29,578 bases of DNA, taken from IMG/VR virus record IMGVR_UViG_3300028025_000915, positions 1 through 29,578 of that record. One strand, given 5' to 3'. The position numbers were made by a program, and so were the translations under genes. The DNA is from a virus. Of the stretch, positions 1 through 29,578 are shown one piece after another; positions within the stretch are counted from its first letter, which is position 1; each line of letters opens with the position of its first letter. The notes under the pieces were generated by a model, which was not told the DNA's origin, ran no database searches, and saw only the letters and a list, made by a program, of their open reading frames with translations.

Positions 1-31
1 GTAGTGCAAATGTTGCGGCTGCTGTTGTCAT
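1..31 (-). CDS. Partial gene start directly after TerL
   Basis: The sequence shows ATG at 31-29 directly after the terminase stop (TAA then ATG), with a good ribosome binding site AGGAG eight bases upstream inside the terminase codons. Ten codons are visible, MTTAAATFAL, before the window ends. If the window is circular, this frame continues without a stop into the frame that is open at 29578, giving an approximately 313-residue glycosyltransferase-like protein. If the window is linear, this is the start of an unknown gene; by usual phage gene order that would be the portal. Ten residues cannot decide. Confidence 0.75.
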   Translation of the reverse strand, partial: MTTAAATFAL

Positions 32-1381
32 TTAAATTCTCCTGTTAATTACTTTGGGGGTTTGTTTCCACATTTCGTCTAGCGTTACATCCGTTTGCCC
101 GACATGAAGGCCTTTAACTCTTGAATCCGACAAGATAGGGCTATCTTCGTCTTTCCATACAATGCTGAGATAGCGGAACGCATCCGCAGAGTGGCTTGTC
201 CAATCATGTTTAGGGCGATCCCTAAATATCTTTTTATCATCATCCCACTCTCGTTGATATTGACGTAAACATTCAATGCCTTCTTCACATCTATTATCAA
301 ACCAACAGCGAGTTAATGCAAGTCGTGATGCTTGAATTCCGTCTTGTAATGACAGATTTGGTACGATTTTTAGATGTTTTATGTCAATTTTTGCAGAAAT
401 CTGCTCAATTATGCTTTTTCCACCACTAGCTAGTGTTTTTGCCCTAGCGTCATGCGGCAGGTAATGGTAGCCATATTTGTACCCAAACTCATCCTCTTTT
501 TGATCTAGCAGCATGGTGTAAAACGGTATGGCCTGACCGTTGCTAGAGTGGTGATCGAGTACTCGTATCTCACCATATACCACCTGAAACCACCAAATAC
601 TTGTGGAATCGTTAAATCCTAAGTCCCAAGCAGTATGGCAAGGAAACATTGGGTCATAGTCTACGGTAGTAATACGCTCTAAATCCGTGATTCTACGCAT
701 TTCCTGACCATAGAACGCCCCAAGTATGGCTGCTTCAAAGCTACATAGGAACTCTTGCTCGTACTGGTTTATAGACATTGTGGCTTGTGCATCTTCCAAT
801 TCAGCGTCAGGCAGTAGTCCTGACTGGTCTGCTCTTAGGGTCTTGACATACCAATTAGGGTTCTTTTGGGCTTCGTTGTATATATCGTAAAAGGCATTAT
901 GGCCTTTTGGCGTACCAATAAAGGTAGCCCAGCCCTGTCTGTCTGTAAGTAAAGGCCTCACGATTTCACCCCATAGCCTTGGTTTCATGTCGGCATATTC
1001 GTCTAGCACTACGCCATCTAGGTATAAACCACGCAGTGCATCAGGGTTATCAGCACCAAATAGCCTAATCTTTGCCCCATTGACTAATTCTACCCATAAC
1101 TCAGATTGATTGGCTTTAACTATGGCTGGCTCTGCAAACTTGAGAAGGTAATCCCAAGCAATATTCTTAGCCTGTGCGTAAAAAGGGGCAATGTAAGCGT
1201 ACCTGCCGTCAGGTTTCTTTTCCATAACTGCCCTGCGGATGGTGTCGCAGATTGTAGCTACAGTCTTACCTGCCCTTCGATGACAGACCAATACAGCCCA
1301 GCGTTGATCCCGTCTGTGGAAGTCTAGGAACGCATCTCTAGCCTTGTACGGGTATTCGTACCGCTTTACTAACTCTTTCAA
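32..1381 (-). CDS. terL: Terminase large subunit (packaging ATPase/nuclease)
   Basis: This is the motor that cuts concatemeric phage DNA and pumps it into the prohead through the portal. The 449 residues show the two-domain plan. The N-terminal ATPase has a Walker A motif CHRRAGKT (residues 33-40) and a Walker B motif VVLDE (124-128). The C-terminal RNase H-like nuclease has candidate metal ligands D253 (AWDLGFNDS), D311 (HDAR) and D400 (SADAFRYL). The length is typical of the family. Its start overlaps the end of the small subunit by four bases, and the next leftward gene begins at the base following its stop. Nothing appears truncated. The headful or cohesive-end mode cannot be read from the sequence. 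Confidence 0.96.
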   Translation of the reverse strand: MKELVKRYEYPYKARDAFLDFHRRDQRWAVLVCHRRAGKTVATICDTIRRAVMEKKPDGRYAYIAPFYAQAKNIAWDYLLKFAEPAIVKANQSELWVELVNGAKIRLFGADNPDALRGLYLDGVVLDEYADMKPRLWGEIVRPLLTDRQGWATFIGTPKGHNAFYDIYNEAQKNPNWYVKTLRADQSGLLPDAELEDAQATMSINQYEQEFLCSFEAAILGAFYGQEMRRITDLERITTVDYDPMFPCHTAWDLGFNDSTSIWWFQVVYGEIRVLDHHSSNGQAIPFYTMLLDQKEDEFGYKYGYHYLPHDARAKTLASGGKSIIEQISAKIDIKHLKIVPNLSLQDGIQASRLALTRCWFDNRCEEGIECLRQYQREWDDDKKIFRDRPKHDWTSHSADAFRYLSIVWKDEDSPILSDSRVKGLHVGQTDVTLDEMWKQTPKVINRRI

Positions 1382-1695
1382 TCTAGGAACTTGTGTTCGT
1401 GAATGATCTTGACTGGCTGATCCTCGTCACCTAAATGCTCTGTACGGGCTAACTTAGGCAGGTGGTATTCCATGACGCTCTGCAACATACCAAAAGCCTT
1501 TTCAGGATTAGGTAAAACAATGAATTTGTTATCTTCGTTTTTAACGCCTATAGCGACCTGTTCTAGCCACTCTTGCATTTTGTGGGCGTTACCATCAACG
1601 AACTGTGCAATCGCTTCTCTAGCCGCTGCTGTGGACTTGTTAGGGCTACCTTTAGGTCTACCCTTTGGATTATTAGTTTGTTGTTTAATACTCAT
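1378..1695 (-). CDS. terS: Terminase small subunit (DUF5681-like)
   Basis: This 105-residue protein begins with the NPKGRPKGSPNKST-type basic segment (residues 9-22) that I associate with DUF5681-like small terminases. It continues as a predicted helical body ending in an acidic tail. Small subunits recognise the packaging site and hand DNA to the large subunit. Its position immediately before TerL, with a four-base overlap (1378-1381), supports the call more than the sequence alone. The 40-bp gap upstream (1696-1735) holds TTAAGATAAGTTAA at 1715-1728, one mismatch from the phage operator described near 9.3-11.9 kb. No convincing promoter surrounds it. Confidence 0.8.
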   Translation of the reverse strand: MSIKQQTNNPKGRPKGSPNKSTAAAREAIAQFVDGNAHKMQEWLEQVAIGVKNEDNKFIVLPNPEKAFGMLQSVMEYHLPKLARTEHLGDEDQPVKIIHEHKFLD

Positions 1696-1735
1696 ACCTT
1701 ACCCAAGTGGTTGATTAAGATAAGTTAATTCTACT

Positions 1736-3463
1736 CTATTTTTTGCGTTTTAGGTCTTGCGGTACAAAACTGATAGCACCACCTGTATTCTCAATGCCTT
1801 TATACCCTGCTTCATTGGCTATACGCTCAATTGCATTAGTAGCAGCGTTTTGATCCACGATGCCTTGGTATTGGTTGTACTGTCTAGCCAGCTTATTTAG
1901 ATTGTCAGGGTCTTGGGCCACATTGTAAAAGTCGGTAAGATTGGCTTCGTATTGGTTTGGGCCTAATCCAGCTTCTTTTGTATTGGGATTGTTGTAAAAA
2001 TAGGTGCGATTCCGTAATGCGTCTGCCAGCATTAGGCGTTTAGCTTCTGATCCCCGTATACCTGTGCCATACATAGTAGGGTCAGTTTGTAGCAGATCAG
2101 GTCTATTGCTGTAATGGTAGCCAGTTAATGCACTTGGGCTGTTAGGCTGTATAAACGGTTTCATGTACTCGGGCATACCGCCTTGGTACATAGGATCAAT
2201 CATTTCAGGCGGCAGTAAGAAAGCCTTTTGCTGTGCATATTGAATTTGACCGCCAAGTTCTGCTAGTTTTGCATCATAAGGTGTTGGATCACCGCCTGAC
2301 CTTGCAATGCTATCTCTATCAATGCGTAAATCATTCATTTGTTTTTGCAATTCAGCATTAACACCTGAATAGTTTACAAAGCTGTTTTGCCCCCGTGTTT
2401 CAGTAGCGGCAGCCATTTTAGCTAATGGCGAATATAGTTGGCTATGTGATCCATAAGCTAATTCTTCACCTTTAGGGCCAAAACTTGCACCAGTAGGCCC
2501 ATGCCCGTAATAATCGTGTACTGCACGAAATACTTGATTTTGATTTAAACCTGTATATGGGTCTATTTTATTAAGAATTTCGTGTGGCTCACCACCAGCG
2601 TAAGTATATAAATGCTTGTTTATCAACGCATCTTCTAACATTTGGGGTGATCCAGCATAATTTAAATCGCCTTTATGATATGACAAATTCATGCCTTGAT
2701 TTATCATGCGATCTAATTGTTGGGCGTTTTCTTTTGCTAATTGCTCATAGCTTGCAGGTATCAATTCTTGGTAATTGGTTGCGCCTGATTTTCTAACGGC
2801 TTCAGGGTAATTGCGTAAATATTGGGCAAACAATTTGGCCTGTAATGTAGGTTCTATGCCTTGAACCATTTGTTCATAGGTCTTAGCTATGGGAAATTGT
2901 TTTTGCAATGATGAGACAGGCATAGCCCGTACTGCATCTAAATTAAAATCAGGATTTATTTTCCTTGCAGAAAGTACCGAAGGGTTTATTTCGGGATTTC
3001 TGAGGATTTCGGATAATGTTGCGGTATTGTTTCTTCGGAGATTGGGTATTTCAAGGTTTCCTTGTACCGATCTAAGGTCATTAGGGGAAAGCCGTGTAGG
3101 GTCAAGGTTTGATTGACTGATGCCAACCCGTCTAATATCTCCTGTGTCGAAAAATCCTTTTCCTGTTGCATTTTGAACGCCTTTTTTTAATGCTGCTATT
3201 GGTACTAATGTTGCTGCTATACCTAATGGTTCGCCTTCTTCATATCCAGTCATGTACTGCATATCGTTGGGATTTAATACGCTTGTTTTTGTAGGCGTTA
3301 ATCCTGTAGCCCCTGCTGCAAACCCTGTTTCTCTTGGCAATGGGTTTTTGCCTGTTACTGTTTGCGTAAATGCCTGTGGATTGGTAATGAACCGCTGTGC
3401 TTCCATAGGCAGATTGATGATCTTATCTGCACCTTGGCGCAAGAGTTCAGCCAGCGTAGCCAT
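1736..3463 (-). CDS. Polyvalent-like phage protein with possible C-terminal ART-like domain
   Basis: This 575-residue protein is a multi-part protein, not a classic structural one. Residues 1-100 are a low-complexity N-terminus with a short hydrophobic stretch near 81-92. A central conserved block reads VHDYYGHG (315-322), then HSQLYSP (340-346) and TETRGQN (354-360). These are the hallmarks of a domain I know from large polyvalent proteins of phages and conjugative elements; its His and Glu residues could bind metal, and its activity is not known. The C-terminal part has GYHYS (448-452), DPTMYGTG (461-468) and a terminal EAGYKGI (551-557), a pattern seen in ADP-ribosyltransferase-like domains of such proteins. 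It sits in the late operon just before TerS, so it may be packaged and injected. That role is inference. The stop of the 52-aa gene directly abuts its ATG. Confidence 0.72.
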   Translation of the reverse strand: MATLAELLRQGADKIINLPMEAQRFITNPQAFTQTVTGKNPLPRETGFAAGATGLTPTKTSVLNPNDMQYMTGYEEGEPLGIAATLVPIAALKKGVQNATGKGFFDTGDIRRVGISQSNLDPTRLSPNDLRSVQGNLEIPNLRRNNTATLSEILRNPEINPSVLSARKINPDFNLDAVRAMPVSSLQKQFPIAKTYEQMVQGIEPTLQAKLFAQYLRNYPEAVRKSGATNYQELIPASYEQLAKENAQQLDRMINQGMNLSYHKGDLNYAGSPQMLEDALINKHLYTYAGGEPHEILNKIDPYTGLNQNQVFRAVHDYYGHGPTGASFGPKGEELAYGSHSQLYSPLAKMAAATETRGQNSFVNYSGVNAELQKQMNDLRIDRDSIARSGGDPTPYDAKLAELGGQIQYAQQKAFLLPPEMIDPMYQGGMPEYMKPFIQPNSPSALTGYHYSNRPDLLQTDPTMYGTGIRGSEAKRLMLADALRNRTYFYNNPNTKEAGLGPNQYEANLTDFYNVAQDPDNLNKLARQYNQYQGIVDQNAATNAIERIANEAGYKGIENTGGAISFVPQDLKRKK

Positions 3464-3622
3464 TTACTTAACTTCTTTATCCAAGTCTTTTAGTTTATTG
3501 GCAATGGCGGCCCTACGCTCTAAGCGCAAACGCTGGTTCTTTTCAAGGGTAGATTCATGCTGGGGGCGCAGCATTGCATCTTCTTTTTTGTATTTGCGGC
3601 TCATAGGGGTAATAGGTGTCAT
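3464..3622 (-). CDS. Small basic hypothetical protein, 52 aa
   Basis: This short gene of 52 codons begins MTPITPMSRKYKK and ends KLKDLDKEVK, with a central highly charged helix (RLRLERRAAIANK). It is unrecognised. The case for a real gene is its packing: its ATG overlaps the upstream stop by one base (TAATG at 3620-3624), and its own TAA is followed at once by the ATG of the 575-residue gene. An alternative start at the second Met (SRKYKK) would still fit. It may be a DNA-binding or assembly accessory; nothing in the sequence settles this. Confidence 0.65.
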   Translation of the reverse strand: MTPITPMSRKYKKEDAMLRPQHESTLEKNQRLRLERRAAIANKLKDLDKEVK

Positions 3623-3807
3623 TACATATCCTTCATCTTGTCACGAATCATGTCTTTACGGCTTTGTGGCTTGGCAGTCTTAGCAGCATCTTTAAAGTCT
3701 TGTGCGCTGGGTCTGCCTTCAGAAGCCTTTGTAGCCATCTTTTCGCCTGAACCAGCCTTGATCCTAGCCCTTTTTCGGTGAATATTTGCGTATAGTCCGT
3801 CTTTCAT
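3622..3807 (-). CDS. Small basic phage protein (MKDGLYANIH family), 61 aa
   Basis: The protein begins MKDGLYANIHRKRARIKAG and is rich in Lys and Arg. Proteins opening with this DGLYANIH-KR-RIKAGSGE signature are common in tailed phages next to DUF6321-type proteins, as here; no function is established. A longer frame reaches back to 3855, but the start at 3807 is preferred. It has a GGAG ribosome site six bases upstream, it overlaps the previous stop by one base (TAATG) like neighbouring junctions, and family members begin at this Met. Expected in late infection from its operon. Confidence 0.72.
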   Translation of the reverse strand: MKDGLYANIHRKRARIKAGSGEKMATKASEGRPSAQDFKDAAKTAKPQSRKDMIRDKMKDM

Positions 3808-4073
3808 TAGCAACTCCATCTCGCTCTTGCTGCTTTGCCCCGTTCCCCTGTCCATCCTGCTGACCTAGCACAGAAACTATCGTGTCTTGGCCCACTAGAC
3901 TGAGGTGCTTGTAAATTACTGTTGTTCTTAGCGTTGTATGCTTTGCGCCCTGCTGCTGTCATACCTGCGCCTTCTTCTACTGACTGGTAATGACGCCCTT
4001 TGCCTTTAGTTGTCTTGGCAATAGGCTTATCGTGCTTTTCTACTGCGGCACGAATGTCATCCCTTCTACTCAT
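3807..4073 (-). CDS. DUF6321-like small phage protein, 88 aa
   Basis: This basic 88-residue protein has the EEGAGMTAAGRKAYN block (residues 33-47) and the RHDSFCARSAGW block (63-74), which match what I know as the DUF6321 pattern in phages. The single motif Cys lies in SFCARSAG. No enzyme motif is visible and no function is known. It sits in a run of four small lysine-rich genes (4255 to 3464), its ATG overlapping the stop of the previous one (ATGA, 4070-4073). The shared basic character suggests nucleic-acid or capsid interior contact, but that is only inference. Confidence 0.75.
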   Translation of the reverse strand: MSRRDDIRAAVEKHDKPIAKTTKGKGRHYQSVEEGAGMTAAGRKAYNAKNNSNLQAPQSSGPRHDSFCARSAGWTGERGKAARARWSC

Positions 4074-4255
4074 GCTTTTTCTTCAATGTACTTAGCGTAG
4101 GCATCTTCTAGCTTGGCTTTGCGGTCACCTTTGGCGTTCTCACGCTCAACGCTAAGTGCAATGGCTACGGCTTGTTTTTTAGGCTTACCAGCTTTGATTT
4201 CGGCTTTAATGTTTTTGCCGACTGATTTGGAACTACCTGATTTATCTAACGGCAT
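4070..4255 (-). CDS. DUF6496-like small basic protein, 61 aa
   Basis: The 61 residues are very rich in Lys, with the segment KAEIKAGKPKKQAVAIALS (residues 17-35) that typifies short DUF6496-like phage proteins. No function is known to me. It overlaps the next gene by four bases (ATGA) and lies two bases after the stop of the ferritin-like gene, so it is co-translated with its neighbours. The C-terminus LEDAYAKYIEEKA is a likely amphipathic helix. Confidence 0.7.
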   Translation of the reverse strand: MPLDKSGSSKSVGKNIKAEIKAGKPKKQAVAIALSVERENAKGDRKAKLEDAYAKYIEEKA

Positions 4256-4257
4256 GA

Positions 4258-4617
4258 TTAAGCCTTAAATTTAAGTAAATAGATGGTCGTGTCGATCTCT
4301 TGGGCGATATTGTCGATCAATTGAACGATCTCGGAATCCATTGGCAGGTCTGACCGTGATTCTTTTACAAACCGCTGTAGGGATTGCAGGTATGCCAGCG
4401 GCTCTTTAGGCATATGGTATGTGGCTGGGAAGTCGGTAATTTGACCGTATATACCAAAATAGGTTTCGGCTAGATCATCGGTTAAATCAATAATTTTGTC
4501 GTAAAAGCCGCCCAATGCCTTGTGTTTGGCATAAGACTTAGTAGCCCAATGGAAAAAATGGGCATTTGTACCCGAATGCAGCATGGTTGCAAGAAACAAC
4601 GCCATTGATTTTTCCAT
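4258..4617 (-). CDS. DUF5856 ferritin-like/Dps-like protein
   Basis: This helical 119-residue protein opens with LFLATMLHSGTNAHFFHWAT (residues 7-26). The rest predicts four helices, as in ferritin-like and Dps-like folds; the DUF5856 family shares this opening. Candidate metal or packing residues include H14, H20, H23 and the later acidic residues in YDKIIDLTDDLAE. Family members are frequent in phages and often sit near packaging genes, but their role is not established. Dps-like DNA or iron handling is a guess by fold. It is preceded by AGGAGCG about 7 bases before the ATG, which fits a strong ribosome site. Confidence 0.7.
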   Translation of the reverse strand: MEKSMALFLATMLHSGTNAHFFHWATKSYAKHKALGGFYDKIIDLTDDLAETYFGIYGQITDFPATYHMPKEPLAYLQSLQRFVKESRSDLPMDSEIVQLIDNIAQEIDTTIYLLKFKA

Positions 4618-4639
4618 AAAACGCTCCTTTTGCTTTATT

Positions 4640-4924
4640 TTATAACACTTTTTGGATAATTCCTAACGCTCTTATTGCGGCATCCACACTATCCACACGG
4701 CTTACAGCACCGCCTTTCCATTTACTCATAAACTCCAGTTGGTCAGGCGTGAACTTGGCTTTAGCATCCTTTTTTATTTCCATAAGCAAGGTTTCACCTT
4801 CATAACCTACCAATAAATCAGGGCAGCCGTGCTTCATTGCAGCCAAAGATACTACGGTAGCCCCAGCTTGTCGCAATGCAGCAACAATTTCCTTGTGGTT
4901 TGTGTCTACTCTTGCGTATGTCAT
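4640..4924 (-). CDS. VRR-NUC type PD-(D/E)XK nuclease
   Basis: The protein has the compact VRR-NUC plan in 94 residues. D36 sits in HGCPDLLVG and E49/K51 sit in LLMEIK, giving the D...ExK catalytic triad. KFTPDQLEFMSKWKGG (57-72) follows, matching the usual T..Q..F...W.GG end of the fold. Such stand-alone nucleases in phages are thought to resolve branched DNA or trim ends before packaging. It is the first gene of the leftward late group: upstream lies a 69-bp divergent region and then the rightward phosphoesterase gene. Its position at the head of the packaging genes fits a role in clearing branched DNA. Confidence 0.88.
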   Translation of the reverse strand: MTYARVDTNHKEIVAALRQAGATVVSLAAMKHGCPDLLVGYEGETLLMEIKKDAKAKFTPDQLEFMSKWKGGAVSRVDSVDAAIRALGIIQKVL

Positions 4925-4993
4925 TGATTATTCTTAATTTTAAGTTAGTATTGGGTAACTTTAGCACTATGTCAATTTCTACTAAAGGTTTAT
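4925..4993. promoter_or_regulatory. Divergent intergenic region between late and phosphoesterase genes
   Basis: This AT-rich 69-bp gap separates leftward VRR-NUC from the rightward phosphoesterase, so it must hold promoters for both directions. A possible rightward pair is TTGATT at 4924-4929 with TAGTAT 16 bases later; the match is only moderate. CTTAATTTTAAG (4933-4944) contains operator-like half sites in everted order, which differs from the spacing of the four good operators. AAAGG just before ATG 4994 is the ribosome site. Confidence 0.45.
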
Positions 4994-6226
4994 ATGCCAG
5001 CTAAACCAATTAGCAAAGAATTACTGCAACAAGCTATAAATGAATATTACACGACCAATAATAAAGTTATTGCAGCTAGAAACCTAGGTTTACCTGCTGG
5101 CACTTATGCTCACCGATACAACACAGCCGTAACACAAGGGTTAGTTCCTAATGCCGATTTAAAAGCACCTGAACAGGGCATAGCTTACGATTTGTCTGAA
5201 GCTAGGGCAAAGATACGCCAATTAGAATCATCGGCTCTAGCACAAGCTAAAGAAGATTTTAACGCTGAGTATGTTAAGCGCAAAATTATTAAACTTGCCG
5301 AATCTGAAATAGACATACCTGACTGGATTGTTCGTAAACCTAAAGGCCACAATGTTACGGGTATTCCTACATTACTTGCATCTGATTGGCATTGGGGTGA
5401 AGTGGTTGATCCAGCGCAAGTAGGCGGTGTAAATGAATATAACTTAAAAATTGCACAAGACCGAGCAAGAGCCTTTATAGAAACATCTATAGATTTATTA
5501 AAGAATCGGTTTAATAACCCAAAATATGAGGGCGTTGTGTTTGCGTTGGCTGGGGATATGTTCTCAGGAAATATTCACGATGAATTAGCTACTACCAACG
5601 ATATGGAAGTTATGCCTTGCGTACTTGATTTGTGGGGTACGCTAGTTTGGTGTATTGAAGTATTGGTGGAAGAATTTGGCAAAGTGTTTGTGCCTTGTGT
5701 ATCAGGTAATCACGGTAGAAATACCCATAAGATACAAAATAAGAACCGTAACTACACTAACTTTGATTGGTTGCTGTACCAGTTTCTAAATAAACGTTTC
5801 GAAAACGATAAAAGAATAACTTTCTTTATACCTGATGGCTCTGATGCTTATTATCAAGTATATGGGTATAAATACCTACTTACTCATGGCGATCAATTTA
5901 GAGGTGGTGATGGCGTTATTGGCTGTCTTGGTGCAATCATTAGGGGCGATCACAAAAAACGCTCTAGGAACGCACAGATTGACCAAGAATACGACACTAT
6001 GCTTATAGGTCACTTTCACCAGCTAATTCAGTTGCAGCGTTTAATTGTTAATGGTTCGCTTAAAGGTTATTGCGAATATGCTTACACCAACAACTTTGGA
6101 TTTGAGCCGCCAAGACAAGCGTTATGGATTACACATCCCTTACACGGCATTACATTCTCATGCCCTGTCAATGTGGATCGTAAAAGTAAACCAATAAATA
6201 CGACATGGGTTAGTTGGAGCGATTAA
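4994..6226 (+). CDS. Calcineurin-like metallophosphoesterase with N-terminal helical domain
   Basis: The 410 residues split into an N-terminal helical region (1-110, with a possible helix-turn-helix at about 8-45 and a coiled coil at 65-105) and a metallophosphoesterase domain. The two-metal signature is complete and in order: SDWHWGE (D131, H133), AGDMFSG (D188), SGNHGR (N239, H240), THGDQ (H298) and GHFHQ (H340, H342). The substrate is unknown; phage relatives are annotated only as phosphoesterases, and DNA end processing or nucleotide hydrolysis are possible. It starts 70 bp from a divergent leftward gene and is followed directly by the SprT-like gene, so the two form a small rightward unit between leftward modules. 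Confidence 0.92.
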   Translation: MPAKPISKELLQQAINEYYTTNNKVIAARNLGLPAGTYAHRYNTAVTQGLVPNADLKAPEQGIAYDLSEARAKIRQLESSALAQAKEDFNAEYVKRKIIKLAESEIDIPDWIVRKPKGHNVTGIPTLLASDWHWGEVVDPAQVGGVNEYNLKIAQDRARAFIETSIDLLKNRFNNPKYEGVVFALAGDMFSGNIHDELATTNDMEVMPCVLDLWGTLVWCIEVLVEEFGKVFVPCVSGNHGRNTHKIQNKNRNYTNFDWLLYQFLNKRFENDKRITFFIPDGSDAYYQVYGYKYLLTHGDQFRGGDGVIGCLGAIIRGDHKKRSRNAQIDQEYDTMLIGHFHQLIQLQRLIVNGSLKGYCEYAYTNNFGFEPPRQALWITHPLHGITFSCPVNVDRKSKPINTTWVSWSD

Positions 6227-6228
6227 AG

Positions 6229-6582
6229 ATGAAACTAACTCCTGAAATACTAAAAAATTTGTATTCATCGTTGTATTGCACTTACCCGTTTACTAAGTGG
6301 CCTATGCCTTTGCCTGATGAAATTGAGTGGATCGTGACATCTGATCCTGAATTAATGGGTACGTATCTACTAGATACAGGTGGCGATTATGAACATACAA
6401 TCACCATATCTTCAGGGCGTTGCAGTCATTTTTATACTGTTTTGACTACGCTTGCCCATGAATGTATACACATGAGTTTTCATAAACAAAAAGGCGAAAA
6501 GTGGTCGCAGCATGGTCAGCCGTTTAGAACTCGTTGCAAAATGGTTGCAGCAGAATTAGGCTTTGATCCGCTTGAGTTGTAG
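6229..6582 (+). CDS. SprT-like zinc metalloprotease
   Basis: This 117-residue protein has the zincin motif HECIH (residues 77-81) and a third likely zinc ligand in QHGQPF (H95), in the spacing of SprT-like proteases. SprT and Spartan relatives cleave proteins near DNA, including DNA-protein crosslinks; the phage target is unknown. The fold is minimal, without a C-terminal zinc ribbon. A frame-compatible ATG lies upstream at 6214 (MERLKM...), but the start at 6229, two bases after the phosphoesterase stop, is preferred; GGAG lies nine bases before it. Cotranscription with the phosphoesterase suggests a shared DNA-maintenance job. Confidence 0.82.
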   Translation: MKLTPEILKNLYSSLYCTYPFTKWPMPLPDEIEWIVTSDPELMGTYLLDTGGDYEHTITISSGRCSHFYTVLTTLAHECIHMSFHKQKGEKWSQHGQPFRTRCKMVAAELGFDPLEL

Positions 6583-6593
6583 ATACATTGTAG

Positions 6594-6713
6594 CTACATA
6601 TTACGGTGGTAAACATCTTTAGGGTTATTGAGCATTGATTTAATAAGTTCATCCATACTAAAAAAGTATTGAATAACTTTCATGCCGTCATGCTGCATGA
6701 TTGTAAAACTCAC
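6594..6713 (-). CDS. Short GTG-start protein, 39 aa
   Basis: This 39-codon frame begins with GTG overlapping the previous stop (GTGA, 6710-6713), the same coupling as its neighbours, and reads VSFTIMQHDGMKVIQYFFSM onward, ending PKDVYHRNM. It is the last gene of the leftward early group and ends 11 bases from the SprT-like stop on the other strand. Unrecognised. Starting at the internal ATG at 6698 (MQHDGMK) is an alternative. The small size keeps confidence moderate. Confidence 0.5.
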   Translation of the reverse strand: MSFTIMQHDGMKVIQYFFSMDELIKSMLNNPKDVYHRNM

Positions 6714-6937
6714 TTCTTTGCTTTCTTTGGCTTAGATTCTTCTCTATGTAATTCCATTACTTTATCGGCTTGAACATACATTTTGTCTTGTAGGTTATCA
6801 ACCAAACAATATACTGCCCACAAAGCACCGCTATACGGACTATCTACGCCTTCTGCAACCAATTCAATAGCATCTCGTACATGAGCTAGTTTGTGTGCCA
6901 TTTCTTCAATATCGTTTGCCGTATCCCATAAACTCAT
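6710..6937 (-). CDS. Hypothetical helical early protein, 75 aa
   Basis: The 75-residue product is predicted helical and acidic through most of its length (MSLWDTANDIEEMAHKLAHV opening) and ends in a lysine-rich tail KPKKAKK. I do not recognise a family. It follows the 48-aa membrane peptide by nine bases, with GGGG about 7 bases before ATG as ribosome site, and overlaps the GTG-start gene downstream. Regulation is presumably from the operator-controlled leftward promoter near 9350. Confidence 0.75.
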   Translation of the reverse strand: MSLWDTANDIEEMAHKLAHVRDAIELVAEGVDSPYSGALWAVYCLVDNLQDKMYVQADKVMELHREESKPKKAKK

Positions 6938-6946
6938 TTTTTACCC

Positions 6947-7093
6947 CTATTTAGTAGCAATTAAGTAAGCCCCATAATTCGCAAAAGCATATCCAGCGTA
7001 CATACAAGCCAGTCCAAAATCTCCCTTAAACAACTGTTCTCCAGCGATGTACACATAAATTAAGCCTGTAATAATTATTAGGTTTGCGCTCAT
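6947..7093 (-). CDS. Two-TM small membrane peptide A, 48 aa
   Basis: This protein of 48 residues has two hydrophobic segments (about 3-17 and 28-45) joined by the turn GEQLFKGDFG, so both ends should lie on the same side of the inner membrane. It is a paralogue of the 47-aa product at 7848-7991: both share GxIY, A, FK, GLA and GY in the same spacing. Related peptides occur in phage early regions without a known role; interference with superinfection or membrane targeting of early proteins are guesses. Its ATG overlaps the Ref-like gene stop (ATGA, 7090-7093). Confidence 0.72.
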   Translation of the reverse strand: MSANLIIITGLIYVYIAGEQLFKGDFGLACMYAGYAFANYGAYLIATK

Positions 7094-7362
7094 TTTATAA
7101 GTTCAAGTGTCTGAGCGAGTAGTGATTCTTCAGTAACATCATATTCTGCTTCAAATCTTCTACGCCCCATTCCGTGAATACTGGTATTTGACCCCCGATG
7201 ATGGTATGGGCAGAGCGGTATAACAGGGGCATCACTTCGTCTACCAGTTCTTCTAATGTGATGCAGTTCTGCTGGCGTTCCCTCATTGCCTTGATGCCGA
7301 CATAGTGAGCATCCCAATTCAGCAATTTTTCTGTATTTTTCTTTTTCACTTTTAGTGGCCAT
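7090..7362 (-). CDS. Ref-like HNH nuclease (RecA-dependent nuclease family)
   Basis: The 90-residue product has a zinc/HNH pattern: GCSLC (C18, C21), AELHHIRR (H34, H35), IPLCPYHHRG (C51, H54, H55) and SIHGMG (H63). This order matches the P1 Ref family of recombination-enhancement nucleases, which cut at RecA-bound D-loops. It could act with host RecA and the phage SSB-like and RecB-like proteins at 10336-11770 in recombination-dependent replication. It overlaps the 57-aa gene before it by 11 bases and the membrane peptide after it by four. A generic HNH endonuclease is the alternative. Confidence 0.85.
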   Translation of the reverse strand: MATKSEKEKYRKIAELGCSLCRHQGNEGTPAELHHIRRTGRRSDAPVIPLCPYHHRGSNTSIHGMGRRRFEAEYDVTEESLLAQTLELIK

Positions 7363-7525
7363 TTATATGATCTACGGTCATCTGTTCTAACTTCTCTGCG
7401 GATTCAGCAATATCTACGCTGATCTCTAGCATTTGGGTTAAGTCGTTACGCCTTAAAGCATCATCGTACATTTTAGATAGTAGTTTGAGAATAAGAAATT
7501 CTTCGGTTATTTTTAATTGTGTCAT
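7352..7525 (-). CDS. Hypothetical helical early protein, 57 aa
   Basis: The 57 residues open MTQLKITEEFLILKLLSKMY and appear entirely helical, with a mix of acidic and hydrophobic residues. I recognise no family. It is a real gene by context: ATG overlaps the stop of the 114-aa gene (ATGA at 7522-7525), and its last eleven bases overlap the Ref-like gene start, so without it there would be a 160-base hole in an otherwise gapless operon. Confidence 0.68.
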   Translation of the reverse strand: MTQLKITEEFLILKLLSKMYDDALRRNDLTQMLEISVDIAESAEKLEQMTVDHINGH

Positions 7526-7866
7526 TTTAGGATTCTATCTTGGTTGCGGTTTGATACTTCTAAAGTTTGCCATGTAGCGTGTCTAAGTCGTGCAGCTTCT
7601 AATTCCCATTTTAATTTTTCTGCGTTTTCTGTAGCTGCTCCAATCGCTTTACATAAATTTTGATAATCTTCGCTTCGATAAGCCTCACGCTCCTGCGCCC
7701 CGATAGTTTGTTCGTTAGTTTCAGCCATTTTAATTGCCTTGAGTGAACTTTTATACGCCTCAAGTTGCGCCAATTCACCTTTTGCTTGTGCATATTTACC
7801 TGCGTTCTCAAGAATAAAGTCTATACATTTATTGGGATCTATCTCTCTCATTTTGTTTGCATCCAT
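7522..7866 (-). CDS. Conserved phage early protein (IDFILxNAxxYAxAK family), 114 aa
   Basis: This 114-residue helical protein has the pattern CIDFILENAGKYAQAKGEL (residues 14-32), then AIKMAETNEQ and AQEREAYRSEDYQ, and ends in a long helix. The pattern recurs in phages of Gram-negative bacteria, usually near recombination or replication genes. No activity is established, and no catalytic motif is visible. Its start lies inside the end of the 47-aa membrane peptide gene (19-base overlap). It is probably cotranslated. Confidence 0.78.
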   Translation of the reverse strand: MDANKMREIDPNKCIDFILENAGKYAQAKGELAQLEAYKSSLKAIKMAETNEQTIGAQEREAYRSEDYQNLCKAIGAATENAEKLKWELEAARLRHATWQTLEVSNRNQDRILK

Positions 7867-7991
7867 AATCCTATACTTCCTATTGAATAGCCTAAAAATG
7901 CTACGGCTAAACCCATGTTGTCTTTAAAAAACGAATCTATAGCGGTGCAAAAATAGATTACGCCTACCGTTGCTACTAACCATCCGCTCAT
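7848..7991 (-). CDS. Two-TM small membrane peptide B, 47 aa
   Basis: This 47-residue peptide has two hydrophobic segments (about 4-18 and 27-43) joined by the turn DSFFKDNMG and is a paralogue of the 48-aa peptide at 6947-7093. Start ATG overlaps the TGA of the TTG-start gene (ATGA, 7988-7991). The end overlaps the 114-aa gene by 19 bases. Function unknown; two copies in one early operon suggest heteromer formation or separate targets. Confidence 0.7.
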   Translation of the reverse strand: MSGWLVATVGVIYFCTAIDSFFKDNMGLAVAFLGYSIGSIGLWMQTK

Positions 7992-8137
7992 TTTCCTAAC
8001 CTTTTTTTTATTAACATTTTCATGCGTTCTTCCGTATTTTTATCTTGTACAAGTAACCGTACAACTTCATCCCAGCCCCGTTTTTTGGCTACGCCTATAT
8101 ACCAATCGACAAGGTAATCTTCATGCTTGTTCTTCAA
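7988..8137 (-). CDS. Small TTG-start protein, 49 aa
   Basis: This frame has no ATG near its beginning. An in-frame TAA three codons upstream leaves TTG at 8137-8135 as the only plausible start. Translated from it, the product reads MKNKHEDYLVDWYIGVAKKR and continues WDEVVRLLVQDKNTEERM, a charged helical sequence that looks like a genuine protein. It overlaps the upstream gene by 17 bases and shares ATGA with the next one. I recognise no family. It would be missed by annotation that requires ATG. Confidence 0.6.
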   Translation of the reverse strand: MKNKHEDYLVDWYIGVAKKRGWDEVVRLLVQDKNTEERMKMLIKKRLGK

Positions 8138-8504
8138 TTTGCTTTATCTTTTGACTAATTCTTGCTCTCCATTGCTGCCATCCCTCACCTGCATAAGCCT
8201 GACAACCGACTTCTTGCGCTTTAGCTTTGGTAAGTTCTTCGCTGGAATACCAAGGTAATTCGGGTTTCTTGATCTTTTTAACTTCCATGTCCAGTTCATC
8301 TTCCCAGCGGCCTTGATTTAGCCAAGTTGCAGGATAAGGGATAAAGTCTTTTTCGGTCTGCTTTAGCTTCCAATATTCCAAGTGCGTAGGAAGGGCTAGA
8401 AACGCATCTTCTTGTTCTTGACGGGTTAGCCTATCCCAAGACTTTTCAGCAGCCCTACGCCCCTGTTTACGGGGATACAAGCTATAAAATTCAGAAAAGT
8501 TCAT
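8121..8504 (-). CDS. Replication-type protein with YPRK domain, 127 aa
   Basis: The protein begins with FSEFYSLYPRKQGRRAAEKSW (start of the domain, residues 3-23) and then FIPYPATWLNQGRWEDEL (54-71). This YPRK...AW...PATWLNQxRWEDEL pattern is familiar as the C-terminal part of phage replication initiators and DnaT-like or helicase-loader proteins. Here it stands alone without the usual N-terminal winged helix. It is therefore the only replication-type protein in the window, and may help load the host helicase. ATG overlaps the previous stop by four bases (8501-8504). The standalone domain may be a reduced gene. Confidence 0.7.
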   Translation of the reverse strand: MNFSEFYSLYPRKQGRRAAEKSWDRLTRQEQEDAFLALPTHLEYWKLKQTEKDFIPYPATWLNQGRWEDELDMEVKKIKKPELPWYSSEELTKAKAQEVGCQAYAGEGWQQWRARISQKIKQIEEQA

Positions 8505-9136
8505 CGTGTTATCTCGTCAAAGTTATAGAACCATTCATCTTTAGCTGACCATTTAGCATGGTTTTCAACGCTATAGACTTCGGTTGGTATCTTAAAGTCA
8601 GGCGTTTTTAGTTCGGCTGGCACAAGCGAAACATCGTACCAAAGGCAACGGTTATTAGGCTGGCAAGCAAATTGCCCGTTATCCAGCTTAATAAAGTTAT
8701 ACGACTTATGTTCTTCAACCCCTTCGCTAAAGGTTGTATCCAATCGATTACTGTCAGGATCGGCAAAATCAATGGTGAACAGGTAATTACCAAAATGAAA
8801 CTGCTTATTCTTACCAAAGTATTTAACCTTCAGCCCACGCAGGTTAGACTTTTCAATTACCGCCATGTCGTAGGATAAACAGTCCCATATCTGCAAATAA
8901 TCCAGCGGCAAAGTGTCTGTAACTTCTTTCCATACATAAGCACTAATTGGCAGCTTATCGTACAACGCACCGTAGTTAGTCAACATGGATTCAATGCGAA
9001 AGGCTTGACCTTTAATGGCTTTAGCGGTCATCCATACGCACGGCTCTAGTTCACCGTGACCCTTCTCATGGTTGTAAAGGTACTCTTTACGAACAAAGCA
9101 TTTAACGGGGGGTATGTTAGCGACTAGGAATGTCAT
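8501..9136 (-). CDS. Conserved phage hypothetical (NIPPVKCFVRKEYLY family), 211 aa
   Basis: The 211-residue product opens MTFLVANIPPVKCFVRKEYLY and carries GHGELEPCVWMTAKAI (27-42) and FRIESMLTNYGALYDKLPIS (47-66). I know this as a conserved protein of phages from aquatic bacteria, with no assigned function. It lacks TM segments and visible catalytic motifs, and seems to be a beta-rich soluble domain. It begins inside the end of the 33-aa membrane peptide gene (ATGA at 9133-9136) and overlaps the YPRK-domain gene by four bases, so the pair may act together in early replication. The link is inference from position only. Confidence 0.85.
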   Translation of the reverse strand: MTFLVANIPPVKCFVRKEYLYNHEKGHGELEPCVWMTAKAIKGQAFRIESMLTNYGALYDKLPISAYVWKEVTDTLPLDYLQIWDCLSYDMAVIEKSNLRGLKVKYFGKNKQFHFGNYLFTIDFADPDSNRLDTTFSEGVEEHKSYNFIKLDNGQFACQPNNRCLWYDVSLVPAELKTPDFKIPTEVYSVENHAKWSAKDEWFYNFDEITR

Positions 9137-9234
9137 TTATTTATCCAAAAAAGGAATATGCCAGCAAGCAGCATAACGGTTGCAAACATAGCAAATACGC
9201 CAATTGCAAACACGATCATCACCGTTTCAATCAT
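9133..9234 (-). CDS. Single-TM peptide, 33 aa
   Basis: MIETVMIVFAIGVFAMFATV begins this 33-residue peptide, whose body is one long hydrophobic helix ending FLFWINK. ATGA overlaps couple it to both neighbours (9231-9234 and 9133-9136). It is likely a membrane microprotein; no family is recognised. Single TM early phage peptides can act as host-membrane toxins or anchors, but nothing here tests that. Confidence 0.6.
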   Translation of the reverse strand: MIETVMIVFAIGVFAMFATVMLLAGIFLFWINK

Positions 9235-9299
9235 ATTGAAAGGGCAAACATTGCGCCAAGAATTGCACCAAGTATGCAAGCACCAATTAAATCTTTCAT
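9231..9299 (-). CDS. First gene of leftward early operon, hydrophobic 22-aa peptide
   Basis: MKDLIGACILGAILGAMFAL followed by SI is a short hydrophobic peptide with small-residue GxxxG-like spacing. It has the clearest ribosome site of the operon, AGGAG, eight bases before its ATG, and it starts about 30 bases downstream of the predicted transcription start of the operator-controlled promoter at 9336-9364. Its overlap with the next gene is ATGA. It might serve mainly as a translational leader for the coupled genes behind it. Confidence 0.55.
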   Translation of the reverse strand: MKDLIGACILGAILGAMFALSI

Positions 9300-9335
9300 G
9301 TCTATCTCCTATTTCACTCGATATTGAGTAATGCT

Positions 9336-9364
9336 AGTTTATTAAGTTATCTTAACTGTTGCAA
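9336..9364 (-). promoter_or_regulatory. Leftward early promoter with embedded operator
   Basis: Reading leftward, TTGCAA (9364-9359), a 17-base spacer, and TAAACT (9341-9336) form a sigma-70 type promoter. The spacer ends in the inverted repeat TTAAGATAACTTAA (9355-9342), which abuts the -10 box. Predicted transcription starts near 9329, just before the AGGAG site of the 22-aa gene. The operator and -10 arrangement repeats almost exactly at 11881-11909. Confidence 0.75.
9342..9355. promoter_or_regulatory. Operator copy 1 (TTAAG-N4-CTTAA)
   Basis: Inverted repeat TTAAGTTATCTTAA with perfect 5-bp arms. It sits in the spacer of the leftward early promoter. Binding of the 73-aa repressor is inferred from placement and recurrence. 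Confidence 0.75.
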
Positions 9365-9628
9365 GTATTTTTTTAAGTGTTGTTTTTTAGTCATAGGTAT
9401 CCCAAAGGTGATAGCACCCCATCCATTCAAGAAGTTGATCTTGAACTAATGCTCCCGAAGGTAGTGTTCATTCGATACAAGGTTGTCTATCACCATTGTC
9501 CTTGTAACTTGTGTAGTCGCCACTCAACGCTACGGGGCTTGCTGTCAGGTGTAAACCAGCCCATGTTCTATTCCACGCCACCCATCTAGGTGCTTAATAT
9601 CGTTTGGAGTACGAATGGGAATGAACAA
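9365..9628. other. Non-coding interval with inverted repeats
   Basis: No convincing gene is present; frames here show no ribosome sites or recognisable protein. The interval holds several inverted repeats: GGTGATAG (9407-9414) with CTATCACC (9487-9494); a TTCAAGA and TCTTGAA hairpin inside that pair (about 9427-9446); CACC and GGTG around CATCTA (about 9581-9594); and GTTCtATTCC with GGAATGAAC (about 9565-9628). Together they suggest a folded RNA or a replication or partition site. Strand and function cannot be assigned. Confidence 0.4.
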
Positions 9629-9723
9629 TAAAAAAGGGCTTTAGGGGTGGCTTTATGCTGAAACGGCTTGGGAAATGCCTCTTATCTCATTTCCTAAACC
9701 CACAAAGTCACCTCTAAAACCCT
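9629..9723 (-). terminator. Long two-stem hairpin ending in U-tract, downstream of repressor
   Basis: Arms 9635-9654 and 9704-9723 pair over 20 positions with a few mismatches or wobbles, and an inner stem pairs GGCTTGGGAAATG (9665-9677) with CATTTCCTAAACC (9688-9700). On the leftward strand the outer stem is followed by CUUUUUU. It therefore can terminate the repressor transcript, keeping it from reading into the early operon. The structure is much longer than an ordinary terminator, so a stable small RNA processed from this transcript is an alternative. Confidence 0.65.
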
Positions 9724-9769
9724 AACTTATCGAGTGTTTCAGTCCTCAATAAACAAATTGTACTACAAC

Positions 9770-9991
9770 TTATTCCAACTCAGGCCAAATTAACCTGTAA
9801 TTTTTAGGAAACAGACTTTTACGGGTAATTAGCCCATGCGATTCTTTTTCTAGCGTTGCTGCCAGCATGACCAGCTTATCCATCGGTATATCACCGTTTT
9901 GCCACATAGACACGGCTGGCACAGATACCCCGACCATTTTGGATACACGGGTACATCCACCCAATAATTTGATAATTGCTGTTGCGTTCAT
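9770..9991 (-). CDS. YdaS/Cro-like helix-turn-helix repressor
   Basis: The 73-residue protein has the YdaS-like pattern: LLGGCTRVSKMVGVSVPAVSM (helix-turn-helix at about 9-32), then MWQNGDIPMDKL, and a C-terminal IWPEL. There is no dimerisation or protease-sensitive domain as in CI-type repressors. Four copies of a palindrome TTAAG-N4-CTTAA lie in promoters around it, one touching its own start codon, so it probably controls itself, both early directions and the promoter at 11.9 kb. No ribosome site precedes ATG and the predicted -10 box ends seven bases upstream, implying leaderless mRNA. With no integrase in sight, the role may be early gene timing rather than lysogeny. Confidence 0.85.
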   Translation of the reverse strand: MNATAIIKLLGGCTRVSKMVGVSVPAVSMWQNGDIPMDKLVMLAATLEKESHGLITRKSLFPKNYRLIWPELE

Positions 9992-10005
9992 GTAAGGTAT
10001 CTTAA
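9992..10005. promoter_or_regulatory. Operator copy 2 abutting repressor start codon
   Basis: GTAAGGTATCTTAA has one mismatch in its left arm compared with the other copies. It overlaps the repressor -10 box and ends at the base before the ATG. The imperfect arm suggests weaker binding and so late autorepression; this is inference. Confidence 0.7.
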
Positions 10006-10027
10006 CTTATTTACAACACTTTTGCAA
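9999..10027 (-). promoter_or_regulatory. Repressor promoter (leaderless type)
   Basis: Leftward, TTGCAA (10027-10022), 17 bases, then TAAGAT (10004-9999). The ATG begins seven bases after the -10 box, so transcription would start at or next to the A of the start codon, as with the leaderless lambda cI transcript from PRM. The -10 box lies inside operator copy 2, which predicts autorepression. Confidence 0.65.
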
Positions 10028-10035
10028 ATAAACAC

Positions 10036-10064
10036 TTGACTATGTGTTTAAGGTATCTTAATAT
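10036..10064 (+). promoter_or_regulatory. Rightward early promoter with embedded operator
   Basis: TTGACT (10036-10041), 17-base spacer, TAATAT (10059-10064). Operator copy 3 spans 10048-10061, filling the spacer and the first bases of the -10 box. The -35 boxes of this promoter and of the leftward repressor promoter are eight bases apart, so polymerases should compete. The first gene starts at 10118. Confidence 0.75.
10048..10061. promoter_or_regulatory. Operator copy 3 (TTAAG-N4-CTTAA)
   Basis: TTAAGGTATCTTAA with perfect 5-bp arms inside the rightward early promoter. The core is identical to copy 2 apart from one arm base. Confidence 0.75.
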
Positions 10065-10117
10065 TGATGTACGGTATGTGCCGTGATAACTACCCAAACG
10101 GGTGAGAAAGACTAAAA

Positions 10118-10339
10118 ATGAGTGATTATGACCAGCAGTTAGCAGACCAAGTTCAGATGCAGTTTGAACTGGATGAAGTATTCAAAGACTTGGAAGATGG
10201 TGTACTTCTTACCGAGCGTCAAATAGACCTATTACGCCATTGCTGCGGATATGTCGCACCTAAACGCAATAACCATGTAAACCCCGTCATTCGTGACATT
10301 GTGAACGACTTTGGTCAAATTTTTGGAGCAAACAAATGA
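10118..10339 (+). CDS. First rightward early protein, hypothetical, 73 aa
   Basis: This acidic 73-residue helical protein (MSDYDQQLADQVQMQFELDE opening) includes LTERQIDLLRHCCGYV at 31-46. I recognise no family. It is first behind the rightward operator-promoter, about 47 bases after the predicted transcription start, with only a weak GAGAAAG ribosome site. It overlaps the SSB-like gene by four bases (ATGA at 10336-10339), so coupled expression with the recombination genes is likely. A regulator or partner of the SSB-like protein are possible but unsupported. Confidence 0.72.
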   Translation: MSDYDQQLADQVQMQFELDEVFKDLEDGVLLTERQIDLLRHCCGYVAPKRNNHVNPVIRDIVNDFGQIFGANK

Positions 10340-10950
10340 TTATTACTGATACGCAAAAAGATTTTAAGATTGCCCCTGCTGGGCTGCATATGGCACGGCT
10401 TTATTCCATCATTGATCTAGGTCATCAAGCTACTGAATGGGCTGGCGAAACCAAGATTATGCACAAGGTTGTATTTACTTGGGAATTGCACGGTGACGAT
10501 GACGCAGGACTTCCGCTAAAAACAGACGAAGGAAAGCCTTTAATCGTGTCCAAGCGATATACCGTTAGTTTAGGCGATCAGGCTCGTCTACGGCAAGATT
10601 TAGAAAGCTGGTCAAATAAAAAGATGACTGCGGAAGACCGCAAGAACTTTGACCTAAAAGGCTTGCTAGGTAAATTTTGCATGGTCAACATTACGCACTC
10701 AGAAGATGGTAAGTACGCCAACATTAGCGGCATTAGCCCTGTACCGTCTGCCTTGCGTAACGCCCAGCCTGAAGGCATCAACCCTACCAATCACTTTTGG
10801 CTGGCTGAGTTTGACCAAGTTAAGTACGATTTGTTGCCTAAGTATTACAAAGAAAAGATTACCGAATCGTCTGAATGGCGTGGGCAAAAACAGCGTGAAG
10901 CTGCTGCACCAAAGATTGAAGATGACAACCTGAACGACATTCCGTTCTAA
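10336..10950 (+). CDS. Phage ssDNA-binding protein with SSB-type acidic tip
   Basis: The 204-residue protein is beta-rich in its first 130 residues (KVVFTWELHG, SKRYTVSLGD, GKFCMVNITHSEDGKYANIS), consistent with an OB-like fold of phage ssDNA-binding proteins. It ends EDDNLNDIPF. This matches the acidic DDDIPF-type tip by which bacterial SSB recruits repair and replication proteins. It lies directly before a RecB-type nuclease, a common phage pairing. The assignment rests on tip, fold pattern and context; I recognise the family from phage annotation but cannot test similarity. The tip predicts binding to host partners such as exonuclease I or RecO. Confidence 0.8.
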   Translation: MIITDTQKDFKIAPAGLHMARLYSIIDLGHQATEWAGETKIMHKVVFTWELHGDDDAGLPLKTDEGKPLIVSKRYTVSLGDQARLRQDLESWSNKKMTAEDRKNFDLKGLLGKFCMVNITHSEDGKYANISGISPVPSALRNAQPEGINPTNHFWLAEFDQVKYDLLPKYYKEKITESSEWRGQKQREAAAPKIEDDNLNDIPF

Positions 10951-10957
10951 TGTAAGA

Positions 10958-11009
10958 GGGGTGAAAGTACACGGTTTTTCCGCTTCGCATACGGAGTACA
11001 AGTAACCCC
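10958..11009 (+). promoter_or_regulatory. Nested hairpin leader before RecB-like nuclease
   Basis: Between the SSB-like stop and the next start are nested complementary segments: GGGGT (10958-10962) with ACCCC (11005-11009), GTAC (10967-10970) with GTAC (10996-10999), and TCCG (10979-10982) with CGGA (10992-10995). The AAAGG ribosome site and ATG follow at once. It may tune translation of the nuclease or be a processing site. No known riboswitch class is recognised. Confidence 0.45.
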
Positions 11010-11026
11010 ACAGATAAAGGTACAAA

Positions 11027-11770
11027 ATGATAGTTAAAGAAAAGGCACAAGAAAATGGTCATTGGTACACCAAAGACGGCACTCCAGCCTATACAACCAT
11101 CGGCAAAACTGGTGAACGGGCAACCACGCTTCGTGACGCACGGAAACTCGGACTTTTGCCTAGTGTTACGACAATTAACGGAATGTTATCGAAAGCAGGG
11201 CTTGATACATGGAAACAGCAGCAAGTCTTATTAGCTGCTTTAACGCTGCCAAGACAGCCTGACGAACCTGAAGCCGACTGGTTGGCTAGGGTAATGCAGG
11301 ATAGCAAAGCTACAGGCAGGGAAGCTGCGGAACGGGGTACGGCTATCCATGCGGTAATTGAAGCGTATTTCGATCAGGTTTATATGCCTGAAAAGCCACC
11401 ATATTTAGATGCGATTGATAGTGCGCTTAAAAGTGCGTTTGGAGAGCAATTGTGGCTGCCTGAGAAGTCGTTTGGGCATCCGCTAGGGTTTGGTGGCAAA
11501 TGCGACTTAATGGCTAAAAACGGCTTTGTAGTTGATTTCAAGACCAAAGATACCGACCTTGATAAAGTCGATGTTTATTTTGAACATGAGATGCAGTTAG
11601 CGGCTTACCGTGAGGGCCTAGGCGTTCCGAATGCTAGATGCGCCATTGTGTTTGTCAACGGCACGACCAATCAGGTCAAGTTGATTGAAATAGAGCAGGA
11701 TCGGCTACAAAATGGCTGGGAATGCTTCCAACACCTATTACGGGTCTATCAGATCAAGAACGGAATATAA
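11027..11770 (+). CDS. RecB/Cas4-type PD-(D/E)XK exonuclease
   Basis: The 247-residue protein shows the ordered motifs of this nuclease family: RGTAIH (H108), GGKCDL (D160), VVDFKTK (D170, K172) and EMQLAAY (Q190, Y194). These give a complete active site. There is no four-cysteine iron-sulfur cluster as in Cas4 proper, so RecB-like exonuclease is a better name. With the SSB-like protein upstream it may form a recombination pair that resects ends; no separate annealing protein is recognisable. The gene has AAAGG as ribosome site and a folded leader 18 bases upstream. Confidence 0.88.
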   Translation: MIVKEKAQENGHWYTKDGTPAYTTIGKTGERATTLRDARKLGLLPSVTTINGMLSKAGLDTWKQQQVLLAALTLPRQPDEPEADWLARVMQDSKATGREAAERGTAIHAVIEAYFDQVYMPEKPPYLDAIDSALKSAFGEQLWLPEKSFGHPLGFGGKCDLMAKNGFVVDFKTKDTDLDKVDVYFEHEMQLAAYREGLGVPNARCAIVFVNGTTNQVKLIEIEQDRLQNGWECFQHLLRVYQIKNGI

Positions 11771-11848
11771 TGGGTACGGGCGGCAGGGTTAGACAAAATC
11801 TATACTCCTTCACGGGACTGCCGACCCACCTCAACTGTTGTTTTTTTA
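11771..11848 (+). terminator. Hairpin after nuclease gene, possible terminator
   Basis: Directly after the stop codon, TGGGT (11771-11775) and CGGCAG (11781-11786) pair with CTGCCG-ACCCA (11828-11838), leaving a 41-base loop. A run of seven T follows about ten bases later (11841-11848 area). The loop and the distance to the T-run are large for a simple intrinsic terminator, but it separates the first rightward unit from the second, which has its own promoter. Confidence 0.45.
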
Positions 11849-11880
11849 CAAATCTAAGGGTATATCCCTAGATAAATTTG

Positions 11881-11909
11881 TTGATATTGTTAAGGTAACT
11901 TAATAAACT
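11881..11909 (+). promoter_or_regulatory. Second rightward promoter with embedded operator
   Basis: TTGATA (11881-11886), 17 bases, then TAAACT (11904-11909). The spacer ends in operator copy 4, directly abutting the -10 box, the same geometry and same -10 sequence as the leftward early promoter at 9336-9364. It would express the lipoprotein and neighbouring genes. AAAGGA precedes the first ATG at 11951. Confidence 0.7.
11890..11903. promoter_or_regulatory. Operator copy 4 (TTAAG-N4-CTTAA)
   Basis: TTAAGGTAACTTAA, perfect 5-bp arms. Nearly 2 kb from the repressor, it extends the regulon to the second rightward unit. Confidence 0.72.
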
Positions 11910-11950
11910 GGTGCTACTCCATTGGGGAGTGAAAAAGAAAGGAATAGATT

Positions 11951-12175
11951 ATGAGTTATGTTTTATCACTTTATGTAGGCGATACCTACTTAGATGTACA
12001 TGGCGGCATTGATAAAGACGAACCCGATATAGGTATTGTGGGCGGTGTCGATATAGACGATGTTTTTATAGCCAATACCGAAATCAGCGTATTAGAAATG
12101 ATCCACAGCATAAGCGGCTGGGATAAATTTAACGACAGCGTTCAAGCTGCATACCAACAAAAGGATCACGCATGA
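11951..12175 (+). CDS. Acidic hypothetical protein, 74 aa
   Basis: This 74-residue acidic protein (MSYVLSLYVGDTYLDVHGGI opening, Asp and Glu rich) has no recognisable family. It has a strong AAAGGA ribosome site and follows an operator-controlled promoter by about 40 bases. Its stop overlaps the lipoprotein start (ATGA at 12172-12175). Acidic early phage proteins can be DNA mimics or inhibitors of host enzymes; this is only a possibility. Confidence 0.7.
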   Translation: MSYVLSLYVGDTYLDVHGGIDKDEPDIGIVGGVDIDDVFIANTEISVLEMIHSISGWDKFNDSVQAAYQQKDHA

Positions 12176-12426
12176 AAAACTTACTGTTATTAACCCCATT
12201 GCTATTTGCAGCGTGTACATCGTACACACCACCCAATGTCAGCTTAGAAACCGACAAACAGGCTCATCACATGACTAGGGCGCAGGTTATCCTAGGCATT
12301 AACGAGTGCGAATCAGCAGGTACACGACCAGTTGTTATTACCGCCAAGCGCAGAATCAACGGTGTAACTACCGATGTGCCTGTAGAAGTAACCTGCAACC
12401 CTCGCTATCGTATTTATTCAAACTAA
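12172..12426 (+). CDS. Small phage lipoprotein, 84 aa
   Basis: The N-terminus MKNLLLLTPLLFAAC is a lipoprotein signal with the lipidated Cys at 15 followed by TSYTPP. The mature part has ECESAGTRPVVITAKRRING and VEVTCNPRY, a block I have seen in short lipoproteins of phages. Membrane attachment is expected; with Thr at +2 it should go to the outer membrane in Gram-negative hosts. Its placement in the early operon, away from the lysis genes, argues against an outer spanin and towards superinfection exclusion or surface modification. That function is inference. Confidence 0.8.
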   Translation: MKNLLLLTPLLFAACTSYTPPNVSLETDKQAHHMTRAQVILGINECESAGTRPVVITAKRRINGVTTDVPVEVTCNPRYRIYSN

Positions 12427-12427
12427 T

Positions 12428-12508
12428 ATGAAACACATTTTTTTGGGACTTTTACTAGGGATAGCGTTTACTATTTTTTTTTTCGTGGCTAACTATTTGA
12501 TGGTATGA
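12428..12508 (+). CDS. Single-TM peptide, 26 aa
   Basis: This tiny gene begins two bases after the lipoprotein stop and overlaps the next ATG (ATGA, 12505-12508). The product MKHIFLGLLLGIAFTIFFFV with ANYLMV is one hydrophobic helix. No ribosome site is seen, so translation would depend on coupling. Unknown function. Confidence 0.5.
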   Translation: MKHIFLGLLLGIAFTIFFFVANYLMV

Positions 12509-12942
12509 AATACAAGCAATTTGACCAGCGGCTACATGATGCGTGTGACCCACCTGCTCGTAATGCAGTCGCTGGCTGGCTTAAAACGGTTCACCATGTT
12601 GATGCCTTACCCAACCCTGATAAATATGCTGTAGACCTTGTATTCAGCAAGAATGGGCAGCATATTGGGTATGGGGAAGTAGAAGTACGGGATTGGGGCA
12701 TGGACTTCTGTCCTTACGAAACAATCCACATTGCCCAGCGCAAAGAAAAGCTGTTTACCAACCCCCGTACCACGATGTATGTGGTGACTAGAAACTTGAC
12801 CCATGCTTACTGGATCAGGGCCAGCAAGATCAAGTATTGCCCGTTAGTTGAAGTGCCAAATACCGCAGTTGCCAAGGATGAGTATTTCTACGATGTACCC
12901 ACGCATATGTGGAAATTTGTAGATTTACGGGATGTGTTTTAG
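12505..12942 (+). CDS. Putative PD-(D/E)XK-like nuclease, 145 aa
   Basis: The central segment KYAVDLVFSKNGQHIGYGEV (40-59) followed by EVRDW has D44 and E58/E60 spaced as in the core strand pair of PD-(D/E)XK nucleases (D-x13-ExE). An expected Lys after the second acid is replaced by Glu, so activity is uncertain. The rest has YVVTRNLTHAYWI and a C-terminal beta-rich end. It is the last gene of the rightward group and its stop overlaps the stop of the opposing endolysin gene by four bases. I have seen similar products in phages without function. Confidence 0.6.
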   Translation: MKYKQFDQRLHDACDPPARNAVAGWLKTVHHVDALPNPDKYAVDLVFSKNGQHIGYGEVEVRDWGMDFCPYETIHIAQRKEKLFTNPRTTMYVVTRNLTHAYWIRASKIKYCPLVEVPNTAVAKDEYFYDVPTHMWKFVDLRDVF

Positions 12943-13367
12943 GCGTACGGCCTTGTACCCGTTTTATCAATAATTAGAGCTTGTCTGCGAGGATTGCCCC
13001 CAGCAGTATTAGGCACAGAAATATGTGTCCAACGGTCAAATTCTCGAATAATTTGGTCATATCCTATCCCCGATGCAATCACAGCTTTAACGACTTCATC
13101 GGGGGTCATGCTCGGTACTCGTATATCTGCTGCACAACCAATCCGATGCTGGCTAGTGTCCTTTGATCCTACCGCATCATTTACCTCTTTGCAACGGAAC
13201 GCTGAATTTACCATGATTGGCTTGCCGCCTAGTACCGTTTTGACTTCTTCTAGGAATGCAGCTAGGCGTACAAGGTTAGCCATCTCTGACGCATTAGGCG
13301 TATTGTCAAACTGACGGTGATCTGTATGGGTTAGTTCGTCAAGGGTAAAATGTTCACTTAGCTGCAT
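12939..13367 (-). CDS. M15-family peptidoglycan peptidase (endolysin)
   Basis: This 142-residue protein has the Peptidase_M15_3 pattern: NSAFRCKEVND (54-64), SQHRIGCAADI (H74 and D81 as zinc ligands), and FDRWTHISV (H115 as third ligand, E109 as a candidate catalytic acid). Such proteins cleave peptide stems in the cell wall at the end of infection. There is no signal peptide, so export depends on the holin gene directly upstream, which it overlaps by 14 bases. It is the last leftward gene before the convergent early operon. Confidence 0.92.
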   Translation of the reverse strand: MQLSEHFTLDELTHTDHRQFDNTPNASEMANLVRLAAFLEEVKTVLGGKPIMVNSAFRCKEVNDAVGSKDTSQHRIGCAADIRVPSMTPDEVVKAVIASGIGYDQIIREFDRWTHISVPNTAGGNPRRQALIIDKTGTRPYA

Positions 13368-13767
13368 CTTTTTCTTTCGCTCTCATGTCCATAATCTTTT
13401 CGAGGGTGCGACCACCAAAGTAAAACGACATAATTAGCATACCCCATTGACCTAGCAGTTCTACATAAGCCTTGTTTGTATCTAGGTTAAATGCACTCAT
13501 CATGGCAAATACAAAGTAACCACCAAGAATAAATATAAGGGTCATGGGGCGTATGTTTTTAGAAAGCCAGCTATCGCTATTCATGTCTGCTTGCAGTCTT
13601 GCAGTCAATTCGTGCTGCTCTGCGGCATCGGCATTGATCTTGGCTAGTTCGCCATTTTGTTGCATTTCTAACAGTTTAAGTTTGGCTTGTTCAGCCTGTG
13701 CTGGGTCGGGAAAAACTTTATCTAGTATTTTGCCGCCAATATCAAGTAATGCGCCTAGTGGAAACAT
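13354..13767 (-). CDS. Holin of the 3TM/GTA-release type
   Basis: This 137-residue protein has a charged, coiled-coil N-terminal half with GGKILDKVFPDPAQAEQAKL (11-30), then SDSWLSKNIRPMTLIF (64-79) introducing two clear TM segments (about 73-92 and 102-118) and a basic tail. That arrangement matches the holin family used for gene-transfer-agent and phage release (Holin_3TMs). It would form membrane holes for the M15 enzyme encoded just after it. A third TM is not obvious; residues 3-16 are only mildly hydrophobic. Confidence 0.85.
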   Translation of the reverse strand: MFPLGALLDIGGKILDKVFPDPAQAEQAKLKLLEMQQNGELAKINADAAEQHELTARLQADMNSDSWLSKNIRPMTLIFILGGYFVFAMMSAFNLDTNKAYVELLGQWGMLIMSFYFGGRTLEKIMDMRAKEKDAAK

Positions 13768-14223
13768 TTAAAACGCTCCTAAAATAAACTTTAACCATAA
13801 AGTCACAACAAGCGCAGCAATAAAACAATAGAACTGCACCCTTCGTACCGCTTTCAAATCGTGCTGAAATTCCTCGTTATTCTTGCGTTCCATGTTTTCA
13901 ATGTCTAGCTTGATTTTAAGTAACGCATCCCACTCTTTAGCACCGTACTGCTTTACAAACTTAATCTTTAAATCTGCTTCTTCATCTGATATTTGTTTCT
14001 TACGCTTCCATTCTTCTAAAGCCTTGAGTAACGCCCGTTCCTTTTTAAATTCTGCTTCCCGTCTTGCCCGTATTCGGTCTTGTGCTTGCTGCTGCGCTAC
14101 ATCAACTGCATCTTTCTGTATGTTTTCAATCTGCTTACTTACAGACTTACCAGCTTCACGGGCAGAATCTAAACCGCTACTTAGTCCTTTTGCACCTTCA
14201 GACAAACCGAGCAAATCTGACAC
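13768..14223 (-). CDS. Coiled-coil protein with C-terminal TM, lysis cassette
   Basis: The 151 residues contain a long basic coiled coil (about 30-125, KxxQIENIQKDAVDVAQQQ type heptads and EAEFKKERALLKALEEW) and one TM helix at the C-terminus (YCFIAALVVTLWLKFILG, 132-149). It stands between the 69-aa membrane protein and the holin, without gaps. A spanin-like or holin-modulating role is suggested by location. The topology, with TM at the C-terminus, is reversed from a classic inner-membrane spanin. Confidence 0.68.
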   Translation of the reverse strand: MSDLLGLSEGAKGLSSGLDSAREAGKSVSKQIENIQKDAVDVAQQQAQDRIRARREAEFKKERALLKALEEWKRKKQISDEEADLKIKFVKQYGAKEWDALLKIKLDIENMERKNNEEFQHDLKAVRRVQFYCFIAALVVTLWLKFILGAF

Positions 14224-14224
14224 A

Positions 14225-14434
14225 TTATTTGCCTGTCAGCCAATGTGCAATAAACCCCACAACAGAACTAATAGCCGATACGACCATCATTCCAACCCAA
14301 AAACCGCCCCTGCTTTTATTGGCTAAAGCAAGCAATTCTTCCATGCCTTCTTCTAGCTTGTCTACTTTAGCGGTCAGTTGGTCGACCTTTTCCCAAAGTT
14401 GGCCGTATTTAACAGGGTCGATTTCAAAAGACAT
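14225..14434 (-). CDS. Small coiled-coil membrane protein, 69 aa
   Basis: The 69 residues comprise a coiled coil (LWEKVDQLTAKVDKLEEGME, 13-32) and a C-terminal hydrophobic segment (GFWVGMMVVSAISSVVGFIA, 44-63). This design is common in phage lysis cassettes, usually annotated as holin or hemolysin XhlA-like. It starts at the one-base TAATG overlap with the previous 50-aa gene and precedes the 151-aa coiled-coil gene. XhlA-like second holin is the best guess. Confidence 0.7.
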   Translation of the reverse strand: MSFEIDPVKYGQLWEKVDQLTAKVDKLEEGMEELLALANKSRGGFWVGMMVVSAISSVVGFIAHWLTGK

Positions 14435-14586
14435 TATGCAAGCTGTTCGTCAGTTGGTTTGGGCAAAGAATGTTCCCATTTAGCGATGTAATCTCCACGA
14501 CCATCAGAATCGTTTTGAAGAATAATTACAGTTAAAAAGTCTTGTTGTGTAAGGCTAGGGTATAAAACCATGATTTTTTCGTACAT
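14434..14586 (-). CDS. Tail-fibre accessory protein C, 50 aa
   Basis: This 50-residue protein reads MYEKIMVLYPSLTQQDFLTV, then NDSDGRGDYIAKWEHSLPKP and ends TDEQLA. It is a close paralogue of the product at 16299-16457 (shared LYPSLTQQDFLTVI, LQNDSDG, GDYI, KPTDE, LA). It follows a C1q-like fibre gene with a one-base TAATG overlap. Short proteins of this type behind fibre genes are likely tail-fibre chaperones or tail-tip components. Confidence 0.75.
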   Translation of the reverse strand: MYEKIMVLYPSLTQQDFLTVIILQNDSDGRGDYIAKWEHSLPKPTDEQLA

Positions 14587-15113
14587 TATGCAGCCCTCAC
14601 CATTGAACCGTTAATCCAAGTGTCCCAAGTGCTATTTACAGATGTAGTTATAGTTCCAGTCGCATTTAGAAAAACATAAATTTCAAAATAATCTGTTGTT
14701 CCATTTGCATAAACTAAACAAGAAACTAAACCTCTTGAATTAGCAGTTCCTGTTGCTGGATATAAGTCTGTACCGCCTTTAAAAATAACGCCATTTTTAT
14801 ATATAAATATTATCTGTCTAGTTACTGTTGTTGCACCTATGTTTACTGCGGCATTTAATTGATAATAACCAGCAACAGTTGGGGTAAAAGTTGAAGATGC
14901 AAAATTGTTATTTGTATCAAATTCTTCAGTTGTAAAAGTAATTTTTGTAAAAGTTGAACCTGTTATGGTTTGTGCAGAACTAGCATAAGCACTAAACGCT
15001 GGGCCAGTACCAGCGACACCAGTAGCTAATTCAGGCTGGGTAATAGTGGCATCAGGTAATCCACCAGCTACTAAACCTGTAATTGAACCGTTACCGTTAA
15101 TTGTCATTGGCAT
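14586..15113 (-). CDS. C1q-like tail fibre/tip protein 3
   Basis: This 175-residue protein begins with a short adaptor (MPMTINGNGSITGL), then PAFSAYASSAQTITG at 38-52 and a C-terminal jelly-roll: TTEEFDTNNNF and TFTPTVAGYYQLNAAV are the hallmark strands of C1q/TNF-like domains. In virions such trimeric heads bind ligands at the end of fibres. It shares this domain with the product at 16457-17002. No repeats or enzyme motifs are seen. A host-surface binding role is an inference from fold and location. Confidence 0.82.
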   Translation of the reverse strand: MPMTINGNGSITGLVAGGLPDATITQPELATGVAGTGPAFSAYASSAQTITGSTFTKITFTTEEFDTNNNFASSTFTPTVAGYYQLNAAVNIGATTVTRQIIFIYKNGVIFKGGTDLYPATGTANSRGLVSCLVYANGTTDYFEIYVFLNATGTITTSVNSTWDTWINGSMVRAA

Positions 15114-15265
15114 TATGTATTCTCCGCTGGTAATGGTGTGTTGCCTTCTTCAAGCCATTTTAGGTAGGCTTGGTAGTCTGTGTTGGCTGGGTCGAATGGA
15201 ATTGATAAAATTGAACCATCACTATTAAATTTTAAGACACTATTTTTTTCTTGTAATTTATACAT
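15113..15265 (-). CDS. Tail-fibre accessory protein B, 50 aa
   Basis: The 50 residues (MYKLQEKNSVLKFNSDGSIL, then IPFDPANTDYQAYLKWLEEG) match a familiar short phage protein with the SIPFDPANTDYQAYLKWL motif found behind tail-fibre genes. It differs in sequence from accessory proteins A and C but occupies the equivalent position, after a fibre gene, and overlaps the next ATG by one base. Likely fibre assembly or tail-tip accessory. Confidence 0.75.
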   Translation of the reverse strand: MYKLQEKNSVLKFNSDGSILSIPFDPANTDYQAYLKWLEEGNTPLPAENT

Positions 15266-15267
15266 TT

Positions 15268-16302
15268 TTATAACTCCACAGAAAATGCAGTTTCACCGCC
15301 AAAAAATCCAGGGTAGTTTTGAACTGGAGTCGTTCCAAATGTTCCAGTAACACTAATTACACCGCCTGCGCTTGCAAGTTTAGAACCGTCAGCAACCGCA
15401 GATGTAATAGAACCTAACGTGGCATATGGAACACTTTCCCAATATGGAGTAGTTGTTGCTATTGACATTGTTGGAGTTGCTCGCATTGTTACAGGAAAAA
15501 ATACATTAGTTCCTATTCGTGCAGATGAAATACCTTGCATTAAAAAACCTTGGCTTGGTTTCCAAAAATATCTTTGGCAAAGTTGCAATTCTGTTGTGTA
15601 CTGTCTGTATTCAAATGAAGTAGCTTGTGTGCCTTTTTCGAGTTGCACATTTGTGATGTAAAGAAAATCACCAGCCGTAGTATCGGTTACATCTGACCAA
15701 ATAAATACAATAATGTTTGATGTTGATGCTGTATCCACATTGGCAGTTACGCTGTAAGTGGCAAAACTGGTTGTAACATTTAGATTAGCTGGGGAATTTT
15801 CATAGGTTGCATTAGCAATTAAAGTAGGGTTAGTACCTTCTGCTCCCCACGCTGAAATAATGTCTGAAGTAACGGTATCAGCCGTTCCTGACCACGCTAC
15901 GATTGCACATTTAACATTATCTAATTTAGCGGTTGATGACACTTTTGCTTGAAAGGATAAAGTAACTTGACCGCCAATAGCATCAAAACAGTTGGCATTT
16001 TCAATAATTTGAGCAATGCCAAACTTTTTATTAGTAGTTTCTACATCTAATCCAATAGAGAATTTAGCTCCTGTTGGAACAGTTGTGGTTTGTGTAACAT
16101 CAATGGCATCGTTGCCATCCGACAGAATATAGAACCTATCTAAAACATACGCATCGTTATTGTTTGCGCCTGAAGTAAAACTTGTACCTCGTTGTGCTAT
16201 GTCCATCCCGCCATTAATGATGCGATTCCGCATGACTGAACTAATGGGTGCTAGAACTCCACCGCTTGCATCGTTTATTCGGTTTACTTGTAACTGGCTC
16301 AT
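15268..16302 (-). CDS. Tail fibre with carbohydrate-binding-like domain
   Basis: The 344-residue protein has the motif NRIINGGMDIAQRGTSF (26-42) and YVLDRFYIL shortly after, a signature that opens jelly-roll, carbohydrate-binding-like domains in phage fibre proteins. QLEKGTQATSFEYR near 226-239 closes the jelly-roll, and a short C-terminal beta domain follows (FFPVTMRATPTMSI onwards). Probably a receptor-binding fibre recognising surface glycans. Start ATG overlaps accessory protein A stop (ATGA, 16299-16302). It lies between two C1q-like genes, so this cluster likely offers different binding heads. Confidence 0.82.
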   Translation of the reverse strand: MSQLQVNRINDASGGVLAPISSVMRNRIINGGMDIAQRGTSFTSGANNNDAYVLDRFYILSDGNDAIDVTQTTTVPTGAKFSIGLDVETTNKKFGIAQIIENANCFDAIGGQVTLSFQAKVSSTAKLDNVKCAIVAWSGTADTVTSDIISAWGAEGTNPTLIANATYENSPANLNVTTSFATYSVTANVDTASTSNIIVFIWSDVTDTTAGDFLYITNVQLEKGTQATSFEYRQYTTELQLCQRYFWKPSQGFLMQGISSARIGTNVFFPVTMRATPTMSIATTTPYWESVPYATLGSITSAVADGSKLASAGGVISVTGTFGTTPVQNYPGFFGGETAFSVEL

Positions 16303-16457
16303 GCTAATTCCTCGTCAGTTGGTTTAGCTAATGTTGGATGATTCCACGCTTTGATGTAATCGCCTTTGCCGTCTGAATCGTTTTGTAGTGTGATAACAGT
16401 TAGGAAATCCTGTTGTGTAAGGCTAGGATATAGAGCCATAATTTTGTCGTATAGCAT
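16299..16457 (-). CDS. Tail-fibre accessory protein A, 52 aa
   Basis: This 52-residue protein starts MLYDKIMALYPSLTQQDFLT and is about 70 percent identical by eye to accessory protein C (14434-14586). It follows the first C1q-like gene with TAATG overlap and precedes the second fibre gene with ATGA overlap, so it is translationally coupled on both sides. It may chaperone the adjacent fibre. Confidence 0.75.
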   Translation of the reverse strand: MLYDKIMALYPSLTQQDFLTVITLQNDSDGKGDYIKAWNHPTLAKPTDEELA

Positions 16458-17002
16458 TATGCAGTCCTCACTAAGAAGCCTTGGAAATACGATATTTTTT
16501 CACCATCAACACTGAATGTTCTTGGTGTTGTAGCAGTTGATATTAGACCATAAAGCTCAACATAGTCGGTAGAGCCATTAAGATATACAAGTGCTGTTAC
16601 AGAAATTGATGGATTATTGGTTAATGCACCAATCTGACTCCCTCGCTTAAACTCCGACCCATTTTTATAAATCGTGGCAATTGCCTGTCCTGTTATTCCT
16701 GCACTAAAACCTACGCACCCATTTATTTGGTAATATCCAGCAACAGTTGGTGTAAACCTATAGTTTGTTACGCTATCATAACAAGATGCGGTATCAAATT
16801 CTTCTGTGCTTGCTTGAACTTTTGTAAAAGTATCATTGCTTATGCTTTGGTTTGCTGGTAGGTAAGCACTAAACGCTGGTTGATTACCGCTAACCATTAC
16901 AGTACCAGTAGCGGCAGGTAAAGTCTGCGTAAAGTTACTAGCCGTTGTTGGCTCTTGGATGGTGATTTGTCCACCACCGCTGGATTGTAAGACTAGGCTC
17001 AT
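16457..17002 (-). CDS. C1q-like tail fibre/tip protein 1
   Basis: This protein of 181 residues opens MSLVLQSSGGGQITIQEPTT, a typical short fibre N-terminus, and has PAFSAYLPANQSISNDTF and STEEFDTASCY, then RFTPTVAGYYQINGCV, the C1q/TNF jelly-roll strands. It is a diverged paralogue of the product at 14586-15113: both share PAFSAY, TEEFDT, FTPTVAGYYQ and the later IYKNG. Binding to a host surface ligand is likely; the ligand cannot be read. ATG follows a 42-base gap after the adaptor fibre gene, which carries no clear terminator. Confidence 0.82.
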   Translation of the reverse strand: MSLVLQSSGGGQITIQEPTTASNFTQTLPAATGTVMVSGNQPAFSAYLPANQSISNDTFTKVQASTEEFDTASCYDSVTNYRFTPTVAGYYQINGCVGFSAGITGQAIATIYKNGSEFKRGSQIGALTNNPSISVTALVYLNGSTDYVELYGLISTATTPRTFSVDGEKISYFQGFLVRTA

Positions 17003-17044
17003 TTATGACTCCCTAAGTATTTGTTTATTTTAGTGGTAATCATG

Positions 17045-17545
17045 TTACAAGACAACCCAACGCTGGTTGCTAGGTATCGTAACTACAGCACCGCTATTAA
17101 TGGTTATTGGCCCTACTGATTCAGCGTTTTTACCAGCAGAAAGTGTATAGCTAGTCGTTACAATTGCGCTGTTTTCTACGAATACCGTGTCACCACCGCC
17201 ACCTGTAGCACCGCCACCTACTTGTGACCATGAACTACCTGAATAGCCTTCAAATTGAGCAAAAGAAGTGTTATAGCGAATCATTCCAGCGGAAGGTGCT
17301 GCGCTTCGTTGCGCTGTAGTACCTACTGGAAGGGTTACTTGACCTGTTCCACCAAATTGCAAGGTGTCATTAATACCAATTAAAGCACCAGTAATCGGTG
17401 TCTGACCGTCTGCGGCTACAGAATCAGTAAGAGTGGCAGCAATATCAGCAAGGGTTGAATTAGCCCATGATGAACTAATTGTAGTTTGGGTTACTACTGG
17501 ATTACCTGCTGGGAGCGAATAAACTCCCGATCCGTTTCTACTCAT
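17045..17545 (-). CDS. Tail fibre adaptor protein, 166 aa
   Basis: The N-terminus MSRNGSGVYSLPAGNPVVTQ and SWANSTLADIAATLTDSVAA (26-45) is a well-known virion-attachment opening of podophage-type tail fibres. It is followed by GTTAQRSAAPSAGMIRYNTS (75-94) and FEGYSGSSWSQVGGG, the short motif for fibre-intermediate repeats. The C-terminus is a small beta domain. At 166 residues it is short for a fibre, so it likely acts as the adaptor that carries separately encoded heads. It overlaps the ejection-type gene upstream by four bases (17542-17545). Confidence 0.83.
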   Translation of the reverse strand: MSRNGSGVYSLPAGNPVVTQTTISSSWANSTLADIAATLTDSVAADGQTPITGALIGINDTLQFGGTGQVTLPVGTTAQRSAAPSAGMIRYNTSFAQFEGYSGSSWSQVGGGATGGGGDTVFVENSAIVTTSYTLSAGKNAESVGPITINSGAVVTIPSNQRWVVL

Positions 17546-19404
17546 GGCTTATTTCCTTTTCTTAACTCATCTGCCATTTTATTTGGCGAATAATTAATAG
17601 ATTCTTCAATCTTCTTTTTTAAAGCCTTTTGCTGGGCTTTTTCAAAGCTGTATTTTGTAATTGATCCAATAACAGGTATTTTACCAATAGGGCTTGCAGA
17701 AATGTTATCCAATGCTTGAATTAATGCGCTAGATGTATTGGAATAGTTTGCTGCACCTTTAAGTGGGGCATTGACCATAATGGTTACTTCCATTAAATCC
17801 CGTATTTCTTGTGCGCCTTTTTTGCCAAACAAGTAATCTAGCTTGCCATCTTGGTCTAATTCCCTTACGGCAGACTTGAATTTAGCAGGGGAAACTACAG
17901 GATTACCAAAAGAATCCACATCAATAGACTGCGTAACCTTGTCTTTTAAGAACTCAATGGTTTGACCTTGTAATTCTTTAAACGCTTGCTGACCTTGTGG
18001 GCCACCTTTTTTAAGGGCTAAACCTAAGTTTTTAATATCATCTAATGATCCATTAACTACAGACTTTTGAAATACATCCTCAAAAGCGACTAAACGGTCA
18101 TCAGAATTGGGTTTTGTGCGTAATAAACGATCTACTGCGCCAATGTTTTCAAAGCGTTTTGAGAAGTCTTGACGCAATCTACGGGCATTTTGGTACATCT
18201 CACCGCCTTGCCCTTCAGTAATCGTATTGATAATGTCTTTCATCTCTCTGCCATAAACTGCGGCTGGAGTGTTAGGCTCAAAGTTCTTATTAATAACTTG
18301 GTAAATATCTTCAAGTGAATTAATAGATACCGTACCTGTGTTTTTTGGGTCGTTTTTAGCTATTTGCTCATTAACAACATCAAGAATTGGGGCAAGTTTT
18401 GACCGTACCGTAGGTGTTTGGTCGTTAATGTAAGCCGTTAATGGTGCATATTGAACTGGGGCTTCTGTTTCGCCTTGTTCTCTAGCTGCTGTGTAAGCCT
18501 TATTAATATTTGCCCTTGCTTCGTTTGCTTGGCGTGTCAATTCATCAGTAACAATCTTGCCAGTAGCCCGTAATCCAAAAGTTTCTTTGCCAGTAGCGTC
18601 TACATAAGCATCAAAGTTCTGCAAAATAGCATCATTACGCTTGGCTTGGGCTTCAATTAACGGTTTGCCAAGTTCAGGCGAAATCTTAGGTGTTTCAATC
18701 TCAAACTGTTGCTGGGCTAAATCACGCTCTAATTGACCTTTACTTGGTGTTACAGGTACACGCAAGTTCTGTGCCGTTTGCATACGAGTAACGGCTTCAG
18801 GTGTTTGTGCTGCGCCAACGCCAGCCATTGTGGGTTGTGGCTCTCTGCGTAAGGCTTGTGCCATTCTGTTTGTTGCTTGTGGAATAGCTTGCGTTACAGG
18901 TTGTACTGCGGCTTGTGCCTGTTGCGTACCTGCACCAGCCATACGAGCATAACTTGGCAACATACCTACATTAGGAATAATGGGGGGCAATTTACTGGCT
19001 TCAAACGCACTACCAATGCCTTGCAATATATCTTGGCTTACAGGGCTAGTAGGCTGATAGGTAAACCGCTGTGCTAATTCAGGTCGATCAAGACGCTTAT
19101 CTGTGCCTTGTTGGATGTTTTCTATAGCACCTGCACCAATACCAATAAACGGTGCGGCAGCTCCCGTAATCATGGTTGCTGGCACTTCGTATAAAGCCTT
19201 TACTCGATCCATCATAGAACGAGGCGGCTCTTGGACTACAGGTGGATTAGGTACTGAACCAGCTACCGTAGGCACATCGCTAGTAATGATGTTGCCCCGT
19301 GTATCAGGCGTTTTAAATGCGCTATAACGAGCCAATAGGTCGGCTTGGGTTATGTTGTCGGGTACATTCTTAACAAGCGTACCATCAGGCATCCGTACAT
19401 CCAT
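17542..19404 (-). CDS. Putative DNA-ejection/internal virion protein, 620 aa
   Basis: The preferred start is at 19404 (MDVRMPDGTLVKNVPDNITQ, 620 residues), with AGGAAGA seven bases upstream and one base after the previous stop; a longer frame to 19437 lacks this support. The protein has an N-terminal phage motif, MPDGTLVKNVPDNITQADLL, then a hydrophobic Gly/Ala-rich segment (about 80-100: PATMITGAAAPFIGIGAGAI) that could insert in membrane, and a long helical region rich in Gln, Ala and Lys. This type is typical of podophage ejection proteins, which leave the capsid with DNA and form a channel through the envelope. No lysozyme or transglycosylase motif is apparent. Confidence 0.75.
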   Translation of the reverse strand: MDVRMPDGTLVKNVPDNITQADLLARYSAFKTPDTRGNIITSDVPTVAGSVPNPPVVQEPPRSMMDRVKALYEVPATMITGAAAPFIGIGAGAIENIQQGTDKRLDRPELAQRFTYQPTSPVSQDILQGIGSAFEASKLPPIIPNVGMLPSYARMAGAGTQQAQAAVQPVTQAIPQATNRMAQALRREPQPTMAGVGAAQTPEAVTRMQTAQNLRVPVTPSKGQLERDLAQQQFEIETPKISPELGKPLIEAQAKRNDAILQNFDAYVDATGKETFGLRATGKIVTDELTRQANEARANINKAYTAAREQGETEAPVQYAPLTAYINDQTPTVRSKLAPILDVVNEQIAKNDPKNTGTVSINSLEDIYQVINKNFEPNTPAAVYGREMKDIINTITEGQGGEMYQNARRLRQDFSKRFENIGAVDRLLRTKPNSDDRLVAFEDVFQKSVVNGSLDDIKNLGLALKKGGPQGQQAFKELQGQTIEFLKDKVTQSIDVDSFGNPVVSPAKFKSAVRELDQDGKLDYLFGKKGAQEIRDLMEVTIMVNAPLKGAANYSNTSSALIQALDNISASPIGKIPVIGSITKYSFEKAQQKALKKKIEESINYSPNKMADELRKGNKP

Positions 19405-19405
19405 A

Positions 19406-20677
19406 TTATCTTCCTGTAGGTAACTGGTTAAAGTCAACTACATTGCCACCACCTTGCTCTGCACCAACAATACGATTAATTTGGCGTACACCACTTGGCC
19501 CAGCTTGTGATTTCAAGCCTTCAATTGCCTTTATGCGAGAATTTTGCTTTTGTTTAATAACTTGGTCGCTATCACCTAACTGTGGGAAGTATTTCTTTTC
19601 TTCGTTAGCGTATTCTGAAGCTGAGATAGCTGCACCCGATTCCTTACGCAACACAGCACTTACAAAATCTCGTCTAGCTTGGTCGTTTTGTTGTTGTTGT
19701 GGGTTAGGCCCACCTAAATAAGTAGGCAACACATTGAATGTAGAACGAACACTTTGTTCTAATTTATCACCAACAATAGGCGCACCGCCTAAAACACCAC
19801 CAGCTACAGTACGAATAACGCCAGTATTGGTTACACCTTGTTTTTCCAAGTCAGTAGCAATTCTGTTGGCTTCAACGGCTCTTGCGCCAAAACTAACAGC
19901 ATTACCTTGTGTTTCTGTTAAAGGTTTGCCGCCACCCATTAAAGGTTCACCACCTTGACCCATTACTGGTCTAGCTTGACCAGTACGAGTATCTATTAAG
20001 AAAGTGCCATCGTCACGCTCAACTACTTGTCCAGCAGTAGGCATCTGCGTCTTAGGAATACGCTGCAATACTATCGTTGGGTTATTAGGATCACGCAATT
20101 CAATAGCCGTACCAGTATCAATCTGCAATGGCGTACGAGGTTTTCCTGCCCCAGTAAATACAGGCTTCATTGTGACTGGATCAATTAATGTATCTTCTAC
20201 GCCCACTTTTATTGGGCCTTCTGTCAGTTTTCTTAATCCAGCGGCTTGCAATGCAGGGTTATATGCGGTTGCAGCAAAGTCATAAGCACCCTGTACATTA
20301 GGTGGTATAGCTGCTTGAGCAGGAGTTCCCCTAACTGTTTCATAAGTTTCAGTAGGTATGTCAGGAGTTCCAGCAATTTCAGGTCTGCCTTGCATAAGGT
20401 TACGAAATTCTTTAAGTTCATCACCGTAACGCTGACGCAATTGTTTAGCAATTTCTAAGGCTTGTTTATCGCCTTGTTCAGCCAAGCGTGAACCCACATA
20501 AGTATTGGCTAAATTAGCAAGATTTTGAGTAAAGGATGGGGCAACATAACGACCACTAATCATTTGACCTTGTGGTTGTTGTTGGCCTTGCTGCATGAGC
20601 AATTGCGCCATTTGTTGTTGGCGGTTTAATTGCTGTTGTTGCTCAAACAGTTCGGGGGGTAGAGTTCCAATAGCCAT
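19406..20677 (-). CDS. Putative internal virion/ejection protein, 423 aa
   Basis: The 423 residues start with a Gln-rich segment (ELFEQQQQLNRQQQMAQLLM, 9-28) and end with the phage motif FVSAVLRKESGAAISASEYA, then EKKYFPQLGDSDQVIKQKQN. That C-terminal motif recurs in ejection-type virion proteins of podophages. The middle is low-complexity with many Pro and Gly. It lies between two other candidate ejection proteins, and the three probably form the internal assembly. Catalytic motifs are absent. Confidence 0.75.
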   Translation of the reverse strand: MAIGTLPPELFEQQQQLNRQQQMAQLLMQQGQQQPQGQMISGRYVAPSFTQNLANLANTYVGSRLAEQGDKQALEIAKQLRQRYGDELKEFRNLMQGRPEIAGTPDIPTETYETVRGTPAQAAIPPNVQGAYDFAATAYNPALQAAGLRKLTEGPIKVGVEDTLIDPVTMKPVFTGAGKPRTPLQIDTGTAIELRDPNNPTIVLQRIPKTQMPTAGQVVERDDGTFLIDTRTGQARPVMGQGGEPLMGGGKPLTETQGNAVSFGARAVEANRIATDLEKQGVTNTGVIRTVAGGVLGGAPIVGDKLEQSVRSTFNVLPTYLGGPNPQQQQNDQARRDFVSAVLRKESGAAISASEYANEEKKYFPQLGDSDQVIKQKQNSRIKAIEGLKSQAGPSGVRQINRIVGAEQGGGNVVDFNQLPTGR

Positions 20678-20678
20678 A

Positions 20679-20963
20679 TTAATATCCTGCCTGTTGATAT
20701 GCTGGATCCATGTAATTAGGCATAGGCTGGCTGTAATCTGTTACAGGCGCAGGTTTTGTTGGGTCTTTTTTACGCAACATTGCTGCCATAGCCATAGGGT
20801 TCATGCCACCACCCTGCCCTACTTGACCAGCAGCTTGGGTTAATCCTTGACCTTGTTGCATTGCCATATTTTGCATGGCTTGTTGCTGTGCAATATTTTG
20901 AAAATATGGGCTTAAACCGCCAAGGTCTTGGGGTTGCTGCATTGGCATAATGTATGAGTTCAT
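20679..20963 (-). CDS. Gln/Met-rich small virion-associated protein, 94 aa
   Basis: This 94-residue protein is rich in Gln, Met and Pro (MNSYIMPMQQPQDLGGLSPY opening, IAQQQAMQNMAMQQGQGL) and lacks recognisable domains. It sits one base after the 351-aa gene overlap (ATGA region at 20960-20963) and two bases before the 423-aa gene. Composition matches its ejection-protein neighbours, so an internal virion component is likely. Confidence 0.65.
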   Translation of the reverse strand: MNSYIMPMQQPQDLGGLSPYFQNIAQQQAMQNMAMQQGQGLTQAAGQVGQGGGMNPMAMAAMLRKKDPTKPAPVTDYSQPMPNYMDPAYQQAGY

Positions 20964-22015
20964 AATTGTCCGTAATCTACGGCTTTATAGCCGTTATCAA
21001 GGGTTATTACAGCATTAGGGTACATAACTTCTACTTCTTGTGCCATCACGCCTGTATGCGTTCCATGACCTGCTAATGGGTGATCCTTAAATTCATCTTT
21101 GTACTCGTATGTATATACGGGTAAACCATTAGGTAACCAAGCAATGTGCTTAATGTTTTCTTTTGTGCGAATGTCAGAATATTTCATAATTCCAGCACCA
21201 CCTAAACCCATTAAACCTTGGTTAAAGTTCTGTTGTGCAGCTTGTTGGGCATTAAAGTCACCCATTTGGGCGTTGTATTGCATACCAGCAGCACCTAATA
21301 AATCAGGGCCAGCCGTTGTTGCTTGATTAAATGAATTAACGAATTGTGGGCCTGTCACCTGTGAACCAGTACGCACCGCAGATAGGGTGTTCAATGGTTC
21401 GTTACGCAGATAGGCTTGTTCGGTTAATGCTTGCTGACGGGCTTGCTGACCAACGCCAAAACCTTGTGTCGTAGCGGCAGCTAGTAAGTCGTTCTCACGC
21501 TGGGCTTGATTTTGCATTGCACGGTCATACGCTACAGAGCCAATATCAATACCCTTGTTGGCTAATTGCTGTTGCAAGGCATCTCGAGTTTGCTGAATCT
21601 GCGGATTTAACCTCTGCATATACGCTTCTTGATACGACTGGCTAGGATTAAAGCCAGTAGTAGGTAATGCTGCCGTATTAAACGGGGTGTTGAGCATATT
21701 CTCAACATACCCTAGACCTTTATTTGCTAACTGACCTAAACCCATGCTTGTTTGGTTTTGATAGTCTAAAAGCTGTTGTTGCTGTGGGCTTAATGCTTGT
21801 GTAGCGGTATAGGTAGGATTACCGTAAGGGTCTGTACCTGACTGTGAATAAGTAAGGCTACCGTATGGCGTAACTTGATTGATTCGATTGGCAGCCGTAG
21901 CCGCTCTTGCAGCATCTAAGTTACCTGCCGCAGTTTCTTGTGCCGCAGCAGCGTAGTTTGGCGCAGCAGGTGCGCTTGGCGCAGGGCCTAATCCTAAAAA
22001 TCCACCACCACCCAT
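20960..22015 (-). CDS. Candidate ejection protein with C-terminal S74 self-cleaving chaperone
   Basis: Residues 1-270 are Gln/Ala/Asn-rich and helical, like internal virion proteins (QNQAQRENDLLAAATTQGFG). The last 72 residues are a Peptidase_S74 intramolecular chaperone: KYSDIRTKENIKHI (S280/D281 as likely cleavage site, K285), LPNGLPVYTYEYKDE, and HTGVMAQEVEVMYPNAV. This domain usually trimerises tail spikes and fibres and then cuts itself off. Here it is fused to a non-fibre protein. The final short GYKAVDYGQL is the usual end of the domain. It belongs to the ejection block by neighbours. Confidence 0.82.
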   Translation of the reverse strand: MGGGGFLGLGPAPSAPAAPNYAAAAQETAAGNLDAARAATAANRINQVTPYGSLTYSQSGTDPYGNPTYTATQALSPQQQQLLDYQNQTSMGLGQLANKGLGYVENMLNTPFNTAALPTTGFNPSQSYQEAYMQRLNPQIQQTRDALQQQLANKGIDIGSVAYDRAMQNQAQRENDLLAAATTQGFGVGQQARQQALTEQAYLRNEPLNTLSAVRTGSQVTGPQFVNSFNQATTAGPDLLGAAGMQYNAQMGDFNAQQAAQQNFNQGLMGLGGAGIMKYSDIRTKENIKHIAWLPNGLPVYTYEYKDEFKDHPLAGHGTHTGVMAQEVEVMYPNAVITLDNGYKAVDYGQL

Positions 22016-22016
22016 G

Positions 22017-22451
22017 TCATTCTCCCTTGTTTAGAGGGCATCGGATGTTAAGAAACCGACACTCCTCTTTTTTCATAGCCATAATTACTAAATCCCCATC
22101 CATATGGGCATCAGGTATTTCAGCTACCACTTTAAAACCAAGGTGTCGGTTTAATTTTAAGGCATCTTCATTATCGCCACAAATTTGCCCTAGTATAACG
22201 CTAACACCTAATTTATTAAAGGGGTAATCGAATACTGCCCACAAAAAATCCCTACTTGCCCAATCTTCGCCAACGCTGCCAATGTGTATTTCACAGGCTT
22301 TTGGCATAAAATTGGTATATCCTGCTACTGCTACTAAATTACCGTCTTTAAGTTGTCCTATACATTGCGTAGTTTCGGGTAACGGATGGTTCAAAATGCG
22401 TACCAGCCAATCACCCATGTATTTTTGATCTTTAGTCGTAACTGATCGCAA
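22017..22451 (-). CDS. GNAT-like acetyltransferase inside structural cluster
   Basis: This 144-residue protein has VAVAGYTNFMPKACEIHIGS (39-58), then FLWAVFDYPFNKLGVSVILG and NRHLGFKVV, which correspond to the beta-strands and acetyl-CoA binding region of GNAT-type acetyltransferases; similar phage proteins are commonly annotated so. The classical Q/RxxGxG/A motif is degenerate (ILGQICGDNEDA). Substrate unknown; host or virion protein acetylation are possible. It sits gap-free between the beta-propeller-like tail protein and the ejection proteins. Confidence 0.75.
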   Translation of the reverse strand: MRSVTTKDQKYMGDWLVRILNHPLPETTQCIGQLKDGNLVAVAGYTNFMPKACEIHIGSVGEDWASRDFLWAVFDYPFNKLGVSVILGQICGDNEDALKLNRHLGFKVVAEIPDAHMDGDLVIMAMKKEECRFLNIRCPLNKGE

Positions 22452-24221
22452 TTACAGGATTCCCCCACGCTCCATTACAAAATCGGTACTAGCCCAATGA
22501 AACTCAATGCGCTGAGATACCACATTCATACTAACTGAGCCAGCATAGCCTAATCCAGTTACGCCTTGCCATATCTTTGTTGTTACCAAACCACCGCCCC
22601 AATTGGCGTTATCCCATGTGTCTAAATCCCATTCACCTGTATTCAAGATTGACGGGTTAAACGATATTTGATTGGTTAAATTTACGGTGTCAAAGTCTGT
22701 ACTTATGCCGCATAGAACGGTAGGTAAGCCGTTATCGGTCTGAAGGATTGGGCGAACCAAGGTAAAGCGTTTTTGCTGTCCACGACTGTCAAAATAGGAA
22801 TACGCTTGCTGAACGAAAGCTATAATGTTGTTTCCTGCATCGGCATAGGTGTCGTAAAACTTACCTACAAAGCCTGTTCCACCAAAATACATATCATCAC
22901 CACTTAATTCCCAGCAATTTGCGTTGATATTGGTAAATCTTGCCCAAGACTTTGTAATATTGTGCATTACATACTGCTCTGAACCCCCTGTTACGGGAAT
23001 ATTAACGATCAGCATATTAACTTTGGCAAAATAATTGATTTGCCAGCCAAAATTATTGGCGTAAAGGTCGGCAGCTTGGCTAATAGCAAAGAAAATCTTG
23101 TCTGTAATGTTGACACGGGGGTCTAAACGAGTAGATTGCAGCCCTGCGGATAAGGGTACAAGACCATCTTCCGTCAAAAGTAGCAAATCGCCACCGTATT
23201 TAAACAAGCATTTACGGGCAAAAGTCTGTCCGATGTTCCAAATACCAATTAACGCCCAATCATTAGGGTCGGAAGGGTCTGATCCCTTGTAAATAGCGAC
23301 TTCACCGTTACTGGTAACAAAAGCGGCTAGGTCATCTACCCCATATCCTGCGTCAATAGTCCATGTACCCATCGCTTGCAGGTAGCCACCCTTTTTAAAG
23401 ATGCCGCCAAGGGGAAATTCGGTTACTGCGCCATTGATTGAATCTACGGGTAAATACCAAAAGCTAAGACTGTCTTTTTGCACAAAATACAGGCGTTCTT
23501 TGAACAGATTAATGTTTGCAAACTGGTTGGAATTTAGCCCTGTTACAAAGTATTTAACGGTATAAGTGCCTACAACAGTTGCATTTCCGCTAGGGGCGGT
23601 TGCCATTGTGTAGGTAAAAGTCGTAGCGTTTGTAACGGTAATTTGATAAGTACCATTAAATTCGGCTGGGGTTGCACCTGCTACCGTAACCGTATTACCA
23701 GTCACCAAACCATGCGCTACAGCCGTTGTAAGGGTCGCTGTCAGGTTTCCCGTGCCGCCCCTTGTAATGGTACTAATTGTCTGTGCTGTGCTTGTAGTGG
23801 CTGATCTTGACCATACTGTACCGTCATATACGACCATTGGATCAACACCGTTTACAGCGGGCATAAACGAACCACCAGCCGTTGTAATCATGGAATGAAT
23901 CCACTTGCCATCTGTGTTGCCAGTAAGACTTGCGGTAGCCGTAGAAGTGCTTGCATCGTAAATAATGGTGGCATTTGAGGCAAACATTTTATTTACGGAT
24001 GGGCTGCTGTAGTTCATTAAAGCTAAAACTGCACCTGAAATGCCAGTTGAAGTCTTGGTATAGCCTTTTCTTAGCGTAACATCGGTAGGCGTAGGAAAGA
24101 AGTTGACCATCTGAACCGCATCAAGTGGGTTCATTTCAGCCAAAGAATCCCTAGCGTTCCATCCACCAATAGGGGCAGGTAAGCTAGTAGTTACGGCTGT
24201 GCGACCTTTAGCGACTGCCAT
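22452..24221 (-). CDS. Tail nozzle/stabilisation protein with inserted Ig-like domain
   Basis: The 589 residues start with TTSLPAPIGGWNARDSLAEM (11-30), continue DAVQMVNFFPTPTDVTLRKG (34-53), and then read as a beta-propeller-type repeat protein of the kind forming the tail nozzle or DNA-stabilising plug in podophages (P22 gp10-like in role). A segment around 145-225 has AHGLVTGNTVTVAGATP, EFNGTYQITVTNATTFTYTM, which is a separate Ig-like beta domain repeatedly seen inserted in phage structural proteins. Location after the adaptor gene supports the call. Fold is by pattern, not tested. Confidence 0.78.
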   Translation of the reverse strand: MAVAKGRTAVTTSLPAPIGGWNARDSLAEMNPLDAVQMVNFFPTPTDVTLRKGYTKTSTGISGAVLALMNYSSPSVNKMFASNATIIYDASTSTATASLTGNTDGKWIHSMITTAGGSFMPAVNGVDPMVVYDGTVWSRSATTSTAQTISTITRGGTGNLTATLTTAVAHGLVTGNTVTVAGATPAEFNGTYQITVTNATTFTYTMATAPSGNATVVGTYTVKYFVTGLNSNQFANINLFKERLYFVQKDSLSFWYLPVDSINGAVTEFPLGGIFKKGGYLQAMGTWTIDAGYGVDDLAAFVTSNGEVAIYKGSDPSDPNDWALIGIWNIGQTFARKCLFKYGGDLLLLTEDGLVPLSAGLQSTRLDPRVNITDKIFFAISQAADLYANNFGWQINYFAKVNMLIVNIPVTGGSEQYVMHNITKSWARFTNINANCWELSGDDMYFGGTGFVGKFYDTYADAGNNIIAFVQQAYSYFDSRGQQKRFTLVRPILQTDNGLPTVLCGISTDFDTVNLTNQISFNPSILNTGEWDLDTWDNANWGGGLVTTKIWQGVTGLGYAGSVSMNVVSQRIEFHWASTDFVMERGGIL

Positions 24222-24223
24222 AA

Positions 24224-25126
24224 TTAACTGCCGTAGCCAGTATCAGGGATATTAGCCCAGCCAATAAGCACAGCACTTGGTTGCGGTGCAAACGACAGGG
24301 TAGCAGAGCCTTTATCGTTAGCTTTGGCAACGCTTAAATAGCGGCTGTAATCTTGTTGCAATGCGGTAGTGTCAAACGACTTAACTTGAAAATACTTGAG
24401 TTTTGTCAGCAATACAATGATTGAATCATCAAGTACGGTTGTGTCGGTATCTGCGGTAAAACTGTTTTTTACAGCGTTAGTTGCACTTCTAGCCCATCCT
24501 TTTGAACGGTACTCAAAACCTAAGTATTCTAGGGTATTGTAAGGCGGCCATATTTCAAATTGATTGCCAAGAATACGCCAACGCACCCGAGGGCCTGTTG
24601 AAATATATCCTGATTTAAGCCATTGCCATTGCTGGGCATCAACAGGGCCAAGCATCTGCCAATGTTTTGTCTTATCCCAATGGGTATTATCGGTAATGGT
24701 TTCGTAATCAGGCGGCAATGGGTAAATAGTCTTACTAAAGGTAACTGTACCGCCAATGCTTGTAGAAGAAGCTAATTGACTAGCAGTTACCGTTGATCCT
24801 GAAACTTCTTCCACATAAGTATCTTGGGGAATTGCTGTGCCAACGATTGAATAAGTATTATCTAAGCCTGTGACATCACCAACATTTAACAAATTGTAAG
24901 TATTGGCAATAGTGTCACAGGTCGTGGTGATTGCTGTGGTGTAAAACCTGTATTCCAGTTCCAATGCTTGCCAATTGTGTTCTTTTACAAGGTCATACCC
25001 AGCACGGTTCATCAAAGCCAAGACTTGCTGCACATCTTGGTTTGTGTTGCCTTGCACATAAGTTGGTATGGCTAAGTTAAGTTCAGCGGTGACTTGCTGG
25101 ACAAGTTCAAGCATTGTTGATGACAT
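24224..25126 (-). CDS. Head-tail adaptor-like protein, 300 aa
   Basis: The protein begins with MLELVQQVTAELNLAIPTYV and DVQQVLALMNRAGYDLVKEH (30-49), a helical opening typical of podophage adaptor/head-completion proteins of the P22 gp4 or T7 gp11 role. It then has LPPDYETITDNTHWDKTKHW (157-176) and WRILGNQFEIWPP, a pattern seen in this group. It would bind under the portal and carry the nozzle. The neighbours in order, capsid, small unknowns, this protein, nozzle, fit that role. It directly abuts both genes. Confidence 0.75.
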   Translation of the reverse strand: MSSTMLELVQQVTAELNLAIPTYVQGNTNQDVQQVLALMNRAGYDLVKEHNWQALELEYRFYTTAITTTCDTIANTYNLLNVGDVTGLDNTYSIVGTAIPQDTYVEEVSGSTVTASQLASSTSIGGTVTFSKTIYPLPPDYETITDNTHWDKTKHWQMLGPVDAQQWQWLKSGYISTGPRVRWRILGNQFEIWPPYNTLEYLGFEYRSKGWARSATNAVKNSFTADTDTTVLDDSIIVLLTKLKYFQVKSFDTTALQQDYSRYLSVAKANDKGSATLSFAPQPSAVLIGWANIPDTGYGS

Positions 25127-25127
25127 A

Positions 25128-25778
25128 TCAGGCTTCCTCTGTGGCTACCGTTTTCTGTTTACGGGGTTTCTTTTCACCAACAGCAGCAAGTATAGTAGCC
25201 ATCTGCTCTTGCATTAAGGCTAACTTCGCATCTGTTTCTGCCTTTATTTTAGCAGTTTCTAGTTCCTTTTTGGCAAGTTCTTCTTTCAAAGCGTTAATTT
25301 CATGCTCACGCTTGTCGGTTTCTGCCGCTGAAGTTGCTAGATTTAAAAATGCCTTTGCCTTGTCACGGAACGAATAGGGTGACATTCCTGCAATCATTCC
25401 CATGCGCTGTAACTGCTGATCTGAAGCATTTGCAATAGATTCTACCGTTTGGAACTTAATTGCCCTTAATTCTTCGGCTTGGCTTTTTGATACTAAAGGC
25501 CATTCCGTTATAGGCGTTCCAACCACTTCCTCGTCATGCGCTCCCTGTCTATTCATGTAATTAGCCCATTGAATAGGGAAACGGGTCTTATGGTTTTGTA
25601 ACGCATAAGTGTCGATTTCGGTTAGGGTATCGCCAGCAACGCAGATTTGCACAAAATCAAAGTCTTTGTAAATTGGTCTGCCAGCGTCTATGGATTCCTG
25701 CTCTTGTTGTACGGATTTCTTGTAAAAGCGTACTTGCAAACGAGCATCTGCTCCTTGTGTATCTGAAGGTAAAGCCAT
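25128..25778 (-). CDS. Conserved virion-associated protein with C-terminal coiled coil, 216 aa
   Basis: The protein has the opening LQVRFYKKSVQQEQESIDAG (14-33) and RPIYKDFDFVQICVAGDTLT (34-53), followed by RFPIQWANYM and GTPITEWPL (85-110). I know this arrangement as a conserved phage structural or head-associated protein with no exact function. The C-terminal part is a coiled coil rich in Lys, Glu and Ala (EHEINALKEELAKKELETAK). Located after the capsid and its likely decoration protein and behind a terminator, and ahead of the adaptor. Possibly a capsid-interior or minor head protein. Confidence 0.72.
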   Translation of the reverse strand: MALPSDTQGADARLQVRFYKKSVQQEQESIDAGRPIYKDFDFVQICVAGDTLTEIDTYALQNHKTRFPIQWANYMNRQGAHDEEVVGTPITEWPLVSKSQAEELRAIKFQTVESIANASDQQLQRMGMIAGMSPYSFRDKAKAFLNLATSAAETDKREHEINALKEELAKKELETAKIKAETDAKLALMQEQMATILAAVGEKKPRKQKTVATEEA

Positions 25779-25813
25779 TTTTAATTCTCCTAAGGTATTA
25801 GGTTGTTAAAAGG

Positions 25814-25842
25814 AAAAAGGGGCTACCAATTAAGGTAACCCC
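25814..25842 (-). terminator. Intrinsic terminator after capsid genes
   Basis: On the leftward strand GGGGUUACC, loop UUAAUU, GGUAGCCCC, then UUUUU: a nine-pair stem with one U-G pair. It lies in the 86-bp gap between the 97-aa and 216-aa genes. A partial terminator here would keep capsid transcripts more abundant than downstream tail genes, as in other phages. The other strand also has a T-run (CCTGTTTTT). Confidence 0.8.
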
Positions 25843-25864
25843 CTGTTTTTACTACATTTTGCTA

Positions 25865-26158
25865 TTAAACACTAGCTTTGCTGAACCAACCATAATCGCC
25901 TGATGCCATAGAAGCACCTGACAAGTATGTACCTGCACCCAAGGTAGCTTGGAATGTAGATGCGTTGACTACGCAAGTAGCGGTTGAAGCCGCAATTGCA
26001 ACACCAGCTTGGGCAAACACATAGCGAAAGCCATCTGCGCCAAAAGTTTGCAGACCGAGTGGGCCAATAGTTGGGATTGCTACGCCAGCGGAGTTTAGGT
26101 TAGTGTAAGCATTTTCACCTAAATCTACACCAGCGATGGGGAGAGTTGAATATGACAT
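25865..26158 (-). CDS. Small capsid-associated protein (possible decoration), 97 aa
   Basis: This 97-residue Ala/Gly/Thr-rich protein (MSYSTLPIAGVDLGENAYTN) lacks charged residues almost entirely and looks like a beta-rich surface protein. It directly follows the major capsid gene, and a terminator follows it, so it is expressed at capsid level. A decoration or head-stabilising role is inferred from this. No named family is recognised. Confidence 0.65.
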   Translation of the reverse strand: MSYSTLPIAGVDLGENAYTNLNSAGVAIPTIGPLGLQTFGADGFRYVFAQAGVAIAASTATCVVNASTFQATLGAGTYLSGASMASGDYGWFSKASV

Positions 26159-26186
26159 GATAATTTTCCTTTAATTAGTCAGTTGA

Positions 26187-27167
26187 TTAAGAACCAGTCA
26201 GGATGCCTTGGAGTGAAGCATTAGAGCAAGTAAGGTTACCGGCCCAGCCATACAGCTTCACGATTGCATCTTGGTTAATCGATTGACGCTCACCACCGAT
26301 AGGAACGAAATTACGCTCTTTGTGTGGACGGAAGAAGATGTAATCGGTGTTCAAGAGGTACATATACAATGCGTTCTCTTGTGCGCCAATACCACCACCT
26401 AGTACCACATCAGCAGACATACCGCCACCGTAGAACTTGAGGGATGCGAAACCTGCTGCACCTTCGTCTACACCAGCAATACGCTGAATCGCTTGCAAAG
26501 AAGCTACATAGCGTGAATACAAAGTGTTACCAGCAATAATGAGGTCAACCTTATCATTACCACGAACAGATTTGATAGCAGCGTCAGTCATTGCGGCTTG
26601 GATCAATGCAGCGGAGTTAGCACCAGTTGTTGCTTGGTTACGCCAAAAAGTCCAATTTGCACGGTTAATACCACCGTATGTACCAGTTGTAGGTGAAGTG
26701 CTGATAGCAGCGGCTAGACCTGTAATATTCTTACCGCCATTACCTGTTCCGTCACCATACAAGTCACCTGAAATGCGGTTTAACAGACGGGCTTCAGAAA
26801 CCTGCATACGACCATCTAACAAGTCGATGATTGCTTCTTTGCTGCTGTTTTGGAGCATTTCAAGACCACTCATGGTTACTGAGTCAGCATACTGAGTAAT
26901 GCTGAACTGAGCAGCCGAGATTGGGCTATCAGGAGTAATGTTCAAGACTTCGTAACCGCTATAGCTATTAGCATTGTTGGTTGATGGGTCGTTGTACATG
27001 ATTTCCTCGAGGATTACATTACCGCCTGAAAAAGGCCGTACATTACCCTTAGAGTTCAATCGTTGAAGAATTGCATTGTTTTCTGTTAAGTTATCTGCCA
27101 ATACTCCGCTACGACTTTGAATGGTGGTAGCGATAATATCGGTGATTGCGCTATTTGCGAATGCCAT
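26187..27167 (-). CDS. Major capsid protein
   Basis: The 326-residue protein has the set of motifs I associate with a podophage major capsid group: RPFSGGNVILEEIMY (44-58), SYSGYEVLNI (68-77), ISAAQFSITQYADSVTMSGL (83-102), then EAIIDLLDGRM and NRISGDLYGDGTGNGGKNIT. The C-terminal end (GWAGNLTCSNASLQG) is typical of the group too. HK97-like fold is assumed from the family. The scaffold gene precedes it by 23 bases and a candidate decoration gene follows. The 5' leader has an AAAGGA-type ribosome site before ATG. Confidence 0.93.
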   Translation of the reverse strand: MAFANSAITDIIATTIQSRSGVLADNLTENNAILQRLNSKGNVRPFSGGNVILEEIMYNDPSTNNANSYSGYEVLNITPDSPISAAQFSITQYADSVTMSGLEMLQNSSKEAIIDLLDGRMQVSEARLLNRISGDLYGDGTGNGGKNITGLAAAISTSPTTGTYGGINRANWTFWRNQATTGANSAALIQAAMTDAAIKSVRGNDKVDLIIAGNTLYSRYVASLQAIQRIAGVDEGAAGFASLKFYGGGMSADVVLGGGIGAQENALYMYLLNTDYIFFRPHKERNFVPIGGERQSINQDAIVKLYGWAGNLTCSNASLQGILTGS

Positions 27168-27190
27168 GATATTTCCTTTATTTAGTTAAG

Positions 27191-28282
27191 TTAAACCCGA
27201 CCACCCTCTGCATCGGCTAAATTAGCCATCAGCAAGGATCGTCTATCCTTTGCATCTGATTTAGACACTTGACCGCTAGGAGTAACGGATCGTGGACTAA
27301 CAGCAGTTGCTTTAGCTTTAGCTACTTGCTGTGCCTTAGACGCTTGTGTACCAACTGATTTCAGGAGTTTTTCCTGTTCCAGTTTGTACGCTTCGTCATT
27401 CATACGCACCGCTTTGGCATAAGCCGTTTCTAGGTTTGGGGCTAAACCTCGCTCAAGTAATTGAGCCATATCTTCCCGTACCATCTCAAAGTGCGGAAAC
27501 CGCTCTCTGTCACTACTTACTCGTTGAATTTCTTGGTTCAAACGAGCATTTTCTTCCTGCTCCCGTATCGCTGATAGTTGCTGAACTTGTTGCTGTGTAG
27601 CTTGAAGTTGCTGCATTAACTGTTGCTGATACGGGTCTACATATTGTTGTTCAGGCATCTGAACTGCATCTTGATTTAATTGTATTCCATAATCTGCTGC
27701 AAGTCTATGGAACATCTGCACCTTATCTTGGTACGGTGCTTTTGACAAAATCATGTGCGCCCGACCTAGATTGTTAATCCAAGCTACAGGGTGAATGTTT
27801 TGTGCCTGCAATTCAGGTGCAAATTGACCAATGGCTTCTGTAAGCTGCCGTGCATTGTCGGCTTCTGCTTTATAGGCAGAAACGCCCTTTTTGTACTCGG
27901 ATTCACGCTGGTTGGCATATTCAGCAAACTTAGCAAACTCCGCTTTATCTAGCGGTTTGCCTTCCTGCATCTTGTTCCAAACATCCACATACTCTTTTTT
28001 CCAAGTAGTAGGGCGTTTTATTTCCTCGTCAGGAACATCACTAGCTTCTCCCACCATGTCAGATTCTTCAGCGGAATCTTGGTTGGAACTGGCTTCTTGG
28101 GCTTTGAAGCGACCTTTTTCGTCACGGTCGTTGCTTTCTTGACTACTACCTTCTTCGCTGGCGTTTTCGGCTTGGATTGGATCGTCATTTACTTCAATCT
28201 CCTTTTCAACAGGGGTTTCAAGTGTGCCTTCTTCGGCTTGGTCTAGTGCTGCTTCAAGTAATTCTCTGCGGTCATCTGACAT
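27191..28282 (-). CDS. Capsid scaffolding protein
   Basis: This 363-residue protein is acidic in the first 90 residues (VEKEIEVNDDPIQAENASEE) and helical and Gln-rich later (QQLMQQLQATQQQVQQLSAI), with a basic C-terminal tail (SKSDAKDRRSLLMANLADA). That layout and the place right before the capsid gene are standard for scaffolding proteins, which guide prohead assembly and leave before or during packaging. The central TTWKKEYVDVWNKMQEGKPL segment (92-111) is common to the group. No protease domain is seen. Confidence 0.88.
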   Translation of the reverse strand: MSDDRRELLEAALDQAEEGTLETPVEKEIEVNDDPIQAENASEEGSSQESNDRDEKGRFKAQEASSNQDSAEESDMVGEASDVPDEEIKRPTTWKKEYVDVWNKMQEGKPLDKAEFAKFAEYANQRESEYKKGVSAYKAEADNARQLTEAIGQFAPELQAQNIHPVAWINNLGRAHMILSKAPYQDKVQMFHRLAADYGIQLNQDAVQMPEQQYVDPYQQQLMQQLQATQQQVQQLSAIREQEENARLNQEIQRVSSDRERFPHFEMVREDMAQLLERGLAPNLETAYAKAVRMNDEAYKLEQEKLLKSVGTQASKAQQVAKAKATAVSPRSVTPSGQVSKSDAKDRRSLLMANLADAEGGRV

Positions 28283-28290
28283 GGTTGTTC

Positions 28291-28668
28291 CTATCGGTAA
28301 GAAAGTTTGGAGTATGCAATCTCAGCAATCTGCCGTTTACGGGCTTCTTGATCTTTGCGGCTAAATTCAATGGGTTTTTGCTGCATTGGCACAGCATCGC
28401 CTATTTCCACGCAGTTATTACGCTTTAGGTTCTCACGGTGCTTAGAACGGCTAGAAACCCATGTACCGTCAGCCATGCTTATATGACCTTGTATGTCAGG
28501 CATCACCATAGGGGCTACCCTAGACTTCATGGCTACCTTATCTTGCCACGATGCTTTGGCAGCTTCTAAGCCAATGGTAGGTGTCCACCATTCTAGGAAA
28601 AATTCCTCATCAGTTTGCTTAACTTCAACATGATTTCCTTCGGAATATCCGCATTTTGGGCAAAGCAT
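28291..28668 (-). CDS. Zinc-ribbon-like phage protein upstream of scaffold, 125 aa
   Basis: The product opens MLCPKCGYSEGNH (C3, C6 as a half zinc ribbon) and continues with DIQGHISMADGTWVSSRSKH (59-78) and RENLKRNNCVEIGDAV. The block W-ITSRS.HRE.L....CVE.G is frequent in short phage proteins placed next to scaffold or portal genes. No role is known. It begins at the base of the glycosyltransferase stop and lies eight bases before the scaffold start. Confidence 0.7.
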   Translation of the reverse strand: MLCPKCGYSEGNHVEVKQTDEEFFLEWWTPTIGLEAAKASWQDKVAMKSRVAPMVMPDIQGHISMADGTWVSSRSKHRENLKRNNCVEIGDAVPMQQKPIEFSRKDQEARKRQIAEIAYSKLSYR

Positions 28669-29578
28669 TACATTCTCCTTATGATTTCGGGTAATTGATC
28701 GTATTCGCTAGGTCTAAGCAAGCAAATACTGTCGTACCAACGGGCATTTTTCCACCGCCAGCATACAAATTCTTCTTTTGGCAACAAAACTACGCATTTA
28801 ACCCCCAAAGCACCAGCAAGATGGGCTGTTCCCGTGTCTACGGTTACGATTCCCTTCATTGCTTTCATGTGGGATGCGGTTTGTACCCAGTTTTTCTTCC
28901 AACCATCGTTGGGAAGTGGGTGAAATAGCCCATCAGAATTGGGATTTAGGCTATAAGCGTCATCCCCGACCATTTCAGCCATATGTTCATTGGCAATAGA
29001 CTTGATGTAATACAAGGTTTGCTTAGATGCTTCCCAATTTACCCCGATCTTAGGCGGTATATTGCTTGGCAGGGCGTGTAAATAGCCTTCTGAACCTACA
29101 ATTTTTTTGCGTGTTACAGGAAACATCGCCTTAACAATGGGATGCTGTAGCGAAATGTAGTACGGCAGAGACATTGAGCCAATCCAGTAATCAGATTCAA
29201 TAGCCGCACCTTGCGTTAAATCGTTGCTAAACACATCTACAGCGTGGATTTGACCTAAAAGGTGGTGCAATGTACCTTCTTGCAGAACAACGACCCTAGA
29301 TGCCCCTAAAGCCTTTAAAGCAGGTAAAAAACGGGCAAACATAATAATGTCACCAAAGCCTTGCTCCATCTGTACGGTGATCGACTTACCAATTAACGGT
29401 TCACCTCTCCATACAGGCATTTTTAGGGCAGGGGCGTAAGGCTGGGCTTGCTTGGCAATAATGTCAGGATGCCAACGGTATTCAAACCCCCTAAAGCCAG
29501 CTTCGTATCTGCCAGCGTGTAGGTGTTCGTAAGCTAGTTTATATTGTGCGTCTGCACTTATATCAGTAGTAATAATGC
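28668..29578 (-). CDS. Partial glycosyltransferase-like protein with TPR-type start
   Basis: The reading frame is open to the window end at 29578, and the first in-frame ATG (29420) lies inside conserved sequence, so it cannot be the start. Upstream of it the frame encodes ADAQYKLAYEHLHAGRYEAG and FEYRWHP, the TPR-like lead of this protein group. Next come WRGEPLIGKSITVQMEQGFG and DIIMFARFLPALKALGA, and towards the end TVDTGTAHLAGALGVKCVVL. These fit a GT9/heptosyltransferase-like, GT-B fold protein common in aquatic phages. It might modify virion or host glycans. In circular reading its start is the ATG at 31-29; total length would be about 313 residues. Confidence 0.82.
   Translation of the reverse strand, partial: IITTDISADAQYKLAYEHLHAGRYEAGFRGFEYRWHPDIIAKQAQPYAPALKMPVWRGEPLIGKSITVQMEQGFGDIIMFARFLPALKALGASRVVVLQEGTLHHLLGQIHAVDVFSNDLTQGAAIESDYWIGSMSLPYYISLQHPIVKAMFPVTRKKIVGSEGYLHALPSNIPPKIGVNWEASKQTLYYIKSIANEHMAEMVGDDAYSLNPNSDGLFHPLPNDGWKKNWVQTASHMKAMKGIVTVDTGTAHLAGALGVKCVVLLPKEEFVCWRWKNARWYDSICLLRPSEYDQLPEIIRRM

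What the first reader, a model, noticed from the sequence alone, without database searches (positions are those of the whole stretch)
1736..3463. Polyvalent-like protein with VHDxxGH domain and possible ADP-ribosyltransferase end
The central VHDYYGHG...HSQLYSP...TETRGQN block and the terminal GYHYS...YGTG...EAGYKGI block are two separable domains known to me only from large phage and conjugative-element proteins thought to be delivered into the host. The gene is in the late operon ahead of TerS. If packaged and injected, the ART-like domain may modify a host protein at the start of infection. The VHDxxGH domain has several invariant His and Glu residues and looks like an uncharacterised enzyme.
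Basis: partly seen in the sequence, partly recalled or inferred. Interest (0 to 1): 0.62.

Follow-up and report, generated by a model that had tools for sequence, protein, structure and literature searches.

The report
Phage late protein: putative metalloenzyme plus ART
A freshwater phage makes a two-part protein next to its DNA-packaging genes: one part is an unnamed, very strictly conserved, probably metal-dependent enzyme that bacteria also carry as an ordinary stand-alone gene, and the other is folded like the enzymes that attach ADP-ribose to proteins, although it lacks the usual third active-site residue.

Summary
In detail: a 575-aa ORF on the minus strand, directly ahead of a TerS-like gene and TerL. 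AlphaFold2 gives two confident domains behind a disordered ~100-aa leader. (1) Residues 444-575 have an ADP-ribosyltransferase (ART) fold; every PDB chain that matches this stretch is an ART or, for the cyanophage A4 pre-ejectosome, a virion ejection protein. His450 and Tyr488 are conserved, but the third, acidic position is Lys555 here and is not conserved in the family, so ordinary transferase activity is not assured. (2) The VHDxxGH domain (about 180-440) has no Pfam or NCBIfam family, only PHROG 3170 (unknown function). Across 123 non-redundant homologues H316, D317, H321, E333, H340, E355, D278, Q249 and Q359-N360 are invariant. It recurs in polyvalent proteins up to ~4000 aa with ART-PolyVal and LPD domains. 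Best reading: an uncharacterised, probably metal-dependent enzyme fused to an atypical ART, probably carried in the virion. Injection and chemistry are untested.

The parts
1736..3463 (-). 575-aa two-domain late protein (the finding)
   Evidence: ORF; 87% aa identical full-length relatives L001-L003, L013/L026; purifying selection
3164..3463 (-). N-terminal leader, aa 1-100, predicted disordered or short helices; no match in phage records; present only in the closest clade
   Evidence: pLDDT <50 over most of 1-100; no match; different N-termini in relatives
2144..2926 (-). VHDxxGH domain, aa 180-440 (phrog_3170 matches aa 238-368), all-alpha with two short strands, putative metal-dependent enzyme
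   Evidence: domain model pLDDT 92.3, pTM 0.88; phrog_3170 E 9e-18; no Pfam or NCBIfam match for phage or bacterial members
2501..2518 (-). H316-D-Y-Y-G-H321 motif on helix 308-324
   Evidence: H316, D317, H321 in 123/123 homologues (partly imposed by the motif filter)
2444..2470 (-). G332-E333-E-L-A-Y-G-S-H340 on helix 330-341
   Evidence: G332, E333, H340 in 123/123, not part of the search pattern
2381..2401 (-). E355-T-R-G-Q-N-S361 on helix 346-365
   Evidence: E355, T356, Q359, N360 in 123/123 (partly imposed by the motif filter)
2234..2368 (-). Helical hairpin insert, aa 366-410, absent from distant homologues
   Evidence: it fills the structural match list of the domain model
1739..2134 (-). 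C-terminal ART-fold domain, aa 444-575; H450 (2114-2116), Y488 (2000-2002), K555 (1799-1801)
   Evidence: VIA-align Z 7.5 to AcrIF11 6KYF, 7.0 NatT 8QNQ, 6.5 MbcT 6FKG, 5.8 ParT 6D0H, 5.6 cyanophage A4 pre-ejectosome 9K3A_B; columns
1378..1695 (-). TerS-like gene (DUF5681-like, sub-threshold)
   Evidence: overlaps TerL; synteny
32..1381 (-). Terminase large subunit
   Evidence: phrog_2 E 4e-40
3622..4617 (-). Conserved upstream genes of the same operon (3622-3855, 3807-4073 DUF6321-like, 4070-4255, 4258-4617 Dps-like phrog_858)

Best explanation
This is a small polyvalent-type late protein. SHOWN by sequence or model: a disordered leader, an unnamed all-alpha domain with an invariant His/Asp/Glu/Gln/Asn set, and an ART-fold domain; a late packaging operon; relatives in which the same pair sits inside large multidomain phage proteins; free-standing bacterial homologues of the VHDxxGH domain in conserved gene neighbourhoods. 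INFERRED: the VHDxxGH domain is an enzyme (about 0.85), most likely with a metal held by H316, H321 and E355 and helped by E333 and H340 (about 0.65), acting on a small, perhaps adenosyl- or nucleoside-type host metabolite (about 0.25; hint from the S-adenosylhomocysteinase-like operon partner). INFERRED: the protein is made late, carried in the virion and released into the host with the DNA (about 0.6), where the enzyme acts at the start of infection and the ART domain binds NAD and either modifies a host molecule with an unusual active site or serves as a binding module (about even, because the third catalytic residue is not conserved).
For: ART fold: full model core pLDDT mostly 80-98; all 11 rows whose range covers residues ~440-575 are ART-superfamily chains or the A4 pre-ejectosome (chain residues 1421-1602); GYxG...FxP register shared with ART-PolyVal. 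VHDxxGH enzyme: 123/123 invariant polar and charged residues including E333, H340, D278, Q249 and Y269, which were not in the search pattern; dN/dS about 0.12 in this domain and <0.1 in the ART; free-standing 220-300-aa bacterial proteins in a conserved operon, with DUF3293 adjacent or fused in every group-B genome that has it and an S-adenosylhomocysteinase-like partner. Polyvalent context: ART-PolyVal in L060, L093, L019, L031 and record MW202675; LPD22/23; Planktothrix phage homologue annotated 'large polyvalent protein'. Virion link: next to TerS/TerL in close and several divergent relatives; ARTs next to terminase genes are thought to be head-packaged (PMC9503650); Rhodococcus phage E3 gp205 annotated 'structural protein'; relatives L090 and L094 have a T4-like capsid-targeting-type N-terminus, and L090 lies among neck, baseplate and PhoH genes.
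Against: No proteomics for this phage; the E3 'structural' label is an annotation whose basis was not seen. VIA Z stays below 8. K555 replaces the acidic residue of ART-PolyVal and AcrIF11, and the position varies in the family. The domain-only model of the VHDxxGH part matched no PDB fold, so metal binding rests on conserved residues alone. Conservation of H316, D317, H321, E355, Q359 and N360 is partly built into the search and filter patterns.
Confidence: 0.55

Rival explanations
1. It is mainly an internal virion or ejection protein; the two domains are structural or inherited modules without catalysis in the host.
For: Late operon position; an ART-like domain sits in the cyanophage A4 pre-ejectosome; relative L071 follows two other large proteins that look like internal virion proteins; third ART residue missing.
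Against: Invariant polar/charged set across phages, plasmids and free-standing bacterial proteins and strong purifying selection point to chemistry, at least in the VHDxxGH domain.
Confidence: 0.2
2. It acts inside the infected cell during packaging (late intracellular enzyme or terminase accessory) and is never injected.
For: Next to TerS/TerL in close and several divergent relatives.
Against: Other relatives sit elsewhere (after putative internal virion proteins in L071; among neck and baseplate genes in L090), so the link is to late genes in general, not to terminase.
Confidence: 0.15
3. The VHDxxGH domain is a 2-His-1-Glu iron oxygenase that works like aromatic amino acid hydroxylases (HD[VIL]FGH...E).
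For: Bacterial phenylalanine hydroxylases share HD-x-F-G-H, followed by a glutamate about 40 residues on, against 34 here; hhalign picks exactly that motif.
Against: Only 14-15 columns align (probability 27-32%); no PF00351 match; no hydroxylase among the fold matches. No fold-level support.
Confidence: 0.12
4. The C-terminal domain is a fully active ART with an unconventional active site (as in AcrIF11, whose key residues are H-F-H-D) that modifies one host defence protein.
For: Best fold match is AcrIF11, a phage-encoded ART that inhibits CRISPR by ADP-ribosylating Csy1/Cas8f (PMC12421852); strong purifying selection on this domain, dN 0.003-0.03 against dS 0.38-0.49.
Against: K555 at the position of the acidic residue; no PF18760 match.
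Confidence: 0.3

Closest known systems
Polyvalent proteins of phages and conjugative elements (Iyer et al. 2017, PMC5512222)
   Same: Disparate domains in one late phage protein; ART domain; relatives of the same module carry ART-PolyVal, LPD22/23 and GNAT-like domains and reach ~4000 aa
   Different: Only 575 aa; no domain of the window protein matches a Pfam polyvalent (ART-PolyVal or LPD) model; the main domain also occurs as a free-standing chromosomal bacterial gene
PHROG 3170 (unknown function; e.g. Bixzunavirus gp95)
   Same: The window protein and all 53 members of A4 match it; includes mycobacteriophage ET08 gp95
   Different: phrog_3170 matches only aa 238-368 here and has no function; the mycobacteriophage protein aligns with the window protein over aa 124-367 only, and an ART end was not shown for it
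ART-PolyVal (PF18760), AcrIF11 and RES-type NAD-consuming toxins (NatT, MbcT, ParT)
   Same: Predicted fold; strand-1 His and strand-2 Tyr; C-terminal GYxG...FxP register
   Different: No PF18760 match; acidic residue replaced by Lys in the window clade and variable elsewhere
Aromatic amino acid hydroxylases (PF00351)
   Same: HDxxGH motif and a later Glu
   Different: No profile or fold similarity beyond the motif

Membership tests
Polyvalent proteins | Several functionally disparate domains in one polypeptide | tested here: met
   Two separate confident domains in the model
Polyvalent proteins | Encoded among late/virion genes | tested here: met
   TerS-TerL next; portal-like gene in L024
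Polyvalent proteins | Domains recur in larger polyvalent architectures | tested here: met
   Module in proteins of 500-3700 aa in viral contigs and up to 4017 aa in genome contigs, with PF18760, LPD22, LPD23
Polyvalent proteins | Recognisable polyvalent Pfam domain in the window protein itself | tested here: not met
   No ART-PolyVal or LPD hit up to E 1
Polyvalent proteins | Delivered into the host with the DNA | not testable with these tools
   Needs virion proteomics
ART superfamily | ART fold | tested here: met
   All fold matches of residues ~440-575 are ARTs or the A4 pre-ejectosome, best Z 7.5 with 109 residues aligned at 3.9 A; predicted, and Z below 8
ART superfamily | Strand-1 His and strand-2 Tyr | tested here: met
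   H450 44/48 and Y488 43/48 in A4; 19/19 and 18/19 in A13
ART superfamily | Third catalytic acidic residue | tested here: not met
   K555 here; E in 23 of 50 relatives, otherwise S/T/A/G/K/Q/R/N/V; position inferred from a 30-column alignment
ART superfamily | NAD binding and transfer | not testable with these tools
   Needs biochemistry
ART-PolyVal PF18760 | Profile match | tested here: not met
PHROG 3170 | Profile match | tested here: met
   E 9e-18 over aa 238-368; all 53 members of A4
Aromatic amino acid hydroxylase PF00351 | Profile match | tested here: not met
   No match in the window record nor for the proteins scanned against Pfam
Aromatic amino acid hydroxylase PF00351 | HDxxGH plus downstream Glu | tested here: met
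   Motif level only
Aromatic amino acid hydroxylase PF00351 | Hydroxylase fold | tested here: inconclusive
   Not among Foldseek/VIA rows

The most novel reading that the evidence does not exclude
The VHDxxGH domain is a new class of metal-dependent enzyme acting on adenosyl- or NAD-type metabolites, exchanged between bacterial chromosomes (S-adenosylhomocysteinase-like + VHDxxGH + DUF3293 operon; N6-methylase/CRISPR neighbourhoods in Micromonosporaceae) and phages, which carry it in the virion together with an ART to disarm a host defence or reprogramme metabolism in the first minutes of infection.
Probability: 0.15. Interest if true: 0.85.

Novelty: new variant of a known kind. Interest (0 to 1): 0.58.

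Why it matters
A domain with absolutely conserved catalytic-looking residues, present in mycobacteriophages, cyanophages, freshwater phages, actinobacterial plasmids and the chromosomes of several phyla, has no Pfam or NCBIfam family and no known activity. The small free-standing bacterial versions can be expressed and assayed with their operon partners, which makes the function of a frequent phage 'polyvalent' domain directly testable. The atypical ART end asks whether phage-borne ARTs can act, or only bind NAD, without the usual acidic residue.

Tried and rejected
Pfam, NCBIfam, PADLOC and PDB sequence searches with the protein and with profiles gave no family for the VHDxxGH domain. The YscX, Med25 and DUF1989 hits are chance-level or single-member. 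Foldseek and VIA-align with the domain-only model matched only the helical hairpin insert; absence of a match is not proof of a new fold. Aromatic amino acid hydroxylase homology: motif only. DUF3293 as the N-terminal part of the actinobacterial plasmid versions: suspected by eye, not supported (hhalign 7%). A HExxH zincin reading: spacing is wrong (HDxxGH). HD-domain phosphohydrolase: no Pfam match and no upstream metal His. Search of viral contigs with the C-terminal profile alone failed for lack of a conserved stretch. The N-terminal leader has no match in phage records. The cyanophage A4 structure paper was not held. No paper on DUF3293 was found.

Full report
WHAT IS THERE. The ORF at 1736-3463 is on the minus strand and encodes 575 aa. 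It ends 40 bp before a TerS-like gene and TerL (phrog_2 E 4e-40). The window is a 29,578-base IMG/VR virus record that stops just past TerL; in the 41-kb relative L024 the order is Dps-like, small genes, this gene, TerS, TerL, a small gene, then a 758-aa protein that looks like a portal (by eye). The order around TerS/TerL is kept in all close relatives long enough to show it and, with TerS/TerL or TerL, in several relatives of about 36-46% identity (L064, L070, L079, L081, L061-L063).

DOMAINS. AlphaFold2 on a 53-sequence alignment of window and viral-contig proteins (A4) gave mean pLDDT 81.7; residues 1-100 are mostly disordered, the remainder is mostly 80-98. The conserved core 180-440 alone gave pLDDT 92.3, pTM 0.88.

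C-TERMINAL ART FOLD. Foldseek's best PDB hit for the full model is AcrIF11, 6KYF (E 0.21, probability 0.90). VIA-align puts residues ~440-575 on AcrIF11 (Z 7.5, 109 residues, 3.9 A), NatT (7.0), MbcT (6.5), ParT (5.8), the cyanophage A4 pre-ejectosome chain B (5.6, residues 1421-1602) and, lower, the ART subunits of several bacterial toxins. Each Z is below the caution level of 8, but all 11 rows covering this stretch are ARTs or the A4 protein. At sequence level, H450 (44/48), S452, Y488 (43/48), Y490, Y513, D518, G553-Y554-x-G556 are conserved. A 30-column profile alignment puts the GYxG...FxP end in register with ART-PolyVal GYDG...FDP (probability 24%). The residue in the place of the ART-PolyVal Asp is K555 here; relatives have E (23 of 50), S, A, G, T, K, Q, R, N or V. 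In AcrIF11 the acidic pair in the corresponding loop (D115/E116) is needed for activity, with key residues described as H-F-H-D (PMC12421852). So the fold is supported, the conventional triad is not. The domain is nevertheless under strong purifying selection (dN 0.003-0.03, dS 0.38-0.49 against 87%-identical relatives).

VHDxxGH DOMAIN. It matches only phrog_3170, unknown function. No Pfam or NCBIfam model matches phage or bacterial members, nor does any PDB sequence. Homologues: 202 phage records, among them 187 Mycobacterium phages (Bixzunavirus ET08 gp95), Rhodococcus phage E3 gp205 'structural protein', Microcystis phage Mel-JY33 (4012 aa), podovirus ctQRb9 and Planktothrix phage Pag-Yong1 'large polyvalent protein'; >586 viral-contig stretches; 4 actinobacterial plasmids; 109 stretches in bacterial and archaeal genome contigs. 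In 123 non-redundant homologues Q249, Y269, D278, R313, H316, D317, H321, F328, G332, E333, H340, E355, T356, Q359 and N360 are invariant. Part of this (N309-D317, H321, E355-N360) was selected for by the search or filter patterns; Q249, Y269, D278, F328, G332, E333 and H340 were not. The residues sit on three successive helices (308-324, 330-341, 346-365).

POLYVALENT CONTEXT. In viral contigs the two-domain module (aa ~150-575) lies in proteins from about 500 to 3700 aa, some with ART-PolyVal (L060, L093, L019, L031; MW202675), LPD22, LPD23, GNAT or GDSL domains. L071 adds an ART-PolyVal-like N-terminus (hhalign 74%, 127 columns), so the VHDxxGH domain can be flanked by two ART-type domains. 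L090 and L094 start with FISFADFIAE and LLSFKEFLAE, like the capsid-targeting peptide of T4 internal proteins (from memory, a lead), and L090 is beside a head-tail adaptor, a baseplate wedge and PhoH genes. ARTs near terminase genes have been interpreted as packaged and injected (PMC9503650).

BACTERIAL FREE-STANDING PROTEINS. Group B (Bacteroidota, gamma- and alphaproteobacteria; 10 loci): 280-300-aa proteins in an operon with a ~350-aa NAD-binding protein related to S-adenosyl/S-inosylhomocysteine hydrolases (7R3A E 2e-10) and DUF3293, which is adjacent or fused in all 8 of 9 genomes that have it. Group A (Micromonosporaceae, 20 loci): 220-265 aa, divergent from an N6-methylase that matches type I methylases (20/20 loci), with Cas3 of a CRISPR system in 14 and a serine/threonine kinase in 13; this may be a defence island. 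Group C: 450-585-aa actinobacterial versions, partly on plasmids, with A in place of G320. In a quick maximum-likelihood tree groups A and B are each one side of a branch (support 87 and 98) in different parts of the tree, group A beside actinophages, group B among giant proteins: more than one transfer between mobile elements and chromosomes, direction not resolved.

HOW IT MAY WORK. The invariant His/Glu set suggests a metal site. HDxxGH followed by Glu recalls the 2-His-1-Glu iron site of phenylalanine hydroxylase, but hhalign aligns just the 14-15 motif columns (27-32%) and the fold searches did not show that family, so it is a hint to a type of site, not to membership. The S-adenosylhomocysteinase-like partner suggests an adenosyl or nucleoside substrate; that is speculation. 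Delivery in the virion is inferred from late-gene position and relatives.

VERDICT. An ordinary genomic setting for a polyvalent-type protein, but with an unnamed, widespread and very strictly conserved putative enzyme whose free-standing bacterial homologues make it testable, and an ART end that looks atypical.

Noticed in passing
window 4258-4617 (-): Dps/ferritin-like small protein (phrog_858) four genes upstream in the same operon; kept in close relatives. Interesting beside a possible iron enzyme.
   Followed up: partly
window 17542-19437 (-): 631-aa late protein without any Pfam or PHROG match; its start (MPDGTLVKNVPDNITQADLL) looks like phage internal virion proteins. Another candidate packaged protein.
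   Followed up: no
window 28668-29576 (-): 302-aa partial ORF at the record edge that looks by eye like a TPR/glycosyltransferase-type protein in the late region; no PHROG match.
   Followed up: no
L118, L119, L122, L138, L147 and other Micromonosporaceae loci: Free-standing VHDxxGH gene divergent from a type I-like N6-methylase in 20/20 loci, with Cas3, CRISPR-like repeats, a serine/threonine kinase and a UvrD-like helicase nearby: possible defence island.
   Followed up: partly
L106, L109, L114, L117, L130, L131, L152, L155: Conserved bacterial operon: S-adenosylhomocysteinase-like protein + VHDxxGH protein + DUF3293, function unknown.
   Followed up: partly
records OQ594354.1, OL906435.1, PP438419.1: Three phage records with different stated hosts (Synechococcus, Planktothrix, Planktothricoides) have the same length of 65,014 bp and the same match: possibly one phage deposited three times. 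PP438424.1 and PP438410.1 likewise share a 100% identical domain.
   Followed up: no
record PQ492659.1 (L190): Limnohabitans phage DC33, 39 kb with a 3125-aa protein carrying the ART-type domain, is filed as Inoviridae, which looks wrong.
   Followed up: no
window 1739-3463 (-): Synonymous divergence from 87%-identical relatives differs strongly along the gene (dS 0.12-0.37 in the leader, ~1.05 in the VHDxxGH domain, 0.38-0.49 in the ART), suggesting mosaic recombination.
   Followed up: no
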